A stretch of 64,000 bases of DNA. Source: an uncultured Gemmatimonadota bacterium (GTDB lineage Bacteria > Gemmatimonadota > Gemmatimonadetes > Gemmatimonadales > Gemmatimonadaceae). Both the position numbers and the translations under genes were made by a program. The notes beneath the pieces are model-generated. The model was given only the letters and a program-made list of their open reading frames with translations, did no database searches and was not told where the DNA came from. Below, one piece after another: positions 1 through 64,000 of this stretch (its first letter is position 1; each line of letters opens with the position of its first letter). The DNA lies in the NCBI GenBank assembly GCA_902826615.1, contig CADEFN010000001.1, positions 62,001 to 126,000 on the forward strand, given 5' to 3'.

Positions 1-21
1 GTGTTGGGAGGTGAGGCTGGA

Positions 22-1464
22 TCACTGAATCACGACGCGCTTGACCCATGCGCCGGACGGGAAAGTCGCCGTGGCTGCATCCACCCCATTGATCACGGCG
101 AGTTGTTCGATGGGGATGACCGATGGGTACTGCTGATTGAACTGCGACAACGTCATGCCCGACGTGAGCCGAACGAGACGGAGCCGCGCAGGTTTCACGC
201 TCAGCGCCGCCGGATCGGTGAGCCGCTGGAATGAACTCAGCGACGCGCGGAAGATTCGGTCGTATTGATTGAATCGCTGCTGGTCCGTGTACGCGAGGAG
301 GCGATAGGTCGTTCCTTCGAGCTGCACAAAGGTCACCCAGCCCTGAATGACGGCCTGTTGTGTCTGAGCCTGGAACTGCGCGCTGGCGGCCGGGAGCCCG
401 TTGATGGCCGCGCCGGACGAAGCCGACATCTGCAACCCCTGCTGCGCGCCAAACTTGGCCATCGCCTGCTGCGGGGTCGTAGCACCCTCCAGCGTCATGA
501 CCATGATGGCGTCCTGCTGCGCACTCACGGCCGCGACCTGCTCGGCCTGGTTCTGTGTGCGCCAGCCTGCAGGAAAGTCGAGTCGCAGTTTGAGCGTGGG
601 ATGATAGAAGACGGTCTGCGTGAAGTACCCCTGACGCGGGTCGTCACCGAAGACCATCCCGTCGATGCGCTGGAGGAATCGGTCGCGATTGACGGTGAGG
701 GGTCCTGTGGGACGTGTCCACGCGGCAATCCGCTCCTGCGTCTTGGCAACACGATTCCCGGGGTTCGGGTGCGTGGACATCCACTCCGGCGTGCGTTCAC
801 CGCCCCCGCTGGTGCGATCGAGCGTGCGAAACATCTCCGTCATTTCGGCGGGGTCGAACGATGCCTTCGTCATATAGCGAAAGCCCAGGTCGTCGGACTG
901 CGTTTCGTCGTCTCGCCCGAACTTCATGAACATGAGGCCGAGTGCCTGCCCCCCGAGATCGCCAAAACGCTGCAGCTCCGGGCGCAGGATCATGGCGCCG
1001 ACAAAAAGCCCCTGGGTGAGTTGTGCCTTGGACATCTGGTTCACGGAGTGGCGCGCCGTCACGTGACCGATCTCGTGACCCAGCACCGACACCAGCTGCG
1101 CTTCGGAGTTCATGTAGCCGAGAATGCCGCGCGTCACGAAAATCGGCCCTCCGGGAAGCGCGAAGGCATTCACCGCGGGATCGTCGATGACGGTGAACGA
1201 CCATGGGAGCGAGGGGCGCTCGGAGGCGCGCGCCATCGGCATACCTAACGATTGCACGTACGACTGCAGCCCCGAGTCGGGATACACCCCCATCTGGCGG
1301 GCGGCGTCCTTGGCGGCCTCGAGACCCATGGCGACTTCCTGTGACTCGGAGACGAGGGCCAGTTCCCGGCGGCCGGTCACGGGATTGGTGGCGCAAGCGC
1401 CAAGAGCAAACACGCACACTCCAAAGCGGACCATCATCGGGCTGACACGCGGGGCGTGGGGCAT
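22..1464 (-). CDS. M48 family metalloprotease, lipoprotein (BepA/YfgC-like)
   Basis: Predicted zinc endopeptidase anchored in the envelope, probably acting in protein quality control in the periplasm. With the start chosen here the N-terminus is a lipoprotein signal ending ALGAC (Cys24), followed by the M48 domain. The zinc motif HEIGH lies near residues 130-134 and a downstream ETQSDDLG segment supplies the third ligand region. The last 50 residues (RLVRLTSG to the end) resemble a LysM-like fold with an NG turn. The open frame extends upstream to 1563, but the extra residues are basic and unlike a signal peptide. ATGs at 1464, 1437 and 1434 all keep the lipobox; none has a clear Shine-Dalgarno site. 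The family is clear, the substrate is not. It is transcribed divergently from the DUF1080 gene. Confidence 0.88.
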   Translation of the reverse strand: MPHAPRVSPMMVRFGVCVFALGACATNPVTGRRELALVSESQEVAMGLEAAKDAARQMGVYPDSGLQSYVQSLGMPMARASERPSLPWSFTVIDDPAVNAFALPGGPIFVTRGILGYMNSEAQLVSVLGHEIGHVTARHSVNQMSKAQLTQGLFVGAMILRPELQRFGDLGGQALGLMFMKFGRDDETQSDDLGFRYMTKASFDPAEMTEMFRTLDRTSGGGERTPEWMSTHPNPGNRVAKTQERIAAWTRPTGPLTVNRDRFLQRIDGMVFGDDPRQGYFTQTVFYHPTLKLRLDFPAGWRTQNQAEQVAAVSAQQDAIMVMTLEGATTPQQAMAKFGAQQGLQMSASSGAAINGLPAASAQFQAQTQQAVIQGWVTFVQLEGTTYRLLAYTDQQRFNQYDRIFRASLSSFQRLTDPAALSVKPARLRLVRLTSGMTLSQFNQQYPSVIPIEQLAVINGVDAATATFPSGAWVKRVVIQ

Positions 1465-1569
1465 CGGGCGGGGATGAGAGGTTCCATATGATACCAAGGC
1501 AGAGGGCTTCCCCCCAGCGCCCAGTCGCCCTACGTTGGCGCGCCGTGCTCCCGCCCGCCCCATTCCCCC

Positions 1570-2271
1570 ATGCGCCTCGTCTATTCAGCGGTACTGCTGG
1601 TCGCCGTCGCCGCGAAAGCCACTGTAGCTCAGCCTGCTTCTGATGCACGGCCGCCCATGACTGAATCGCAACCGGCGCCGTGGATCAACCTCCTCGACGA
1701 GTCCGCGAGCGGGTGGCGCGGATTCCGGCAGAAAACACTCCCCGCGGGCTGGCGCCTGGTGGATGGAGCGCTCACCCGGGTGGGCCTTGGTGGCGACATC
1801 ATCTATGGAAAGCAGGCCTTCGGCGATTTCGAGCTGGAGTTGGAGTGGATGCTCAAGCCCGTGGGCAACAGCGGCATCTTCTACAGGGCCACCGAAGAGG
1901 TGAAACGCATCTTCGAGGGTGCCCCCGAGATGCAGGTGCTGGACAACGAGCGGCATCCCGACAACAAGACCGAGCTCACGGTCGCCGGGGCGAACTACGC
2001 ATTGCATGGCGCCCCACGCGACGCCACACGTCCCATCGGCGAATGGAACAGCGTGCGGATCGTCGCGCGAGGGGCGCACGTGGAGCACTGGCTCAACGGC
2101 AAGAAGGTGGTGGACTACGAGCTCTGGTCCCCCGAGTGGGAAGCGAAGGTCAAGGCGAGCAAGTTCGTGGAGTGGCCCACGTATGGTCGCGCACGCTCCG
2201 GGTACATCGGCCTGCAGGACCACGGGGACTGGGTCGCGTACCGCAACATGAGGATTCGGGAACTGAAGTGA
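1570..2271 (+). CDS. Secreted DUF1080 (3-keto-disaccharide hydrolase-like) protein
   Basis: A 233-residue exported protein with a signal peptide cut after about residue 20 (VAAKATVAQ). The body matches the DUF1080 concanavalin-like sandwich: [10 protein letters not shown], a GDFELELEW strand, [36 protein letters not shown] and the terminal GYIGLQDHG block are all in the usual order. Members of this family cleave or bind 3-keto-glycosides. The gene lies 31 bp upstream of a NupG-like permease and close to a Gfo/Idh/MocA oxidoreductase, the usual partners of such systems, which supports a role in keto-sugar breakdown. The exact substrate cannot be read from sequence. It is probably the first gene of the run to 4897. 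Confidence 0.85.
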
Positions 2272-2302
2272 TGTCCCACGATCAACCCCATCACACCCTT
2301 CC

Positions 2303-3538
2303 ATGAACGTCCGCACGAAGCTTTCCATCATGATGCTGCTCCAGTACTTCATCTGGGGCAGCTGGTTTGTCACGATGGGTACCTACCTGGGCCAGACGCT
2401 GCGTTTCACGGACGGCCAGATCGGGGCCGCGTACGGCGCCACGGCGATTGCCGCGCTGGTCTCGCCATTTTTTGTCGGCATGATCGCCGATCGCTTCTTC
2501 GCGTCGGAGAAACTCCTCGCCCTGCTGCATATCGTTGGGGCCGCGGTGATGTACTTCCTGTCGAGGCAATCGAGCTTCACGGTCTTTTACCCGGTCCTCA
2601 TCCTCTACGCGTTGTGTTACATGCCGACGCTGAGCCTGACCAACTCGATCTCGTTCCACCACGTGCAGAATCCGGCGAAGGACTTTCCGCTGATCCGCGT
2701 GCTCGGCACCATCGGCTGGATTGTGGCCGGCATCATCGTGGGCCGCGTGCTCAAGGCCGACGCCCAGTCGACGCCAATGCTGGTGGCCGCTATCGGCTCG
2801 CTGCTGATGGGTGTGTTTGCCCTCACCCTCCCGCACACACCGCCGAAGAATGCCGGCGCCCCGTTCTCGGTGCGCGATGCGTTTGGTCTCGATGCGTTGC
2901 AGCTCCTGAAGGATCGCGACTTTCTGATCTTCACGGTTGGGTCGTTCCTGCTCTGCATCCCACTGCAGTTCTACTACACCTTCGCCAACCCCTTCCTCAA
3001 CGAGATCAAGGCGCCGAACCCCGCGTTCATCCAGACCTTCGGTCAGATGTCCGAGATCGGCTTCATGCTGCTGCTCCCGCTTTTCCTGACGCGGCTTGGC
3101 ATCAAGAAGATCATGCTGATGGGGATGATTGCCTGGTCGCTGCGTTATCTCGCGTTCGCCAAGGGCAATGTCGATTCGGGAATGTGGCTGCTCTATGCCG
3201 GCATCCTGCTGCACGGCATTTGTTATGACTTCTTCTTTGTGAGTGGCCAGATATACACGGACGAAAAAGCTGGCCCGAAAATCCGCGCCGCGGCCCAGGG
3301 CTTCATCAACTTCGTCACGAACGGACTGGGCTACTTTGTCGGAGCGTTTGTCTCGGGCGCTGTGGTCAACAAGTACTCCACGGTGAATGCCGCGTGCCCC
3401 GCCGGTACCACGGGCTGTATTCCGGTAACGCATGACTGGAACGCCATCTGGCTCAACCCCGCGATGATGGCCGCCGTGGTGTTTGTCGTCTTCCTCGTCT
3501 TGTTCCGCCCGAAAGTGTCAGCGTCCGCCACGGCCTGA
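2303..3538 (+). CDS. NupG/XapB-like nucleoside or sugar permease (MFS)
   Basis: A 411-residue inner-membrane transporter with about 12 hydrophobic segments. The N-terminus ([19 protein letters not shown]) and the [10 protein letters not shown] loop between helices 2 and 3 are typical of the nucleoside:proton symporter branch of the major facilitator superfamily. [11 protein letters not shown] helix is visible near the C-terminus. It sits between the DUF1080 gene (31 bp) and the Gfo/Idh/MocA gene (21 bp), so it probably imports the substrate or product of that pathway. Family annotation as a nucleoside permease is conventional; in this context a sugar derivative is equally possible. Confidence 0.85.
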
Positions 3539-3559
3539 TCACCTCTCCATCAACTCGCC

Positions 3560-4897
3560 ATGACCAGTCGCCGCACCTTCCTCGCCGACGTCAGCAAAGC
3601 CACCGCCGGCGCCTACGCCTTCACCATCGTGCCGCGCCACGTGCTTGGCCGCGGCTACCGTGCGCCAAGCGACACGCTCAATGTGGCCTGCATCGGTGTC
3701 GGTGGGATGGGCTTCAACGATGTGCGTGGCGTGTCCTACGAAAACATCTACGCCCTCTGCGACATCGACAGCAACAACCTCGATCGCGCACGACGGAACT
3801 GGCCCAACGCCAAGTTGTACGCCGACTATCGCGAGCTCTTTGCCAAAGAAGCGGGCAACTTCGACGCGGTGACCATTTCCACACCTGATCACTCGCACGC
3901 CGCGGCGACCATGCTGGCGCTCAAGGCCGGGAAACATGTGTACACGCAGAAGCCGCTGGCACGTACCGTGGGTGAGGTGCGCGCGATCAAGGCCGAGGCC
4001 GCCCGCAGACCGAAGCAGATGACGCAAATGGGTAACCAGGGCCATGCCGGCGAAGGCATCCGTCAGATTCGCGAAATTGTGGAGTCGGGTGCGATTGGGA
4101 CCGTGTCGCGTGTCGAATTCTGGACCAATCGACCCATCTGGCCGCAGGGGATCACCCGGCCCAGCGAAATGCACAACGTCCCTCCCACCTTCGACTGGGA
4201 CCTCTGGCTCGGCCCCGCTGCGACGCGGCCCTGGCACCCCGCATACGCACACTTCAACTGGCGGGGATGGTGGGACTTTGGCACCGGGGCCATGGGCGAC
4301 ATGGCCTGCCACATCATGGACGCCGCCTACTGGGTGCTCGATCTGAAGTACCCGACGCAGGTGATCCCCGAGTCGACGGCGCTCTTCCCTGAGACGGCGC
4401 CCAAGATGTCGCGCATCACATATGAGTTCGCTGCCCGTGGAAGACGCCCGGCAGTGTCGCTAGTGTGGCGCGATGGTAGTCAGTTCCCGGCGCGACCGGA
4501 GGAATACGGCGATCTCAGAAACTGGGTGCCTGACCCCGAAGGCGGGCAGCTCTGGATTGGAGACAAGGGCTGCCTCATCGCCGGAACCTACGGCGCGAAC
4601 CCCCAGCTCTGCGATCCGGTCAAGCAGGAAGCCCTCGCCAAGGCGATGCCGCCAATCAAGTACCCGCGCACCGAAGGGGTCTTCAAGGAATGGACTTCGG
4701 GGATCCGGGCCGGCACGCAGCCTGGCTCCAACTTCTCGGGCTACTCCGGTCCGCTGACCGAAATGATCGTCCTCGGCAACCTCGCGGTCAGGTCGGGTCG
4801 CACCATCCGGCTGAACCCGGAAACCGGCGCGCTCCTCACCACCGGCATTCCGTCCGAATGGGTGATGCCCACGTACCGGAGCGGCTGGAGTCTGTAG
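3560..4897 (+). CDS. Gfo/Idh/MocA family oxidoreductase, Tat-exported
   Basis: A 445-residue NAD(P)-dependent dehydrogenase. The N-terminus carries a twin-arginine signal (SRRTFLAD then a hydrophobic stretch), so the protein is probably exported folded with its cofactor. The Rossmann motif IGVGGMG follows near residue 50, the EKP-type loop appears as QKPLART, and the C-terminal half contains the GTGAMGDMACHIMD segment typical of secreted members of the family. Such enzymes oxidise or reduce sugars at C3 and commonly sit beside DUF1080 genes, as here. It is the third gene of the run beginning at 1570. Confidence 0.88.
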   Translation: MTSRRTFLADVSKATAGAYAFTIVPRHVLGRGYRAPSDTLNVACIGVGGMGFNDVRGVSYENIYALCDIDSNNLDRARRNWPNAKLYADYRELFAKEAGNFDAVTISTPDHSHAAATMLALKAGKHVYTQKPLARTVGEVRAIKAEAARRPKQMTQMGNQGHAGEGIRQIREIVESGAIGTVSRVEFWTNRPIWPQGITRPSEMHNVPPTFDWDLWLGPAATRPWHPAYAHFNWRGWWDFGTGAMGDMACHIMDAAYWVLDLKYPTQVIPESTALFPETAPKMSRITYEFAARGRRPAVSLVWRDGSQFPARPEEYGDLRNWVPDPEGGQLWIGDKGCLIAGTYGANPQLCDPVKQEALAKAMPPIKYPRTEGVFKEWTSGIRAGTQPGSNFSGYSGPLTEMIVLGNLAVRSGRTIRLNPETGALLTTGIPSEWVMPTYRSGWSL

Positions 4898-4944
4898 CGA
4901 GGTGGCGGGCACAAGCGGAGACGCGCGGACGTTAGGTTGGGACC

Positions 4945-6186
4945 ATGCGTCTCCGTGAAGCAATCGGCCTGGCCCTGTCCCAGCTCAGGGTCCAGAAACT
5001 CAAGAGTTTTTTTACCCTCCTGGGGGTGACGATCGGCGTGATGTTCCTGATCGCCGTCGTTTCGATTGTCGAAGGCATGGGGCGCTACGTCGAGGAGGAC
5101 TTTGCCTCGCGTCTCCTTGGCACCAACACCTTCACGGTCCGGCGATTCGATAACGTGGGTCCGGGCGGCAATCGCGACACCGACTTCCGGGCCGCCCAGC
5201 GGCGCCCTCTGCTGAAAATGTCCGACGTGGAGGCGGTGCGCGCCGCGATCCCGTCGTCCATGAAATCGACGATCACCAGCGAAACCTTCAAATACGCGTC
5301 GACCCCGGGAACCCGGCCGCGACAGATCCAGACCGTCGCCTCGGACGCCGGCTACTTCGACATCAAGAATTACAAGGTCGATAAGGGACGTCCCTTCAAC
5401 GACCAGGAAGTTCGCTCCGGATCGCCAGTCATTGTGATCGGGACCGAAGTGGCCGAGCATTTTTTCCCGGGGCTCGACCCCGAGGGCCGAACCCTTCGCG
5501 TGCAGGGAGTGCCCTTTACCGTCATCGGCGTCGTCGAAAAACAGGGCTCCGTCTTCGGCTTCAGCCTCGATCGCCTTGCGGTGGCTCCGTACACATCACC
5601 GATGGGCCGCATCATTCGCCCCGCAAAGGATGTTTCGTCGCTCGTGGTCAAGGCCGCGCGTGCCGAAGACCTGCAGGATGGCATCGAAGCCGCACGCGGC
5701 GCCTTGCGCTCGCTGCGGGGTCTGCGTGCCGGTGAACCGGACAACTTTGGCCTCGTCACGCAGGACGGAGCGTTCGGTTTCATCAAGGAACTGAAAGGGC
5801 GACTGGTTCTGTTTGGCACCGCACTCCCCGCCATCAGCCTTATCGTCGGCGCGATGGTCATCATGAACATCATGCTCGTGGCCGTGGCCGAACGCACACG
5901 CGAGATCGGCGTGCGGAAAGCGTTAGGCGCGCGCCGCACCGACATCCTCCGGCAGTTCCTGGTCGAAGCGACCACGCTCAGCATCCTCGGCGCAGCCATC
6001 GGCATCGGGCTTGGCATCGGGCTCGCCAAGCTGATCAGTGCCTTTTCGCCGCTTCCCGCCGCCGTCGCGCCCTGGTCAATCGTCGCCGCGCTGCTCACCG
6101 GCGGTGTGGTGGGCATCGGCGCTGGCGTGTATCCCGCCAGTCGCGCGGCCAGTCTCGACCCCATTGCCGCGTTGCGCTCGGAATAA
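4945..6186 (+). CDS. MacB/FtsX-like ABC transporter permease (first of pair)
   Basis: A 413-residue membrane protein. It has one N-terminal helix (FTLLGVTIGVMFLIAVVSIV), a periplasmic MacB-type core domain of about 240 residues, then three C-terminal helices with the FtsX signature (ERTREIGVRKALGARR followed by the LVEATTLSILGA helix). It ends in the family's usual PASRAASLDPIAALRSE. Such permeases drive efflux or envelope remodelling with an ATPase partner. The next gene is a paralogue starting 3 bp downstream, but neither neighbour encodes the expected ATP-binding subunit. A CGTTAGG motif lies just upstream at 4930-4936 and another inside at 5921. Confidence 0.9.
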   Translation: MRLREAIGLALSQLRVQKLKSFFTLLGVTIGVMFLIAVVSIVEGMGRYVEEDFASRLLGTNTFTVRRFDNVGPGGNRDTDFRAAQRRPLLKMSDVEAVRAAIPSSMKSTITSETFKYASTPGTRPRQIQTVASDAGYFDIKNYKVDKGRPFNDQEVRSGSPVIVIGTEVAEHFFPGLDPEGRTLRVQGVPFTVIGVVEKQGSVFGFSLDRLAVAPYTSPMGRIIRPAKDVSSLVVKAARAEDLQDGIEAARGALRSLRGLRAGEPDNFGLVTQDGAFGFIKELKGRLVLFGTALPAISLIVGAMVIMNIMLVAVAERTREIGVRKALGARRTDILRQFLVEATTLSILGAAIGIGLGIGLAKLISAFSPLPAAVAPWSIVAALLTGGVVGIGAGVYPASRAASLDPIAALRSE

Positions 6187-6189
6187 GTG

Positions 6190-7446
6190 ATGAATTCCAT
6201 CCTCCTGGTACTCGAAGGTGTCGGCATGGCCTTCGATGCGATTCGCGAAAACAAGGTGCGCGCCGCGCTCACGATTGCCGGTGTCGCCGTTGGCGTGTTT
6301 GTGGTGGTGGCGATGGGCGCCGTCGTCAACGGCATACGCGGCTCATTTCAGCAGGACCTCGAGTCGATTGGCGCCACGACGTTCATTGTGCAGCGGCGCA
6401 GCAATGGCATCGGTGGGTGTGATGGCACCGACGAGAAGTGTCCCGATCGCCGCAACCCGCCGATCTCCTTTGCGGAATGGGACATCATCAAGCGCATCCC
6501 TGGTGTGCAGGGCACCATTGGAATGCTCGGCGGATCGGCGGCCTTCGCGTACCGTAACAACCGGCTGGAGAACGTCAGCTACGACGCCTACAGCCCCGAA
6601 TGGCCGGAGATCAACACATCAGACATCGCGCCGGGACGCAATTTTACCCGCGCCGAGTATGACGCCGGACAGCCGGTGGTGCTGCTGAACGACACGCTGA
6701 AGGCGCAGCTCTTCGGCGACAGCGAGCCTATTGGCAAGCAGGTGATGATCGCCGGCCAGCCCTTCACGGTCATCGGCATCTACAACCCGAAAGCAGGCTT
6801 CCTTCGCACCCTCGAGGGCAAGGGACCCGATACGCCGCGCGCGATTCTGCCGTTGCAATCGGGGGTGCGCCAGCTCGATCTCTACCGGGGTGGTCTGACG
6901 TTGATGGTTCGGCCGCAGGCCACAGCATCGCAAAGCGAGGTCATGGATTTGGTGACGGCATCGCTGCGGGCCCGTCGCGGCCTCAAGCCCGGTACCAACA
7001 ACACCTTCTATCTCGTCGAGCAGGATCGACTGCTCGAGACGTTTGACCAGCTCTTCGGGGCGATTTTCGCCGTGGGGCTCGCGCTCTCGGCCGTGGCGCT
7101 GCTGGTCGGCGGTGTGGGTGTGGTCGCCATCATGACCATTTCAGTCACCGAGCGCACGCGGGAGATCGGGGTGCGTAAGGCGCTCGGCGCAACGGCGGGG
7201 ACTATTCGGTGGCAGTTTCTCGTGGAAGCATCGACCCTGACCAGCATTGGTGCGATGATCGGGCTGGCGTTAGGCGGAGCGCTGGCGTGGATCATCCGCA
7301 CAGCGAGCCCCATTCCCGCGACGTTGCCGGGAAGCATCATCATCACGGCCCTCGCGGCGAGCGCCGTGACGGGCATCGCATTCGGCACCATCCCCGCCAT
7401 CCGCGCCTCGCGACTCGACCCGGTCGAAGCCCTGCGCTACGAGTAG
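6190..7446 (+). CDS. MacB/FtsX-like ABC transporter permease (second of pair)
   Basis: A 418-residue paralogue of the preceding gene with the same plan: N-terminal helix (LTIAGVAVGVFVVVAMGAVV), extracytoplasmic domain, and three C-terminal helices with ERTREIGVRKALGAT and a terminal RASRLDPVEALRYE. The ATG at 6190 is preferred over an in-frame GTG at 6187; it begins 3 bp after the previous stop, so the two are surely co-translated and may form a heterodimer. The extracytoplasmic domain has a Cys-containing insertion (CDGTDEKCPD near residues 77-86) absent from the first permease. No ATPase gene is adjacent. Confidence 0.9.
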   Translation: MNSILLVLEGVGMAFDAIRENKVRAALTIAGVAVGVFVVVAMGAVVNGIRGSFQQDLESIGATTFIVQRRSNGIGGCDGTDEKCPDRRNPPISFAEWDIIKRIPGVQGTIGMLGGSAAFAYRNNRLENVSYDAYSPEWPEINTSDIAPGRNFTRAEYDAGQPVVLLNDTLKAQLFGDSEPIGKQVMIAGQPFTVIGIYNPKAGFLRTLEGKGPDTPRAILPLQSGVRQLDLYRGGLTLMVRPQATASQSEVMDLVTASLRARRGLKPGTNNTFYLVEQDRLLETFDQLFGAIFAVGLALSAVALLVGGVGVVAIMTISVTERTREIGVRKALGATAGTIRWQFLVEASTLTSIGAMIGLALGGALAWIIRTASPIPATLPGSIIITALAASAVTGIAFGTIPAIRASRLDPVEALRYE

Positions 7447-7486
7447 CAGCGCGTTGGGCGAGATCCCGGAGAGGCTTCGGCGGTGT

Positions 7487-8587
7487 TTACCGCGCCTTGC
7501 CGCCGATGAAACCGCGCAACGGCGCCCCGGCCTTGGGCGCATCGCGATTGTAGTCCTCGCCCAGTAACGCCGCGATCGTCGCGGCGATCTGGCTTTGCGT
7601 TGACCGATCGCCCTCTTTCACCTCGCCCAGCGCTGGCGTGTCGGGGCCGAGGATTGCCATCCAGATGTGTTCGGCGCCCACGACCTTCTCGCCATGGTTC
7701 TTCCACTCCTCGGCGCCATCACCGCGTCCATGGTCGGTGGTGATGATGAAGGTGGTGTTGTCCTTGTACTCGGGCATGCTCTGCATCGTGTCCCAGAGGT
7801 CCTTGATGAAGCCGTCCACGCGGTTGGCAGACTGCAGCACCATGTCATACGCGCCGGCATGTGCCCATTCGTCGGTTTCGCCGTACCCCACAAAGAGCAC
7901 ACGCGGCTTTCTGGTCGCGATGTACTCTTTGGTCACCAGATGCATGGGGGCGTCGAAGGCGTTGTTCTCCCAGAGCTGGACCGTCGTGCGATAGAAGTCG
8001 TTGATGGTCACCTGGCGCGGGCTGGTCGCACCGGGAAAGGGCGTGTCCCATCCATCGATCACATCCATGCCGGCTCGGCCCTTGTTGAAGATGCGGCGAA
8101 AGGCGTCCCAGGTGGCAATACCGGCAACTTTCCCCTTGTAGGCATTCTTGCGCGCCAGCCACTCGAAGACCGTCACATTCGGGTTGGGCGGATAGTCGTT
8201 GCTGTTGATCGCCGGATCGAACGCCCCGGTGAAGATCTCGTTGTAGCCGGGGTACGAGAACTTCATGGTGTTGGTGATGGACGCGGTGTTCCCCTGGTCC
8301 TGGCTGCCAAGGAGTACGCCACGCGTGGCAATGGTGCTCCAGAAGAAGGGGAGCAACGCCTGACGGCGGGCCGCGATGTCATCACGCCAGTAGCGGCGAA
8401 GCATCAGGGTCGTATCGCGCACACCACCCGGCTTGGCGGAGATGAGTGCGCGTTCCGCGCCGCGGAACACCTCCTGCCAGCGCAAACCATCGGTCACGAT
8501 CAGCACAACATTACGCGTGCGCCCCTGGGCGAGCACTGGGGTGCCGAGTGCAAGGAAGCAGAGGAGCAGTGTACCGATGAATCGCAT
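7487..8587 (-). CDS. Secreted alkaline-phosphatase-superfamily phosphodiesterase/phosphatase
   Basis: A 366-residue exported enzyme. The signal peptide is MRFIGTLLLCFLALGTPVLA. Metal-ligand motifs of the alkaline phosphatase superfamily are visible: VLIVTDGLRW at the start of the domain, GETDEWAHAG (Asp and His ligands) and TTDHGRG (Asp-His) near the C-terminus. The fold class also includes nucleotide pyrophosphatases and phosphopentomutase-like enzymes, so the substrate is open. ATG at 8587 is chosen because the 13 residues upstream in the open frame are not signal-like. It is the last gene of the minus-strand run from 12867 and faces the permease pair. Confidence 0.82.
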   Translation of the reverse strand: MRFIGTLLLCFLALGTPVLAQGRTRNVVLIVTDGLRWQEVFRGAERALISAKPGGVRDTTLMLRRYWRDDIAARRQALLPFFWSTIATRGVLLGSQDQGNTASITNTMKFSYPGYNEIFTGAFDPAINSNDYPPNPNVTVFEWLARKNAYKGKVAGIATWDAFRRIFNKGRAGMDVIDGWDTPFPGATSPRQVTINDFYRTTVQLWENNAFDAPMHLVTKEYIATRKPRVLFVGYGETDEWAHAGAYDMVLQSANRVDGFIKDLWDTMQSMPEYKDNTTFIITTDHGRGDGAEEWKNHGEKVVGAEHIWMAILGPDTPALGEVKEGDRSTQSQIAATIAALLGEDYNRDAPKAGAPLRGFIGGKAR

Positions 8588-8697
8588 GAGCGCCGTGGAC
8601 GAAGTACCGGAAAGATGCGTCCCCACGTCGCAATCGGGTCACCTGCGTGTCACAGGCCGGTTCCGGCGAAGCGGGCTGGTTCCCTGACAAAGGTCTG

Positions 8698-8716
8698 CCC
8701 CGGATCAGGTCCGGGG
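8698..8716. repeat. REP-like palindrome, copy 1
   Basis: CCCCGGATCAGGTCCGGGG forms a 7-bp stem (CCCCGGA/TCCGGGG) with a 5-nt loop. It lies between two minus-strand genes. A 17/19 match occurs in inverted orientation at 48438-48456, also intergenic, which marks it as a dispersed repeat and possibly a transcript-end hairpin. Confidence 0.55.
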
Positions 8717-8750
8717 GGAGCGGCCGCCGGACCAGGAAGCAGGAACGCCG

Positions 8751-10043
8751 CTACCGACCGACCCAGCGAATCCGGTAGATGCGGCCCGCCTTGTCGTCGA
8801 CCACGAGCAGCGAGCCGTCGCGATCCACGGCCAGGCCGGCGGGACGGTATTGCATCTCGGTGGGCCCGCCGCGGAATCCATCAGCAAACACCGTGTAGGC
8901 ACCGCTGGTCTGGCCACCGGTGAGCGGCTGGTAGACCACGTTGAACCCGGCCTGTGGTGCTGGCGCACGATTCCATGAGCCATGGAAGGCAATGAAGACA
9001 CCACCACGAAACGCAGCCGGAAAGGCCGACCCTGACGAGAAGACAATCCCGTTAGGCGCCCAGTGACCCGGAAATGCCGCGACGGGCTGCCCCTTGGACG
9101 CGCACTGCTCCTGTTTGACGCCGTCGCCGCCATACTCCGGCGCCAGCACCTTCTTCTTTGCGTCGATGTCGTAGTAGCAGTAGGGCCATCCGTAGTCCTT
9201 CCCCTGCTCGATGCGAAAGAGCTCCTCGGCGGGATTCTCGGCGCTTTTGGCATCGGTATACATCGCGATCTTCTTGCCCCAATTGCCGGCGAGCAGATCC
9301 CGGCCGTGTTGCGCTGCCCAGAGGGTGCGCCCGGAAGGATCCATGGTGATCGCCATCAGGTTGCGAAGACCCGTGGCAAAGCGCTCGCCATCAGACTGAC
9401 GCTGCTTGAGCTTTCGCGAGTCAAAGCGCCACACCCCACCCGAGTTGTCGAGCAGCGGGCAGGGTTTGCGCCCTTCCGACTGCTGTGTGTTAGGTCTGGC
9501 TTCACAGGCGTTGGATGGCGCGCCGATGTTGACGTAGATCCATCCGTCGGCACCGATGGCGAAGGTCTTGGCGGCATGATGCCCGCGCTCCGACACCAAT
9601 CCGCTGACGACGGTATCCAGTGCACCAGCGGGCTCCATGGCGCCCGGCGCCATCTTCCAGCGAATGATGGCCGAGTCGGTGCCAAAGTAGAGGTGGCCGT
9701 CGTGGAAGCGGATTTCGCTCCCGCCTGCGACGCCGAATGTTTTCTTCGTCTCGGCGACGCCATCGCCGTTGACGTCACGAAGGGCGAGCACCCCACCCGT
9801 GGCCTTGTTGGCATTGCGCAGCGCCACGAAGAGATCGCCGTTAGGCGCCACGGCCACGTGACGTGCCGGACCAACGCTGTCAGCCACGATCTGCACGCAG
9901 AAGCCCTCGGGAACCTTGATGCCGGCGTTGCCGGGCGCGCACTGCGTGCGAGTGCCTTGGGCATTGGACGGAAGCATGGGAAGCACGAGGAGCACGGGAA
10001 GCACGAAGAGCACGAACAGCGGGATTCGGCGATCTCTTTGCAT
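8751..10043 (-). CDS. PQQ-dependent sugar (sorbosone-type) dehydrogenase, secreted
   Basis: A 430-residue exported beta-propeller of the glucose/sorbosone dehydrogenase family, which oxidises sugars in the periplasm with PQQ. Visible family blocks are HVAVAPNGDLFVALR, ERGHHAAKTFAIGADGWIYV, NLMAITMDPSGRTLWAAQHGRD, KDYGWPYCYYD, GHWAPNGIVF, FIAFHGSWNR and YRPAGLAVDRDGSLLVVDD. The signal-peptide core is coded by 9-bp repeats (see 9971-10020). ATG at 10043 is preferred; the longer frame to 10127 reads through the intergenic repeat as a run of RE/AR residues. Substrate is unproven. Same-strand neighbours are an amidohydrolase upstream and a phosphatase-superfamily enzyme downstream. Confidence 0.87.
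   Translation of the reverse strand: MQRDRRIPLFVLFVLPVLLVLPMLPSNAQGTRTQCAPGNAGIKVPEGFCVQIVADSVGPARHVAVAPNGDLFVALRNANKATGGVLALRDVNGDGVAETKKTFGVAGGSEIRFHDGHLYFGTDSAIIRWKMAPGAMEPAGALDTVVSGLVSERGHHAAKTFAIGADGWIYVNIGAPSNACEARPNTQQSEGRKPCPLLDNSGGVWRFDSRKLKQRQSDGERFATGLRNLMAITMDPSGRTLWAAQHGRDLLAGNWGKKIAMYTDAKSAENPAEELFRIEQGKDYGWPYCYYDIDAKKKVLAPEYGGDGVKQEQCASKGQPVAAFPGHWAPNGIVFSSGSAFPAAFRGGVFIAFHGSWNRAPAPQAGFNVVYQPLTGGQTSGAYTVFADGFRGGPTEMQYRPAGLAVDRDGSLLVVDDKAGRIYRIRWVGR
9971..10020. repeat. 9-bp tandem repeat inside a signal-peptide coding region
   Basis: Five to six degenerate units of GTGCTTCCC (plus strand GGGAAGCAC) run through the start of the PQQ-dehydrogenase gene and encode its VLFVLPVLLVLPML core. 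The same unit occurs between genes at 10079, 11588 and 42616. Confidence 0.7.
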
Positions 10044-10078
10044 TGAGCTTGACTGAGTGAGTTGTGCGTCGTCGGTGT

Positions 10079-10120
10079 GCCGTGCTTCCCGTGCCTCTCG
10101 TGCTTCCCGTTCCTCCGCCC
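10079..10120. repeat. 9-bp tandem repeat (GTGCTTCCC) at a gene 3' end
   Basis: Four degenerate 9-bp units (CGTGCTTCC, CGTGCCTCT, CGTGCTTCC, CGTTCCTCC) followed by GCCCCTA, where CTA is the complement of the TAG stop of the minus-strand amidohydrolase. The same arrangement, repeat directly abutting a TAG stop, is seen at 11588 and 42656. Confidence 0.75.
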
Positions 10121-11548
10121 CTACCACAGCCCCACCTGCCCCTTCACCGACGCGATGAGCTTGGCCGGATCGTAGCCGATCCCCTGCTTGAATACCAGCT
10201 CAACGTTGCGAATGTCACTTACGCGTTCGGCCGGATTGCCGGCAACAATCATGAGGTCGGCCTGTTTGCCTACTGCGATCGATCCCACCCGGTCTGCACG
10301 CCCGAGGTAGGTCGCGCCATTGAGTGTCACCACACGAATGGCTTCGGCCGGTGTGAACCCACCCTCCACCAGGAGCTCCACCGTTCGCTGGTTGGAATAG
10401 CCGGGAATCACACCACCACCACCGGTGGGGTCGGTTCCCGCAATCAGCAATCCCCCGGCTTTCGCAAAGGCGCGTTCGAGCGCCATGCCGCGCGGCAGCA
10501 GCGTGGTGTAAATCGACTGCGCCATTCGCGACACCTGCGAGTACTGCCGGTCGAATGTTTCCTTGAGCTGCGGGATCAGCACATCGGTGCCGGGTGGCAT
10601 GGGACGCCCCGGCGTGAAGGTTTCGAACACGGTCATCGTGCTCGTGATGGCCACCTTCTTCTGCACCAGATGAGCAATGAGCGCCTTGGCCTGCGGGCTC
10701 TCGGGGTCGAGCGCATTCACCGACTGCTGTCCACGTCCCTGCCCGGGGCACTCGTCAGGCTTCTTGTCGGTTACGAAATCCGTGGACGCCAGGAATCCAT
10801 GTTCAAGGTTGTCGATGCCCACGTCGGCCGCTTCGCGATAGGTCACGGAGCACAGGTGTCCCGTCACCTTGAGACCGCGTTTGTGTGCCTCGTCGATTCC
10901 CGCCCGCAGCACGTCGCGCGAGATCTGCATGTACGCCTTGTACGACGTGGCGCCCTGATCGGCCCAGAAGTTCACATGGCGCCGCGCCTCGTCGGGCGTG
11001 CGCAGGGTCTGCATCTGCGAGAAGGTGTTGGGCCCATTGAGGTATGGCGCCGTGGCGTCAATCCAGGGTCCCGCCTTGTCGCCGCGATCAATGGCCTTCT
11101 TGATGTTCAGCTCGGCGTAGCCATTCATGTTGCCGCCGGTGCGCATCGACGTCACGCCGCCGGCGAGGTACAACCGCACAAACGATTCAGTGTAGTTGCC
11201 GTACAACCCGGGGCCGGCCGGGTAGAAGAGATGTTCGTGCACCATCACCAGACCGGGGAGCACGGTCTTGCCTGCGAGGTCCATGCGCACCGCGTTCTCC
11301 GGCACCGGCGTCGACGCCGTCGGACCCACCGCCGCAATGTTTCCGTCGCGCACAACCACGGTCTGGTTCTCACGCGCCGGCGCCCCGGTGCCATCAATGA
11401 CTCGCACATTCAGCAGCGCGACAACGCTCGTGTCCACGCGCACATACACCCGCGCGCCAGCGGACAATGGCGGCCGCTGCGCCGCAAGGGGTGAAGCGAG
11501 TGCCAGCAAAGCCGCAGTCACTACCGCGCGTGCGTGATGCATATCCAT
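10121..11548 (-). CDS. Secreted amidohydrolase (imidazolonepropionase-like)
   Basis: A 475-residue metal-dependent hydrolase exported by a signal peptide (VVTAALLALASPLAAQ). Metal-site motifs are in order: VHEH after PGLVM as the HxH motif, SYKAYM with the bridging Lys, VTGHLCS and NLEHGF with the two His ligands, and AGTDPTGGG with the catalytic Asp. The composite domain is completed by the C-terminal VGSIAVGKQADLMIVAGNP strand. Relatives degrade prolyl dipeptides or cyclic amides; the substrate here is unknown. Start ATG 11548 (or 11542) is chosen because the longer frame to 11641 reads through a 9-bp repeat. The gene lies 80 bp downstream of a Gfo/Idh/MocA gene. Confidence 0.85.
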   Translation of the reverse strand: MDMHHARAVVTAALLALASPLAAQRPPLSAGARVYVRVDTSVVALLNVRVIDGTGAPARENQTVVVRDGNIAAVGPTASTPVPENAVRMDLAGKTVLPGLVMVHEHLFYPAGPGLYGNYTESFVRLYLAGGVTSMRTGGNMNGYAELNIKKAIDRGDKAGPWIDATAPYLNGPNTFSQMQTLRTPDEARRHVNFWADQGATSYKAYMQISRDVLRAGIDEAHKRGLKVTGHLCSVTYREAADVGIDNLEHGFLASTDFVTDKKPDECPGQGRGQQSVNALDPESPQAKALIAHLVQKKVAITSTMTVFETFTPGRPMPPGTDVLIPQLKETFDRQYSQVSRMAQSIYTTLLPRGMALERAFAKAGGLLIAGTDPTGGGGVIPGYSNQRTVELLVEGGFTPAEAIRVVTLNGATYLGRADRVGSIAVGKQADLMIVAGNPAERVSDIRNVELVFKQGIGYDPAKLIASVKGQVGLW

Positions 11549-11587
11549 GAGGTGGTGATTCGTGATGTCGACCGGCCAGCGGTCCTG

Positions 11588-11628
11588 CCGTGCTTCTCGT
11601 GCTTCTCGTGCCTCCCGTACCTCCGCTT
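11588..11628. repeat. 9-bp tandem repeat at a gene 3' end
   Basis: Four degenerate units (CCGTGCTTCTCGTGCTTCT and on, ending CCGTACCTCC) lie directly after the TAG stop of the minus-strand Gfo/Idh/MocA gene. It belongs to the same family as the copies at 10079 and 42656. Confidence 0.72.
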
Positions 11629-12867
11629 CTACCCCTTCCACGTCCCCTGCGCGACGGCGGGAACAAACTTGTCGATGCCGCGCGGAGGAAAGGCGATCGT
11701 CTTCTTCTGCTCCGCACTCTGGTACGCCGTCATCAGCATCTTCACGACTTCGAGCCCGTCGTCGAAGGTGAGCTTGGCCTCTTCCTTCCCCTGAAACACA
11801 CGGCAGAAGTGCCGGTCTTCGCCCGTGTATCCGTACGCGAGCGGCTCCTCGGGAACCACCGGCATCACGCCCTGTTCCGCGTTCTGCTTCTCCACCAGAT
11901 CTTCGCCCGTCTTGCCGCGCACTTCGCGTGAGAAGAAGAGCTGCAGTCCGCTATCAAGCGAGTTCCACTTCATCGAGTACTCGGGGCCGAGAATTTCAGC
12001 CGACAGCCGGAGACCGGCACCGACGAAACTCCAGCTCGTGGTGGCCTCGCCAATGGCACGTGTGCCATCGGCCGTCTCGAATTCGATCAGGACGCTGGCA
12101 AAGTCTTCCGACGGTCTCTTTGTGTAGTCGAGGTCCTTGCTCATCGTCTTCTGCAGCACCTTGGCGTAGTGCGGGCGCGACCACTTGAGCGAGGCGATGT
12201 GCCCGGTAATGGCCACCGGCTTCACGGTCGAGAGCGGCTCGCCCGGCCGCGTGAGCAGGTGCCGCACGATCAGCGCCGAGTGACACATCATGTCGTTGAG
12301 CACCCCCCCACCCTGCAGGTTGCCCTGCCAGAACCACGGTGCATGCGGCCCACTGTGTTCCTCGGCTGCTCGTGCCAGGTAGGGTCGTCCCGTGGTGGCA
12401 GCCCCGCGTGCCCACAGCAGGTTGCGGCCAGCCTCGACGTGCGGCGCGAAGTACTGATTCTCGAGGTATCCGGTCTTCAGGCCAACCGACTCCACCAGCT
12501 TCTTCACCTTCTGGGCCTCGGCCACATTGCGGGCGAGGGGTTTCTCTGCGGCCAGCCCTTTCAGCTCGCCCTTGCCCCGCTTGATGGTGTCGACGATTTC
12601 CTCGACGTTTTCGATGCGCGCCTGATTGGGACCGCAGAGCCAGATGGCCTCGATCGCGGGATCGGCGACCATGTCGGCAATACTCTTGTAGCCTTTCGCT
12701 TGCCCGACATCGAGGCTGCGCGCCAGCGCGGCCGCTTCACCCGCCCGCTTGGCGTTCGGGCTCCAGACCCCGAGCACATCACCGTCGCGCACTCCGCGCC
12801 ACGCCGCGATGTGAAAACGTGTGTTGAAACCCGATCCGATGAATCCAACGCCAAGAGGACGCGACAT
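11629..12867 (-). CDS. Gfo/Idh/MocA family oxidoreductase (cytoplasmic)
   Basis: A 412-residue NAD(P)-dependent dehydrogenase without a signal peptide. The Rossmann motif is GFIGSGFN near residues 8-15, followed by AEKPLAR (catalytic Lys loop, near residue 105). A GGGVLNDMMCHS segment supplies the substrate-side His. The enzyme probably oxidises or epimerises a sugar or inositol derivative. It heads the minus-strand run that continues to an amidohydrolase, a PQQ-type dehydrogenase and a phosphatase-superfamily enzyme, which together suggest catabolism of a modified sugar. It differs from the Tat-exported family member at 3560 in lacking an export signal. Confidence 0.87.
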   Translation of the reverse strand: MSRPLGVGFIGSGFNTRFHIAAWRGVRDGDVLGVWSPNAKRAGEAAALARSLDVGQAKGYKSIADMVADPAIEAIWLCGPNQARIENVEEIVDTIKRGKGELKGLAAEKPLARNVAEAQKVKKLVESVGLKTGYLENQYFAPHVEAGRNLLWARGAATTGRPYLARAAEEHSGPHAPWFWQGNLQGGGVLNDMMCHSALIVRHLLTRPGEPLSTVKPVAITGHIASLKWSRPHYAKVLQKTMSKDLDYTKRPSEDFASVLIEFETADGTRAIGEATTSWSFVGAGLRLSAEILGPEYSMKWNSLDSGLQLFFSREVRGKTGEDLVEKQNAEQGVMPVVPEEPLAYGYTGEDRHFCRVFQGKEEAKLTFDDGLEVVKMLMTAYQSAEQKKTIAFPPRGIDKFVPAVAQGTWKG

Positions 12868-12900
12868 GAGTGAGGCCGGTAGCAGGAAGCGGATGGCACA

Positions 12901-12918
12901 CCCGGCCTGAGGGCCGGG
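12901..12918. repeat. Hairpin (7-bp stem, 4-nt loop) in an intergenic region
   Basis: CCCGGCC and GGCCGGG flank a TGAG loop in the 177-bp divergent gap between the Gfo/Idh/MocA gene and ogt. No T-run follows on either strand, so a terminator is unlikely. No promoter could be assigned with confidence in this gap. Confidence 0.35.
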
Positions 12919-13044
12919 AGAGAGACGGGACGAATCTGGCTCGCGACTGCCATGGCGTCTACCGGCTTCGCCCGCAAAACGCAGCTTTCGGGTTGCCCGA
13001 CTCGCGTTCCCTCAGCACCATTCCGGGCAGACAAGACCATACCC

Positions 13045-13587
13045 ATGCGCGTTGCCTTCACCACCTTCGAAACTCCGATCGGCCTCTGTGCGGTTGCCTG
13101 GCGTGGTGAGGCGATCGTCCAGGTGGTCCTTCCCGCCGAGCCAGCCGATGAGGTGGGTCGCCGGATACGACGTCGGCACCCCGAAAGTACGCTCGAGACA
13201 CCTCCACCCTTCGTGGCCGACGCCATTCAGGCCATGCAGGCTCACCTGGGGGGCTCAGCTGTTGACCTCACGTCGATCCCCGTAGACGTCGGGACCGGCT
13301 CGCCCTTTGAGCAAGAGGTGTGGGCACTCACGCGGGCGATACCCGCGGGTGCCACCCGAACATACGGTGAGCTTGCCAGAGCCCTGGGTGATGTCGCGCG
13401 GTCGCGCGAGGTGGGGCAGGCGCTGGGCCGGAATCCCGTGCCGATCATCGTTCCGTGTCATCGCGTGGTGGCGTCTGATGGCGGAATGGGTGGCTTCTCT
13501 GCACCCGGTGGAACCGACACCAAACGTCGGCTCCTGCTGATCGAGCGCGCGCCTGCCGTGGCGCAGGGCTCGTTGTTCGACCACTGA
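13045..13587 (+). CDS. ogt: Methylated-DNA-protein-cysteine methyltransferase
   Basis: A 180-residue suicide DNA repair protein that transfers the alkyl group from O6-alkylguanine to its own cysteine. The active-site motif PCHRVV places the acceptor at Cys138. The preceding helix-turn-helix (TYGELARALGDVARSREVGQAL) and the asparagine hinge (GRNPVPIIVPCHR) are intact, as is the GGFSAPGG segment after the active site. ATG at 13045 begins the RVAFTTFETPIG strand expected at the N-terminus. It is followed 5 bp later by an AlkZ/YcaQ-like gene, forming an alkylation-repair pair. Confidence 0.95.
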   Translation: MRVAFTTFETPIGLCAVAWRGEAIVQVVLPAEPADEVGRRIRRRHPESTLETPPPFVADAIQAMQAHLGGSAVDLTSIPVDVGTGSPFEQEVWALTRAIPAGATRTYGELARALGDVARSREVGQALGRNPVPIIVPCHRVVASDGGMGGFSAPGGTDTKRRLLLIERAPAVAQGSLFDH

Positions 13588-13592
13588 CCCCC

Positions 13593-14753
13593 ATGGCTTC
13601 GGCCGCAACCGTCACACTCGGCCTCGACCGGGCGCGAGCAATCTGGTTGCACGCCCAGCGACTCGACACTCCGGAGCCCTTTGGCCGCGGCCCCGCCGCC
13701 ACGCTCGCGGCGATCCAGCACCTCGGCTACGTGCAGATCGACACCATCCACGTCATCGAGCGCTGCCACCATCACATCCTCTTTACGAGAATCCCCACCT
13801 ACCGGCCTGCACACCTGCATCAGGCGCAGGCCGTCGACAAGAGTGTCTTTGAGTACTGGACCCACGCCCTCGCCTACCTTCCGGCAGCCGACCTCCGCTT
13901 CTTTGTCGCATTGATGCGCGACCATCGTCGCGAAGCCACACAGTGGGGCGCGTTGAGCACGGCGGCTGGTGTTCGGCGTGTCGTGGAGCGAATCCGGCGC
14001 AATGGGCCACTCACCATTCGCGACATCGACGACAGGGTGCGCATGGTCAAGGAGAGCCTCTGGGCGAGCACCAAGCCATCTAAGCACGCCCTGCAGCGCG
14101 CCTTCTTCAACGGGCAGCTGGTCGTAAGTGAACGCCGCGGGATGGTGAAAACCTACGAGCTCACCACACGACACTTCGGGTGGACGCGACTTCCCTCGGG
14201 CGCCAGTGAGCGGGAGTATGCCACGTACATGGTGGACCGCGCGTTACGAGCACAGGGCGTGGTGAGCCTCGAGTCCATTTGTCATCTCGAGCGATCGTGG
14301 AAGGCCGCCGTGCTGCGTGTCGTCGCGCGTCGGACCCGCCGCGGCGAACTGGTGCCGGTGAAACTCGAGGGGGGTGAGCGCGCTGACCATTGGGCGACAC
14401 CTGAGGTTCTCGAAACACCGCACGAACCTTCGTCTCTCGTACATCTCCTCTCTCCGTTCGACCCCCTCGTCATCCAGCGTCGGCGTCTCGAACGATTCTT
14501 CGGGTACCAGCACCTGTTCGAAGCGTACGTGCCCGCCGCCAAACGCAAACTCGGCTACTTCGCCCTCCCCGTGCTCGTCGGAGACCGCATCGCCGCCGCC
14601 ATCGACCTCAAGACCGATCGCGAACGGGGCCGCCTGCTGGTACAGAAGTGGACATGGATCGGCAAACGATGGAAGGGCGATCGGGAGCGGATCGACGGCG
14701 CCCTGCACACCTTCGAGCATTTTCAGTGCGGACGATTTGCTGAAGAGAGTTAG
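13593..14753 (+). CDS. AlkZ/YcaQ-like winged-helix DNA glycosylase (HTH_42)
   Basis: A 386-residue protein of the winged-helix superfamily that includes AlkZ and AlkX/YcaQ, which excise alkylated or crosslinked bases. The YVQIDTI segment places a QxD motif at residues 48-50, the catalytic signature of the crosslink-repair branch. Further family blocks are RPAHLHQAQAVDKSVFEYW, PLTIRDIDDR (winged helix), LLSPFDPLVIQRRRLERFFGY and PAAKRKLGYFALPVL. The gene starts 5 bp after ogt, consistent with shared function in repair of alkylation damage. Its end overlaps the convergent hydantoinase gene by 4 bp. Glycosylase activity is inferred from the family. Confidence 0.85.
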   Translation: MASAATVTLGLDRARAIWLHAQRLDTPEPFGRGPAATLAAIQHLGYVQIDTIHVIERCHHHILFTRIPTYRPAHLHQAQAVDKSVFEYWTHALAYLPAADLRFFVALMRDHRREATQWGALSTAAGVRRVVERIRRNGPLTIRDIDDRVRMVKESLWASTKPSKHALQRAFFNGQLVVSERRGMVKTYELTTRHFGWTRLPSGASEREYATYMVDRALRAQGVVSLESICHLERSWKAAVLRVVARRTRRGELVPVKLEGGERADHWATPEVLETPHEPSSLVHLLSPFDPLVIQRRRLERFFGYQHLFEAYVPAAKRKLGYFALPVLVGDRIAAAIDLKTDRERGRLLVQKWTWIGKRWKGDRERIDGALHTFEHFQCGRFAEES

Positions 14754-16162
14754 GGCGTGCTCCCGGGTACGGCCCGACGATCCAGGAAACGACCCCGGCC
14801 CGCCGCACCTGACACCTCCCCGTCACGTACAATGATCTCACCCCGTGACACCGTGATCACCGGCCAGCCCAGGCTTTGCATCCCTTCCCACGGCGTGTAG
14901 TCCATCCGGTCGCGCAACAAGGGCTGCGTGATCGTCACCTCACGCGAGGGATCCCACACCACCAGGTCGGCATCACTTCCCACGGCAATGGTGCCCTTGC
15001 GTGGGTACAGACCGTAGATCTGCGCCGGGGCGGAACTCACCAGCTCCACAAATCGCTGCGCCGTGAGCCGGCCTTGCTGCACGCCTTCGCTGAACAGATA
15101 GGGCAGGCGTATCCCGATACTCGGAACACCGTTCGGGACTTTCGTGAATGGCGGGTTGTCTCCGTTGGCCTTCTTCCCCTTGGGATCGTCAAACCGATAC
15201 GGAGCATGATCAGACGAGAAGAGATCGATACTCCCGTCCTGCAGGCCGCTCCAGAGTGCATTCTGACTCGCCACGCTGCGCGCAGGTGGTGAGAACATCA
15301 GCTTGGCCCCTTCGAATCCGGGCTGATCGAGATCCTCCGCTACAAAACTGAGATACTGCGGACAGGTCTCGGCATACACGCGAGTGCCGCGCGCCTTGGC
15401 ATGACGAATTTCTTCCAGTGCTTCGCGCCCCGACACATGCACAATGAGAATGGGCACGTCCACCAGCTCGGCGAGCATGATGGCGCGCGCTGTGGCCTCA
15501 CGCTCCACAGGTTCCGGCCGCGCATACGGATGCCACTTGGGGCTCGTTCTCCCCTCCGCCAGCAGGCGCTGTGTCAGCCAGGCGATGGCATCATGGTTTT
15601 CGGCGTGAAACATCGTCAGCGCCCCTTCGCGTTTGGCGATGCCCAGCACCTCGAGGACCTGCCGATCGGTGAGTCGCAGGGCGTCGTACGTCATGTAGAC
15701 CTTGAACGACGTGTGTCCCTCGCGCACCAGGGACGGCAGCTCATCACCCAGCACCACATCGCTGGGGTCGGAGACAATCAGATGAAAGGCGTAGTCCACA
15801 AACGATTGCGAGGCATGCACCTGATAGTCGCGCACAACCTGCCGCAGCGAGTTTCCGCGATGCTGGGCCGCAAACGGCACAATGGTCGTGGTGCCACCCA
15901 CCGCCGCCGAAATGCCGCCGGAGTGGAAGTCATCCGCCGTGAAGACCCCGGTCGAGGAGATCTGGGCAATGTGGCAGTGGGCATCCACGCCACCCGGCAT
16001 CACCAGCATGCCGCGTGCATCAATTTCCTCGGTGCCACGGCCAGCCACGCCTAACGCCTCCACCCGGCCGTTGCGTACACCCACGTCGCACGCCTCGCGG
16101 GTGGCATCGGCCGTGACAACGGTACCGCCACGAATCACCAGATCGTACTCGGCGCGGCTCAT
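14750..16162 (-). CDS. hydA: Dihydropyrimidinase / D-hydantoinase
   Basis: A 470-residue cytoplasmic cyclic amidohydrolase that opens dihydropyrimidine or hydantoin rings. The binuclear metal site is visible: HCH at residues 62-64, the carboxylated Lys in SFKVYMTYD near residue 155, His in FHAENHD and VHVSG, and the catalytic Asp in FSSDHAPY. The CPQYL and NGVPSIGIRLPYLFSEG blocks are typical of hydantoinases rather than allantoinases. It overlaps by 4 bp the downstream DapA-like gene (ATGA at 16159), so both are co-translated. Confidence 0.9.
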   Translation of the reverse strand: MSRAEYDLVIRGGTVVTADATREACDVGVRNGRVEALGVAGRGTEEIDARGMLVMPGGVDAHCHIAQISSTGVFTADDFHSGGISAAVGGTTTIVPFAAQHRGNSLRQVVRDYQVHASQSFVDYAFHLIVSDPSDVVLGDELPSLVREGHTSFKVYMTYDALRLTDRQVLEVLGIAKREGALTMFHAENHDAIAWLTQRLLAEGRTSPKWHPYARPEPVEREATARAIMLAELVDVPILIVHVSGREALEEIRHAKARGTRVYAETCPQYLSFVAEDLDQPGFEGAKLMFSPPARSVASQNALWSGLQDGSIDLFSSDHAPYRFDDPKGKKANGDNPPFTKVPNGVPSIGIRLPYLFSEGVQQGRLTAQRFVELVSSAPAQIYGLYPRKGTIAVGSDADLVVWDPSREVTITQPLLRDRMDYTPWEGMQSLGWPVITVSRGEIIVRDGEVSGAAGRGRFLDRRAVPGSTP

Positions 16163-17076
16163 GACAACCTCGCGTGCAAACGTGCCAGCACCCGGTCCAG
16201 CTCGACGACGTCGGTGGCGCTCATCCGCGGGCCGGGGGCGCGAACCCGCGCCGAACGCAGGGCACCGCGGCGCCTGAGGATCTCCTTGCGGAGGGCAAGC
16301 CCAAAGCCGGGTTGCTGTTCGTAGATCACGAGGGGCAAGTAGGTATCGTAGATCGCCTCTGCGCCGTCCACGTCACCCGCGGTGTGCCGCTCGTATACCT
16401 GCACCAGCATCTCGGGGTAGCCGAAACCCGTCATGACTCCGTCGGCGCCTCGGGCCAGCCCCTGCGGGAGCAGCAGCCCCCCATTCCCCACGACAATGCT
16501 CGTGCGTCGCACCTCGTCTCGTGCTTCGGCCGCGCGAATGCGTGTGATTTTGTCGAGCCCCGGATTGTCTTCCATCTTGAGCATCGCGATCTGCGGATAG
16601 GCCGCTGCAAGCCGAAGGTAGAGCGACGCCGACAGGAAAACTCCAGTGGTCGGCGGATAGTCCTGATACACACAGGGCACATCGGGGCCCAGCGCCGCGC
16701 ACACGTCGCCAAACCAGCTGAACTGCTGATCGTCCGTACGCAGACCCGTCGGCGGCGCAATCATCACTCCAGCAGCTCCCGCCTGCATGGAGGCATGGGC
16801 CAGGTCGCGCAGCGCATGCAGCGAGGAATGACTCACCCCCACGACCACCGGGACACGTGCACCGATATGCGCCACCATGGCGCGCACAAAGGTGAGTGAT
16901 TCTTCCTGCGTGAGTTTGTTGGCCTCACCCATCATCCCCAGCAAGGTGATGCCATGCACGCCGTGTCCGAGGTAGTAGTCGGCAAGCGCGGGCACACTGG
17001 CGAGGTCGAGCGCGCCGGAATCGTCGAATGGGGTGGCCGAAATGACGAACACACCACGGGTATCTACTGAGAGCAT
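16159..17076 (-). CDS. Dihydrodipicolinate synthase/N-acetylneuraminate lyase family protein
   Basis: A 305-residue class I aldolase-type TIM barrel. The Schiff-base Lys is in AMLKMEDNPG (near residue 162) and the Tyr in CVYQDYPPTT (near residue 135). The usual GxxGE loop reads GMMGEANKLT. The lyase probably adds or removes pyruvate, but the pairing with a hydantoinase points away from lysine synthesis and toward degradation of a ring-derived acid. ATG at 17076 is preferred over a GTG at 17082. Despite its position upstream of hydA in reading direction, translation of the two is coupled by the overlap at 16159-16162. Confidence 0.85.
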   Translation of the reverse strand: MLSVDTRGVFVISATPFDDSGALDLASVPALADYYLGHGVHGITLLGMMGEANKLTQEESLTFVRAMVAHIGARVPVVVGVSHSSLHALRDLAHASMQAGAAGVMIAPPTGLRTDDQQFSWFGDVCAALGPDVPCVYQDYPPTTGVFLSASLYLRLAAAYPQIAMLKMEDNPGLDKITRIRAAEARDEVRRTSIVVGNGGLLLPQGLARGADGVMTGFGYPEMLVQVYERHTAGDVDGAEAIYDTYLPLVIYEQQPGFGLALRKEILRRRGALRSARVRAPGPRMSATDVVELDRVLARLHARLS

Positions 17077-17228
17077 GAACACCTGGCTGCGTGAAGGCTG
17101 GAACTTTCACCCCCGCCCGTCCGTCGGGCACCCCCCTACCCCCGCCGCACCAACACCCCGACTGCGCCCAACCGGAGTCGGAGGAATCCTCAGGGTAGGT
17201 CGCACACTTCCCCGGACGAGGCCAGCAC

Positions 17229-18122
17229 ATGATTCGCACGATTCTCGTTCCCCTCGACGGGTCGCCTCTTGGCGATCGCGCCATCCCCCTGGCGGTACGG
17301 GTAGCCCGCTACCACGGTGCCCGTATTGCGCTGGTCACGGTGTACCCGGGGCCGACAGTGCTTCCACCCCCCATGCTCATGGTCGGCGATCCAGCCCTGG
17401 CCGCCGAGGAGCGGGCCGCGATGGAACGACGCCTGGAGCGCATCCGGCACCGAGTGGCACGTGCCACGCCCGTTCCCATCGAGCACTTCATTTCCGAAGG
17501 TACGGTGGTCGATGAACTCGAGAGCGCGGTGTTGAGAATGAAGCCCGACCTCGTGGTGATGAGCACCCATGGCCGCGGCGGCCTGACACGCGCCTGGCTG
17601 GGCAGTGTGGCCGAGGGGCTGCTGCGCCGTGTGCATGTGCCGGTCCTGCTGAATCGTGGGCGGCTCGAGAGCTCCGCACGGAGCGAGACCACTCTCCCTT
17701 TCACTCGTGTGCTGATCGGGCTCGACGGTACACCCGAGTCGGAGTCGGTGATCGACGAGGTGTTTCGGCTGATGGGAGACGCACCGTTTCACCTGACGCT
17801 CGCGCATGTCGTGAGCCCGGCGCCGGTGATGATGGCCAGCCTGGTCGATGAGCCCGCCATCGATCAGGTACGGACGCACTACCTCGAACCACTGGCGGCG
17901 CGCCTTCGCGATGCCAAACGATCAGTAACCGTGTTCGCCACCAGTCACAACAGTGCGGCGCGTGCCCTGGTGGAGCTTGCCGCCAGCGATCACTCCGATC
18001 TCATCGCGTTGCGCACCCACGGGCGACACGGCATTCCCCGGGTGGTCCTGGGCAGTGTGACCGACAAGGTGATCCGGATGGCGCGGGTACCGGTGCTGGT
18101 CCTGGCCAAACCGGGCGCCTAA
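17229..18122 (+). CDS. Tandem universal stress protein (two UspA domains)
   Basis: A 297-residue cytoplasmic protein made of two UspA domains, residues about 1-145 and 155-297. Each keeps the ATP-binding loop G-2x-G-9x-G(S/T): GRGGLTRAWLGSVAEGLL in the first and GRHGIPRVVLGSVTDKV in the second. Both open with the IL(V/I)xLDG strand. ATP-binding tandem Usps are usually induced under hypoxia or starvation. The stop TAA overlaps, tail to tail, the TAG stop of aroM, and both stops lie within one GCCTAACG word at 18117-18124. Confidence 0.92.
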   Translation: MIRTILVPLDGSPLGDRAIPLAVRVARYHGARIALVTVYPGPTVLPPPMLMVGDPALAAEERAAMERRLERIRHRVARATPVPIEHFISEGTVVDELESAVLRMKPDLVVMSTHGRGGLTRAWLGSVAEGLLRRVHVPVLLNRGRLESSARSETTLPFTRVLIGLDGTPESESVIDEVFRLMGDAPFHLTLAHVVSPAPVMMASLVDEPAIDQVRTHYLEPLAARLRDAKRSVTVFATSHNSAARALVELAASDHSDLIALRTHGRHGIPRVVLGSVTDKVIRMARVPVLVLAKPGA

Positions 18123-18835
18123 CGAACCAGCAACGCCGCGGCGGCGCGGGCGGAGATATCCTGCGCCGTCACCACCGGATGTCCACAACGGCGGGCAAAT
18201 TCTTCGGCATAGTGTTCGTCATGCCCCATGCAGTCGAGCACCACCACGTCGACATCGGCTTCTTTCATGGCACTGCTGGCGCGCATGATCTCGTCGTGGC
18301 GCACGGGTGAGGCCCACGTGACAAATGGCAGAAAGCCATCCGTGAGCCATTTGGCCGCGGCGGCCTTCATCTGCCCTTCCACCGGCGTCACCACGCCCAC
18401 TCGCTGACGCGGGCTGATGGCGGCCACCTCGCGCGGCACAATGCGACCGGGGAGCAACACCGGCACGTCGCACACACAGGGCGGAAAATCTCCCGCGCAC
18501 GCCACCACCACCGCCTGCGCGTATTCGTCGGCAAACTCGCGGGCGATGCGCTCCACCAGGGGATGGAGCCACTCGATCCCGATCTCGCGGGTCGATCCGT
18601 CCATCAGCCGCACCAGGAGGGGATACTCGGTGCGCCGCCGAGAGAGGTCGGAGATTTCATGCGGGTCCAGGCCATCGAGCGCCCCGCGCACGCGGACCCG
18701 TGCGTCCGGCGCACGCGCGCCAAATACCCGCTCCAGATCGGGGCGTGGCGACTGGCCGATGGTGATCACCCCCAGCACGGGCGGGCGATACCGGCTCTGG
18801 TTGTGGATGGTCAACGGCCACCTGCGCCCGAACAA
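18119..18835 (-). CDS. aroM: AroM family protein
   Basis: A 238-residue protein matching the AroM family, whose function is uncertain although the family is related to Asp/Glu/hydantoin racemase folds. Visible blocks are VLGVITIGQSPRPDL, GALDGLDPHEI, VVVACAGDFP with the conserved Cys, RVGVVTPVEGQM, VVVLDCMGHDEHYAEEF and the C-terminal ALLVR. The start is uncertain: TTG at 18835 has GTGAGG just upstream, and a second TTG at 18814 has AGGTGG. It lies 27 bp after the YtcJ-like amidohydrolase. Location near a hydantoinase suggests amide or hydantoin metabolism, but that is context only. Confidence 0.82.
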   Translation of the reverse strand: MFGRRWPLTIHNQSRYRPPVLGVITIGQSPRPDLERVFGARAPDARVRVRGALDGLDPHEISDLSRRRTEYPLLVRLMDGSTREIGIEWLHPLVERIAREFADEYAQAVVVACAGDFPPCVCDVPVLLPGRIVPREVAAISPRQRVGVVTPVEGQMKAAAAKWLTDGFLPFVTWASPVRHDEIMRASSAMKEADVDVVVLDCMGHDEHYAEEFARRCGHPVVTAQDISARAAAALLVR

Positions 18836-18862
18836 AACCTCACCAATGCCGTCCGCGAATGG

Positions 18863-20581
18863 TCAGGCCTCAAAACTAGTGCGTCCCCCTACCACCGTGC
18901 GGACCACCTTGATGTCCTTGATGGTGCTGGGTTCCACCTCTGCCGGAGACTTTGCCAGCATCACGAAGTCGGCGTATTTGCCCGCCGTGATCGATCCCTT
19001 GGTCTTCTCCTCGTAGGACGCGTAGGCACCGTTGAGTGTCGCGATGGTGAGCGCTTCGTTGAGACTCACCTTCTGGTTGGGCCCCCACTCACGCCCTCGA
19101 TAATCGCGACGGGTGACCATGCTCTGAATCGCCATCAGCGGTTCGAATGGTCCCGGGCCATAGTCTGACGCCCCGGGTGCCCGGATCCCCGAATCCAGGA
19201 ACGAACGGTGGGCAAACATCCACCGCAGTTTGTCATCCCCGTACTGCGACCACTTCTCGCCATGGTAGAACACATAGGTCCAGAACGGCGTGGGGATGGT
19301 CCCCGTCGCCTTGATCCGCCGCAGCAGATCGGGATTCACCTGCGTGCAGTGTTCGATGCGGTGCCGTCGATCCGGATGAGGCGACTTTGCCAATGTGCGT
19401 TCGTAGGCCTTGAGCACCATGTCGATGGCGACGTCGCCATTGGCGTGAATCCCCACCTGCCAGTTGGCATTGTGCGCGACCTCGACGGCCTCGTAGATGT
19501 CGTCCTGCGACATCGTCAGGATGCCGTAGTCGCTGGTGCCGACGTACGGCGTACTCATCCGCATGGTGCGCTCGGACGCTGACCCGTCGGCGGCGTATTT
19601 CACGCCACCCACCCGCACCCACTCGTTGCCAAACCCCGTGTAGACGCCGGCGTCACGCAGCTGGGGATAGGCCCCACCGCGGATCATCATGTAGGCACGA
19701 TGACGCAGCTCACCTTCGCGGTGAATGTCTTCGTAGGCGCGGATCTTTTCGCTGGAGGCACCCGCATCGTGGACACTGGTGAGTCCCACCTTTGCGAACT
19801 CCTGCGAGATGTGTTTCATCCCGTCGCGGGCACGGGTGCGGGCTTCGGCGGGACTGAACATGGCCCGGATACCAACGGGCGCAAACACCGCACGCGCCAG
19901 CTCCGCCACACGCCCGTTCAGTTCGCCACTGCTGTCACGAAAAAAGCGGCCGTGCTCCGGATCCTTTGTCGTTCGCGTGACGCCGGCCAGCTCAAAGGCT
20001 TTCGAGTTGTACCAGCTGGTGTGTCCCCCGCGATGATTCACCGACACCGGATGATTGGGGGCGATGTCGTCGAGGTGTTTGCGCGTGAGCTCGACATCGA
20101 GCTTGGTGTCATCAAACATCCACGCGTCCACCCACATGCCGGGGGGAGTTTGTGCCACTTTCTTCCGGATGTTTCCCTGCAACTCGGCCAACGTGCGAAC
20201 ATTGGCGTTCACGCCAAAGAGCTCGTTGACACCACTGGGATGGCAGTGGCAGTCAATGAAGCCCGGCGCCACAAACATCCCCCCGGCGTCCACCACGCGA
20301 GTGCGCGCGGTGGCCAGATTGCGGATGTCGGCCGACTTGCCCACCGCCAGAAAGCGGCCATCCTTCACGGCGAAGGCATCGGCGTTAGGCATCTCCGGGT
20401 CCGAGGTGTGCACCCGGGCATTCACCACCATCAGGTCGGCCTCGATGCCACTCCCGCGATTGGGCTGCTCTGGTGCGGGCTCGGCCCGGGCTGAGCGCGG
20501 AAAGGGAAGCCGGGAGATGCTGGCGGCTCCCGCGAGCAGGGCGCTGAACGAGAGGAATTCCTTGCGGCTGACGCGTGGCAT
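18863..20581 (-). CDS. Exported amidohydrolase (YtcJ-like)
   Basis: A 572-residue amidohydrolase superfamily member. The N-terminus (RVSRKEFLSFSALLAGAAS) resembles a Tat-type signal with an Arg-Lys pair. HCH metal ligands follow PGFIDCHCH, the NHRGGHTSWYNSKA block and the ADGSASERTMRM block are characteristic of YtcJ-type enzymes, and IHANGDVAID and RIEHCTQ carry the later His ligands. GASDYGPGPFEPL holds the catalytic Asp. The composite domain closes with GSITAGKYADFVMLAKSP. ATG at 20581 is chosen; the open frame continues to 20686 but without signal character. It is divergent from the dienelactone hydrolase gene and leads into aroM. Confidence 0.88.
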   Translation of the reverse strand: MPRVSRKEFLSFSALLAGAASISRLPFPRSARAEPAPEQPNRGSGIEADLMVVNARVHTSDPEMPNADAFAVKDGRFLAVGKSADIRNLATARTRVVDAGGMFVAPGFIDCHCHPSGVNELFGVNANVRTLAELQGNIRKKVAQTPPGMWVDAWMFDDTKLDVELTRKHLDDIAPNHPVSVNHRGGHTSWYNSKAFELAGVTRTTKDPEHGRFFRDSSGELNGRVAELARAVFAPVGIRAMFSPAEARTRARDGMKHISQEFAKVGLTSVHDAGASSEKIRAYEDIHREGELRHRAYMMIRGGAYPQLRDAGVYTGFGNEWVRVGGVKYAADGSASERTMRMSTPYVGTSDYGILTMSQDDIYEAVEVAHNANWQVGIHANGDVAIDMVLKAYERTLAKSPHPDRRHRIEHCTQVNPDLLRRIKATGTIPTPFWTYVFYHGEKWSQYGDDKLRWMFAHRSFLDSGIRAPGASDYGPGPFEPLMAIQSMVTRRDYRGREWGPNQKVSLNEALTIATLNGAYASYEEKTKGSITAGKYADFVMLAKSPAEVEPSTIKDIKVVRTVVGGRTSFEA

Positions 20582-20754
20582 GGGGTCGTCGGGACGGGGT
20601 GAGCGAAAATGCACCCCCGCGCCACGGCACGCGAGAGACGCGGACACCTTCTTCCTCACCGGTGCGGTTGCCGAGGGGTGGCCCATGTCGTAGTCTCAGA
20701 ATGCCGAAGTGTGTTGCGAGACCAACCCCGTTCCCTCCCCCCTCGAGCCAAGCC

Positions 20755-21756
20755 ATGCGCTCTTCCGTTCTCCTTCTTGCCCTGGCGGGCTGCACCTTCC
20801 AGAAGATTGCCCGCACGTCATCGGCCTCGGCCGACGACCACATGTCGCACATGAACGCCACCGATCTGCGCGCCCCGGTCGCCAGAAGTACTAACCCGAT
20901 GCAGCAAGGCATCGCGGGGCTCCCGGCGTCCAACGCCACGGCCGCCGCACGCCTGGCCGCGAGCCCGCGGCATGGCGAATGGGTCAAGTTCCCCGCGGAA
21001 CCGGGTTCGGCCGATTCCATCCAGGCCTGGGTGGTGATGCCCTCCACTGGGGCAAAAGCCCCGGTGGTGGTGGTGGTGCACGAGATCTTCGGGCTGGCCA
21101 CCTGGGTCCGTGGTGTGGCTGATCAGGTCGCTGCCGACGGATTTATCGCCATCGCCCCGGACTTTCTCTCGCGTGTTCGTGGAGGGCCCAGCACGGTGGA
21201 GCTCGCAGGCGACAGCGCACGAAAGCTCATCTCGGGAGTGAATGCGGCCGAGCGCAATCGGGTGATTACCGCGGCGGCAAACTATGCGATGATGTTGCCG
21301 TCGGCGAATCAGAAATACGGCGTGATCGGCTACTGCTGGGGCGGCCAGACCACCTTCATGCACTCCATTCATGGCGGCGTGAAGGGCTACGGCGGTGGCG
21401 TGGCCTTCTACGGCATGCCCTACACCAGCGGCGGCCAGCCGGCCACGGCGACAACGGCTGCGGTGCCGGCAACGATTGTCTCCGACTCACTCGCGAAGAT
21501 CAAAACGCCGATCATGCTGCTCAACGGGTCGAAAGACGCGCGCATTGCCGCCGCCATGCCAGCGCTCGACTCGATGATGAAGGCGCTCAAGAAGAACTAT
21601 GTCGGTGTGAACTACGAGGGCGCCGTGCACGGTTTCCTTCGCGCCCAGAACGACCCCAAGACGCAGCGTGATGAAGCCGAGGAGGCTGCCAATCTTGCGG
21701 CCACGAAGGATGGCTGGCCGAAGACGATTGCGTTCCTCAAGGCGAATCTCAAGTAG
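20755..21756 (+). CDS. Dienelactone hydrolase family lipoprotein
   Basis: A 333-residue alpha/beta hydrolase with a lipoprotein signal (LLLALAGC, Cys13). The catalytic triad of the dienelactone hydrolase family is visible: Cys in GYCWGG, Asp in NGSKDARI and His in GAVHGF. The Glu-containing VVVHEIFGL strand after the first beta strand also fits. Such enzymes hydrolyse lactones and esters. The initiating ATG at 20755 is at the start of the signal; the upstream open frame is not signal-like. A Met- and His-rich segment (DDHMSHMN) follows the lipobox. No co-directional partner gene is adjacent. Confidence 0.87.
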   Translation: MRSSVLLLALAGCTFQKIARTSSASADDHMSHMNATDLRAPVARSTNPMQQGIAGLPASNATAAARLAASPRHGEWVKFPAEPGSADSIQAWVVMPSTGAKAPVVVVVHEIFGLATWVRGVADQVAADGFIAIAPDFLSRVRGGPSTVELAGDSARKLISGVNAAERNRVITAAANYAMMLPSANQKYGVIGYCWGGQTTFMHSIHGGVKGYGGGVAFYGMPYTSGGQPATATTAAVPATIVSDSLAKIKTPIMLLNGSKDARIAAAMPALDSMMKALKKNYVGVNYEGAVHGFLRAQNDPKTQRDEAEEAANLAATKDGWPKTIAFLKANLK

Positions 21757-21797
21757 GACGGCAGATGGCAGAGGGGCCTCCCGAGTGCCCCTCTTGC

Positions 21798-22811
21798 CTA
21801 ACGCTTCGACGCCATCAGCGACTTGGCAATCATGGCATGCACGCCCACGTTGCCGTCCACCAGCTGGGTGATCCGCAGATCGACGGCCATGCTTGTCAGC
21901 TGGTAGGCCTGGGTTTGTGTCAGGCCCGCGCGCGACATCAGGAACTGCACCGTGTTCTTCAGGCAGATCTGCGTGGCCACGGTGAGATCCTTGTCCATCC
22001 CCATGGTGATCCAGTGGGTCCGGGTCTCGCCTAACGGCCACTCCAGCTTCATGTCCTTGCGCACCGTGAGCTGCAGTTTCCCGGTGAGCGACGTCTCGAT
22101 CGCCGTGATGTCCACTTCACCATCGCCCTGCGCCGCGTGGCCATCCCCCACCTCGAACAGGGCCCCCGGCACATGCACGGGGATGTACAGCGTGGTGCCG
22201 GCCACGAGTTCCTTGTTGTCCAGGTTCCCCGCGTGAATATCAGGGGGCGCTGAGCTCACACGCCCACGTGCCGGCGGTGGTGCAACACCCATGCTCCCGA
22301 AGAATGGAGCGAGCGGAATGGTGAGTCCCGCGAACTCGGCCGTCATCTTCTTGCGGTCCATCGGGATGATGGTGGTCGTCGGTCGCTCACAGAGCTCGCG
22401 CATGAACCCCTGGCAGCCGTTGTAGCCATAGGCAATCGGCAGACCGATCGAGAGCACCTTCACTTCCAGTACATCACCGGGCTCGGCGCCCTCCACATAG
22501 ACAGGGCCGGTGAGGATGTGTCCGCCAGGTCCCCGGTCCGTCACCTGCTCGACAATGGCACGGAGCGACGCCTGCACATCGGCTGCGGGAAGACCGGCTG
22601 CTTCGAGTCGTTGGGGGGTGCTGGTCAGCATCGTCTCGACGTCGATGATGTCCCCGGACTTGATGCGGAGCGCGGGTTTGGCGTCGGCCCAGTAGTAGCC
22701 GTAGACCACCGTCTGGGGTGTTGCGGGAAGACGATGGGTCTGTTGACCCGCTGCCTGACGAGTGATCAGCGCTGCACCGACCACGAGAGACCACGCCGCT
22801 ACCTGTTTCAT
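21798..22811 (-). CDS. Secreted acetamidase/formamidase family protein
   Basis: A 337-residue exported protein with a signal peptide (VVGAALITRQAAGQ). It matches the FmdA/AmdA acetamidase family: TGPVYVEGAEPGDVLEVKV, GDGHAAQGDGEVDITAIET with the metal-binding His and Asp, and the C-terminal LTVATQICLKNTVQFL segment. Family members hydrolyse short-chain amides with zinc or calcium. It is the last gene of a minus-strand run with tesB and a serine hydrolase, and its TAG stop is in a CGTTAGG word at 21797-21803. Confidence 0.85.
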   Translation of the reverse strand: MKQVAAWSLVVGAALITRQAAGQQTHRLPATPQTVVYGYYWADAKPALRIKSGDIIDVETMLTSTPQRLEAAGLPAADVQASLRAIVEQVTDRGPGGHILTGPVYVEGAEPGDVLEVKVLSIGLPIAYGYNGCQGFMRELCERPTTTIIPMDRKKMTAEFAGLTIPLAPFFGSMGVAPPPARGRVSSAPPDIHAGNLDNKELVAGTTLYIPVHVPGALFEVGDGHAAQGDGEVDITAIETSLTGKLQLTVRKDMKLEWPLGETRTHWITMGMDKDLTVATQICLKNTVQFLMSRAGLTQTQAYQLTSMAVDLRITQLVDGNVGVHAMIAKSLMASKR

Positions 22812-22859
22812 GAGATGTCCTGGGTTGTGTCTCTGATCGGCGCACGTGCACGCCGAGTG

Positions 22860-23720
22860 TCATGGCCTGAGTCGCAATAAACCTTCTTGCGTAACGGAGG
22901 CCACCAGTGTTCCGCTGCGTGTGTACACCGAGCCGCGCGCAAAACCTCGTGCGCCCGCCGCAACCGGGCTGTCCATCACGTACAACAGCCAGTCGTCCAC
23001 ACGAAATGGCCGGTGCAACCACAACGCGTGATCCAGCGACGCCATCTGCAGCCCGGGGGACCGGTAGGAGAGACCGTGCGGGAGCAACGCCGTGGTGATC
23101 AATCCATAGTCCGACGCATAGGCCAGCACCGCGTGATGCACCATCTGATCGGCCGGCAAAGCACCGAGTGCCCTGAACCAGACGTAGCGCCGAGCTTCCC
23201 GTGGAGGGGCCGAAGCGAACGGCAGCATCGGATCTACCGGGCGGAAGTCGATCGGACGGTCCTGCGTGAGTACACTGCGCAGCGGCTCCGGAATACGGTC
23301 CGCCATCTCGCGAATCAGATCCAGTTCGCGCGGCAGCGACTCGGGGTCGGGCACGGTTGGCATGTCCGTCTGGTGTTCCGGCCCCGGCTCTTCGACGTGA
23401 AATGACGCGGACAAGTTGAAGATTGCCTGCCCATGCTGGATCGCTGTCACACGCCGGGTGGTGAAGCTCTTGCCGTCGCGGAGCCGGTCCACGAAGTACA
23501 CAATGGGTGCGGCCAGATCACCGGGCAGGATGAAATAGCCGTGGACCGAGTGCGCCTCGCGCTCCTCGACGGTCCGGCGCGCGGCGACCAGCGCCTGCGC
23601 GAACACCTGCCCGCCAAACACGCGACCCGTGCCCAGGTCCCGGTTCTGCCCACGATAGATGTTGACCTCGAGGGGTTCGAGGTCGAGCAGTGCCAGCAAC
23701 GGCTCAGTCGCTTCGCTCAT
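22860..23720 (-). CDS. tesB: Acyl-CoA thioesterase II
   Basis: A 286-residue double-hotdog thioesterase that hydrolyses medium- and long-chain acyl-CoA. Typical blocks are GQNRDLGTGRVFGGQVFAQAL, SVHGYFILPGD, YFVDRLRDGKSFTTRRVTAIQ in the first repeat, and the DYGLITTALLPHG, MASLDHALWLHRPFRVDDWLLY and GARGFARGSVYTRSGTLVASVTQEGLLR blocks in the second, which hold the Asp, Thr and Gln catalytic residues. ATG at 23720 is preferred over an upstream alternative at 23741. It is 28 bp from the upstream serine hydrolase gene. Confidence 0.93.
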   Translation of the reverse strand: MSEATEPLLALLDLEPLEVNIYRGQNRDLGTGRVFGGQVFAQALVAARRTVEEREAHSVHGYFILPGDLAAPIVYFVDRLRDGKSFTTRRVTAIQHGQAIFNLSASFHVEEPGPEHQTDMPTVPDPESLPRELDLIREMADRIPEPLRSVLTQDRPIDFRPVDPMLPFASAPPREARRYVWFRALGALPADQMVHHAVLAYASDYGLITTALLPHGLSYRSPGLQMASLDHALWLHRPFRVDDWLLYVMDSPVAAGARGFARGSVYTRSGTLVASVTQEGLLRLRP

Positions 23721-23748
23721 GATGTGAGAGCCCGCGCGCAAATGCCGG

Positions 23749-25014
23749 TCATCGGCGTGGCTCCACCAATGCCTGGTAGACGAGCGTGGGGAACTTGTCG
23801 CGGATGTCGGACTGGTTAGGCAGCATCTGGATCATGAAGACGATGACCAGGCGCTCCTTTGGATCGATCTTGTACACGGTTGCATAAGCGCCACCCCAGC
23901 CGTACGTGCCCTGCGACGCGAAGCCATCGGCGCCAGCCCGCTGCGCCACCGAGAAGCCAAGCCCGAAACCCATACCGGTGTTGCCGTACAGTCCCCCCAA
24001 CTGGTCGGTCGACATCACGTCGATGGTTTTGGGACTCAGGAGGCGCGTACCGTCCAGCGTTCCGCCGTTGAGCAGCATCTGTAGAAAGCGCCCATAATCT
24101 CGTGCGGTGGAGAGCAGCCCTGCACCACCGGCAAAGTTGCGGCGCGGCCCATCCAGATAGTGCCCCTGTCCGCGGGCTCCATCCTCCGCCCGTACCGCGC
24201 GCCCATCAGGGCCGCTCTTGTAGACGGCGCTGAGACGCGGGGCCTTGTCGCGCGGGAGAAAGAAGTGGGTGTCGCGCATGCCTAACGGCTCGGTGATTTT
24301 GGTTCGGACAAACTCGTCCAGCGAGAGCCCCGACACCTTTTCCACCACGCAGCCCAGAATGTCGGTGTTGTACCCATACACAAATGCGGCGCCCGGCTGC
24401 GACACAAAAGGGAGTGTGGCGAGACGCTCCATCGTGGTGCAGACACCTTCGTCCTTGTCGGCCGTGTACCACCCGAAGCCGGCCGCCGGGCCGAGTCCCT
24501 GCGCCTGGTACCTGGCACTCACCTTTGCATCGGTGCCATAGGAAATACCGGCGGTGTGCGTGAGCAGATCGAAGATCGTGATCGCTCGGCGCGCCGGGAC
24601 AATCGAATCCGCGGTCACGGCGACCGTGGTGCGTGCATAGGCGGGAATAAAACGGCTCACCGGATCGCCTAACGCGATTCGTCCCTCCTCGACCAGCATC
24701 ATGATGGCGGTGCTGGTGATCGCCTTGCTCTGGGATGCGATTCGGAAGATGGCGTCAGGAGTCATCTGTCGCCCTGCTTCCTTGTCGCTCCACCCGACTG
24801 CGCGTTCGTAGACCACCGCGCCATCGCGCAGCACGAGTCCCACCGCTCCGGCGATCGAGCCATCATCAACTCGCGCCTGGAGTGCGCGATCGATACGCGC
24901 CAATCGCTCGGCCGAGAACCCTGTTGCGGTGGCTGGACGCCGGGCCCGGGCGGGCTGGGCGCTGACCACCATTGGGGCCAGGACGCACAAGGCCAATGCG
25001 AGAGATCTGGTCAT
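23749..25014 (-). CDS. Secreted serine hydrolase, class C beta-lactamase fold
   Basis: A 421-residue exported esterase or peptidase of the penicillin-binding-like family. The signal peptide is LALALCVLAPMVVSAQ. The nucleophile motif SQSK (SxxK) is near residue 94, YGYNTD occupies the place of the YxN motif, and GTYGWGGAYAT takes the place of the KTG-type third motif. The fold and motifs match EstB-like esterases better than true beta-lactamases. ATG at 25014 is chosen because the 13 residues upstream are not signal-like. The gene is divergent from yceI and shares the 25015-25133 spacer. Confidence 0.88.
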   Translation of the reverse strand: MTRSLALALCVLAPMVVSAQPARARRPATATGFSAERLARIDRALQARVDDGSIAGAVGLVLRDGAVVYERAVGWSDKEAGRQMTPDAIFRIASQSKAITSTAIMMLVEEGRIALGDPVSRFIPAYARTTVAVTADSIVPARRAITIFDLLTHTAGISYGTDAKVSARYQAQGLGPAAGFGWYTADKDEGVCTTMERLATLPFVSQPGAAFVYGYNTDILGCVVEKVSGLSLDEFVRTKITEPLGMRDTHFFLPRDKAPRLSAVYKSGPDGRAVRAEDGARGQGHYLDGPRRNFAGGAGLLSTARDYGRFLQMLLNGGTLDGTRLLSPKTIDVMSTDQLGGLYGNTGMGFGLGFSVAQRAGADGFASQGTYGWGGAYATVYKIDPKERLVIVFMIQMLPNQSDIRDKFPTLVYQALVEPRR

Positions 25015-25076
25015 GTCGTTGACGGGTGAAAGAAGCGACCAAGAGCATAGCACCCTTCAACAGGGACAGTCGGCCC

Positions 25077-25104
25077 TTGACAGTATCTCAGTGCTAAGTA
25101 ATTT
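25077..25104 (+). promoter_or_regulatory. Sigma-70-like promoter of yceI
   Basis: A perfect -35 box TTGACA (25077-25082) is followed after 16 bp by TAATTT (25099-25104), 30 bp before the yceI ATG. The segment is strikingly AT-rich for this genome. A TCTCA/TGAGA inverted pair at 25087-25091 and about 25109-25114 brackets the -10 region and could be an operator, though the arms between match only partly. Confidence 0.6.
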
Positions 25105-25133
25105 ATAAGTGAGACTTCTACCACGAGCTGACC

Positions 25134-25661
25134 ATGACTACCTGGAACATTGATCCTTCCCACTCGACCGTCGGATTTTCCGTCAAGCATCTCATGATCT
25201 CCACGGTTCGGGGTCGTTTTGCTGACTTCTCCGGCCAAATCGCCCTCGATGAGGCCAATCCCGCCGCTTCTTCCGTGAACGTGTCAATCACCGCGAGCTC
25301 GGTCGACACCCGCGCCGATCAGCGCGACGGGCACCTGCGGTCGCCGGACTTCTTTGACGTCGAGAACCACCCCAAGCTCACCTTTGTCAGCAAGCGTGTC
25401 GATGGAGACCTGGGCGGCGACTTCAAGGTGGTGGGCGACCTGACCATCCGCGGCATCACGCGCGAGGTCACCCTCAGTGCGTCGTACGACGGCGCTGGCA
25501 AGGATCCCTGGGGCAACGAGCGCCGCGCCTTCTCGGCCAGCACCAAGATCAACCGCGAGGACTTCGGCCTCAACTGGAACCAGGCCCTCGAAGCGGGTGG
25601 GCTGCTGGTCAGCAAGGATGTGAAGATCGAGATCGAGTCCCAGTTCGTGAAGGCCGCGTAA
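25134..25661 (+). CDS. YceI family protein
   Basis: A 175-residue protein of the YceI lipocalin-like family, which binds isoprenoid-type lipids. The opening TTWNIDPSHSTVGFSVKHLMIS is diagnostic, followed by VRGRFADFSGQIALDE, RDGHLRSPDFFDVENHPKLTF and VGDLTIRGITREVTL. There is no signal peptide, so this copy is cytoplasmic, unlike some relatives. It is preceded by the best sigma-70-like promoter in the window and is probably monocistronic. Confidence 0.92.
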   Translation: MTTWNIDPSHSTVGFSVKHLMISTVRGRFADFSGQIALDEANPAASSVNVSITASSVDTRADQRDGHLRSPDFFDVENHPKLTFVSKRVDGDLGGDFKVVGDLTIRGITREVTLSASYDGAGKDPWGNERRAFSASTKINREDFGLNWNQALEAGGLLVSKDVKIEIESQFVKAA

Positions 25662-25799
25662 GACCGCGGCGCGCAAGCGCTGTCGCCGGGTTGGTGCAGC
25701 GGATGGGATGAGTCAGCGGGTCCGTGTGATCGCACACACAGTGCCTTTGTTGGAGCGGCCCTTGTGCGGTCACACGATACGGTGGCAGCGTTCTCATCG

Positions 25800-26363
25800 A
25801 TGAGCGACATCGAAGAACTCTCACGGCAGTTTCATGAAAACCGTGACCATGCCGAACGGCTGGCCGGGGGCATGTCGCATTTCCAGTTCAACTGGCGCGC
25901 CGGGCCTGAGCGCTGGTCGATCGCCGAGTGTCTCCAGCATCTGAATACCACGGAGTATCTTGTTCTCAAGACTGCGCGGCCCATCATCGATGCCGCCAAG
26001 GCGAAGGGCGTCACCGGAACGGGCCCATTCAGGTACGGTTGGTTCAGCACCTGGTTCGAGGGGCAGATGGAGCCGCCGCCCAAGCGGGCGTTCAAGGCCC
26101 CGGCGGCCTTCGCCATCACTCCGGGGTCCTCCTTTGACCGGGACAAAACGCTGGCCGACTTCGCGGCCGTCGGGTCGAAGTTTCAGGAATGCCTGGAGCT
26201 ATCGCGCGGACTCGACCTCAAGCGCATCAAGGTGCCTTCGGCGGCGATGTCGCTGATCAAGCTGCCGTTAGGCGCCACCTTCCGGATCCAGGCGGCGCAC
26301 GAGCGGCGTCATCTCTGGCAAGCGGAACAGGTGCGGAAGGACCCCAAGTTTCCGCGGGTCTAG
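25800..26363 (+). CDS. DinB family protein
   Basis: A 187-residue four-helix-bundle protein of the DinB superfamily, putative metal-dependent enzymes often tied to thiol transfer or stress. The three His ligands are visible in LQHLNTTEY (near residue 46) and in AAHERRHLWQ near the C-terminus. RWSIAECLQHL is the usual first motif. ATG at 25800 is preferred to an in-frame upstream start at 25764. The chemistry is not known. The 138-bp gap upstream holds no recognisable signal. Confidence 0.8.
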   Translation: MSDIEELSRQFHENRDHAERLAGGMSHFQFNWRAGPERWSIAECLQHLNTTEYLVLKTARPIIDAAKAKGVTGTGPFRYGWFSTWFEGQMEPPPKRAFKAPAAFAITPGSSFDRDKTLADFAAVGSKFQECLELSRGLDLKRIKVPSAAMSLIKLPLGATFRIQAAHERRHLWQAEQVRKDPKFPRV

Positions 26364-26489
26364 GAGCGGAGCGTTTCGACCTCAATCGCAAGAAACGTCA
26401 ACTGCGGCTTGCGAGTCTGGCGACATGACACGATTCTGGGCACGGCGATGCGGACAACACGTGTTGCCCCCACTTCAGCTGCGCTGCCC

Positions 26490-26918
26490 ATGTCACGTCC
26501 TGCGATTCGATGGGGTCTTGCCACCGTCGCAACGTTGCTCGCCGAGTTCGTTCTGATTGCGCTGTCGATCGCTTGTGTGGCCGTGTACAGCTACGCGATT
26601 CACACCGGCGAGGCGCCAGAGTTCTACCGCGCGTTTGCCAGAGTGTCGGCGCCCTGGGTCTCGCTCCTCGCGGGTGGCCCGGTCTTCTTCCTCATCGCAC
26701 GCTGGATCCGGCGTCGTACTGCCTCCGCAGCACTCGGCACCGTGATGGCGACGGTCGGCTTGTACCTTGCCATCGAGGTTGGCGTTCTTGTGTTCTGTCC
26801 CGGTGACTCCAGCGGCGCGCTGCCGTTCGCGATTGGCGGGTTCGTGCTGAAGATCGCTGGTGCATGGTTAGGCGTCGGCGGCGTGACTGCGCGCGCGTTT
26901 GCCAGCACCACCGCATGA
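26490..26918 (+). CDS. Four-helix membrane protein of unknown function
   Basis: About 142 residues with four predicted membrane helices: LLAEFVLIALSIACVAVYSY, WVSLLAGGPVFFLIARWI, LGTVMATVGLYLAIEVGVLVF and FAIGGFVLKIAGAWLGVGGV. I do not recognise a family. ATG at 26490 starts just before the first helix; an alternative at 26448 would add a short basic leader. The stop overlaps the start of the AraC-type regulator (ATGA at 26915), so it is translationally coupled to it. Confidence 0.65.
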   Translation: MSRPAIRWGLATVATLLAEFVLIALSIACVAVYSYAIHTGEAPEFYRAFARVSAPWVSLLAGGPVFFLIARWIRRRTASAALGTVMATVGLYLAIEVGVLVFCPGDSSGALPFAIGGFVLKIAGAWLGVGGVTARAFASTTA

Positions 26919-27778
26919 ACGACTGGGAGACGCTGACACGCCTCCTCGTCTACATCCAGGCGCACCTCGACCAAGACCTGAGTCTCGCGGCGCTCGGCGA
27001 CCGAGCAAGTCTTTCGCCCGCTCATTTGCAGCGTGTGTTCAAGGCAGCCGTCGGTGAGACGCCCAAGGGGTACGTCACACGGCTCCGCGTCGAGCGCGCC
27101 GCCTTCTGCCTGCTTGCCCACGAGACCGCGGTTGGAGAGATCGCGGCCAGTTGTGGCTTTCAGAACCCGGAGACGTTCATCCGCGCGTTTCGTCGGCGTT
27201 TTGACAAATCACCGCGTGAATATCGGTTGAGCGGCCGCGCGGACGTGGCGGGGTGGAACAAGGAGCGGCGCGAAACACTGACGGCGCCGCACTTCGAGCT
27301 CTCGCAGACGCGCCTCGTCGTGATTCGCCCGACGCATGTTGCCTTTCGGCGGCACGTCGGGCCGTACGAGGATGTTCCCGAATCGCTCTTCGACGAGCTG
27401 GAGCGATGGGCCACGCGCCGACGTCTCCCCGGGCCGCGAACGTGGGCGGGCATAGGACACGACGCGCCGATTACCACTCCGGCCGCACAGCTGCGGTTCG
27501 ATGCGGCGCTTGTGGTGCCCGGCCCCTTCGAGCCGAGTGGGTTGGTGGGCTACCAGCTCATTGCGGGCGGGCCGCATGCGGTGACCACTCACGTCGGTCC
27601 ATATGAAACGCTCGGTGCGGCGTACGCCAGGATCTTTCCGCGACTCTCGGCGTTCAGGGAGTACGAGTTTGTGGGGCTTCCCGCGTTAGAGGTCTTCCAG
27701 GCGGCAAGGATCAGTGTCCGCTTTGCGCTGAATCACACGGACATCTGCCTGCCGATGCGGAGGAAGGTGATGGTCTGA
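26915..27778 (+). CDS. AraC-family regulator with GyrI-like effector domain
   Basis: A 287-residue regulator. The N-terminal 105 residues form two helix-turn-helix units (LAALGDRASLSPAHLQRVFK and VGEIAASCGFQNPETFIRAF), ending in the SPREYR signature. The rest is a GyrI-like/SOUL-type ligand-binding domain (VAFRRHVGPYEDVPE, RFDAALVVP and the THVGPYETLGAAY block). Such proteins resemble Rob and bind hydrophobic compounds to control efflux or stress genes. The coupled membrane protein upstream may be its target or sensor partner, which is inference. Confidence 0.9.
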   Translation: MNDWETLTRLLVYIQAHLDQDLSLAALGDRASLSPAHLQRVFKAAVGETPKGYVTRLRVERAAFCLLAHETAVGEIAASCGFQNPETFIRAFRRRFDKSPREYRLSGRADVAGWNKERRETLTAPHFELSQTRLVVIRPTHVAFRRHVGPYEDVPESLFDELERWATRRRLPGPRTWAGIGHDAPITTPAAQLRFDAALVVPGPFEPSGLVGYQLIAGGPHAVTTHVGPYETLGAAYARIFPRLSAFREYEFVGLPALEVFQAARISVRFALNHTDICLPMRRKVMV

Positions 27779-27839
27779 GGAGTTGGATTGTTCGCGCGGC
27801 GCGGTCGCGGCTATGGGCCTGTCATCCACGAAGCAGCGC

Positions 27840-28183
27840 TCAGATGCGCATGAGCACTTGCTCCACGAGGTCGGCTGGCACGCGGCCAGCCGCTGCGCAC
27901 GACGCATTCGCCAGTCGAGCGACTTGACCTGATCCGCGAGTACCGCGCCACGGACCCGGCCCGTGGCCGGGAGCACCACCTCGAACGGATATCCCTTCAC
28001 GTGCGAGGCATCGGACAAACGAGCGCCAGCCCGACGCTCGTTGTACGACGCCGGCGACAGGGCGAGGGCTGGACGCGGACCGGCCTGCTCGTGTCCGGCC
28101 TTCGGATCAAGCTCTAGCCACACTGCGTCGCCGCGATCAGGGGCGAAGGATGCGCGCCGTCGGGGGGCGGAGACCTTCACCAC
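27840..28183 (-). pseudogene. mazF: Degenerate mazF-like toxin gene
   Basis: A MazF endoribonuclease remnant. RGDAVWLELDPKAGHEQAGPRPALALSP at the N-terminus and HVKGYPFEVVLP and ADQVKSLDW later are good matches. Between them the frame reads ERRAGARLSDAS, where another frame gives SVGLALVCPMP, the expected family sequence; two compensating indels are implied, removing the conserved PxT region. After DWRMRRAQRLAA a third shift occurs: the alternative frame gives VPADLVEQVLMRI then TGA at 27840, the expected end, while the present frame runs on to 27686. The GTG start overlaps the end of mazE. Loss of RNase activity is likely but not certain. Confidence 0.72.
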
Positions 28184-28416
28184 ACTTCGTGTCCCCGGGG
28201 TCCCCCGGTCGACACCTCGCCGTGCACGTTTTCAGGCGTCACGCGCTCCAGCAGAGCAGTCAGCGACGTGGCCGGGTCCACGCGCCGGATGACGAGCTGC
28301 TGGCCGTCGAGGACAAGCTCGACTTCCGAGCCGTCGCGCACCGCCATGGCCCGGGCTGCCGTGGCGGGGAGTCGCACCGCCAGACTGTTGCCCCATTTTC
28401 GAAGTGCGACCCGCAT
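28177..28416 (-). CDS. mazE: MazE/AbrB-type antitoxin
   Basis: A 79-residue swapped-hairpin DNA-binding antitoxin. MRVALRKWGNSLAVRLP and VRDGSEVELVLDGQQLVIR give the AbrB fold, and LLERVTPENVHGEV is the toxin-binding tail typical of MazE. ATG at 28416 starts directly on the fold; the open frame extends to 28470. The TGA stop overlaps the GTG start of the mazF remnant, preserving operon structure. The antitoxin is intact while its toxin is not, which fits decay of a toxin-antitoxin pair. Confidence 0.85.
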   Translation of the reverse strand: MRVALRKWGNSLAVRLPATAARAMAVRDGSEVELVLDGQQLVIRRVDPATSLTALLERVTPENVHGEVSTGGPRGHEVW

Positions 28417-28645
28417 TGGATGCTCCGGTGTGTCTACAATGACTCCACTGTCACGTCTCCGTGGCCGCAAGACAGGTCGCCGGGCGGTCGAAGCGGGGCT
28501 GCGGCTCCGGTGCGCGCCCCATCGCCGCGCTCAGCCGCGAGACCCGGCGCGCGGCACCACCCCGCTGCGGGTCGCACTCGAGAGGTATGTTGAACGCTCG
28601 CGGACGCCAGGCAGCGCGAGCAGCCGGCCGTTGCACGTGAGCGGC
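28417..28645. other. Non-coding stretch between mazE and the attC cassette
   Basis: About 230 bp with only low-complexity Arg/Ala/Pro-type frames on both strands. No family, RNA gene or promoter was recognised. It separates the mazEF remnant from the terminator and attC site. Confidence 0.5.
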
Positions 28646-28677
28646 TAAACAAAAGCCCGACCGCGCGGGCCGGGCTT
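28646..28677 (-). terminator. Rho-independent terminator downstream of the attC cassette
   Basis: On the minus strand AAGCCCG and CGGGCTT pair across an 11-nt loop and are followed by TTTTGTTT. It lies just beyond the attC site in the direction of the immunity gene, and so would end transcripts of the Rhs/immunity unit. Confidence 0.75.
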
Positions 28678-28699
28678 CCGTCTCACATCCTCTTCTGTT

Positions 28700-28765
28700 G
28701 CCTAACCAGGCGTGCAGCTGGCAGGGCGATACCGCCGCCCTGCAGCTGACGCTTATGGGTTAGGC
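28700..28765 (-). other. Integron attC-like recombination site
   Basis: The 66-bp site is bounded by GCCTAAC (28700-28706) and GTTAGGC (28759-28765), which fit the attC core consensus RYYYAAC...GTTRRRY. Between them lie long inverted arms: GCGTGCAGCTGGCAGGGCG (28710-28728) pairs with CGCCCTGCAGCTGACGC with exactly two unpaired bases on one side. Extrahelical bases of this kind set strand choice by integron integrases. Reading on the minus strand, the site starts at the stop codon of the preceding gene, as in a gene cassette. No integrase and no second attC are in the window. Confidence 0.75.
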
Positions 28766-29242
28766 ACCGGTCTTGCGAGAGTCGTGCCCTTCAGGAAAGT
28801 AGCTCGTCCACTCGCTCGCGTAGCGCCCCCGTACCAGCCGGGCTAGTACGGCCTCACGGTCCCTCGTTGCTACGTCGACAACCCGGCTCGGCGCCTCGCC
28901 GATTCCTCTCGCTTGCAACAAGCCTACGATGACCTGTCGTTCGTCGAACCCTGTCTTGAGGATTCCCTGCGACTCCTCGTCCAGCTCCGCCGGGACTACA
29001 CACACCCTTCGCTCCGCACGCCCCCCTCCAGTAATGCGTGCAGTGAGTGCTGCTAGCGACTCCAGCTCCGTCTCCCAAAGCACAAAGGTCTGCACCTCCG
29101 CGTGTGGGTCTCCGACGAGCAAGAAGCGCAGGACGGGAGAGCCCTCATACTCGGCGAGACCTTCATGCGGGCCATCGTGCCAGTCCGTGGCAACCACTTG
29201 TCTGGGCCGTACCCCTTGCAAGTTTCTTGTGTTCAACGTCAT
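28760..29242 (-). CDS. Putative Rhs-toxin immunity protein, attC-associated
   Basis: A 160-residue acidic, soluble protein with no family I can name. It overlaps the end of the Rhs-fragment gene by 4 bp (ATGA, 29239-29242), the arrangement expected of a toxin and its cognate immunity gene. Its TAA stop lies inside the GTTAGGC box of the attC-like site, the position expected of a cassette gene. Visible features include two Trp-containing acidic stretches (ATDWHDGPHEG and FVLWETELES) and no signal peptide. The immunity role is inferred from position only. G+C content looks somewhat lower than in flanking core genes. Confidence 0.7.
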   Translation of the reverse strand: MTLNTRNLQGVRPRQVVATDWHDGPHEGLAEYEGSPVLRFLLVGDPHAEVQTFVLWETELESLAALTARITGGGRAERRVCVVPAELDEESQGILKTGFDERQVIVGLLQARGIGEAPSRVVDVATRDREAVLARLVRGRYASEWTSYFPEGHDSRKTGA

Positions 29243-30105
29243 TGGCGGAAGAGCCTATTGATGAGATCCACTTGCGATTGCGTCAGAGGCTTGGGAACCT
29301 CGAGCGTGTGGTGAGTTGGGTCCGCCCGTGTGGGAGTGACATGGACTCGGAAGTGCTGACTGATTTCATCCAAGGTCGCTCCAGGACCAGCGTGCTCAGG
29401 CGTGCCGAACTTCGCGCGATTACCAGTGAGAGAGATCCCGTGCGGCCATCCTGCCGCTTCGGCTTCAGCCGCTTGGCCAGCGAGGCGCCGCAGACTCTCA
29501 GCACCCTTCGCAATTCGATACAGCCGATAGGCACCGCCCGCCGCGGTCGCTTCAGGTGCAAACGTCGAAAGCGCAATTCCGAGGACGGCTTGAGAAGCGG
29601 GGTGCTCAGCCCCCTGGCCAACGGCGTTGAGAGCAGCGCCCATGAACATGCCCGGTCGCGGGCGCAAACACGGCGGATTCGGGCACAGCCCAAACGGATC
29701 GGAGAAGTTGACGGGATCGCCATTGGCGTAGCCATAGAGGTTGAGGCCGCCGGCGAGGCCGATGGGATCTTCTTGCGTGAACTGCCCCGCCGTGACGTCG
29801 TAGTACCGGTTCCGCTTGTATTGCCGTCCCGTTTGATCTTGCTGCGCCCACACCAGGCTGCCATACCACCCCGCCCCGTCGGGATCCATGCCGTACGGCC
29901 CCCACGCCCCCACTCCCCTGCCCCGCCGGAAACTGCAAATCGGTCGGGCAGGGACCGGTGAAACAGGTCGCGTTCACATACAGCCCGCGCCAATCCGTGT
30001 AGGGATACACCACCAGATTCTCTTTGAACAGGGCCACGGGTGCATCCAGTCCGGTGCCCTCCACGTAGCCCACGCGCCCGTAGAAAGCGGAGGTAGCTTG
30101 CTCTC
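29239..30105 (-). pseudogene. Rhs polymorphic toxin, C-terminal fragment with frameshift
   Basis: The 3' end of an Rhs/YD-repeat gene. From 30105 one frame reads FYGRVGYVEGTGLDAPVALFK and WRGLYVNA up to DLQFPAGQG; it then shifts within a G-rich run at about 29899-29930 into a second frame that reads WGPYGMDPDGAGWYGS, YKRNRYYDVTAGQFTQEDPIG and LYGYANGDPVNFSDPFGL, the Rhs core end. After DPFGL follows about 150 residues of variable toxin tip (HGISLTGNRAKFG, VHVTPTRADPTHHTLEVPKP). The tip family is unknown to me. The large N-terminal Rhs shell is missing; an in-frame stop lies at 30104-30106. It could be a displaced orphan tip or a decayed gene. Confidence 0.75.
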
Positions 30106-30174
30106 ATCATACTGCGTGTGGTGGCAGACAAGCTCAACCATGAGCGCGCATCTACAGCGCTCGGGTTTTCGGAC

Positions 30175-31824
30175 CTACCTCCGGACTGCGACGCTCAATA
30201 CTCCGCCCACCGCGAGCACCGTCACCGCGCCAACCACATTGTGCCAGAGAAAACTCACCTCGGGCAGACCAAACGACACCGCCCCCACCGCCGCCATCCC
30301 CGAAAGCAAACCCACAAAAGCACCGAGCGCGGTGGCTCGCTTGATCATCGCCAGCAAAAAGACGCCAAGGATCGACCCGTAGAAGAACGAACCAAAACGG
30401 TTCACCACCTCGATCAGCGAGCCTAACGAAGCCGCGTAGGTGGCGACGATACAGGCAAACACCCCCCACACAGCGGTCGCGATCTTGGACACATTGAGGA
30501 AATGCGTGTCACTCGCCTCGGGCCGCACCCACCGACGATAGAAGTCGATCACGGTCGCGGTGGACAATGAATTGAGCTCGGCGGCAATACTCGACATGGC
30601 GGCGGCCATCACCGCCGCGAGAAAAATGCCCGCCAGACCGAGGGGAAGTTCGTTGAGGACAAAATGCGGGATGATGTAGTTCACATCGCGCGATGGCTCC
30701 TTTGTGACATCAGACGCGAGCGCGAGCGCTTCGGTGCGTAACGCCTGCACATCGCGATCGGCGGCACGAAAGGCCTCGTCGGCCACAGGGTCGCGACCTT
30801 TCGCGAGGTCCATGGCGGCCTGCTGACGAATACCGATCGCCGCCTGGAAGCGCTGGTCGATGGCCGCCAGTCGCGCCGGCTCGGCAGCCTGCACAGCCTG
30901 TGCGTGCGCCGGGTTGAACAACACCGGCTGCGGCTGGAAGAGATAGAAGACAAACACCAGGATGCCGATGAGCAGCACCAGCGCCTGAAGCGGGATCTTC
31001 CAGTACGCACTCATGAGGAGCGAGCTGCGCGCCTCGTCCACCGACTTGGCGGTGAGGTACCGCTGCACCTGGCTCTGGTCAGTCCCGAAATAGGAGAGCA
31101 TCAGAAAGGTGCCGCCGATGATACCCGACCAGAAGGTGTACGTCTCCTTGAGCGTGAAGGAGAAGTCGAACGTCTTCATGCGACCGGCCGCGCCGGCAAT
31201 CGACAACGCATCGTCCGGAGAAACGGGAAGCCGCGTGAGCAGCACTACAACAATCGCGAGCAGTGCCCCGACAATGAGGAACATCTGCTTGACGTCAGCC
31301 CACGTGACCGCCTGCACCCCCCCGAGCACGGTATAGATGACGGTGGGGATCCCGATCAGGGCCACGCTGTAGGAGATAGGCCAACCGAAGATCGAGGAGA
31401 AGACGATCGCCGGCGCCGACACAATGGCCCCGCACGACATGCCCCGTGACACCAAGAAGAGAAAGCTGGTCAGCGACCGGGTTTTGGCATCGAACCGCTT
31501 CTCGAGAAACTCATAAGCCGTGAACACCTTGGCGCCATGCAGAAATGGCACAAGCGTCACGCCGAGTATCACCATGGCCAGCGGCAGCCCGAAGTAGAAC
31601 TGCACAAAACGCAAACCATCGGTTGCGCCTTGCCCCGTGGTACCAATCATGGTGACCGCCGAGAGCTGCGTGGCCATCACCGACAGACCCACGGCCCACC
31701 AGGGGAGACTGCGATTGGCGAGGAAGTACCCCTCGATCTCCTTTGTCCCCTTGGAGCGTCGCAGTCCGTCCCACACGACGTACACGAGGTACGTCACCAC
31801 GATCACCCAATTGATCCAGTGCAT
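30175..31824 (-). CDS. Sodium:solute symporter (SSS family)
   Basis: A 549-residue inner-membrane transporter of the SSS family with about 13 helices. Family hallmarks are DGLRRSKGTKEIEGYFLANRS near the first helix, WWAVGLSVMATQLSAVTMIGTTGQ in helix 2, GGVQAVTWADVKQM and the FGTDQSQVQRYL loop with MAAAMSSIAAELNSLSTATVIDFYR. A polar loop of about 90 residues (roughly 290-380, rich in Ala, Gln and Asp) is inserted between helices 8 and 9. The substrate is not evident. A possible 31-residue membrane protein ends 4 bp upstream. Confidence 0.93.
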   Translation of the reverse strand: MHWINWVIVVTYLVYVVWDGLRRSKGTKEIEGYFLANRSLPWWAVGLSVMATQLSAVTMIGTTGQGATDGLRFVQFYFGLPLAMVILGVTLVPFLHGAKVFTAYEFLEKRFDAKTRSLTSFLFLVSRGMSCGAIVSAPAIVFSSIFGWPISYSVALIGIPTVIYTVLGGVQAVTWADVKQMFLIVGALLAIVVVLLTRLPVSPDDALSIAGAAGRMKTFDFSFTLKETYTFWSGIIGGTFLMLSYFGTDQSQVQRYLTAKSVDEARSSLLMSAYWKIPLQALVLLIGILVFVFYLFQPQPVLFNPAHAQAVQAAEPARLAAIDQRFQAAIGIRQQAAMDLAKGRDPVADEAFRAADRDVQALRTEALALASDVTKEPSRDVNYIIPHFVLNELPLGLAGIFLAAVMAAAMSSIAAELNSLSTATVIDFYRRWVRPEASDTHFLNVSKIATAVWGVFACIVATYAASLGSLIEVVNRFGSFFYGSILGVFLLAMIKRATALGAFVGLLSGMAAVGAVSFGLPEVSFLWHNVVGAVTVLAVGGVLSVAVRR

Positions 31825-31827
31825 GGG

Positions 31828-31923
31828 TCAGCCTCGCCCGTGGTAGCGGACCTGGAGAAGCCAGAGCACCAGGAGCGTGACCACCTGGAGACTCAGCACG
31901 CGGATAAGGTTGCGCCGGAACAC
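31828..31923 (-). CDS. Small membrane protein upstream of the SSS symporter
   Basis: A 31-codon frame starting GTG at 31923 and ending TGA 3 bp before the symporter ATG. It encodes a basic N-terminus (VFRRNLIRVL), one predicted membrane helix (SLQVVTLLVLWLLQ) and a short basic tail (VRYHGRG). Size, single helix, spacing and position just after the terminator at 31930-31961 suggest a real gene co-translated with the transporter, perhaps an accessory subunit. No family is assigned; composition alone could produce such a frame. Confidence 0.5.
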   Translation of the reverse strand: MFRRNLIRVLSLQVVTLLVLWLLQVRYHGRG

Positions 31924-31929
31924 TGGAGT

Positions 31930-31961
31930 AGAAAGAAAGGGGCCGCGATCCTCGCGGCCCC
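31930..31961 (-). terminator. Rho-independent terminator after the liv operon
   Basis: A perfect 10-bp stem, GGGGCCGCGA/TCGCGGCCCC with a 3-nt loop (31939-31961), is followed on the minus strand by TTTCTTTCT. It lies 35 bp beyond the stop of the substrate-binding protein gene and ends the 38671-31996 operon. Confidence 0.85.
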
Positions 31962-31995
31962 CGATAGTAATCAGGCGTGAGGTGAAGCGCCCATG

Positions 31996-33219
31996 TTACT
32001 TGTGATCAAAGGTGAACGATTGCGCCGCGGGCACCGACACTCCCGCCTTCTCGATCGATAGTGCGAGTGGCTCCCCTTCGGTGACCTTGAAGATGGTTCC
32101 GCTCCGGGGCGGATTGCGCTGCGACGCCGGGCCATACACCCAGTCGCTGAGCATCCCGTCCATGGCCAGTGTGGGAACGGCGGCAGTGGCCGCGAGCATC
32201 CCGGTGCGCGAGAGATCGTTCGCAGCCACGGCCTTCTCCAACACCGCCTGCACCGCGTAGCCCATCACGTATCCCGCGCGGTAGTAGAAGTCCGGCTTCT
32301 GGTCCGGGGCGAACTGCTGCTGCGCCGCCGCGAAGGTGCGAGTGGCCGCCACCGTGGTGTCTCCGTAGGTGGGTCCATCCCACGACATCCACAGGGTCTT
32401 CACGAGATAGTCCTTGAGTGGAGACGCCGCGAGCGCATGATGATACGAGGGCGCGGTAACCACCCAGCGCGGGGCAAACCCCACCTGTGCGGCAGCGCCG
32501 AGCACCTTGCCCGTCACGCCCGGCAGGCTGGCCATCATCACCACGGCGCAGTTTGCATTTTTCAGTTGGGTAACCGGGGCCACGAAATCCTGATCGTCCT
32601 GCTTGAACGTGGCCTTCGCTGCCACCGTGAAGTTCATCTCCTTTGCGAGGTACTCCACCCCTTCCACGGTCGCCTCCCCGTATCCAGTCGCCAGTGTCAT
32701 GGTGCACACGGGCTTTCCGCCATACCCGCCGTCGGTGAGCGCATAACCCACACCATTGATGGCCTGCAGCTGATACGGTATCCCCCAGGGCAGCAGGTTG
32801 GGGTTGCGGACCCATTCGGCGTCAAAGGTGGTGGGGAGCGCCACGACACTGTCCTCCACGAGGAGGGGGAGCAGTCCGTTCACCTGGTCGGTGCCAATCA
32901 CCATGCCGAAGAGCGCGACCTGATCCTTGATCTTCTGATATTTCTGTGCGCCACTCGTGGGATTGGCATAGGTGATGTCTTCACCGACAACCTTCACCAT
33001 GTACTTGCCACCAATGCCGCCCGCCGCGTTCACGCGGTCGAAGTAGGTGGTGAGACCGGCAAGCATGGGTTTGCCAATCACGGCGACAGCATCACTCAGC
33101 GGCGTGAGAGCTCCGATGGCAATGGTGTCACCGGTCACACCGGGAGAGGGTCTGGCGCCTTCGCCACCACCGCAGGCCGCGAGCAGCACCGCCAGGGTCA
33201 GAACGCAGGTAGGCTTCAT
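31996..33219 (-). CDS. Branched-chain-type ABC transporter substrate-binding lipoprotein
   Basis: A 407-residue periplasmic binding protein of the LivJ/ANL type. The lipobox is LAVLLAAC (Cys16), then a GGGEG linker and the first strand TIAIGALTPLSD. The IKDQVALFGMVIGTDQVNGLLP and YGEATVEGVEYLAKEMNF segments mark the two-lobed fold. It is the last gene of the liv-type operon, 11 bp after livM, and is followed by a strong terminator. The presence of an acyl-CoA synthetase in the operon suggests a carboxylic acid ligand rather than an amino acid. Confidence 0.9.
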   Translation of the reverse strand: MKPTCVLTLAVLLAACGGGEGARPSPGVTGDTIAIGALTPLSDAVAVIGKPMLAGLTTYFDRVNAAGGIGGKYMVKVVGEDITYANPTSGAQKYQKIKDQVALFGMVIGTDQVNGLLPLLVEDSVVALPTTFDAEWVRNPNLLPWGIPYQLQAINGVGYALTDGGYGGKPVCTMTLATGYGEATVEGVEYLAKEMNFTVAAKATFKQDDQDFVAPVTQLKNANCAVVMMASLPGVTGKVLGAAAQVGFAPRWVVTAPSYHHALAASPLKDYLVKTLWMSWDGPTYGDTTVAATRTFAAAQQQFAPDQKPDFYYRAGYVMGYAVQAVLEKAVAANDLSRTGMLAATAAVPTLAMDGMLSDWVYGPASQRNPPRSGTIFKVTEGEPLALSIEKAGVSVPAAQSFTFDHK

Positions 33220-33230
33220 ACGAACTCCGT

Positions 33231-34328
33231 TCAATAGGTAAAGGGCCATGCCTTGAAGTAGCGCGCGATGCGGCGCCACACCTCAGCAATGCCGAGTGGC
33301 TCAAACAGGAGAAAGCAGATGATCAGGAGGCCGAACATGGCCTGATTGAGTGACTGCACCGTGAGGCCGGCGCCCGATCCATCCTGACTCACAAAAGGAA
33401 GCGACCCGCTCACACTTTCGATGGCCCGGGGCAGCAAGGTGAGAAAGAGAGCCCCGAGAATGGACCCGTGAATGGTGCCGATGCCGCCCACGACGATCAT
33501 GGCCGTGAACTGGATGGAGAGGAAGAGGGAGAAATCCAGCGGGCTCACGAACCGAGCATACGAGGCGTAGATGGCGCCGGCGCAGGCGGCGTAGCCACTC
33601 GACACCACAAAGGCGCCCACCTTGTAATGCACCTGCGACACGCCGATCACCTCGGCGGCAAGATCGCGATCGCGAATGGCCTGCAGGGCGCGACCGGGGC
33701 GCGTGCGGACAATATTGCGCGCGGCGAGTGCCAGCACCGTCACGACCGCCCACACGAAATAGAGGTAGCCCTGGCTGCGGGTGAGTCGTGTCCCGAACAA
33801 CACCAGTGAACCGGCGTTGAACGGACCGAGCACCACCGGTGCACGCACGGTGCGGCCGGTGAGCCCTCCCGTCACACTGGTCCAGTTCTCGAACACATGC
33901 TGCCCGAGCACCAGCAGACCTAACGACACAATCACCAGGTAGTTGCCTCGCAGACGCAGGGCAAAGGGACCGGTCAGACCACCGACCATCCCGCCGACGG
34001 CCGCGGCCGCAATCAGCCAGAAGGGAAAGGGAAGACCGAAGCGTTCCGCAAAGACCGCTGCAGAATACGCGCCAATGCCATAAAAGGCCGCGTGACCTAA
34101 CGACACCTGACCCGTGAAGCCGGTGAGCAGATTGAGCCCCAGCGCTCCGATGGCGGCGATGCCGGCATACACGAGGACCGTCGCCCAGTATTCCGGCAAC
34201 ACCAGTGGCGCGACGAGCCAGGCAAGCGCGCACAGGGCAATGCCCGTCCGTGCCGTCCACGATCGAAACAAGGCCGTGTCCTGCACATACTCTGTCGTGA
34301 GGCGGGTGTTGGGGAGCCGCAGCTTCAT
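33231..34328 (-). CDS. livM: Branched-chain-type ABC transporter permease LivM
   Basis: A 365-residue inner-membrane permease. The LNLLTGFTGQVSLGHAAFYGIGAYSAA block is diagnostic of LivM, and the EAA-like loop reads RPGRALQAIRDRDLAAEVIGV. About nine helices are visible, with a GGIGTIHGSILGALFL helix near the C-terminus. The ATG at 34328 overlaps the livH stop (ATGA), fixing the start; the open frame continues upstream to 34646 only as a shadow of livH. The N-terminal 30 residues are hydrophilic. Confidence 0.92.
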   Translation of the reverse strand: MKLRLPNTRLTTEYVQDTALFRSWTARTGIALCALAWLVAPLVLPEYWATVLVYAGIAAIGALGLNLLTGFTGQVSLGHAAFYGIGAYSAAVFAERFGLPFPFWLIAAAAVGGMVGGLTGPFALRLRGNYLVIVSLGLLVLGQHVFENWTSVTGGLTGRTVRAPVVLGPFNAGSLVLFGTRLTRSQGYLYFVWAVVTVLALAARNIVRTRPGRALQAIRDRDLAAEVIGVSQVHYKVGAFVVSSGYAACAGAIYASYARFVSPLDFSLFLSIQFTAMIVVGGIGTIHGSILGALFLTLLPRAIESVSGSLPFVSQDGSGAGLTVQSLNQAMFGLLIICFLLFEPLGIAEVWRRIARYFKAWPFTY

Positions 34329-35221
34329 GCGCGCCGCACCTCGGCGGTGCCGAAGAGGCCATAGGGCTTCACCATCAGCACCACAATCATCAGCAGATAC
34401 GGCATCACCGTGTGCACGTTGGCACCAAGCCAGGGGGCATTCGGTGTGATGTAGGCAGCGCTGAGCACTTCCGCGAGCCCGACGGTCAGGCCACCGGCTA
34501 CCGCGCCTTCGGTTGAGTCGAGCCCGCCAAGGATGGCGGCCGGGAAGGCACGCAGTGACACCAGACCCACCGTGAGATCGATTCCGCGCGGACCCGCGGC
34601 GATGAACACCCCGGCCAGTACGGCCAGGACACCGGCAACGGCCCATGCCACCCCCTGCACCACTCGTGGGCTGACACCATGGGCAAGGGCAGCCTCGGGA
34701 TCACTCGCGGCGGCACGCATGGCAATCCCCACGGTCGTGAAGCGGAACATGAGGAAGAAGGCGAGCAGCGCCGCCGCCGAGGTGGCGAGGGTCCAGAGGT
34801 CGGCCACCTTCACCACCAGGGCGCCTAACGTGACGGTGCGCACGCCCCAGCTGTCGCCCAGCATGACCAGGTCATAGCCCCAGATCGTGGTGCAGATCTG
34901 CTCGAGCACATAGAGCAGGCCGAGGGTGATGAGAATACTGGCGAAGACGGGCTGCCCGACCATCCGCCGAAGGATGAGGCGTTCGATCAGCAGCCCAACG
35001 CCCGCCATGACCAGGGCCGCGATCCCCATGGCGAGCAGGAAGGGAAGGTGCCAGACGCCCGCCAGCTGGTGAGTGAGGTAGGCGCCAAGCAGCACCAGAC
35101 CACCCTGGGCAAAGTTCACCACCCCGGTAGCCCGGTAGATGATGACAAACCCAAGGCAGATCAGCGCATAGATCGACCCTAACGACAACCCGGCCACGAG
35201 ATACTGCAGGAGGTCGCTCAT
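34325..35221 (-). CDS. livH: Branched-chain-type ABC transporter permease LivH
   Basis: A 298-residue inner-membrane permease with about eight helices. SLGSIYALICLGFVIIYRATGVVNFAQGG at the N-terminus is the LivH signature, and MRAAASDPEAALAHGVSPR forms the ATPase-coupling loop. AILGGLDSTEGAVAGGL is the late conserved helix. It overlaps both the upstream acyl-CoA synthetase stop (ATGA at 35218) and the downstream livM start. Confidence 0.92.
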   Translation of the reverse strand: MSDLLQYLVAGLSLGSIYALICLGFVIIYRATGVVNFAQGGLVLLGAYLTHQLAGVWHLPFLLAMGIAALVMAGVGLLIERLILRRMVGQPVFASILITLGLLYVLEQICTTIWGYDLVMLGDSWGVRTVTLGALVVKVADLWTLATSAAALLAFFLMFRFTTVGIAMRAAASDPEAALAHGVSPRVVQGVAWAVAGVLAVLAGVFIAAGPRGIDLTVGLVSLRAFPAAILGGLDSTEGAVAGGLTVGLAEVLSAAYITPNAPWLGANVHTVMPYLLMIVVLMVKPYGLFGTAEVRRA

Positions 35222-37050
35222 GAGTACAAACCCGCCACGAGGTCATCAAACCGGGTGGCAATCGCGCGGCGTTTGACCTTTTGAGTCGCAGTCAGCTCGC
35301 CTTCCTCGTGATCGAGTTCCTTGGGGAGCAGGGCGAACTTCTTGACCTGCTCCACCGGTGCGAGATCGCGGTTCACCTGTTCCACCCACTCGCTGATGAG
35401 TTTGCGCACCTCGGCGCGCTCACTGAGATCCTTGTACGTGGTGAAGGGAATCCGCTGACGGGTGGCCCAGTCGCCGACGGTGTCGAGCTCAATGCCGATG
35501 AGGGCGGTGATGTACTTGCGGCGATCACCAATCACGATCGCTTCACGCACCCAGGGTGAGACCTTGAGCAGGTTCTCGATCCAGCTTGGTGCGACGTTCT
35601 TTCCACCAGCCGTGATGATCAAGTCCTTCTTGCGGTCGGTAATTGTGAGGTACCCTCGGTCGTCGAGAACGCCGACATCTCCGGAGTGCAGCCAGCCCTC
35701 TTCGTCGACAGTCTCGCGGGTCGCTTCGGGGTTGCGATAGTAGCCGGCGAAGACACCAGGGCCACGCACAAGAATTTCGCCATCATCGGCGATGCGAATG
35801 GTGGCACCGGGCGTGGGCACCCCTACCGTTCCAATGCGGGCTGCGTTGGGCGGATTGAAGGTGGCGAGGGCGGTGCCTTCGGTCTGGCCATATCCTTCCT
35901 GCACCGGGACCCCGATGGCCCAGAAGAACTCCAGCACTTGCGGGGCAATGGGCGCCGCGCCAGAGCCTGCCGCACGAACACGAGCCAGACCAAGCCGGTC
36001 CTTGAGTGGGCGGAAGAGCACCAGCCAGCCTAACGCGTACTGCGCGCGCTCGAAGGCGGACCAGGCGACACCCTGCAGCCGCTTGCGTGCCAGTGCTCGC
36101 CCGCGAGCCATGCCCCATGAATAGATGCGACGCTTGAACCAGGAGGCGTCGGCCATGCGGATCTCCACACTGGCCAGCATCTTCTCCCACACCCGTGGCA
36201 CACCCACAAACAAGGTGGGCTGGATGTCCCGCAGGTCACTGATCAGCGACTCGCCGCCCCCACCAAAACTCACCCGATAGCCCGTGCCGAGCGCCATCAC
36301 GGTCGACAGACCGCGCTCGAGGACGTGACAGAGCGGAAGATAGGAGAGCATCTCGTCGTCGGCTTTCGCCCCCCAGATGCTCCCCCATGATTGGGCCATG
36401 CAACACAGATTGACATGTGTGAGCATGGCGCCCTTGGGTGGGCCCGTTGTTCCGGATGTGTAGACGATGATCGCCACCGCCGCCGGATCGAGCACCGCCA
36501 CCTTCTCCCAGAACACCGAGAGACTCCCTTCAGTACGACTGAGGGAGTCGAACGCGAGCACCTCACCGCGGGCGATCCACGCCTGCGCGCCACGCGGCTC
36601 CATCAGGATCAGATGCTGGAGATTGGGAAGCCGCTCGCGCACCTGCATCACCTTGTCGAGCTGCTCTTCGTCTTCCACAATCGCCGCGACACATCCCGAG
36701 TGCTCCAGGATGTACTCCACCTCCGACGCCGGGCTGGTGGAATACACGCCAACCGTGATGGCGCCGATGCCCTGCACGCCCAGGTCGGACCAGAGCCACT
36801 CGGGCCGGTTATCCCCGATGATGGCCACGCGGTCACCGGCTTGTACGCCGAGGGCGAGCAACCCGAGACCGGTACGGGCGGAGCGTTCCGCATATTCACC
36901 CCAGGTGTACTCACACCAGCGCCCGAGATCCTTGTGGCGCTGCGCCACAATCTTCGGCATACGCTCGGCGTTCTGCTGCAGCATGTGTGGCAGCGTGCGC
37001 AGGCGTGCGACGTCGATCGCGGAACCGGCCACCTCCCGTGTGCTGCTCAT
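35218..37050 (-). CDS. Long-chain acyl-CoA synthetase within the liv operon
   Basis: A 610-residue AMP-forming ligase that activates a carboxylic acid to its CoA thioester. The ATP/AMP motif is YTSGTTGPPKGAM; GYGQTEGTALATFN is the A5-type motif, WLHSGDVGVLDDRGYLTITDRKKDLIITAGGKNVAP carries the conserved Asp and Lys-turn region, and the C-terminal ATQKVKRRAI holds the catalytic Lys. The overall plan matches FadD15/Faa-type enzymes. Overlaps of 4 bp tie it to livG upstream and livH downstream, so it is a true member of the transporter operon, suggesting vectorial activation of an imported fatty or aromatic acid. Confidence 0.92.
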   Translation of the reverse strand: MSSTREVAGSAIDVARLRTLPHMLQQNAERMPKIVAQRHKDLGRWCEYTWGEYAERSARTGLGLLALGVQAGDRVAIIGDNRPEWLWSDLGVQGIGAITVGVYSTSPASEVEYILEHSGCVAAIVEDEEQLDKVMQVRERLPNLQHLILMEPRGAQAWIARGEVLAFDSLSRTEGSLSVFWEKVAVLDPAAVAIIVYTSGTTGPPKGAMLTHVNLCCMAQSWGSIWGAKADDEMLSYLPLCHVLERGLSTVMALGTGYRVSFGGGGESLISDLRDIQPTLFVGVPRVWEKMLASVEIRMADASWFKRRIYSWGMARGRALARKRLQGVAWSAFERAQYALGWLVLFRPLKDRLGLARVRAAGSGAAPIAPQVLEFFWAIGVPVQEGYGQTEGTALATFNPPNAARIGTVGVPTPGATIRIADDGEILVRGPGVFAGYYRNPEATRETVDEEGWLHSGDVGVLDDRGYLTITDRKKDLIITAGGKNVAPSWIENLLKVSPWVREAIVIGDRRKYITALIGIELDTVGDWATRQRIPFTTYKDLSERAEVRKLISEWVEQVNRDLAPVEQVKKFALLPKELDHEEGELTATQKVKRRAIATRFDDLVAGLYS

Positions 37051-37820
37051 GCAGCACCGGCCCCGAGATAGGCCTCGATCACTGCCGGGTTGGTGCGCAC
37101 CTCGTCAGGCAGTCCGATGGCCAGCACTTTGCCGAAATCCATGGCCATGACGCGATGCGCGAGGTCCATGACCATGTGCATGTCGTGTTCGACCAGGATC
37201 ATGGCAACCTGCAATTCCTCGTTGATCTCGCGGATGTAGCGCGCCATGTCCTCGCTTTCCTCGAGATTCATCCCCGCGGCGGGTTCGTCGAGGAGCAGCA
37301 GGCGCGGGTCCATCGCCACGGCGCGCGCCACTTCCACACGTTTGCGCACCCCATAGGGGAGGAGGGAGACGGGGCTGAAACGATACGGCTCCAGCTCGAG
37401 CAGTTCGATGATATCCTCGCAGTGACGGCGCTGCGCCAGCTCTTCGCGTCGTGCGCGTCCCCACCAGATGGCCCCGGCCAGGAAGCCCGTGGTCATCAGG
37501 TGATGCCGGCCCAGGAGGATGTTCTCGAGGACCGTGAGATGACTGAAGAGCCCGAGGTTCTGGAAGGTGCGCGCAATGCCAAGTTTGGCGGTTTGTGTGG
37601 CCCCTACTCCCATCAGGGATTGGCCCGCCAGGGCGATCCGTCCTTCCGCGGGACGATAGACGCCGTTGAGGCAGTTGAAGATCGAGGTCTTCCCCGCGCC
37701 GTTAGGGCCGATGATGGCAAAGAGTTCACCCGGCTCCACAGTAAAGCTCACGCCGGAGAGTGCGGTGACTCCCCCAAAGCGCAGTGTGATGCCTTCCACT
37801 TCGAGCAGCGGCATCGTCAC
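37047..37820 (-). CDS. livG: Branched-chain-type ABC transporter ATPase LivG
   Basis: A 257-residue ATP-binding subunit. Walker A is GPNGAGKTS, the LivG-type signature reads LPYGVRKRVEVARA in place of LSGGQ, Walker B is LLLLDEPAAGMN and the switch His is in LVEHDMHMVM. The AKLGIARTFQNLGLFSHLTVLENI Q-loop region is typical of LivG. GTG at 37820 overlaps the livF stop (GTGA), in keeping with the overlaps elsewhere in the operon; ATG at 37814 is an alternative. Its Walker A Pro-Asn-Gly is coded through a CCTAACG word (37700-37706). Confidence 0.92.
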   Translation of the reverse strand: MTMPLLEVEGITLRFGGVTALSGVSFTVEPGELFAIIGPNGAGKTSIFNCLNGVYRPAEGRIALAGQSLMGVGATQTAKLGIARTFQNLGLFSHLTVLENILLGRHHLMTTGFLAGAIWWGRARREELAQRRHCEDIIELLELEPYRFSPVSLLPYGVRKRVEVARAVAMDPRLLLLDEPAAGMNLEESEDMARYIREINEELQVAMILVEHDMHMVMDLAHRVMAMDFGKVLAIGLPDEVRTNPAVIEAYLGAGAA

Positions 37821-38671
37821 GCACTCCAGCGTTTTTTGCGGCGATACGTCTTGACGTCGCGATAGGAACGACGGGTATCACCCACGGCACCGCCGAGATA
37901 GAACTCGCGGACATCCTGATCGTCGGCGAGTTCGGCGGAAGGGCCATCGCGGACGATTTTCCCGTGCTCCATCACGTAGCCGTAGTGCGCCACCGAGAGG
38001 GCCATCGTGGCGTTCTGCTCGACGAGGAGCACACTGGTCCCGGCGGCATGGACCGCGCGGATGATGTCGCGTACCTGCTCCACCACCTTCGGCGCCAGAC
38101 CTAACGATGGTTCATCGAGCAGGAGGAGCCGCGGCGCGGTCATGAGGGCGCGGCCGATGGCCACCATCTGCTGCTCACCCCCGGAGAGATAGCCGGCAAT
38201 CGCCTTGCGTCGTTCGGCCAGGCGGGGGAACGTGTCAAAGATGCGACCCAGCGACTCCTTCGCGTCGGCTGCTTTCCTGGTGAACCCACCGACACGCAGG
38301 TTTTCCTCCACCGTGAGCTCGGCGAAGAGCCGCCGTCCCTCCATGACCTGGGCAATGCCACGCCGGACAATGTCCGGGGGAGCACTCCCGGTGACCTCGG
38401 TGCCTTCCACCTCCACTCGACCTTTAGTACATCGGCCGCGCTGGATGGTGAGGAGCCCGGTGATGGCGCGCAGCAGGGTGGTTTTGCCTGCGCCATTGGC
38501 ACCGAGGAGTGCCACGATGGACTGCGGGCGCACCTCGAGACTGACGCCCCGCAGCACAAGGATGACGTCGGAGTACACGACTTCGAGATTGCGCACGGCA
38601 AGCAGCGCGTGCGACGCGACGCCGGATGGCACTGCTGATTGTGGGGTGGGTCGGTTCACCGGAGCCGACAT
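37817..38671 (-). CDS. livF: Branched-chain-type ABC transporter ATPase LivF
   Basis: A 284-residue ATP-binding subunit and the first gene of the operon. Walker A is GANGAGKTT, the signature LSGGEQQMVAIGRAL, Walker B LLLLDEPSLGLAP, and the switch His is replaced by LVEQNA as usual in LivF. The QVMEGRRLFAELTVEENL segment is diagnostic. About 22 extra residues precede the fold, and the C-terminal tail is extended and strongly basic (DTRRSYRDVKTYRRKKRWSA), unlike most LivF proteins. No clear promoter was recognised upstream. Confidence 0.92.
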   Translation of the reverse strand: MSAPVNRPTPQSAVPSGVASHALLAVRNLEVVYSDVILVLRGVSLEVRPQSIVALLGANGAGKTTLLRAITGLLTIQRGRCTKGRVEVEGTEVTGSAPPDIVRRGIAQVMEGRRLFAELTVEENLRVGGFTRKAADAKESLGRIFDTFPRLAERRKAIAGYLSGGEQQMVAIGRALMTAPRLLLLDEPSLGLAPKVVEQVRDIIRAVHAAGTSVLLVEQNATMALSVAHYGYVMEHGKIVRDGPSAELADDQDVREFYLGGAVGDTRRSYRDVKTYRRKKRWSA

Positions 38672-38852
38672 GGGTGGGATGGGGCGAACCTAGCGGTGCA
38701 CCCACCGGCGTCAAGGCTGCCACACCCTCAGCCTGTGGCAAGAGCACTCCAATGTCGGTGGAGTGCAGGTGCTGCTCCTGCCGGCGTCCCGCGCGCCAGA
38801 CCTGCATCTGCGGCTGTGTAGGGCCGGTGATGCGGCCGTGCAGCGCGCGAGG

Positions 38853-39191
38853 CTAGCCCATTCTGGCGGGAAAACGCTTGGCCAGATGCCGCTGTTCGGC
38901 GAAGATCGCCTGGACCGGGATGCCCGGGGACCTGAGTTCCACGGCCACTTCGCCCGCCCAGCATCGAACCACCGTTCCAGCCACCGTGATCGACTGGCGG
39001 TCGCTCAGCAATCGCACCTGACCCGAAACTTCGGATCCAATTTCCGGAAGCACCTCGGTGGCCGCGATATATCGGATGCCCCGTTCCGAACAATCGACCA
39101 GCACCATTTCCTTCCCATCGGCTTTGAAGGTCCCGCGAGCCGTTGGGGGATATGGAATTCGGTAGGAGCGACGGTCGAAAGAGAACGACAT
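38853..39191 (-). CDS. PilZ domain protein (putative c-di-GMP receptor)
   Basis: A 112-residue single-domain PilZ protein. The two c-di-GMP-binding signatures are present: RRSYR at residues 7-11 (RxxxR) and DCSERG at 33-38 (D/NxSxxG). The rest is a beta barrel ending AELRS-type strands and a short C-terminal helix. ATG at 39191 begins immediately before the first motif; the open frame to 39899 is a shadow of the neighbouring gene. It would link to the diguanylate cyclase at 54723 as a possible output. About 180 bp on its downstream side hold nothing recognised. Confidence 0.85.
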   Translation of the reverse strand: MSFSFDRRSYRIPYPPTARGTFKADGKEMVLVDCSERGIRYIAATEVLPEIGSEVSGQVRLLSDRQSITVAGTVVRCWAGEVAVELRSPGIPVQAIFAEQRHLAKRFPARMG

Positions 39192-39360
39192 GCAGCCAGG
39201 GGGGAGAGTGCCGGACGTGGTGGCCTCCTTTCCGACGCCCGAGCGGCCCCAATGCAACACGGGATGGTTGCCGCGGGTGACGCTGGGTGCCAACGTTGGC
39301 CCATTCTGACGCGTTGCCCGACAACCGTCACCTGTTGGACTCCTTTCGCCCGGTTTTCTC

Positions 39361-42300
39361 GTGCGCATTCTGCTTGCCCTCCCAGCTGCGGCCGCGGCCT
39401 TTGCCCTGGCTGCCCCACCCACCGGCGACGCGAGCGCGCCTGTCCCGTGGGTGTCCCTGGCTCCCCACGTCCACGACCACCTGACTGAGTTCGCGCCCAT
39501 GGCCGTGGATTCGGCGGTGCTGGCCGGATATCGCTGGCGCAACATCGGTCCCGACCGCGGGGGTCGCTCGATTGCGGTCAGTGGCGTGAAGGGTCGCCGC
39601 AACGAAGCGTATTTCGGCGCCGTCGGGGGCGGGCTCTGGAAAACCACGGATGGCGGCGAAAACTGGGCCGCGGTGACTGACGGCCAGATTCGCAGTGCGT
39701 CGGTGGGCGCAATTGCCGTGAGCGAAAGCAACCCGGATGTCGTGTACATCGGGATGGGTGAGACCTGTATCCGCGGCAACATCATGCCCGGCGACGGGAT
39801 GTACAAAAGCACCGATGCCGGCAAGACGTGGACCCATGTCGGCTTCCGCGACGTGGACGCGATTTCCAAGATCCGGGTGCATCCCACCAATCCCGACATC
39901 GTCTACGCCGCCGTGTTTGGCCGGTACAGCGTGCCCAGCGCCGAGCGCGGGGTGTTCAAGAGCACCGATGGTGGCAAGAGCTGGAAGAAGGTGCTGTATC
40001 GCGACGACAAGACGGGGAGCATCGACCTCAGCATCGATCCGAAGAACCCCAGTGTGATCTTCGCCTCGATGTGGGAGGCCTACCGCAAGGAATACCAGAT
40101 GTCGAGCGGTGGACAGGGCAGCGGCCTCTTCAAGTCCACCGATGGTGGCGAGACCTGGACGGAAATCACGCGCAACAGCGGGATGCCTAACGGGCTGGTG
40201 GGCCGCATCGGTGTCGCCGTCTCTCCGGCGAATGGCAACCGGGTCTATGCGCTGGTGGAAAACGAAAAGGGTGGGCTCTTCCGCAGCGACGATGCCGGCG
40301 CCACCTGGTCGCTCATCAATGACAACCGCTCCATCCGGCAGCGAGCCTTCTACTACACCCACGTCTTTGCCGACACGAAGAATCAGGATGTCGTGTATCT
40401 GCAGAATACCTCGCAGTTCCGGTCGACCGATGGCGGCAAGACGCTGACCAATGCCGGGAACGGTACCCACGGCGACTTCCATGACTTGTGGATCGACCCG
40501 GATGATCCGACGCATCTGGTCACCGGTAATGACGGTGGTGGTGCGGTCTCGACCAACAACGCGGGTCGCTGGAGCGAACAGGACTTCCCCACGGCGCAGT
40601 GGTACCACGTGATCACCACCACCCACACGCCCTATCACGTCTGCGGGTCGCAGCAGGACAACAGCACGTTGTGCACGCCCTTCAACTGGAATGCTGCGGC
40701 CTTCGGCTTTGGTGGTGGCGGACGCCGCGGTGGTGGCGGCGGAGCCCCGGCTGGTCGCGATATCACTGCCGGCGGTATGGCGGTGTCGTACGTGGCAGGT
40801 GGTGGCGAACCAGGCTACATCGCCCCCGACCCGCTCAATCCCGACCTCTTCTACTCGGGCACCAACAACGGCGCTTACGTCGACAAGTTCAACAAACGAC
40901 TGAATACCTCTCGCGAGGTGAACCCGTACCCCTGGTTCTATTCGGGGGAGCCGAGCAAGGAGATCAAGGAGCGCTGGCAGTGGACCTTCCCGATCATTTT
41001 TTCAAAGGCCGATCCGACGCTGCTGTTTGTCTCGTCGCAGCGGTTGTGGGGCACACGGGACGGCGGGAAGACGTGGATGAAGTTGTCGGGTGACCTCACC
41101 CGTCACGCCCCCGAAACGCAGGAAAAGAGTGGTGGTCCCATCACCGGTGACATGAACGGCCCCGAGGTCTACGGCGTGATCTTCTCGGTTGGCCCGGGCA
41201 AGAAGGACGCAAACCTCATCTGGACCGGATCGGATGATGGCCTGGTGCATGTGACCCGGGACTTCGGCAAGACCTGGGCAAATGTCACACCGAAGGAGAT
41301 GCCCGACTTTGGCCGTGTGAGCCAGATTGACGCCTCGAATTTCAGCGCCGGCACCGCCTACCTCTCGGTACGCAAGCCCCTGCTCAACGATCGCTCACCC
41401 TACATCTTCAAAACAACCGACTTCGGCAAGACGTGGACCAAGATCGTGAACGGCATCCGCAGCGATGCCTACGTCCATGCGGTGCGCGAAGACCCGACAC
41501 GTCGTGGCTTGCTGTACGCGGCGACGCAGCATGGCGTCTATCTCTCGTATGACGATGGCGCCAACTGGCAGGAGCTCAACCCCGGTCTGCCGGATATCCC
41601 GGTCGCGGACCTGATTGTCGAGGGCAACGAGCTGGTGATCGGCACCCACGGGCGCGGGTTCTGGGTGCTCGACAATATCGCGGCGCTGCGGCAATACACT
41701 CCCGAGGCAATGGCAAAGGACGTTCATCTCTTCACGCCTCCACCGGCACTGCGCTCCGGTCCCGCGACCACCTTCAGCTGGTGGCTCAAGACGCCGGCCA
41801 AACGGGCGCTGCTGGAAATTGTCGACTCGGCGGGTGTGGTCCTTCGCTCGTGGGAGAACGACACCATGCCGGCACGGCGGGATTCCGCCGGTCCACCCGA
41901 TGGCTTCCGCAACGCCGCGCCGACACCGCTGCCTAACGCCGCCGGGATGAACCGGGTGACCTGGGATGGACGTTCGAAGAGTGCGTCGTCGTTCCCGGGA
42001 ATGATTCTGTGGGGCGCCGGGACCAATGGCCCGGCCCTTCCGCCCGGGCGTTACACCGTGCGACTCACGGCCGACAGCCGCACCGCCTCGGCGCCCCTGG
42101 TGATCAGACGGAACCCGTGGATCACCGATGTCACCGACGCCGATCTGCACGCGCAGTATCGCTTTGGGCGGCAGGTGCGCGACAAGGTCACCGAGGCTAA
42201 CGATGCGGTGATTGACATCAGGCGCGTGAAGACGCAGCTCGAGGACCGGTTGAAGCGCGCAGATGACGCGATGCTCAAGGACAAGGCTGGCACCCTGCGC

Positions 42301-42615
42301 ACCAATGCGTCCGGTGTGGAGGAAAGTGTCTACCAGGTGCGGAACCAGAGCGGGCAGGATCCGCTCAACTTCCCCATCAAGGTGAACAACCGGCTCGCCA
42401 ACCTGCTCTCGATGTCGGAACGCGGTGACGGACGACCCACGACCTACATGCCGGAGATCTTCGGGATCCTGAACACCGAACTCAAGGGATACACCGACCG
42501 CCTGGCGCAGGTGTGGAAGACCGACCTCGCCGCGGTGAACGCCGAACTGGCGCGTCTCAAGCTGCCACCGATTGACCCGAAGTGCGCGAAGGCGGAGGGG
42601 TGCGGGGTGATGTGA
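39361..42615 (+). CDS. Secreted BNR/sortilin-type beta-propeller protein
   Basis: A 1,084-residue exported protein starting at GTG 39361, with a signal peptide (LLALPAAAAAFALA). It carries many BNR/Asp-box and VPS10-like repeats: GGLWKTTDGGENW, GMYKSTDAGKTW, GVFKSTDGGKSW, GLFKSTDGGETW, GLFRSDDAGATW, IFKTTDFGKTW and others, making one or two large propellers over residues 55-780. A Gly-rich loop (GFGGGGRRGGGGGAP near residue 450) interrupts them. The last 300 residues form an Ig-like domain followed by helices. Members are often annotated as glycosyl hydrolases, but no catalytic residues could be assigned. Function is unknown; surface binding or peptidase-related roles are possible. Confidence 0.87.
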   Translation: MRILLALPAAAAAFALAAPPTGDASAPVPWVSLAPHVHDHLTEFAPMAVDSAVLAGYRWRNIGPDRGGRSIAVSGVKGRRNEAYFGAVGGGLWKTTDGGENWAAVTDGQIRSASVGAIAVSESNPDVVYIGMGETCIRGNIMPGDGMYKSTDAGKTWTHVGFRDVDAISKIRVHPTNPDIVYAAVFGRYSVPSAERGVFKSTDGGKSWKKVLYRDDKTGSIDLSIDPKNPSVIFASMWEAYRKEYQMSSGGQGSGLFKSTDGGETWTEITRNSGMPNGLVGRIGVAVSPANGNRVYALVENEKGGLFRSDDAGATWSLINDNRSIRQRAFYYTHVFADTKNQDVVYLQNTSQFRSTDGGKTLTNAGNGTHGDFHDLWIDPDDPTHLVTGNDGGGAVSTNNAGRWSEQDFPTAQWYHVITTTHTPYHVCGSQQDNSTLCTPFNWNAAAFGFGGGGRRGGGGGAPAGRDITAGGMAVSYVAGGGEPGYIAPDPLNPDLFYSGTNNGAYVDKFNKRLNTSREVNPYPWFYSGEPSKEIKERWQWTFPIIFSKADPTLLFVSSQRLWGTRDGGKTWMKLSGDLTRHAPETQEKSGGPITGDMNGPEVYGVIFSVGPGKKDANLIWTGSDDGLVHVTRDFGKTWANVTPKEMPDFGRVSQIDASNFSAGTAYLSVRKPLLNDRSPYIFKTTDFGKTWTKIVNGIRSDAYVHAVREDPTRRGLLYAATQHGVYLSYDDGANWQELNPGLPDIPVADLIVEGNELVIGTHGRGFWVLDNIAALRQYTPEAMAKDVHLFTPPPALRSGPATTFSWWLKTPAKRALLEIVDSAGVVLRSWENDTMPARRDSAGPPDGFRNAAPTPLPNAAGMNRVTWDGRSKSASSFPGMILWGAGTNGPALPPGRYTVRLTADSRTASAPLVIRRNPWITDVTDADLHAQYRFGRQVRDKVTEANDAVIDIRRVKTQLEDRLKRADDAMLKDKAGTLRTNASGVEESVYQVRNQSGQDPLNFPIKVNNRLANLLSMSERGDGRPTTYMPEIFGILNTELKGYTDRLAQVWKTDLAAVNAELARLKLPPIDPKCAKAEGCGVM

Positions 42616-42700
42616 CGGCGGAGGCACGGGAAGCACGGGAGAACAGGCGGAGTAGCTCCTCGTGCTTCCCGTGCTTCCCGTGCCTCCCGTGCTTCCGCCC
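42616..42700. terminator. Inverted 9-bp repeat array between convergent genes
   Basis: On the plus strand GGCGGAGGCACGGGAAGCAC (42617-42636) is mirrored by copies of GTGCTTCCC and ending in CTTCCGCC at 42691-42698. The two arms, about 24 bp each, can fold into a long GC-rich hairpin between the stops of the BNR gene and the Ig-like lipoprotein gene, so it probably acts as a bidirectional terminator. The right arm abuts a TAG stop, as at 10079 and 11588. Confidence 0.65.
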
Positions 42701-45013
42701 CTAAGGTATCCCCACCGTTCCCGTTGCTTGCGCCGATTTGTACGTGGCCCCATTCACTGGTCGCACCGGGCAGATGCCCTGCAGGGCACAAAAGCTGTCG
42801 AGCAGGCGGTCGCCGTTGCTGCCTTCGCCACCCGTCACCGTCCACTGCGCCGTGGCACCTCGACGCGGCATCCAGTACTGGGTGAAACCGCTCAGCCCGA
42901 CGAGGTTGGGCCACGGCACATCGTATTGCGTCTGCCCACCCAGGAACCCACGTGTTGCCACAATGCTCCCGGTACGCGGGTCCACCGGACCATCGCGGAA
43001 ATACATCGATACTCTTGAGGTGTAGTCAGGACCCAGCGTACCCGCGAAGTTGATACCACCGGCCGGTGTGAAGGCGCCGGTAACGGTCGGGAGCGAGAGT
43101 GGCGAGCCAAACGTCAGCGTGGTGGGCTGCACATCGCGGTTGAAGTGGATGATCTGCCGACGCGCTGTGGTGCTGGCGGTGGTCGCGGTCACCTGGTGCA
43201 GGTCGCCGGTGATTTGCCGAGCCGCCGGTACACCCCACCATGGGCGCGCGGTCTGCGTAAAGAGTCCGGAAACCGCGAGCCATGCGTTCAGCCCATCGGT
43301 CGTGCGGAAGGTGTTGACGTTGGTAAAGCCTTCGCCATTGGTGTTGCCAAAGGTGAGTGTCGCTGACGCCGGCGCGAACGCCTCAGTGGCGAAGTCGACC
43401 ACCGGCAATACCGCACCGGGTGCAGGATCGATCCCGCGCCGCAGTACCATGGACAGCACTGATGCGTCGGGGCTCTGACCCGACAGGATGCGGGTCCGCG
43501 AGAGCAACAGGTCGAACGGACCGTTGTCGATGTTTTGTCCCGCGAGTGTGGTGCTCAGCGGTCCCGTGCTGCCCACATTGGCCAGGCCCAGTCGACTGAC
43601 CGACGCGATGATGGCGTCAAACGACTGATAGCCGGTCACGGTTCCCGAGAAACGCCGCGTGGTCACATCGCGATTTGTCACGCACTCCTCGGCCGCAAGG
43701 TCGACCAGCTCCTGCCGCGTGAGGTGGAAGATGTTCCAGTAGAAGCCCTCGGTGATGTTGTTGGCGCTCGTCTTTTCTCCCAGCCTGACAATGGCCACTG
43801 AGGCCGTCGCCGAGTTGATGTTGAAGGAGTAGGTGGCCGGTGTGGTCTGCGTGGCACCCCATGGACCATCAGCAACGATGTGTTGCCAGGGTCCATTGCC
43901 ATCGCGTACCGCCATGTACCGCGGATTCCGCACGCCATTGCAAAAGCGCCACGTGATCGATCCGGTCGTTGGCGCCGAGATGCGCACACGGATGGGGATC
44001 TGCTGCTCGGCGAACCCGGCAGCGGTGAGCCTGACGACACCACTGTAGACGCCGGGCGCTCCGCCATCGAGGGTGAGGGCGAGCGTGTTGCCGATGGTCT
44101 GGCCAGCAGGAATGGTCGAGGGCGAGACTCCGACAAATGCGGGCAGTGGCATTCCCTGGACACTCACACTCACGGCACCGGTAAAGCCCGCCGCTCGCTG
44201 GATGTGTACGAGCCCGCTTGTGTTCCACCCTCGACCAGCCGGGAGCTCGAACTCCACAGGGTCCACGCTTCCGGTGAATCCCACGGGGAGCGAGGCGACA
44301 ACGGTAAGGCCGAGTGTCACTGTCTTGTCGACGGCACCGGGTGCGGTGCCCTTGATGGTGAGAGCGTACGGACCCGGTGGCACAGAGGCCCCAACGCTCA
44401 GGGTGAGCACCGCTGAGTTGGCCGTGGTGGGCGAGGTGTTGAATGCCGCGGTAATTCCGGCTGGCGGAGCGTCGAGTGTGAAGGTGACCGCGCCGGTGTA
44501 TCCGGTGGAACGCCCGATGGAGATGGTCGCCTGGCCCGTGAGACCGGCAGTGATACTGACCGAGGTGGGTGTTATGCCGAGCGCAATCGCGGGCTGGGTG
44601 ATGATGAGCTGCACCGTCGCCGATTGGGTACTGACGCCGCTCCCAGCTGCCGAGATCGTGAGGGTGGACGTCCCGGCGACAGCTGTGCTGCCCGCCGTGA
44701 GTGTGAGGGTGCTCGACGACGTGCTGGGGTCGAGTGTGGCCGCGTTGAATGTCGCGGTGACGCCAGATGGGACACCGCTAACCGTCAGCGTCACGTTCCC
44801 GGAGAAACTCCCTCCTCTCGTTATGGCCACACCAATGGTGGTGGTGCCCCCAACCGTCAGGCTGGCAGTGGGCAGCGGGACGGAGAGGGCGAGTGTGCCC
44901 GGAGTTGGAGGTGGCTGGACCGGGCCACCGTTGTTGCTCCCCCCTCCGCCGCATCCAAGGAGAGAGAGGGTGATTAGCGCAGAGGCGTACGAAAGCGTTC
45001 GCGACATCGGCAT
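42701..45013 (-). CDS. Large surface lipoprotein with Ig-like repeats
   Basis: A 770-residue exported protein. The lipobox is LSLLGCGGGG, followed by a Gly/Asn/Pro linker. Residues about 35-330 comprise three Ig-like or BACON-like repeats with the recurring phrases GNVTLTVSGVPSGVTATF, GAVTFTLDAPPAGITAAF and GAVSVSVQGMPL. The C-terminal half (330-770) is a distinct domain with ITWRFCNGVRNPRYMAVRDG, and a Cys pair in SFCALQGIC near the end; I do not recognise it. The protein is likely displayed at the cell surface. ATG at 45013 or 45007. It is divergent from the sigma factor gene, and its TAG stop abuts a 9-bp repeat array. Confidence 0.78.
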   Translation of the reverse strand: MPMSRTLSYASALITLSLLGCGGGGSNNGGPVQPPPTPGTLALSVPLPTASLTVGGTTTIGVAITRGGSFSGNVTLTVSGVPSGVTATFNAATLDPSTSSSTLTLTAGSTAVAGTSTLTISAAGSGVSTQSATVQLIITQPAIALGITPTSVSITAGLTGQATISIGRSTGYTGAVTFTLDAPPAGITAAFNTSPTTANSAVLTLSVGASVPPGPYALTIKGTAPGAVDKTVTLGLTVVASLPVGFTGSVDPVEFELPAGRGWNTSGLVHIQRAAGFTGAVSVSVQGMPLPAFVGVSPSTIPAGQTIGNTLALTLDGGAPGVYSGVVRLTAAGFAEQQIPIRVRISAPTTGSITWRFCNGVRNPRYMAVRDGNGPWQHIVADGPWGATQTTPATYSFNINSATASVAIVRLGEKTSANNITEGFYWNIFHLTRQELVDLAAEECVTNRDVTTRRFSGTVTGYQSFDAIIASVSRLGLANVGSTGPLSTTLAGQNIDNGPFDLLLSRTRILSGQSPDASVLSMVLRRGIDPAPGAVLPVVDFATEAFAPASATLTFGNTNGEGFTNVNTFRTTDGLNAWLAVSGLFTQTARPWWGVPAARQITGDLHQVTATTASTTARRQIIHFNRDVQPTTLTFGSPLSLPTVTGAFTPAGGINFAGTLGPDYTSRVSMYFRDGPVDPRTGSIVATRGFLGGQTQYDVPWPNLVGLSGFTQYWMPRRGATAQWTVTGGEGSNGDRLLDSFCALQGICPVRPVNGATYKSAQATGTVGIP

Positions 45014-45173
45014 GGGGGATGGGTGGAGTCTCTCCCCGCAATGCGCACAACGGCTCCGGAAGTGGTCACGAGCCGGCTGACATCTGTCGCATCTCTGGCG
45101 TCGGTGCGGACGGGGGGCTACGCTAGCGAGCCCAAGGATTCGCAAGCCACATCGCGATTCGCCGCCACACCCC

Positions 45174-45743
45174 ATGCATTTCGGAAGCACCGATGACGAT
45201 TCAGCTGCGCTCCCAGGTCCGCTGGACCCGGATCGGCGCATCTTCGACGCGGTTTTCAGCGCCGCGTATGAAGAGCTGCGTCGACTGGCCTCGCGGGTGC
45301 GTGAGAGTCACCCCAACGCGACCCTGAGCCCGACCACCCTGGTCAACGAAGCCTGGCTCAAACTGGTCGGCTCTCCTCAGCTCGCGCAGACGTCCAAGCT
45401 CCACTTCAAGCGCATCGCCGCGCGCGCCATGCGGCAAGTGCTGGTGGAAGCCGCACGCCGCCGCGGCGCGGAGAAGCGCGGTGGGGGTGTGCAGGTGATC
45501 ACCTTCGACGAGTCGGTTCCCGAAATGTCGGCGGCAGCCGACGAGATGCTCACGCTCGATGCGGCGCTCGACGACCTCTCACGCGTGAGCCCGCGGCAAG
45601 CGACCATGGTCGAAGCGCGCTTCTTTGGTGGGCTCGACCTGCAGGAAACTGCCGATCTGCTCTCGGTGTCCGAGGCCACCATTCAGCGCGACTGGCGCGC
45701 CGCCCGCGCCTGGCTGGCGAGCGAGCTCGCCTCGGCTCGTTAG
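45174..45743 (+). CDS. ECF-type RNA polymerase sigma factor (Sig-70_X6 group)
   Basis: A 189-residue sigma factor. Region 2 covers FDAVFSAAYEELRRLASRVR and LSPTTLVNEAWLKLV, and region 4 is LSRVSPRQATMVEARFFGGLDLQETADLLSVSEATIQRDWRAARAWL, a pattern typical of the group that pairs with Ser/Thr kinases in Acidobacteria and Gemmatimonadota. No anti-sigma gene is adjacent. The kinase gene starts 8 bp after its TAG stop, so phosphorylation may control its activity. The stop is inside a CGTTAGG word (45738-45744). Confidence 0.92.
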   Translation: MHFGSTDDDSAALPGPLDPDRRIFDAVFSAAYEELRRLASRVRESHPNATLSPTTLVNEAWLKLVGSPQLAQTSKLHFKRIAARAMRQVLVEAARRRGAEKRGGGVQVITFDESVPEMSAAADEMLTLDAALDDLSRVSPRQATMVEARFFGGLDLQETADLLSVSEATIQRDWRAARAWLASELASAR

Positions 45744-45751
45744 GCTGGTTT

Positions 45752-48367
45752 ATGGACGCCGAGCGATGGGTCCGGATCCAGGAGATCTTCCACGAGGTCG
45801 TCGACCTTGCCAGCGATGCGCAGGCCGAGCAGCTGTCGATGTTGTGCCGGGGTGATGCAGAGCTCGAGGCCGACGTGCGACGACTGATCGAGGCCGATCG
45901 TGGTGGTGAGGGGCTTCTCGATCGCGGCCTGGACGCTCCAGCAGAGGCACTGCTTGGACAGGTGAGTGTCTCGCAGCGGCGTGTTGGACCCTACGAGCTC
46001 ACGCAAGTGCTGGGTGAAGGTGGCATGGGTGTGGTCTACGAAGCACGCCGGGCCGATCTCGGCAGCCACGCCGCAGTAAAGGTGCTGCGTGACGCCTGGC
46101 TTTCCCCGGCGCGCCGCGATCGGTTTGTGCAGGAACAACGCACCCTCGCCCATCTCAATCATCCGGGGATTGCCCACCTTCTCGATGCAGGCACACTCGA
46201 GAGTGGCACCCCATGGATTGCCATGGAGCTTGTGGAGGGAACACCCCTCACGCACTACGCCCGGGCGAATACGCTCACACTCGTCAGGCGTCTCGAGTTG
46301 CTGCGGCAGGTGTGTGACGCGGTCGCCTACGCGCATCAGCAGCTGGTCCTGCATCGCGACCTCAAGCCGTCAAACATCCTTGTGCGTGCCGACGGCGTGG
46401 TGAAGCTCCTCGACTTCGGCATTGCCACGTCGCTCGCACCACGCGACGACGATGCCCTCACGCGGACGGGGCACCGCTTGCTGACTCCAGCCTATGCGTC
46501 ACCCGAGCAGCTGCGCGGAGAACCGTTAGGCGCTGCCTCCGATGTCTACGCCCTCGGTGTGATTCTCCATGAACTCCTCACCGGCGCTCTCCCCTTCGGC
46601 TCGGAGGGCACAACCCCCGCCGAGGCGGAGCAGGCCATCGTGCGTGGAGCCGTGCGACGTCCATCGAGTCACGCCATCCCGCGACTGGCGACTCCAGACC
46701 AGTGGCAGGACCTCGATGCGATGTGCCTCACCGCCATGCACGCCGAGCCGTCCCGGCGGTATCGCTCGGTGGAAGCCCTGTCGCGTGACATCGGGCATTT
46801 TTTGTGGGGGGAGCCACTCGACGCGCGCGAGGACTCCGTTGGCTACCGCACGGCGCGGTTCGTCAGGCGCAACATCCGTGTTGTCAGTACCGTGGCCGTG
46901 GCGACGGTCACCGCCATTGTCCTGACCACCTTCTACACCGTGCGCCTTGCCCGTGCACGCGACGCCGCGCTGGCAGAACAGACGCGCGCGCAACGCATCC
47001 AGCGCTTCATGACCGATCTCTTTCGCGGTCGCGATGAAGCCGCCGGCCCGGCCGACAGCCTGAGGGTGGTCACGTTGCTGGATCAGGGTCTGGTGGAGGC
47101 ACGAGCGCTGGACCGCGAGCCGGCGGTTCAGGCCGATCTCTATCTCGCCCTGGGCAACATCTATCGGCAGCTTGGCCAGCTGGAGCGGTCAGACTCCCTG
47201 CTCCGCACCAGCCGGGAGTCCTTCGCCCGGATTGCAGGTGCGTCGAGTGAGCCGGCGTTGCGCGCCAGCCTCGCCCTGGGCGATCTGCGCACGGAACAGG
47301 CGCGGTACGACGATGCCGACACGCTCATTCTGAGAGCACTCGCGGGCTTCCGTTCCACTCGCGGACGGGACGATCCCGCGGTCGCAGACGCCTTTGTTGC
47401 CCTCGCGCGATCGCTGACGGAACGGGGAGACCACCAGCGGGCGATTGCAGTCCTCGATTCTGCCCTCGGCATTCTCGGCGCACAGGCGCCCGATTCACCG
47501 GAGCACCTCGGTGCCATGACCGAACTGGCCAATGCGCGCTTCTACGCCGGCGAGTACGACGCCGCCGATTCGGCGAACCGGCTGGTGCTTGCCATGACGC
47601 AACGGTTGTATGGCGCGCGTCATCCGCTGGTCGCCGAAGACCTGATGAACCTTGGCGCGACCGAGCAGGAGCGCGGTAACTACGCCTCATCGGAGAAATA
47701 CTTTCGCGATGCCCTCGCGCTGACGACGTCGTTTTATGGTGAGCAGCATCAGCGCACCGCTGGCAATCTGGTGTACCTGGGGCGGTCGTTGCTGCTGCAG
47801 AACCGGTATCCCGAGGCGCGACAAGCTCTCACCGGCGCACTGACCATTCGGGAGCGCGTTTACGGCCCGGAGCATCCGGCGGTGGCGAACACCCTCAATG
47901 AGCTCGGCAGTCTCGCGGTTCGTGAGGAACGTCTTGATGACGCCGAAGCGTCTTATGCTCGCGTACTGCGCATCTACACCCGCGCGTATCCGGGGCGCAA
48001 CTTCCGTGTAGGGGTGGCCACGGGGAACCTGGGCGACGTGTTCCTCAACCGGAAGGATTACGCGCGTGCCGAACCTCTCTATCGCGACGCCATTGCGCAC
48101 TATGTGGCGTCACAGGGCCCCGATCACCTCAACACCGGTATCGGCTACATCAAGCTGGGGCGCTGCCTCATGCGAGCCGGCCGATTTCGTGAAGCGGAGC
48201 CGGAAACCCAGCGGGGCTATGCGATCGTCGCCAAGGTCGCGAGCCCCGGGGTGAATTTCCTGCAGGCCGCGCGCCTCGACCTGTCGATCATCTACGACTC
48301 GTTAGGTCAGAAGGCGCGGGCGACCGCGTACCGTGCCGAGCGGGAGAAGTACCTGCCGCCGCAGTAG
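45752..48367 (+). CDS. Membrane Ser/Thr protein kinase with TPR domain
   Basis: An 871-residue PknB-type kinase. A short N-terminal helical domain is followed by the kinase domain (residues about 80-345): glycine loop LGEGGMGVVY at 87-96, Lys110 in AVKVL, catalytic HRD at 201-203 in LHRDLKPSN, DFG at 221-223 and ASPEQL as the activation-segment end. One transmembrane helix (VVSTVAVATVTAIVLTTFYTV) lies near 372-393. The rest is a string of TPR-like repeats with the recurring pattern GNYASSEKYFRDALAL. All catalytic residues are intact. It lies 8 bp after a sigma factor gene and probably signals to it. Confidence 0.93.
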   Translation: MDAERWVRIQEIFHEVVDLASDAQAEQLSMLCRGDAELEADVRRLIEADRGGEGLLDRGLDAPAEALLGQVSVSQRRVGPYELTQVLGEGGMGVVYEARRADLGSHAAVKVLRDAWLSPARRDRFVQEQRTLAHLNHPGIAHLLDAGTLESGTPWIAMELVEGTPLTHYARANTLTLVRRLELLRQVCDAVAYAHQQLVLHRDLKPSNILVRADGVVKLLDFGIATSLAPRDDDALTRTGHRLLTPAYASPEQLRGEPLGAASDVYALGVILHELLTGALPFGSEGTTPAEAEQAIVRGAVRRPSSHAIPRLATPDQWQDLDAMCLTAMHAEPSRRYRSVEALSRDIGHFLWGEPLDAREDSVGYRTARFVRRNIRVVSTVAVATVTAIVLTTFYTVRLARARDAALAEQTRAQRIQRFMTDLFRGRDEAAGPADSLRVVTLLDQGLVEARALDREPAVQADLYLALGNIYRQLGQLERSDSLLRTSRESFARIAGASSEPALRASLALGDLRTEQARYDDADTLILRALAGFRSTRGRDDPAVADAFVALARSLTERGDHQRAIAVLDSALGILGAQAPDSPEHLGAMTELANARFYAGEYDAADSANRLVLAMTQRLYGARHPLVAEDLMNLGATEQERGNYASSEKYFRDALALTTSFYGEQHQRTAGNLVYLGRSLLLQNRYPEARQALTGALTIRERVYGPEHPAVANTLNELGSLAVREERLDDAEASYARVLRIYTRAYPGRNFRVGVATGNLGDVFLNRKDYARAEPLYRDAIAHYVASQGPDHLNTGIGYIKLGRCLMRAGRFREAEPETQRGYAIVAKVASPGVNFLQAARLDLSIIYDSLGQKARATAYRAEREKYLPPQ

Positions 48368-48401
48368 GCGCAGCGTTTACCGGGTTGGACGAAGACACTG
48401 G

Positions 48402-48489
48402 GCCCTGACTTCCGTCAGGGAACGTGCGTTGATGGTTCCCCAGACTTGATCCGGGGCCCAGCGTCTGGCTCGTGCACAACGCTGGGCCC
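48402..48489. terminator. Hairpins between convergent genes, including REP-like copy 2
   Basis: Two stem-loops: CCCTGAC/GTCAGGG with loop TTCC (48402-48419), and GGGCCCAGCGT/ACGCTGGGCCC with a 14-nt loop (48454-48489). No T-run follows. Between them, 48438-48456 (CCCCAGACTTGATCCGGGG) is the inverted second copy of the repeat at 8698. Their location between convergent stops suggests a transcript-end role. Confidence 0.5.
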
Positions 48490-48496
48490 GAGAACC

Positions 48497-49036
48497 TTAT
48501 TTCCCACTCCCCAGCGCAAACGTCAGCCCCACATTCAGCGACGCGGCACCGGCGCCTGCATCGGCGTACAACGCCATGCGCGGCTTGTAGAAGTAGCGAA
48601 TGCCTGCGCGGCCAATGAAGTAGAGCCCACTCGAATAGTCACCAACGAAGTCGGTGCTCACCGTGCTGAAGCCCAGGCCGAGACCGAGAAAGGGATCGAT
48701 CTTGGGGTTGCCCTTCACATCAAAGTGGTAGTTGGCAGTGCCACCAAACGCGATGTAGCGGAAATCGTAGTCGAGGGCGCCGAAGGTATCGCCGTAGTTC
48801 CAGGTGTCGATGCTGGCCTGGATCCCCAGCGTTCCGTTGCCAAGGTCCGGCAACCGTTTGATCGCGCGTTCGAAACGACCACCGATCGAGATGCCGGCCG
48901 AGCCGATGTTGCCGAGACCAAGCGTCGGACCGACGTCGGTATAGCCCGGCTTGAAGAAGCCAGCGGGAGATGACTGCGCGGCTGCAGGCACCGCCGCCGC
49001 GAGCGCAACCAGGAAGGAAAGTACGGACCGACGCAT
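48497..49036 (-). CDS. Outer-membrane beta-barrel protein
   Basis: A 179-residue exported protein with a signal peptide (SFLVALAAAVPAAAQ). The mature part alternates polar and hydrophobic residues in about eight strands (for example DVGPTLGLGN, AGISIGGRFE, IDPFLGLGLGFSTV, SGLYFIGRAGIRYF) and ends in a hydrophobic strand NVGLTFALG. This is the pattern of small OmpA/OmpW-like barrels. No specific ligand or family role is evident. It is convergent with the kinase gene and co-directional with the DUF1499 gene downstream of it only by strand, not by operon order. Confidence 0.8.
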   Translation of the reverse strand: MRRSVLSFLVALAAAVPAAAQSSPAGFFKPGYTDVGPTLGLGNIGSAGISIGGRFERAIKRLPDLGNGTLGIQASIDTWNYGDTFGALDYDFRYIAFGGTANYHFDVKGNPKIDPFLGLGLGFSTVSTDFVGDYSSGLYFIGRAGIRYFYKPRMALYADAGAGAASLNVGLTFALGSGK

Positions 49037-49100
49037 GAAGCCTCCGATGTGGGGTGAAGTGGTCTCACCTCCCCATTGCGCAGGCTTCAGTCAAAAACCA

Positions 49101-49547
49101 TCACGTACCCCCCTTGAGTCGGGCACTCACGCGCTCCATTCGGGACCGGTTCACCCCCAGGTCACCCCGGCCAAGCCGCGACGCCGACCGAAAGCGAAAG
49201 ACTCCGGCCGTACTGTCGATGACCATCTCGACATCGTCCACAAACCTGAAGATCCGGCTCGTCGACTCGGCCCTCAGGTACCCTGGCGTGTCGACGACCA
49301 CCACGGTGCGGGGCTCAGCCAGCAGGGCCGCCCGGGCGCGCGTCTGCGCCGACGCCGGCGCGTCGGAAAAGGGCACCGGAGACATCTGGTGGCGGGCATC
49401 CTGCGCCTCGGTGGACACGCAGTTGGGGGACGCCGGACAGGGCGGGAGGCTCATTCCCGGGCCGGACAGGGGTCCGGGCCGCCCGTGGCACCCGACCGCT
49501 CCGAGGGCCAAGCCGACCAGCGCACAGCGGGTAAGGAAATGTTGCAC
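49101..49547 (-). CDS. DUF1499 family lipoprotein
   Basis: A 148-residue protein with a lipoprotein signal (LVGLALGAVGC). The mature part is a recognisable DUF1499 domain: CPASPNCVSTEAQD at the start, TPGYLRAESTSRIFRFVDDVEMVID in the middle and FRFRSASRLGRGDLGVNRSRMERV at the end. Function of the family is unknown. GTG at 49547 is inferred as the start because it begins the signal peptide; the open frame runs far upstream to 51011 only as a shadow of the phytochrome gene. Divergent from the phytochrome. Confidence 0.8.
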   Translation of the reverse strand: MQHFLTRCALVGLALGAVGCHGRPGPLSGPGMSLPPCPASPNCVSTEAQDARHQMSPVPFSDAPASAQTRARAALLAEPRTVVVVDTPGYLRAESTSRIFRFVDDVEMVIDSTAGVFRFRSASRLGRGDLGVNRSRMERVSARLKGGT

Positions 49548-49650
49548 AGGGATAGGACTGGAGTACGCATCATCAGGGGGCAAACGGCCGGACAGGGAAA
49601 AATGTTCACCCTGACTTCGAGTCCATCCTTGACACCCACTTCCGCGAGAC

Positions 49651-49654
49651 GGAG
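49651..49654 (+). promoter_or_regulatory. Shine-Dalgarno site deciding the phytochrome start
   Basis: GGAG lies 4 bp before the ATG at 49659. The alternative ATG at 49698 has no purine-rich site upstream, so 49659 is preferred. Confidence 0.55.
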
Positions 49655-49658
49655 CGTG

Positions 49659-51893
49659 ATGCACTCTCGGCACCCTCCCGAGCCAACCCGCCACTCCATG
49701 GAAGACCGGCTCGACAACCCGCCCTTCGGACTCGCCGACCTCACGAACTGTGAGCGCGAGCAGATTCACCTGCCTGGGTCGATCCAGCCGCACGGGGTGC
49801 TGCTGGTGCTGAGTGGTGCCGACCTCCGTATTATCCAGGTCACCGAGAATGCCGAACTGATGCTCGGTTTGCATCACGAGGCATTGCTTGGTCAGCCTGT
49901 CGAAGTACTCGGTGGTGATATTCCGGCCACCATCCGCCGTCTGGCCACACCCGACTCGGCGTCGATCCCGCATCCGTTTCATGGGACCTCGGCCGCCGAT
50001 GGTCTTGCCCGCGGATTCGAGGGGCTGATCCATCGCTATCCGGACGGCGGATTTGTCGTCGAGCTGGAACCCGCGAACCTGACGCAGGTGGCGGCACTGG
50101 CCCGCACGGTGCCCAAACAGCTCGCAGATTCCATTGCACGCATCGGCGCCGCGCCGACGATGGCCGACCTGGCCGACGAGGCCGTGTACGCATTTCGGGC
50201 GCTCATCGGGTACGACCGCGTGATGGTCTACCGATTCGATGCCGACGGCCATGGCGAGGTGGTTGCCGAAGCTCGCGAAGAGGAACTCGAACCCTACCTC
50301 GGGCTGCACTATCCGGCGACCGACATTCCGCAGCGCGCGCGCGAGTTGTACCTGCGCAATCGGGTGCGTCTGCTCGTCGACGTGAATTACGAGCCCGTTC
50401 CGCTCGTCCCACGCACGGCAACGATCACGGGTGATGACGTCGACATGTCGATGTGTTACCTGCGCAGCATGTCGCCATTGCACCTGCAATACCTGAAGAA
50501 CATGGGGGTCACCGGCACGCTGGTGGCCTCGCTGATTTTCGAAGGGCGTCTGTGGGGACTGATCGCCTGTCACCACTACAGCACGCGGCGTATGTCGTAC
50601 CCGTTGCGTGCGGGGTGTGAGCTGCTGGCGGAGGCGATCTCCACACGGATCACGGTGCTGGAGAACTATGCGCACACTCGCGCGGAAGTGCTGGTCCGCC
50701 GGCTGGAGTACTCGCTGATCGAGGCCACAGCCGCACAAGGCGATTGGCGTCGTGCGCTCTTTGATGAACCCCAGGCCCTGCTTCGTCTTGTTGGTGCTCG
50801 CGGCGTGGCGCTGGCCTACGACGACGAAGTGCTGACAGCGGGTGACGTGCCCGCCACGCCCGACGTCCGGCGACTCATTGCCTGGGTGGCCGCGCACAGC
50901 ACGGAGCCGGTGTTCTCGAGCCGCGCACTCACCCGTGATCATCCGGAGTTTCGTGCCCTGCACCCGACGGGCACTGGAGTGCTGGCGGTGGAGATTTCGC
51001 GCAACGACCATGAGTACCTGATCTGGTTCCGCGCGGAACAGGTGGAGCAGGTCCAGTGGGCCGGCGACCCCAAAAAGCCGATGCTCCCCGGCAACGACCC
51101 GCTTGACCTGTCACCGCGACGCTCCTTTGCGGTGTGGACCGAGCAGGTACAGGGGACGGCGATGCCGTGGACACCCGCGGACCTCGTGACAGCACGCGCG
51201 GTGGGTGTGTCGTTGCGCGATATCGTGCTGCAGGTGCGCGCCATGAGCCTGCTGCTGGCCGAACATCGTCTCTCCCGCATCCGCCGCTCGGTGCAGGTGG
51301 CCGATGAAGGCGTCCTGGTTGCCGATGCGTCAGGGCATGTGCTGCATGCAAATGCCGCCTTTACCGACCTCTTCCCGCGCCAGCATGCCCCGATCAAGGC
51401 GTTAGGCGACCTCCCTGCCCTGTTCACCGATGTTTCTCGAGTACGCTCGCTCCTGGGAGAACTGCAGCGTACCAGTCGTGGGTGGCGTGGCGAGCTCATG
51501 CTCGACAACGCCGACACCGATGGCGTACCCGTGGCGGTCCGAGCCGACGCCGTGGGTGCGGGCAACGGCCCACCACTCGGCTTCATCCTCGTGTTCACTG
51601 ACCTGCGATTGCGTCGCCGGTCGAATCGCGCCCGCGAACGGCTGCAGCAGGCCATTGCCGACGCCCGTCTTCCTGTGGCCATGCCACTCACCGCGTGGGC
51701 CCGTACTGAGGACTTCGAGGCACTCATGCGTGCGCTGCTGGCCAACGCCAATGTCGCCGTTCACGAGATCACCGACGATGCATCCACGCCGTCGGTGGTC
51801 ACGATGCTGCAGGGGGTCGAGGAAAGCACCAAACGATCGGCAGAACTCACCCGGCTCATGCAGTCCTACGCGAGGGATGAGCCCTCGGTCTGA
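49659..51893 (+). CDS. bphP: Bacteriophytochrome photosensor lacking a kinase domain
   Basis: A 744-residue red/far-red photoreceptor. The PAS-GAF-PHY core is intact: CEREQIHLPGSIQPHG holds the biliverdin-binding Cys (Cys31, or Cys18 from the ATG at 49698), YPATDIPQRARELY is the GAF chromophore motif, MSPLHLQYLKNMG carries the conserved His, and SPRRSFAVW is the PRxSF motif of the PHY tongue. After PHY comes one more PAS domain (GVLVADASGHVLHANAAF) and a helical tail ending near residue 744. No HisKA, HATPase, GGDEF or EAL domain follows, so output must be by protein contact or oligomer change. The heme oxygenase gene is directly convergent, 3 bp away. Confidence 0.92.
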   Translation: MHSRHPPEPTRHSMEDRLDNPPFGLADLTNCEREQIHLPGSIQPHGVLLVLSGADLRIIQVTENAELMLGLHHEALLGQPVEVLGGDIPATIRRLATPDSASIPHPFHGTSAADGLARGFEGLIHRYPDGGFVVELEPANLTQVAALARTVPKQLADSIARIGAAPTMADLADEAVYAFRALIGYDRVMVYRFDADGHGEVVAEAREEELEPYLGLHYPATDIPQRARELYLRNRVRLLVDVNYEPVPLVPRTATITGDDVDMSMCYLRSMSPLHLQYLKNMGVTGTLVASLIFEGRLWGLIACHHYSTRRMSYPLRAGCELLAEAISTRITVLENYAHTRAEVLVRRLEYSLIEATAAQGDWRRALFDEPQALLRLVGARGVALAYDDEVLTAGDVPATPDVRRLIAWVAAHSTEPVFSSRALTRDHPEFRALHPTGTGVLAVEISRNDHEYLIWFRAEQVEQVQWAGDPKKPMLPGNDPLDLSPRRSFAVWTEQVQGTAMPWTPADLVTARAVGVSLRDIVLQVRAMSLLLAEHRLSRIRRSVQVADEGVLVADASGHVLHANAAFTDLFPRQHAPIKALGDLPALFTDVSRVRSLLGELQRTSRGWRGELMLDNADTDGVPVAVRADAVGAGNGPPLGFILVFTDLRLRRRSNRARERLQQAIADARLPVAMPLTAWARTEDFEALMRALLANANVAVHEITDDASTPSVVTMLQGVEESTKRSAELTRLMQSYARDEPSV

Positions 51894-51896
51894 GTG

Positions 51897-52517
51897 CTAC
51901 CGCGGCGTGGCCAGCTGTTCGAAGAGCCGTTCGTGCGCCGCAAACGACTCGAGGGCTTCGGCCACGATGGCGTCGCCACCGTCGGTCACCGGCAGTGCAT
52001 CCAGCGAAGCGCGAAAGGCAGTCTTGAAGGCGCCGAAATCGGGGATCGCCGGAAAAGTGTAAAAGGCCACCCCGTGATCGTCGGGGAGAGTGAAGATGCG
52101 GCGCACGACCCCACGCAGCGCCTGCCCTCCACTCAGGTCGCCCATGTAGCGCACGTAGGCGTGAGCGCTCACCACCTCGGGGTCGCCTGATGCATTCAGC
52201 CGGTCAGCGAGTTCCTGTGCCGCCGGCTCCAGGGGCAGCGCGCGCCACTCGGCGCCGCCAAAGAACGCGGCATCCGCTTCCAGCGCATCCCGTCGCCACA
52301 AGCCCGGATGGACAAACGGTGCAATGAAGGGCGAGAGCGCGTGCCGTTGCATGGCCGGCTCCAGCGCGTCGTACACACCGTGCAGGTTGCGAAGGAGACG
52401 GGCATAGGTCCGCCGCTCGATCTGCCCCCGCAGAAAGTCCGGCATGATACCGGCGCGCTCGGCCCGCATATGCGTGTCGCGCGTCTCTTCCCTGAGACGC
52501 GCAGCAAGTCCGCTCAT
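51897..52517 (-). CDS. bphO: Heme oxygenase (biliverdin-producing, BphO-type)
   Basis: A 206-residue heme oxygenase of the bacterial biliverdin-forming type. The proximal His is in LREETRDTHMRAE (His16), and the distal-helix motif is YVRYMGDLSGGQALRGV with the conserved Gly pair. The enzyme makes the chromophore for the adjacent phytochrome, whose gene ends 3 bp away on the other strand. Its ATG overlaps the stop of the upstream amidohydrolase (52514-52517), so its expression is tied to that gene rather than to the photoreceptor. Confidence 0.92.
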   Translation of the reverse strand: MSGLAARLREETRDTHMRAERAGIMPDFLRGQIERRTYARLLRNLHGVYDALEPAMQRHALSPFIAPFVHPGLWRRDALEADAAFFGGAEWRALPLEPAAQELADRLNASGDPEVVSAHAYVRYMGDLSGGQALRGVVRRIFTLPDDHGVAFYTFPAIPDFGAFKTAFRASLDALPVTDGGDAIVAEALESFAAHERLFEQLATPR

Positions 52518-54445
52518 GGTGTGAACCGCGCACGCACCGGGCTATCTCCATCCAGCCAGAGCGTAATGGTGCGCGGTGTTCCCTCCACATGGGGATCGGC
52601 CGCTTCCATGGTGAGCGTAAAGGAGCGCTCGTCACCGGTCGAGGGGCGCGCGAGACGACCGGAGATGCTCCACCACCCCGGTGCGGTCTGCAACACGCCA
52701 AGAGCGCTGGAGTTGGCCGCCTCCTTTCCATCCGGGCTGCGTAACGTGATGGTGCCCGTGGCTGTCCGGCTCCCCGCGGCCTGACGCACATCGACCGTGA
52801 TCCGCAGCGGCATCGCGCCATCGGTGATGGGCTGGGCCAGCCCGCGTGCGTTCCAGCGACGTGCGCTCGTGGCCGATGTCATCGGCCGGCTCGGCATGAA
52901 CGAGTGGCGGTACATCGCACGACCCGCTCGTGTAGTGGTGGTCTTGCCATCACGCCACGCCACCTTGCCGTTCACGACAACATGGCGAATGCCTTCGGAC
53001 ATCAGGCCGGGCTCCTGGAAGGTGGCACGATCGATCACGGTGGCGGTGTCGAAGATCGTGAGGTCGGCATGCATCCCTGGCGCGATGTAGCCGCGGTCAA
53101 TCATCCCCACCATGGTGGCGGGGAGCGCCGTCATCTTGCGAATGGCGTTTTCCCAGGTGAGGTGCTTCTGCTCCCGCACATATCGGCCGAGCACGCGGGG
53201 AAACGTGCCAAAGTTGCGCGGATGACCGGTGGGCTGGCTGGTGGCGCCACAATCACACGACACCGCCGCACCGGGATACTGCAGAATTTTCACGAGGTCG
53301 CTTTCCTCGCCGAACCCCAGGATGGTTCTCTCGTCCGAGGTTTCGAGAATCCGTACGACCGCTTCGGCCGGTGAGGTGGTGCCAAACTCCTTCATGTAGT
53401 CGCTGAGGTAGCGACGGCTGGACAAAATGAGAATACCATCTGGGCCGGTAAAGCGTCCGGCGATGGTTTCGTCGGCTTCGGTGATGATCCGCTTGCGGGT
53501 CTCGGGGTCGGCGAAGCGCTTCCGCATTTCGACGGGCCCACCATTCATGGCCCAGCCCGGGATGATCAGGGAGCTGAGCCCGGTCATCCCGGAGAGGTAG
53601 GGGTAGACGTCGGCGCCCACGTAAACCCCGCGTGCGCTGTACGAAGCCATCTCGCCGAGTACCACCTGGCCCTTCGTTCGTTCGCGGCCCGACACCTTCA
53701 TGTGGGTGATCACCGGTACCAGCCCCGCCCGTTCCCCAATGCGCATCGTTTCCTGCACCGCCGACCGGGCGCTGTAGCCGGTTTGGGGGAGTACACGATC
53801 GTGGTTGGGGAAGTTGGTGCGCCACACCCGCGCGGGCGACACCACCCGCACCACCTCATCCTCCGTGGCAAAGAAGCCCGGCTTGTAGTCGAGCCCCGAC
53901 GACACCGCAAAGGCGCCCCACTCCAGGTTGGAGCGGATCAGCCCCTGCATTTTGGCCATCTCTTCGGCGTTTGGGCGACGATCGGTCTGGCCCATCACAC
54001 TGGCCCAGACACTGTTGAAGCCGACCGCCGCGCCAACGTTGAGGGCGATGCCTGACGAGTCGAGTGACTTGAGCTGCTGCCGGATATTGAGCGGGCTGCT
54101 GCCATCGGCATTGAGGATTTCAGTCGTGACGCCCTGACTCAGCATGTTGTCCGCGGTCTGCAGCCCTCGGGCCTCCGCGTGCGAGTGCAGGTTGATGAAA
54201 CCCGGCGTGACCATCAGTCCCGACGCGTCCAGCACCTCGGTGCTTTTCCGCGCCGACAGGTCACCGATCGCGACAATGCGGTCGCCCAGGACGCCAACGT
54301 CGGCACGAAAACGGCGCCCGCCGCTCCCATCGATAACCGTCCCACCTCGCACAATGAGGTCGAGCGGGGGTGGCTGGACGTCGAGACCGAGACTGGCGGC
54401 GGCGAGGGTGGCAATCGCCAGGAACGGAAGGATGCGTTTTCTCAC
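52514..54445 (-). CDS. Exported D-aminoacylase-like amidohydrolase
   Basis: A 643-residue amidohydrolase with a signal peptide (FLAIATLAAASLG). The metal motif reads HSHAEA, and LEWGAFAVSSGLDYKPG, VITHMKVSGRE and YPYLSGMT follow the N-acyl-D-amino-acid deacylase/D-aminoacylase plan. SCDCGATSQPTGHPRNFGTFPRVLGRYVRE is the conserved late block with the catalytic Asp. An extra 110-residue C-terminal beta domain (after about residue 530, RITVDVRQAAG onward) is unusual. The substrate may be acylated D-amino acids or peptidoglycan-derived peptides. The stop overlaps bphO by 4 bp, an odd partner for a deacylase. Confidence 0.87.
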   Translation of the reverse strand: MRKRILPFLAIATLAAASLGLDVQPPPLDLIVRGGTVIDGSGGRRFRADVGVLGDRIVAIGDLSARKSTEVLDASGLMVTPGFINLHSHAEARGLQTADNMLSQGVTTEILNADGSSPLNIRQQLKSLDSSGIALNVGAAVGFNSVWASVMGQTDRRPNAEEMAKMQGLIRSNLEWGAFAVSSGLDYKPGFFATEDEVVRVVSPARVWRTNFPNHDRVLPQTGYSARSAVQETMRIGERAGLVPVITHMKVSGRERTKGQVVLGEMASYSARGVYVGADVYPYLSGMTGLSSLIIPGWAMNGGPVEMRKRFADPETRKRIITEADETIAGRFTGPDGILILSSRRYLSDYMKEFGTTSPAEAVVRILETSDERTILGFGEESDLVKILQYPGAAVSCDCGATSQPTGHPRNFGTFPRVLGRYVREQKHLTWENAIRKMTALPATMVGMIDRGYIAPGMHADLTIFDTATVIDRATFQEPGLMSEGIRHVVVNGKVAWRDGKTTTTRAGRAMYRHSFMPSRPMTSATSARRWNARGLAQPITDGAMPLRITVDVRQAAGSRTATGTITLRSPDGKEAANSSALGVLQTAPGWWSISGRLARPSTGDERSFTLTMEAADPHVEGTPRTITLWLDGDSPVRARFTP

Positions 54446-54722
54446 GGATGTGGTGCGGTCAGGGGAAGCTCAAGTTGAAACAGCGCACTCGCGCTCGCTA
54501 TCCCGAATCCTGTCCCGAGTCTGGAGGCGGGAGACGCCTTCGCTCCCTTACATGACCCTGACAGCATCGCAACGTGTTGCTACAGGGGAGGTTGGCCGAC
54601 TCCGAATCCCGGTACTGGGGTCCCTCTGTACTGGCCCGAGCGTTGCCTTGGCATGGGCTAGAGAAAGATGGCGGCGAGACGGTGCAACGGTGGACGATGT
54701 TCCTGATGGAAGGAGTTGAGGG
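54446..54722. other. Divergent intergenic region upstream of the GGDEF gene
   Basis: The 277-bp gap between two divergent genes holds no recognisable gene, RNA or palindrome. A GGAAGGAG-type ribosome-binding site is visible about 9 bp before the ATG at 54723. Short frames in this gap look like noise. Confidence 0.4.
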
Positions 54723-55643
54723 ATGCTGGCCTATTCACAAGCGGCAGAAGCGATGCTGCAAATGCTGCAACACCGGACAGGTTTCGCCCTCTGGATGCTG
54801 ACGCAGCGCGATGATCGTGGACTCCTTACGGTGATCGAGCGCACGGAATCGGCGTACGGAATCGAAAATGGCGATGTGCTCCCATCGGTGGGGTCGTATT
54901 GCGAGGAAATGCTGAGCTCGGGTCGGCCACTGGTGATCCCCGATACACACGCCCGCGGCGACACGCCCCGTGCGTTGCAACTGCCAGTCGGTGCGTACAT
55001 CGGGATACCGGTGCGAAACCCCGACGGGTCGCTCTTCGGCTCGTTGTGTGGCATCGATCCCCTCGCGGCCCCTTCATCGATAGCTGACGATGCGCAGTTC
55101 TTCCGCTCGGTTGGCGCGGCGCTGAGCACACTCCTCGAACTCGAGTCGACCACGCTGGCAGCGCAGGCGCAGGCCCACACACTCATGGCGGCCGCAACAC
55201 ACGACTCGCTCACGGGATTGCTGAATCGCCGAGGATGGGACGAGGCCGTTGCCTGTGCCGATGCCTTCTGCGCGCGCCACGACTGCGACGCGACGGTGAT
55301 CGCCATCGACCTCGACGACCTCAAGGAGACCAACGACGCACGGGGTCACGCGGCCGGAGATCTGCTCCTGCAGCGCACCGCCCGTGCCATCACGCGTGCC
55401 GTGCGTGCCACCGATGTGACGGCGCGCATTGGCGGTGATGAGTTTCTGGTATTGGCGCACGCGCCGGTCAACTCTACCGAAGGGCGCCGGCTGCACGAGC
55501 GGCTGCTCACGACACTGGCACACGAGGGCGTGTGTGCCTCACTCGGCTCGGCGACACGCATCGACAGTGGGTCAGTGGCGGCCGCCTGGCAGGTGGCCGA
55601 CGTGCGGATGTACGCGCAGAAACGCAGACAAACCGTGCGCTGA
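54723..55643 (+). CDS. Diguanylate cyclase with GAF sensor domain
   Basis: A 306-residue soluble GAF-GGDEF protein. The GAF domain (about 15-150) includes SYCEEMLSSGRPLVIPD and YIGIPVRNPDGSLFGSLCGIDP. A short helix (TLLELESTTLAAQAQAHTLM) links it to the cyclase, whose DSLTGLLNRRGW and intact RIGGDEFLVL (GGDEF near residues 236-240) indicate activity. The inhibitory RxxD site is not evident upstream of GGDEF. A good ribosome-binding site (GGAG) precedes the ATG. The nearby phytochrome and the distant PilZ protein (38853) make a light-to-c-di-GMP link conceivable, but there is no operon. Confidence 0.92.
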   Translation: MLAYSQAAEAMLQMLQHRTGFALWMLTQRDDRGLLTVIERTESAYGIENGDVLPSVGSYCEEMLSSGRPLVIPDTHARGDTPRALQLPVGAYIGIPVRNPDGSLFGSLCGIDPLAAPSSIADDAQFFRSVGAALSTLLELESTTLAAQAQAHTLMAAATHDSLTGLLNRRGWDEAVACADAFCARHDCDATVIAIDLDDLKETNDARGHAAGDLLLQRTARAITRAVRATDVTARIGGDEFLVLAHAPVNSTEGRRLHERLLTTLAHEGVCASLGSATRIDSGSVAAAWQVADVRMYAQKRRQTVR

Positions 55644-55651
55644 TAGGTGAC

Positions 55652-56089
55652 TCAGGGCGCGCGACTGGCGTGCCGTGCTGCGAGACGCCAGCGCCCCCTG
55701 CTCCGCACCCACGTTTCGGTATACAGCAGGTCGGTTTCGTACGGTTTGCCATCGATGGCGCCGCGAACCCGCATGCGGCCGTTGACGATGGCGGTGTTGT
55801 CCTGGTAGACCCGGACGGTGGTATCGCGCGCCGCGATTTCGAAGTACTCGAGATGTCGCGTGCGGAAGTCGGAGAGAATCTCGGTGCGTGACTGCACGAG
55901 TCCGTTGGAGTGGACAAAACGTGTGTCGGGCAGCAATACGTTCGCGAGTTGTGCCGAATCGCGCGCCACCATCCACTCGAACTTCTGCAGATGGAGGCGC
56001 AACACCTCACTCGCGGCATCCTTTGGCTGGGCCTGCAGCGGCGAGAACGCCAACACGAGGACAGCCAGTGCCCAGCGCCATCCTACCAT
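55652..56089 (-). CDS. Secreted NTF2-like (DUF4440) protein
   Basis: A 145-residue exported protein with a signal peptide (ALAVLVLAFSPLQAQ). The NTF2-like fold is suggested by KFEWMVARDSAQLANVLLPDTRFVHSNG, RTEILSDFRT and RWRLAARHASR at the C-terminus. DUF4440 proteins bind small ligands or act as isomerase-like accessory proteins. It is the last gene of the operon 61279-55652 and overlaps the metallo-hydrolase gene by 7 bp. Function unknown. Confidence 0.85.
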   Translation of the reverse strand: MVGWRWALAVLVLAFSPLQAQPKDAASEVLRLHLQKFEWMVARDSAQLANVLLPDTRFVHSNGLVQSRTEILSDFRTRHLEYFEIAARDTTVRVYQDNTAIVNGRMRVRGAIDGKPYETDLLYTETWVRSRGRWRLAARHASRAP

Positions 56090-56688
56090 ATACGCACCAG
56101 GGGTCGCGGGTTCCCGTGACCACCATACACCGTCGTCGCCCCACGTGCGATCAGCGCGTCCCAGCTCCGGTGCACCACCTCTTCATCCTCTGTGGCAATC
56201 AGGGAGGGATGTGTGAGGTCACCCGTGAAGGCGGCCCCATTGTCGAGCACGAGCGTGACGGAATCGCTGGAGTGACCGGGCGTATGCACAATTTCGCCAG
56301 CCATCCCGAGCTCGGCGAGAAAGGTGCGGCTCTCCTCCAATGGCACCAGGACGTTATCGTGGGTGGTAATCTCGGTGTAGTTGTCGGTGGGTTTGGTCCA
56401 CTGCGTCATCTGCCCGATGAAATCGACCTGCTCGGGGGTGACGATGAGCTGCATGCCACGAAGCTTGAGGTCCTGCGCAGCACCGGCGTGGTCGATGTGA
56501 TAGTGCGTCGCCAGTCCATAGCGAACTTCGGCGAGCGGGATGTCCATGCGCTGCAAATTGGAAAGTAGCGTCCCGACCATGCCGGGCCAGCCGAGATCCA
56601 CGAGCAGCCGCGAGCGACCGGCACTGATCACCCAGAAGTTTGTTGACCGGTAGCCAACATTCACAATTGTCGGATCAGCCATGATCAC
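56083..56688 (-). CDS. Metallo-beta-lactamase fold hydrolase
   Basis: A 201-residue zinc hydrolase. THYHIDHAG is the HxHxDH motif near residue 62, HTPGHSSDSVTL holds the next His, TGDLTH the bridging Asp, and GGHGNPRPL the last His. It has no signal peptide. GTG at 56688 overlaps the amidohydrolase stop (GTGA), and an ATG at 56682 is also possible. The position within an operon of exported amidohydrolases suggests a shared catabolic pathway, but the substrate cannot be inferred. Confidence 0.9.
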   Translation of the reverse strand: MIMADPTIVNVGYRSTNFWVISAGRSRLLVDLGWPGMVGTLLSNLQRMDIPLAEVRYGLATHYHIDHAGAAQDLKLRGMQLIVTPEQVDFIGQMTQWTKPTDNYTEITTHDNVLVPLEESRTFLAELGMAGEIVHTPGHSSDSVTLVLDNGAAFTGDLTHPSLIATEDEEVVHRSWDALIARGATTVYGGHGNPRPLVRIW

Positions 56689-59612
56689 CGTTTCAGCAAC
56701 TCCTTGATGTCGAATACACGCCCATTGGCCACCGTGTAACGTACCCGGGTGGTGGCGGTAATGTCTTCCAGCGGGTTTCCCTCGACGATGGCGAGGTCCG
56801 CGAGTTTGCCCGCCGCAATAATTCCGGCGTTGAGTCCCAGCATCTCGGCGCTGTTCACCGTGGCCGCACGCAGGGCCTCGTACGGCGTCATGCCAGCCAG
56901 CACATACGAATACAGCTCGCCGTGCAGGGTGGCCGCGTTCGGCGTGTCGGTACCCGCGACCACGCGTGTTCCGGCGCGCATGAGTCCCATCACCATCTGC
57001 CCTCCCGCGCTGGGGTCCACGGCGCCCGGGGGTGCACCCAGGGTGGCCGAGCCGGACACGGTCGCCTGGAGCCAGGGTGGGTAGAGCGCAAAACGTGCGT
57101 CGGTTGTGAGCGAGGGGTCCTTGTCCACCAGCCGCCGGAAGCCACCACCACCTAACGCGAGGGTGGGCGTGATGGGCATACCCGACACATTGAAGAGCTG
57201 CGCGACATCACTATACGAACGTTGCAGGGTTGCCGCCTTGGGTGAATACCCGCGCCTGCTGGTGCCGGTGGTGTGCTCCGTGCCGTCCATTCCCGAGAGG
57301 GCTGCCGGGAAGATCTCGTGCGACGCCGCTGGCACCCCCATCCCGTGGGCAAACTCGAGAATGCGCTTCTGTTGCAAGTCGGGCATGCGTACATAACTCT
57401 TGAGCAGGTCATGCTGCAGCGCCCGCGCCCGTTCCAGTTCGAGGGTGAGATGGGCTTCGCTGCTGATGGCCACTGCCATCTTGTAGTACACCCGCTGCCA
57501 CTCCATGAGGTAGCCTGTGACAAACAATCGGGGGCCGGGCCGGACACCGGCATCAACCGCCTCACGGTCTTCCACCGCTTCGTACGGTGTGCCTCCAGGG
57601 CTGCGAACCGTGGTGATGCCAAAGCCGAGATAGGCGCGCCCGGACGCTTCACCCAGATCCTTCTGCAAATGTGTGTGAAACTCGATGAGCCCCGGCATGA
57701 CCGTGAGCCCCGACGCATCAACAACCCGTGCGCCGCGCGCGTTGGCCGCCGCATGTGGCACAACACGTTCGATCCGGTTGCCCACAATGACGATGTCGAC
57801 GTTGTTGCGCACCGTCTGCGAGACCCCGTCCACCAGTTTGCCGGCGTGCACCACCACACGCTCGGCCGGCACGGCGGGACGGTAGCTGAGCGCGACCGGC
57901 ACATCGCGCACCGCGCCCGTCTCGGTGTTCATCAGGCGCAACTTGTCGTTTGACTGGTAGAGAATCTGGCGCGAGTCACCGCTCCAGCTGGGCGCGTGCG
58001 CAATTTCGGTGGTGAGTTTGCGTGGTGGTCCCAGTGGTTCACCCGTCGGTGACACCGGAACAGTGCTGAGCTGGCCCTCGTAGACGAGCGCGAGCCTGGT
58101 GCCATCGGGGGACCAGGCCGGACCGGCGCCCACGCGCGAGTCGATGGAGAGGTGTTTCGTTGGTGTGTACCACTGGTCGTCACCGCCGCTCGCTGCGATC
58201 GACAGGAGCTGGTTGGTACCTTCGCGGAAACGCGCCGAGTAGCGCTCGAGCGCCGCGAGCATGACGCGCTTGCCGTCGGCCGACCAGGTGGGCGCCCCCG
58301 GGCCGAACATCTGGTCGTGAATTTTTGTGCGCGCCCCGGTAGCGACATTCACCACCCACACACTCGCCGCGCGCCAGATCCCATCGACATCGAGGTAGGC
58401 GATCTGTTTGCCATCGCGTGACCAGGCCGCACCCATGGCCGACGTCGGCTCGGTGGTGAGACGCCGATTCTCCCCCGTTTCGGTGTCGTGAATCCAGAGG
58501 TCGAGCAGGGCACCCCCGCGGTCACTCGACCAGGCGATGTAACGACCGTCGGGTGACCAGGCGGGCTCCGCGTCGAGGGCCGCGTCGCTGGTGATGTTGC
58601 GTGGGGCTCCCCCAACCGGCATGACATGGAGATCGCCTAACGCAATAAAGGCAATCTGGCTGGCGTCGGGTGACAGGGCCGGCGACACAATTCCCAGCGC
58701 GCGGCGTGGCGCACGGGGCGTGACATCACGCGTGCGGCGCGAGTAGGTGGGACGTGTGACACGCAGTGTGGCGCTGAAGGGGATGGTTTGCGCCGCACCG
58801 CCGGCCGACGGGCGACGACGCAAGCGTCCGTCAGCGACGTAGACGATGTCTGTCCCGATCCACGCGGCGCGAAAGGCAAAGGCGTTCTCGTCACCCGTGA
58901 GCGGGGCTCCATCGAGCTCCAGACGACTCGATCCTCCCGCGCTGTTGTGATAGATGATCCGTCCTGACGGGCCCCACGACGGCGCGTCGTAGCGGCCGGG
59001 TGTTGTGGTGATCCGCCGCTCGACCCCGTTGGCAATGGTGGCGGCGTGAACACCGGGTGTGCCCCCGCGTGTCCCGATGAAGGCCACCGCGTCGCTGGTC
59101 GGAGAAAAGGCCGGCATGTAGTCGTCGCCGGGGTCCCGCGTGAGCTGATGCATTCCGCCGGTTGCCACTTCGAGCAACCAGATGTCGTAACTCCCGCTGC
59201 GATCGGATGAAAAGGCTACCCACTTGCCGTCGGGCGACCAGGCCGGTTCACGATCGTCGTACGGCCCCCAGGTGAGCTTGCGCAACGCCGTCCCATCAGT
59301 GTTGACCGCCCAGATATCGTAGCCCCCATCACGAAAGCCCTGGAAGGCAATCGACTTTCCATCGGGCGACCAGGTGGGCTGACGTGCGTCGTTGTATTCG
59401 TCGGTGATGCGTCGGGCCGGGCCGCCCGCCGCGGGAAGGACCCAAATACTCCCTTGCAGGTCGATGGCCAGCTGGCGTCCATCGGGGGAGGCCGCCACCG
59501 ACATGGAGGTGCCTTCGTTGACGACCACTTCGCGGGAGCCCGTGCCCGGCTGCGGCGCGGGGGCGAGCACCACCGCGGCCGCCAGCAGGGCCGCAGGACG
59601 TGACATCGGCAT
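56685..59612 (-). CDS. TolB-like beta-propeller fused to amidohydrolase, secreted
   Basis: A 975-residue exported enzyme. Residues about 30-560 are a WD40/TolB-type propeller with repeated PxWSPDGKxxAF phrases (PTWSPDGKSIAF, PAWSPDGKWVAF, PAWSPDGRYIAW and others). Residues 590-975 are an amidohydrolase domain with PGLIEFHTHLQKD (HxH), the later His pair in AASHEIFPA and DGTEHTTG, and GTDTPNAA as the catalytic Asp. It is common in environmental bacteria and is presumed to act on oligopeptides or cyclic amides, with the propeller as a substrate gate. It starts 2 bp after the upstream deacylase gene. Confidence 0.9.
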   Translation of the reverse strand: MPMSRPAALLAAAVVLAPAPQPGTGSREVVVNEGTSMSVAASPDGRQLAIDLQGSIWVLPAAGGPARRITDEYNDARQPTWSPDGKSIAFQGFRDGGYDIWAVNTDGTALRKLTWGPYDDREPAWSPDGKWVAFSSDRSGSYDIWLLEVATGGMHQLTRDPGDDYMPAFSPTSDAVAFIGTRGGTPGVHAATIANGVERRITTTPGRYDAPSWGPSGRIIYHNSAGGSSRLELDGAPLTGDENAFAFRAAWIGTDIVYVADGRLRRRPSAGGAAQTIPFSATLRVTRPTYSRRTRDVTPRAPRRALGIVSPALSPDASQIAFIALGDLHVMPVGGAPRNITSDAALDAEPAWSPDGRYIAWSSDRGGALLDLWIHDTETGENRRLTTEPTSAMGAAWSRDGKQIAYLDVDGIWRAASVWVVNVATGARTKIHDQMFGPGAPTWSADGKRVMLAALERYSARFREGTNQLLSIAASGGDDQWYTPTKHLSIDSRVGAGPAWSPDGTRLALVYEGQLSTVPVSPTGEPLGPPRKLTTEIAHAPSWSGDSRQILYQSNDKLRLMNTETGAVRDVPVALSYRPAVPAERVVVHAGKLVDGVSQTVRNNVDIVIVGNRIERVVPHAAANARGARVVDASGLTVMPGLIEFHTHLQKDLGEASGRAYLGFGITTVRSPGGTPYEAVEDREAVDAGVRPGPRLFVTGYLMEWQRVYYKMAVAISSEAHLTLELERARALQHDLLKSYVRMPDLQQKRILEFAHGMGVPAASHEIFPAALSGMDGTEHTTGTSRRGYSPKAATLQRSYSDVAQLFNVSGMPITPTLALGGGGFRRLVDKDPSLTTDARFALYPPWLQATVSGSATLGAPPGAVDPSAGGQMVMGLMRAGTRVVAGTDTPNAATLHGELYSYVLAGMTPYEALRAATVNSAEMLGLNAGIIAAGKLADLAIVEGNPLEDITATTRVRYTVANGRVFDIKELLKR

Positions 59613-59614
59613 GA

Positions 59615-61279
59615 TCAGGAGGGAGTGGGTGCGACCGAAAGGGCGGTGCCGGACATGGTGGTGCCGCGCTGGCCGTCGCGCAGCGCAATGACCCCGTTGA
59701 CCACGACCAGGGAAATGCCTGTGGGATACTGGAAGGGTTCTTCGTAGGTGGCCCGGTCGGCGATGGTGGCGGGGTCGAAGACGACCAGGTCACCGGCCAT
59801 GCCTGCAGCAATACGTCCGCGGTCACGCATACGCACCCGCGACGCGGGGAAGGCCGACATCTTGTGGATGGCCTGTTCGAGCGTGAGTGCCTTGCGGTCA
59901 CGGACATACCGCGCGATGACCCGCGGAAAGGAGCCGCCGCCTCGCGGGTGCGGGCTTCCCCTGCGCGTTGGGCCATCGATGGCATAGGCGCCCCCATCGG
60001 AGCAAACCATGCCTAACGGGTGCGCCAGGATGCGATCGAGGTTCTCTTCACTCATGGCGAAGCCCACCATCCCCACACTCCCGCGGTTTCGCGTGAGCAT
60101 GGCGACCGTGAGGTCCCAGGGATCCACGCCTGCTGTTTTGGCGTAGGCCCCCAGCCGTTTCCCTTCGGCGGGACGATCGGTGGCGTCGCGCACCGAGGCG
60201 ATCATCACATTGTCCCAGCCACCGATGAGTTCCACCTTGGCCAGTGTTTCGGCACGGATGCGGCTCACGACCGCGCTATCGCGCAGACGCCCGAGAAAGG
60301 CCTCGGTGCCCCCGTCACGGCTCCAGACCGGAAAGAGGTTCGTGAGCCCGGTCTGGTAGGCAATCCAGGGATACCGGTCGAAGGCGATGTCCATGCCCAG
60401 CGACCTGGCGCGACCAATGCGGCCAAAGGCATCTTGCAGTTTGCCCCAGTTGCGCGGACCCTGCGTCTTGAGATGCGCAATCTGCAGGGGACAGCGCGCG
60501 CCACGCGCCACCGCGATGGACTCGTCAATGGAGTTGAGGAGTTTGTCGTCCTCGTTGCGCATGTGGGTGGCATAGGGAAGGCGTCTCGCCGACAGTGGCT
60601 TGCACAGGGCGATGAGTTCCTCTGGCGAGGCAAAGGCGCCGGGCGTGTACTCCAGCCCCGACGATGCCCCGCACGCGCCCTGGGCAAGCGCCCGTTCCAC
60701 CATGCGCACCATGCGCTGGAGTTCGCCTCGCGTCGCCGGACGATCCTTGTCACCGACCACCGCGCCGCGCACCGAACCGAGCCCGATCATGGTGGCCACG
60801 TTGCAGGCAGGGCGTTGTTTGTTTACCGCCGATCGCCAGTCCTCGATGTTGCCCGGATTCTCTCCGCGCGACGAGCCGTCCTGCCCCACCACGATAGTGG
60901 TGATCCCCTGCCGGATCACCGATTCGGCGCGCGGGTCTTCGCTCAGGGAGCCGTCACCATGCGAATGGATGTCGACAAACCCCGGCGCCACAGCGAGTCC
61001 CCTGGCGTCGATCTCGTCGCGCCCTCGGCCCGGCAGTGACACACCGACGGCAGATATGCGGTTGCCGCTGATAGCCACATCCATGACACGGCCTGGTGTT
61101 TCGGTGCCGTCGAAGAGGGTGCCACCTCGAACGATGAGATCGTAGCTCACCTGCAGCTGCGATCGTAACGGACGGCTCCCGGCGAGCAGTCCCGCCGTCA
61201 CCACACCGGCCTTCACGAAGTCACGCCTCGATTCGACGTCCGTCGAAGCGTTACGCAGCACGTTGTCAGTCAAAGACAT
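59615..61279 (-). CDS. N-acyl-D-amino-acid deacylase family protein, Tat-exported
   Basis: A 554-residue amidohydrolase with a twin-arginine signal (SRRDFVKAGVVTAGLLAGS). Metal motifs: HSHGDG after PGFVDI, GLEYTPGAFAS, ATHMRNEDDK, IAHLKTQGPRN, and SDGGAYAIDGPT with the catalytic Asp. The GSFPRVIARYVRDRKALTLEQAIHKMSAFPA block is characteristic of D-aminoacylases. ATG at 61279 precedes the Tat signal; the open frame to 61468 runs through a REP-like segment and has no signal. It heads the operon to 55652. Together with the gene at 52514 it suggests capacity to use D-amino-acid derivatives. Confidence 0.9.
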   Translation of the reverse strand: MSLTDNVLRNASTDVESRRDFVKAGVVTAGLLAGSRPLRSQLQVSYDLIVRGGTLFDGTETPGRVMDVAISGNRISAVGVSLPGRGRDEIDARGLAVAPGFVDIHSHGDGSLSEDPRAESVIRQGITTIVVGQDGSSRGENPGNIEDWRSAVNKQRPACNVATMIGLGSVRGAVVGDKDRPATRGELQRMVRMVERALAQGACGASSGLEYTPGAFASPEELIALCKPLSARRLPYATHMRNEDDKLLNSIDESIAVARGARCPLQIAHLKTQGPRNWGKLQDAFGRIGRARSLGMDIAFDRYPWIAYQTGLTNLFPVWSRDGGTEAFLGRLRDSAVVSRIRAETLAKVELIGGWDNVMIASVRDATDRPAEGKRLGAYAKTAGVDPWDLTVAMLTRNRGSVGMVGFAMSEENLDRILAHPLGMVCSDGGAYAIDGPTRRGSPHPRGGGSFPRVIARYVRDRKALTLEQAIHKMSAFPASRVRMRDRGRIAAGMAGDLVVFDPATIADRATYEEPFQYPTGISLVVVNGVIALRDGQRGTTMSGTALSVAPTPS

Positions 61280-61369
61280 AGCAGAGGTCGCGATGATGGC
61301 CGATGGTACGCCCCACGTTGTGCGCTGGCGGGGGTCGCCGCAAGGCGAAGTCATCCCTGCGGTGCCACA

Positions 61370-61400
61370 CGTCATCCCGGCGAAAGCGGGGCATTCGCAG
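61370..61400. repeat. REP-like hairpin upstream of the deacylase operon
   Basis: CATCCCGGCGAAAGCGGGG can fold into a short stem (CCCGGC/GCGGGG) with a GAAA tetraloop. A related motif, TTCCGGCGAAGCGGG, is near 8660. It lies in the 249-bp divergent region between 59615 and 61529. Confidence 0.4.
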
Positions 61401-61528
61401 CCCAACTGACGCCGCCCGATGGACGCCGGGCGGCGGGTAAGGCGGAGGACCTCGAAGTGGCTCGGCACGACTGAGAGGTACGAGGGTATCTTTAGGGCTC
61501 ATTTCCCGGAACCCGCAGGAGAGAACCC

Positions 61529-62206
61529 ATGCACAAGCTCGTGGCAGTGGCCGCTGGGGCACTGATGATGGCCCCACTCGCCGTTCAAGCTCAGGATGCC
61601 GATCGCTCGGTGGCTGGTGGTGGCATTTCAGTCGCTGGCTGGAAGGGCCGCGTTGATGAACGCCCGGCCAAGCAGGGCAAAACCGTGAAGGACTCCAAGC
61701 TCGACATGATGGGCGGCAACTTTGTCATGAAGGTCGGGCCCGCCGGCATCTTCTGGAGCGACGCCAACACGGCCAAGGGGAACTACGAGGTGAAGGCGGC
61801 GTTCTCCGAAAAGGCCATGAAGGCCCAGCACCCGCACTCGTACGGCGTGTTTATCGGTGGCAACGACATGGACGACGAAACCAAGCAGACCTTCGTCTAC
61901 TGCATTGCCTACGGCACCGGGAAGTACTCCATCAAGCACTTCAATGGATGGAAGGTGGTGTCGCTCGCCGAGATGGTTGAGAGCCCGGCGGTCAAGAAAG
62001 CCGACGCCAAGGGCGACGCCACCAACGAAATCGGCTGGCGCGTGAAGGACGGTAGTGCCACCTGCGTGATCAACGGACAGGACGTGAAGTCGATTCCGGC
62101 AGCGGATCTTGTGGGCGCCGGAAAGCTGGCCTCGCTCGACGGCAAGTATGGCTATCGGGTGAGCCACAACCTCGACCTGAGCGTCACCGCGATTTCAAAG
62201 AAGTAG
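61529..62206 (+). CDS. Secreted DUF1080-like (concanavalin-fold) protein
   Basis: A 225-residue exported protein with a signal peptide (VAVAAGALMMAPLAVQAQ). The mature part has DMMGGNFVMKVGPAGIFW, GNYEVKAAFSE, HSYGVFIGGND and VKDGSATCVINGQDVKSIPA, strands that resemble the jelly-roll of DUF1080 and LamG-type families, with lower similarity than the gene at 1570. A good ribosome-binding site (AGGAGA) lies 7 bp before the ATG at 61529. Function unknown. It is convergent with galM. Confidence 0.75.
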   Translation: MHKLVAVAAGALMMAPLAVQAQDADRSVAGGGISVAGWKGRVDERPAKQGKTVKDSKLDMMGGNFVMKVGPAGIFWSDANTAKGNYEVKAAFSEKAMKAQHPHSYGVFIGGNDMDDETKQTFVYCIAYGTGKYSIKHFNGWKVVSLAEMVESPAVKKADAKGDATNEIGWRVKDGSATCVINGQDVKSIPAADLVGAGKLASLDGKYGYRVSHNLDLSVTAISKK

Positions 62207-62250
62207 GTCTTCCGGGCGGCGCGGCCACCTCACGGTGCCGACGCCGCCTT

Positions 62251-62319
62251 GTTGCTGCAACCGATCCCTGCTTTGGTCTTGCCGCCCTCTACCGGCGCGC
62301 AGCAACCAGGCAGGGATCG
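62251..62319. repeat. Paired inverted repeats between convergent genes
   Basis: GTTGCTGC (62251-62258) and CGATCCCTGC (62262-62271) are each matched by their complements GCAGCAAC (62300-62307) and GCAGGGATCG (62310-62319), in the same order. The two pairs cross, so they could not form one simple hairpin. The last arm abuts the galM stop. Confidence 0.5.
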
Positions 62320-63402
62320 TTATTTCGCGGCGACTGACAGCGCGTAGATGGTGCGCGAACGATAGCACTCATGCGGCAGGAGAGTCGTGCTCGGGAACGA
62401 GGGCTGGTTGGGGCTGTCGGGAAAGTGCTGCGTCTCGAGGCACACACCGCCGTACTTTCCGAAGATGCGCCCCTGCGAGGGGTGCAGTGAGCCATCCATG
62501 AAGTTCGACGTATAGAGCTGAAGGCCCGGCTCTGTGGTATGCACGTCGAGCGTACGTCCGCTGGCCGGATGGGTGAGCCGTGCGGCGTGGACCAGTCCTC
62601 GCCCCTCGCGTCGTAACACGAGGTTGTGATCGTATCCGCCGGCAGTTGCCATTTGGGGATGCCCGCTTTCGATGCGCACACCAATCGGTGTTGACGTACG
62701 AAAGTCAAACGGGGTGTCAGCCACGGGGACCAACTCACCCGTGGGAATGAGAGTAGCGTCTACCGGCGTGTAGTGGTCTGCGTTGACCTGCAGCAGATGT
62801 TCTCGAATGGTGGGGCACCCGGGTCCGCCGAGATTGAAGTACGAGTGCTGCGAGAGATTCACCACGGTGGGGCGAGTGGTGGTGGCCTGGTAGTCGATGA
62901 CCAGCTGATTGTCATGGGTCAGCAGATACCGCACGAGCACCCGCAGGGTACCCGGAAAACCCTGGTCGCCATCGGGCGAGGTGAGTCGCAACCGGACACC
63001 GGCACCGCGACGGCTGGTGAAGGGCGTCGCCTCCCACACGCGCTTGTCGAATCCGGTCTGTCCTCCATGCAACGAATGCACGCCATCGTTTGCCGACAGC
63101 GTGCAGCCTTTTCCGGCAAGTGAGAACCGTGCCTGCGCAATTCGGTTGGCGTATCGTCCCACCACTGCGCCAAAGTAGGGCGAGTCACGCAGGTACCGCT
63201 CGGCGCGGTCAAAGCCGAGGACGATGTTCTCGAGGCGACCCGTTCGATCGGGGGCCATCCAGGAATTGAGGATGGCCCCGAGATTCAGAACGGTCAGCCG
63301 ACTTCCGCCAGCACTCCGGATGTCGAATGCGTGAAGCGTGGTTCCCGCCGGAGTGACTCCAACAACCGACTGCTGTATTGCGGGCGTGTGCAGCAGGGTC
63401 AC
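62320..63402 (-). CDS. galM: Galactose mutarotase (aldose 1-epimerase)
   Basis: A 360-residue enzyme that interconverts alpha- and beta-anomers of hexoses. GRYANRIAQARFSLAG, NDGVHSLHGGQTGFDKRVW, VNLSQHSYFNLGG with the catalytic His, GGYDHNLVL and GVCLETQHFPDSPNQPSFP with the catalytic Glu are all conserved. There is no signal peptide, unlike some family members. The GTG start at 63402 overlaps the stop of the S9 peptidase gene (GTGA), so both are co-translated, an unusual pairing of sugar and peptide enzymes. Confidence 0.93.
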   Translation of the reverse strand: MTLLHTPAIQQSVVGVTPAGTTLHAFDIRSAGGSRLTVLNLGAILNSWMAPDRTGRLENIVLGFDRAERYLRDSPYFGAVVGRYANRIAQARFSLAGKGCTLSANDGVHSLHGGQTGFDKRVWEATPFTSRRGAGVRLRLTSPDGDQGFPGTLRVLVRYLLTHDNQLVIDYQATTTRPTVVNLSQHSYFNLGGPGCPTIREHLLQVNADHYTPVDATLIPTGELVPVADTPFDFRTSTPIGVRIESGHPQMATAGGYDHNLVLRREGRGLVHAARLTHPASGRTLDVHTTEPGLQLYTSNFMDGSLHPSQGRIFGKYGGVCLETQHFPDSPNQPSFPSTTLLPHECYRSRTIYALSVAAK

Positions 63403-64000
63403 TGCACCGGCGCCTTGTATTTGTCGAACCAGCCGGCCAGCGTGGTGATCTTGGAGGCGGCGTGACTGGGACGTTTGCGGATCCCGTGTGGTTCCTCGGG
63501 CACGCGCACGAGCACCGCGTCGACACCACGCATCTTGAGGGCCTTGTAGTATTGCTCCGACTCCGACATGGGCGTGCGGTAGTCTTCCTCACCTGTCATG
63601 ATGAGTGTTGGCGTTTTGACATTCTTCACCACCGAGAGCAGCGAGCGCTTGTCGTAGTTGGCGCGGTTGCCCTCTTCCCACGGGAAACCGGGGAACCAGT
63701 TTTTCACCGACATGGGCGCCATATCGGCCGTCAGCGAGAACGACTCCCAGTTGATCACCGGGTAGAAGGCGAGCGCCGCGCGGAAACGGGTGGTGTTTCC
63801 CACCATCCAGGCAGTGAGCACACCACCACCACTGCCACCGGTGACAAAGAGGTTTTTCTCGTCGATGTACCCCTTGGCGATGACCGCATCGACACCCGAG
63901 TTGAGGTCGTAGAAGTCGTCACCGGGATAGGCGTGATGGATGAGGTTGCCGAACTCTTCGCCGTACGAGGTGCTGCCCCGCGGGTTGGTGTAGAGCACCA
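63399..64000 (-). CDS. S9 family prolyl oligopeptidase-type hydrolase (partial)
   Basis: The C-terminal 200 residues of a peptidase whose start lies beyond the window. The catalytic triad of the alpha/beta hydrolase domain is visible: Ser in TGGSGGG (near residue 56 of this fragment), Asp in GEEDYRTP and His in EEPHGIRKRP. NPRGSTSYGEEFGN upstream of the nucleophile is typical of the acylaminoacyl-peptidase branch. The N-terminal propeller is not in the window. The gene's stop overlaps the galM start. Confidence 0.9.
   Translation of the reverse strand, partial: VLYTNPRGSTSYGEEFGNLIHHAYPGDDFYDLNSGVDAVIAKGYIDEKNLFVTGGSGGGVLTAWMVGNTTRFRAALAFYPVINWESFSLTADMAPMSVKNWFPGFPWEEGNRANYDKRSLLSVVKNVKTPTLIMTGEEDYRTPMSESEQYYKALKMRGVDAVLVRVPEEPHGIRKRPSHAASKITTLAGWFDKYKAPVQ

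Follow-up and report, generated by a model that had tools for sequence, protein, structure and literature searches.

The window analyzed here, a stretch of 64,000 nucleotides, lies on a 1.38-Mb contig (C1), one of 98 that make up the 5.9-Mb genome of a soil-type bacterium. On its minus strand it contains the end of an Rhs gene, in which a core end of the pattern DPxGL...DPFG precedes a variable C-terminal tip. The tip reading frame overlaps by 4 bp the frame of a small gene for an immunity-like protein, and the stop codon of this small gene lies inside a 66-bp palindromic element. The earlier note on this DNA had described the element with its two boxes, inverted arms and two unpaired bases, its place at the stop codon of a gene overlapping an Rhs fragment, and a terminator behind it (the hairpin at 28671-28654 of the minus strand); all of these are present as described. 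The features are as follows.

27686..28183, minus strand: MazF/PemK toxin frame (PF02452, 53.2 bits), apparently frameshifted relative to the copies in genomes G154 and G152
28177..28416, minus strand: MazE antitoxin gene (PF04014, 45.5 bits), on the R'' side of the attC site
28654..28671, minus strand: terminator-like hairpin that would act on transcripts of the minus strand; homologous sites have it next to attC as well
28700..28765, plus strand: attC site, 66 bp (covariance model R2, 48.2 bits; fold z-scores below)
28700-28706: R'' box, GCCTAAC
28714 and 28721: extrahelical G residues in the L'' arm of attC; the L' arm is 28736-28752
28759-28765: R' box, GTTAGGC, with the predicted crossover point between G28759 and T28760
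28760..29242, minus strand: immunity-like gene, 160 aa, no known family; its stop TAA (complement of 28760-28762) lies within the R' box, where the crossover is predicted
29239..29913, minus strand: Rhs core end and C-terminal tip of about 149 aa (TIGR03696, 61-63 bits)
29689-29742: Rhs core-end motif NLYGYANGDPVNFSDPFG
29914..30105, minus strand: Rhs core remnant in another reading frame (ORF 29606-30073 in another frame)

A full-length Rhs delivery protein is absent from the window; the core is truncated near position 30105 and frameshifted. Neither the tip nor the 160-aa protein had a match in Pfam, NCBIfam, solved structures or plasmids. The nearest Rhs relatives among public genomes are in Gemmatimonadota MAGs, and the host is therefore probably one of the Gemmatimonadaceae. 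In the relatives G152 and G153, the whole 4.5 kb that separates the YceI and symporter genes is missing; beyond this coarse absence, no base-exact empty site was found in the genus. The window has a single attC, and no second one bounds the Rhs copy. The copy in the window is a relic: its Rhs core is broken, its MazF frame is shifted, and just one attC is present. Because of the single attC and the broken core, it does not constitute an excisable cassette.

Identity and polarity of the 66-bp element

The two boxes of the element fit the R'' (RYYYAAC) and R' (GTTRRRY) sequences of attC sites. The arms between them, GCGT-G-CAGCTG-G-CAGGGCG and CGCCCTG-CAGCTG-ACGC, form a hairpin with the two unpaired G residues in the L'' side and with unpaired spacers, which is the fold of an attC site. 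Compared to shuffled sequences, the folding of the element gave z-scores of -5.2 and -6.1 on the two strands, with none of 200 shuffles folding as well.

A covariance model, R1, was built with 16 attC sites as seeds; 97.2% of the cells in its alignment are paired, with strong covariation that none of 500 shuffles equaled. To guard against circularity, a second model, R2, was made from nine attC sites of the arrays on contigs C23, C16 and C2 only, with the window site excluded. R2 matched the window site on the plus strand with 48.2 bits (E 1.5e-9 in 168 kb searched), and no minus-strand match at this site was listed up to E 1. On contig C10, sites with long terminal structures were missed when the covariance-model filters were turned off and were found by the default search, which was the search used.

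The 66-bp element is a genuine integron attC site on the plus strand. The identification proposed in the earlier note held up, the covariance score lying far above background rather than at it. The possibility of a chance palindrome was rejected because of the match to the array-only model R2, and identity as a known structured RNA was rejected, as the element has no Rfam match. The strand of an attC site is governed mainly by its extrahelical bases (PMC2727003). These bases, together with the strand scores of the models, place R'' at 28700 and the end of R' at 28765. The opposite polarity, in which R'' would lie at the stop of the gene as the earlier note had it, was rejected: R1 scored 67.7 bits on the plus and 27.0 bits on the minus strand, and R2 gave its match on the plus strand only. 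As attC is on the plus strand, the minus-strand immunity gene is inverted (antisense) relative to it.

Integron platforms and attC-terminated Rhs modules

The earlier note had found no integrase in the window, and the whole of contig C1 is likewise without a PF00589 match. An integron inside the window was rejected, given the lack of an integrase on C1 and the single attC. The genome-wide search for intI and further attC sites that the note had suggested returned both. An intI gene is located at C2:944383-945321 (401.7 bits against a cut-off of 265), and a second, shorter copy is on C16. Both copies are followed by attC sites and cassettes; on C2 the first attC is about 1.1 kb from intI, and C16 has several. 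The attI-like junction AATAGTTA is common to the platforms, so attI and an array stand beside intI. Both platforms (L020 9384-11530 on C2 and L021 10602-17048 on C16) have the inverted layout, with intI transcription directed at the cassettes, and both are interrupted by contig ends shortly after. On contig C23, about nine cassettes make up a 7.7-kb array, in which the genes have the same sense as the attC sites they belong to. The non-Rhs attC sites of this genome mostly have a sense gene with its stop at R''; inverted genes are present too in a few non-Rhs cassettes.

Certain insertion sequences are known to target attC; similar to these are IS110/IS1111-like transposase genes, recognized by eye, that adjoin attC on C29 (L137 1997-2689) and C3 (L140 1335-2696). 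Elsewhere on the window contig (L003 1075-1600; C1:1319117-1319216), an attC without its R' half but with the same terminator lies behind a gene that by eye resembles a PIN-domain toxin.

Just three Rhs core ends exist in this genome (in the window, on C3 and on C10), and attC lies directly behind the immunity gene in all three. Read along C10, the elements are attC, Rhs core end-tip-immunity gene (plus strand), attC, a 94-aa gene (minus), attC, two genes (plus), attC, and a 170-aa gene (minus), with every attC on the minus strand. The Rhs tip-immunity unit is bounded by two attC sites inside an array, the left one having been read by eye, used as a seed of R1 and absent from the R2 matches; it is thus a full cassette with inverted cargo, and Rhs modules can be carried as cassettes. 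The two genes (373 and 222 aa; L038 8814-10636) form a second inverted cassette in this array. On C3, a 1.5-kb unit has the order attC-HicAB-core end-tip-attC, with the attC behind the Rhs module at C3:301271-301336. In the relative G154, a 2.3-kb unit of the order attC-MazEF-core end-tip-immunity gene-attC is located downstream of a longer Rhs gene. Only these three modules have attC on both sides; the remaining ones have one.

We surveyed 179 genomes of the family for the window DNA, for attC (with R2) and for Rhs core ends. Eleven attC-terminated Rhs modules were found in six genomes: the three of the genome analyzed here, two each in G154, G158 and G144, and one each in G138 and G134. The attC sites are homologous within subclades, and the 11 modules are not independent. 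In all 11, attC is antiparallel to the Rhs module; in G134, the site is shared by two convergent tip-immunity modules, and one of these is sense to it. The immunity stop falls inside the R' box (GCC TAA C or similar) in the window, in G154, on contig C6 of G158 and on contig C134 of G144, and it is in the box or at most 25 bp away in 10 of the 11 modules. An intI above the cut-off is present in all five relatives that carry attC-ended Rhs modules. Arithmetic from attC density gives 0.04 attC-Rhs neighbors expected in five genomes, where 10 were observed, a figure that serves only as a guide since homologous copies are not independent. The tips are of several kinds: Tox-REase-7 in G154 and, by eye, HExxH motifs in C3 and G144 and a GIY-YIG-like tip in G134. 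Long open Rhs frames precede the attC-terminated immunity gene in G138 and on C6 of G158.

Relatives keeping the gene pair without any attC-like sequence had been named beforehand as the outcome that would count against the idea, and they exist in part: attC is lacking at 54 of the 55 Rhs loci from other genomes of the phylum, outside the clade. The association is therefore clade-specific; attC as a universal feature of Rhs loci is excluded.

In pairwise blastn comparisons of the modules, the upstream homology forms a block of roughly 100 bp that stops 0-24 bp beyond the core motif. Homology restarts at base 1 of attC and continues into the flank in nearly all pairs; the exceptions are two pairs in which it begins 6 and 11 bp before attC. 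The tips and immunity genes between the two blocks are unrelated and gave no alignment.

Explanations for the association

The earlier note had proposed that an immunity gene, with or without its toxin tip, moved as an integron cassette. This is partly supported, by the complete cassette on C10 and the attC-flanked units of C3 and G154, whereas the window copy, with a single attC and a broken core, offers no second boundary; movement itself is read from the arrangement of the loci. Carriage of Rhs modules as cassettes is well supported, and we consider it probable that, next to a true attC, the tip-immunity modules of this clade are carried as integron cassettes, inverted except on one side of the shared site. 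With the end of the immunity gene at the R' box, its stop codon is immediately followed by the cassette boundary, so that excision would leave the gene whole.

For the installation of new tips, the likeliest proposal, a tentative one, is that the integron integrase drives tip exchange, inverted cassettes being captured at attC and promoted by recombination between core ends. The landing site would be the attC behind a resident rhs-tip-immunity operon, a state that the long-frame Rhs genes of G138 and G158 C6 would fit. Here, IntI would insert a circle made up of core end, tip, immunity gene and attC. As the genes of the cassette run opposite to their attC, and those of the resident operon do too, the incoming tip would be co-directional with rhs, and the product, rhs-tip1-imm1-attC-core end-tip2-imm2-attC, would have the arrangement seen in G154. 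Alternatively, a single crossover of the circle via core-end homology would give the same product. Recombination between the directly repeated core ends (about 100 bp) could then install tip2 and delete tip1; otherwise, the orphan pair would persist as an immunity bank. The window copy may be a decayed end state of this capture process.

Tandem tips also occur where attC is missing. Genome G139 harbors eleven orphan Rhs tips in tandem at a spacing of 1-2.3 kb (L181 2337-15884; G139:C2:578336-591883), each preceded by a 115-bp core-end repeat that is 71-91% identical to the reference copy; only these repeats, and no attC, were found in this array. Tip arrays generally thus do not require the integrase, and homologous recombination alone builds arrays too. 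Genes for a XerC-like tyrosine recombinase lie beside orphan Rhs tip arrays (L046 2208-6225, L181 16799-17647, L182 2332-3285, L187 4504-5076, L195 7660-8592, L048 and L198). A DnaG-like primase accompanies the recombinase at some loci, and in L187 the XerC-like gene is about 0.1 kb ahead of an Rhs core end. This recombinase is a possible second mobilization route for Rhs tips.

The G139 array, with its core-end repeat and without attC, speaks for an explanation in which attC and the terminator are old fixtures of the 3' ends of rhs operons in this clade, tips are swapped only by homologous recombination between two conserved flanks (the core end upstream and attC with its terminator downstream), and the integrase is now idle. 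The homology that flanks the variable part at either end, and the conservation of the terminator together with attC, also speak for it. It is nevertheless unlikely: the C10 module resides in an ordinary array, whose attC sites are long, of another kind and without this terminator, the onset of homology at base 1 of attC, seen in nearly all pairs, fits a site-specific breakpoint, and intI occurs in the genomes concerned. Another explanation, that the attC-like sequence serves as attachment site for the XerC-like recombinase found with a primase near Rhs arrays of some relatives, seems quite improbable. L046 and several orphan arrays do carry the recombinase, and in L046 its gene ends 19 bp before an attC, which is followed by an Rhs core end; yet no such gene is near the window, C3, C10, G154 or G158 sites, and the recombinase-bearing L048, L198, L187, L181 and L182 are without attC. 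A palindrome that is merely a transcription terminator or repeat, resembling attC by chance, would account for a strong hairpin adjoining a terminator, but it is hardly credible in view of the E-value from the array-only model, the correct extrahelical bases, the many unrelated immunity genes that end at the site and the absence of an Rfam match.

Relation to known systems

Toxin-antitoxin genes are common cargo of sedentary chromosomal integrons (PMC8618304). The cassettes described here resemble other integron cassettes in their attC sites with R boxes, extrahelical bases and variable terminal structure, in the presence of intI and in their arrays. They differ from the usual ones in their cargo, an Rhs core end, tip and immunity gene inverted to attC, in the stop codon, which is in the R' rather than the R'' box, and in that the sites also stand alone behind chromosomal rhs genes. 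Integron cassettes can scatter at non-canonical attG sites, and the lone attC sites far from an integron platform resemble cassettes scattered in this way; the lone sites reported here, in contrast, recur in one type of setting, at the 3' ends of Rhs immunity genes. Cassettes of the attG type are named in PMC12901181 and PMC12444791.

The modules also share a short conserved core, a variable tip, an immunity gene and displaced downstream orphans with orphan Rhs/CDI modules and T6SS immunity arrays (PMC5361080, PMC10539506). Those orphan modules have been attributed to homologous or illegitimate recombination, whereas the downstream boundary here is attC. The likeness of T6SS immunity arrays to integrons was pointed out in a 2017 study, which reported no evidence for integrase-driven insertion of effector-immunity pairs (PMC5361080). 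In the open-access papers that our search covered, we found no link of integron attC to Rhs tips.

The acquisition of new polymorphic-toxin tips and orphan immunity genes by bacteria has for the most part lacked an explanation. In this clade, attC bounds many unrelated tip-immunity pairs downstream, at least one of them being a cassette. This offers a testable route for the spread of toxin resistance and the swapping of weapons. The cargo of integrons is thereby extended from toxin-antitoxin and phage-defense genes to contact-dependent toxins, and the integron may serve bacteria to gather and exchange contact weapons and the matching defenses. If the integrase does drive tip exchange, an SOS-type recombination system would diversify contact weapons and immunity jointly.

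Follow-up and report, generated by a model that had tools for sequence, protein, structure and literature searches.

How does a phytochrome with a complete light-sensing core and no histidine kinase pass its signal on? The question is raised by a gene, bphP, in a 64,000-nucleotide stretch of DNA (the window) from an uncultured bacterium of the phylum Gemmatimonadota, whose genome we refer to as G000. An earlier note on this DNA, made from the letters alone, had described a kinase-less bacteriophytochrome beside its heme oxygenase and had supposed that its output must be through partner binding. As we describe below, the architecture of the photoreceptor is itself known; what is surprising is its setting, that is, a light-dependent switch in a genome in which photosynthesis genes are not found, and which points instead to carotenoids.

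The photoreceptor, its output domain and its heme oxygenase

The bphP gene (49659-51893, + strand) is an intact open reading frame of 744 amino acids, without internal stops, and an SD-like GGAG lies 4 nt upstream of its ATG. A Pfam search of the product finds PAS_2 (residues 31-139), GAF (170-331), PHY (347-525) and PAS (550-649), and neither HisKA nor HATPase. The photosensory core is complete, as the earlier note had held. Cys31 (49749-49751, +), which we take to be the site of chromophore attachment from its established role in bacteriophytochromes, is invariant in all 74 aligned intact homologues of the type, and so are the Asp-Ile-Pro motif of the GAF domain (residues 222-224; 50322-50330, +), His275 and His305/306, and the P, R, S and F of the PRRSF tongue motif of the PHY domain (residues 486-490; 51114-51128, +). 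The product would be expected to bind biliverdin and to sense red and far-red light.

An uninterrupted reading frame of about 700-770 amino acids runs from the start of the match in 75 of 80 homologous loci. In the other five (L159, L203, L208, L226 and L233) no frame longer than 600 amino acids begins there, and these rows were dropped. The tree and the alignments exclude L179 and L224, which are copies of G087 and G093, and the structure alignment excludes L192, L193, L202 and L220.

The top PDB match of the whole protein is 4gw9, the BphP1 of Rhodopseudomonas palustris (598 bits), and the output PAS domain taken alone again has 4gw9 as its nearest match; compared with the R. palustris 2.1.18 protein, the window's phytochrome is 46% identical across 722 columns. 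The output PAS (51306-51605, +) matches Pfam PAS_9 with 31.3 bits and aligns structurally to 4gw9. Beyond it, the tail shares 22 of 55 residues (40%) with the HOS region of R. palustris BphP1, with an E-value of 7e-10 for this single comparison. Structure prediction of the C-terminal residues, which had been suggested as a check, is informative here: an AlphaFold model of the last 221 residues, built with 74 sequences, has a mean pLDDT of 88.5 and runs in the order helix, PAS, helix, two-helix hairpin, with the hairpin at about residues 684-706 and 711-740 (51708-51878, +). The model aligns to 4gw9 with Z 15.9 and an rmsd of 2.9 over 126 residues; rows beyond the PAS domain are barely tested by this alignment, which is not used for HOS. 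The predicted arrangement is the PAS9-HOS layout that PMC6899989 describes for type 3 bacteriophytochromes; according to that paper, HOS and the DHp domain are distantly homologous.

The canonical model for histidine-kinase bacteriophytochromes, NF041576, scores 387 bits against a curated cut-off of 1040, and HisKA is matched by one of the 74 C-termini of the family, weakly (E 4.5e-4). With its photosensory core, its Cys, DIP, His and PRxSF residues, a PAS9 domain followed by a two-helix HOS, and no kinase output, bphP belongs with RpBphP1 among the type 3, PAS9-HOS bacteriophytochromes; the architecture is already known and the protein is a further member of the class. Thus, the earlier description of the C-terminus as only a PAS domain and a helical tail was right about the missing kinase and incomplete about the tail, which is a recognised output domain.

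The adjacent gene bphO (51897-52517, -), the predicted heme oxygenase for the biliverdin chromophore (PF01126, 174 bits), is convergent with bphP, their ends lying 3 bp apart as had been noted. Relatives share this layout: bphP and heme oxygenase converge within 400 bp at 52 of the 63 loci that have a heme oxygenase. The start of bphO overlaps the stop of an amidohydrolase gene (52514-54445) by 4 bp (52514-52517). The coupling to the amidohydrolase that the earlier note had pointed out looks incidental: in the related phototroph locus L066 the heme oxygenase start overlaps, likewise by 4 bp, the end of a hemY-like gene instead, while the convergent layout is the rule. Near this smaller amidohydrolase the window also encodes a large protein that combines an amidohydrolase domain with PD40 beta-propeller repeats (56685-59612, -).

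PpsR as the candidate partner

According to PMC6899989, RpBphP1 uses its HOS helices to bind the repressor PpsR2 in a light-dependent manner. When we search the genome of the window for such a partner, we find one strong PpsR gene (G000:C3:251893-253206; TIGR02040, 416 bits where the cut-off is 275.4) whose product has PAS domains and a Fis-type helix-turn-helix (HTH_8), and whose recognition region, DNRTAAAELLGLSRQSLYVKLRR, is near letter-for-letter that of phototrophic relatives. By analogy with RpBphP1, the bphP product probably acts by gripping the repressor PpsR. Output through partner binding, as proposed earlier, is favoured by this analogy and by the presence of PpsR, although the proposal had not recognised the tail as HOS and had left the partner unnamed.

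The system resembles RpBphP1/PpsR2 of R. palustris in domain order, HOS homology, adjacent heme oxygenase and the occurrence of PpsR in the genome. It differs in that the R. palustris pair controls photosynthesis genes within their cluster, whereas here no cluster is found and ppsR lies on another contig. The contigs of bphP and ppsR are 1.38 Mb and 0.72 Mb long, and the neighbours of both genes are unrelated to photosynthesis, those of ppsR being Nudix, sortilin-like and subtilase genes.

Is the company of PpsR general? Among 298 genomes of the phylum Gemmatimonadota, 17 have a phytochrome match, 39 have PpsR and 34 have a reaction centre; all 34 reaction-centre genomes also have PpsR. A HOS-type phytochrome occurs in ten (G000, G028, G087, G093, G129, G166, G170, G182, G248 and G290). 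PpsR is present in each of these ten, compared with the background of 39/298 (hypergeometric 4.9e-10, kinship ignored), and the reaction centre in seven of them. The remaining seven phytochrome genomes match over the sensory core only, and four of these have PpsR.

Across named bacteria, the best 80 loci hold PpsR in their flanks in 72 cases and a heme oxygenase in 63. At least one photosynthesis marker is found at 63 of these 80 loci, and at 40 of the 47 with full flanks, where bchI/bchD and the crtC-like query count as the less specific markers. We had entertained the idea that proteobacterial cassettes of HOS-phytochrome and PpsR lie mostly outside photosynthesis clusters, and dropped it when more markers raised the count to this level; it follows that the crtB/crtI genes which neighbour ppsR at nine of these loci probably belong to clusters as well. 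A site lies strictly upstream of ppsR at 21 of 52 cassette loci, with about 3.8 expected; the count stood at 22 of 52 before the removal of L172, whose site lies inside the coding start.

In phototrophic relatives, bphP, heme oxygenase, hem genes, bchP, bchG, ppsR and aerR are contiguous (names by resemblance). The window's phytochrome groups with that of G093 (support 98), a phototroph of the same phylum whose HOS-type bphP is likewise convergent with a heme oxygenase, and because the tree joins the two, an origin of the gene within the phylum is likely. PMC7844134 reports BphP and BphO in Gemmatimonas groenlandica, with BphP annotated there as a 'two-component sensor histidine kinase'. G. 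groenlandica and the related Gemmatimonadota hosts are phototrophs, which the bacterium of this genome seems not to be.

The search for photosynthesis genes

The genome, in 98 contigs and 99.12% complete, was searched for three photosynthesis markers. It yields no match to the reaction centre (Photo_RC), no match to BchX and no credible PucC, the best PUCC match in the genome reaching 26 bits; for the PUCC family, 8 of 14 control genomes also exceed the cut-off. The PpsR found here is like the PpsR/CrtJ proteins of purple bacteria and other Gemmatimonadota in its family (TIGR02040), its PAS domains and Fis-type helix-turn-helix, and its operator type; unlike those, it occurs without a reaction centre, BchX or credible PucC. 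The photosynthesis gene cluster seems to have been lost, or never kept, by this host, and we infer a loss of phototrophy. A search among open-access papers brought up no account of BphP-PpsR in a genome that lacks photosynthesis genes.

It is important to ask whether the host could instead be phototrophic in the ordinary way, with a photosynthesis gene cluster that is missing from the assembly or the bin and is controlled by BphP and PpsR as usual. The fragmentation of the assembly into 98 contigs speaks for this, as do two other genomes that have PpsR without a reaction centre: G028 has bchP/bchG-type neighbours, and G166 carries a PUCC protein (476 bits; L148:4159-5574) and BchE (796 bits; L147:3693-5657), the row of which is preceded by a tandem PpsR site. 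We had considered G166 as a second non-phototroph and rejected it on account of these genes; neither a reaction centre nor BchX was found in it. Against a missing cluster stand the completeness of 99.12% with none of the three markers found, and the position of bphP and ppsR on long contigs with neighbours of other kinds, where the relatives' copies lie within or beside the cluster. The two other searched genomes of the genus are also without a reaction centre. We consider a missing cluster unlikely.

The crtB promoter and the alternatives to a proposed carotenoid switch

The operators of PpsR are palindromes of the form TGTN12ACA. Of 40 crtB loci from genomes with PpsR, 21 have this pattern in the 400 bp upstream of the gene, as against none of 6 from genomes without PpsR (Fisher 0.019, kinship ignored), and the relatives' sites are often tandem boxes 25 bp apart. 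We derive a motif from 23 sites in relatives, of which 21 precede crtB and 2 a bchI-like gene, excluding the window's own genome, and with it we scan 124 kb of that genome (the window, L010, L011 and L089). The site TGTCAGGTATAATGTACA, in the promoter of crtB (phytoene synthase), scores 18.4 bits and ranks first among about 124,000 positions, the next score being 10.9; 13 of 20,000 surrogates of the crtB region reach 18.4 bits. The site stops 17 bp upstream of the crtB ATG and encloses TATAAT, the -10 box, and the operon that follows is crtB-cruF-crtI (from Pfam/NCBIfam). Its score is below that of most site-bearing relatives (mostly 20-27 bits), and a second tandem box at this promoter is poor (-0.4 bits). 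A separate ranking of promoters is unfit as a control, several of its loci having been chosen for their sites. From the motif and the conservation of its recognition region, the PpsR of this bacterium is predicted to bind TGTN12ACA operators.

Genome-wide, TGTN12ACA is not enriched (621 matches versus 601 in the control), and no match lies upstream of bphP, the heme oxygenase gene or ppsR in this genome. The extended half-site TGTMAN10ACA has 72 matches in the genome versus 44 in the control. The highest-scoring of these, at C11:41353 (L140:2854-2871), reaches 19.5 bits and so exceeds the 18.4 bits at crtB; this palindrome sits between two divergent small genes, among further small genes of unknown kind. 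The other high sites that we examined lie inside genes or upstream of genes without an evident link to light.

The congener G029 has no PpsR or phytochrome over thresholds, and its crtB site is absent. The site is absent as well in the seven HOS-type genomes of genus g2 and in G166, while G093 has no crtB over threshold. Because the other nine HOS-type genomes thus show no crtB site, a wiring from BphP to crtB is seen in this genome only. For G. phototrophica, PMC11406998 reports a single PpsR site in the photosynthesis cluster, at bchID, which is in keeping with the tandem pair of PpsR-type sites that precedes the bchI-like gene of G129.

The carotenoid operon crtB-cruF-crtI would then be the best-supported remaining target of PpsR, as judged from promoter sequence. 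In the mechanism that we propose, the convergent heme oxygenase would supply biliverdin to the phytochrome, light would switch it, and its HOS helices would open and bind the PpsR encoded elsewhere in the genome; the sequestration of PpsR would lift repression and free crtB-cruF-crtI. Binding to PpsR, the polarity of the light response and the control of carotenoids are all predictions, and far-red light is put forward as the activator on the polarity of RpBphP1. We judge such a BphP-PpsR switch, acting on crtB-cruF-crtI in a host without a photosynthesis cluster, to be the best explanation of the locus, and hold it to be somewhat more probable than the contrary. The fuller history, in which the BphP1-PpsR switch with BphO outlived anoxygenic photosynthesis and was rewired to photoprotective carotenoids in a heterotroph, with its operator within the crtB core promoter, we put forward tentatively, at slightly below an even chance. 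If it is true, a regulator would be shown to survive the loss of the machinery that shaped its evolution. The bacterium would offer a naturally occurring, minimal BphP1-PpsR circuit whose predicted output is one operon, for a pair already used in optogenetics, and a direct test of the role of PpsR outside photosynthesis.

Alternatively, BphP and PpsR could be functionless, decaying remnants of lost phototrophy. In the PpsR tree, in which the rows of G243 and G145 are absent, the PpsR of this genome has a long branch (1.1) and an uncertain placement; the long branch is compatible with relaxed constraint, and the scattering of the genes and the single weak operator fit decay as well. Decay is also known in relatives, four of which have phytochromes without the Cys, DIP and PRxSF residues and one of which has the gene split into two reading frames. 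Yet the present genome preserves every chromophore residue, the heme oxygenase, HOS and the recognition helix of PpsR while overall identity is at 46-50%, an outcome unlikely in the absence of selection; moreover, a strong motif falls precisely at the crtB promoter. We regard decay as quite unlikely.

The phytochrome might also act through some other partner, such as a GAF-GGDEF protein or an unknown one, leaving PpsR independent. A gene for a GAF-GGDEF diguanylate cyclase (54723-55643, +) does lie 2.8 kb from bphP, and XccBphP of Xanthomonas campestris (5akp), which is like the present protein in being type 3, with a PAS9 output and no kinase, is given a different biological role in PMC6899989. 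XccBphP is there described as having no HOS, hence its other output, unlike the phytochrome of the window. The GGDEF gene, moreover, belongs to no bphP operon and is not co-oriented with the operon of bphO, and HOS homology and co-occurrence favour PpsR, which makes another partner quite unlikely.

That a frameshift past 51893 conceals a histidine kinase or other effector, the outcome that the earlier note had set against itself, we looked for and reject as having next to no probability: bphO and the amidohydrolase gene occupy the opposite strand, all three forward frames are closed by many stops, the Pfam content shows no kinase, and 75 of the 80 homologous loci share the uninterrupted frame of similar length.

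The survey of relatives yields some minor observations. The phytochromes at L018:939-3158(-), L071:9333-11609(+), L073:3590-5767(+) and L074:3328-5580(+), from four relatives with small genomes (G170, G028, G290 and G248), are those without the chromophore Cys, DIP and PRxSF. They keep PHY, PAS and HOS, their host genomes retain PpsR, and no heme oxygenase is recognised among the listed genes next to them; they appear to be PpsR partners that are blind to light. The HOS-type phytochrome of G182 is the one split into two reading frames (L070:14385-16636(-)). In G166, a B12-binding AerR-like gene, ppsR and bphP stand in one row (L069:7300-11687(-)). Finally, at L170 and L217 (Burkholderiales) the PpsR adjacent to bphP has a degraded C-terminal helix-turn-helix, unlike the PpsR of Gemmatimonadota photosynthesis clusters, and is perhaps not a DNA binder.
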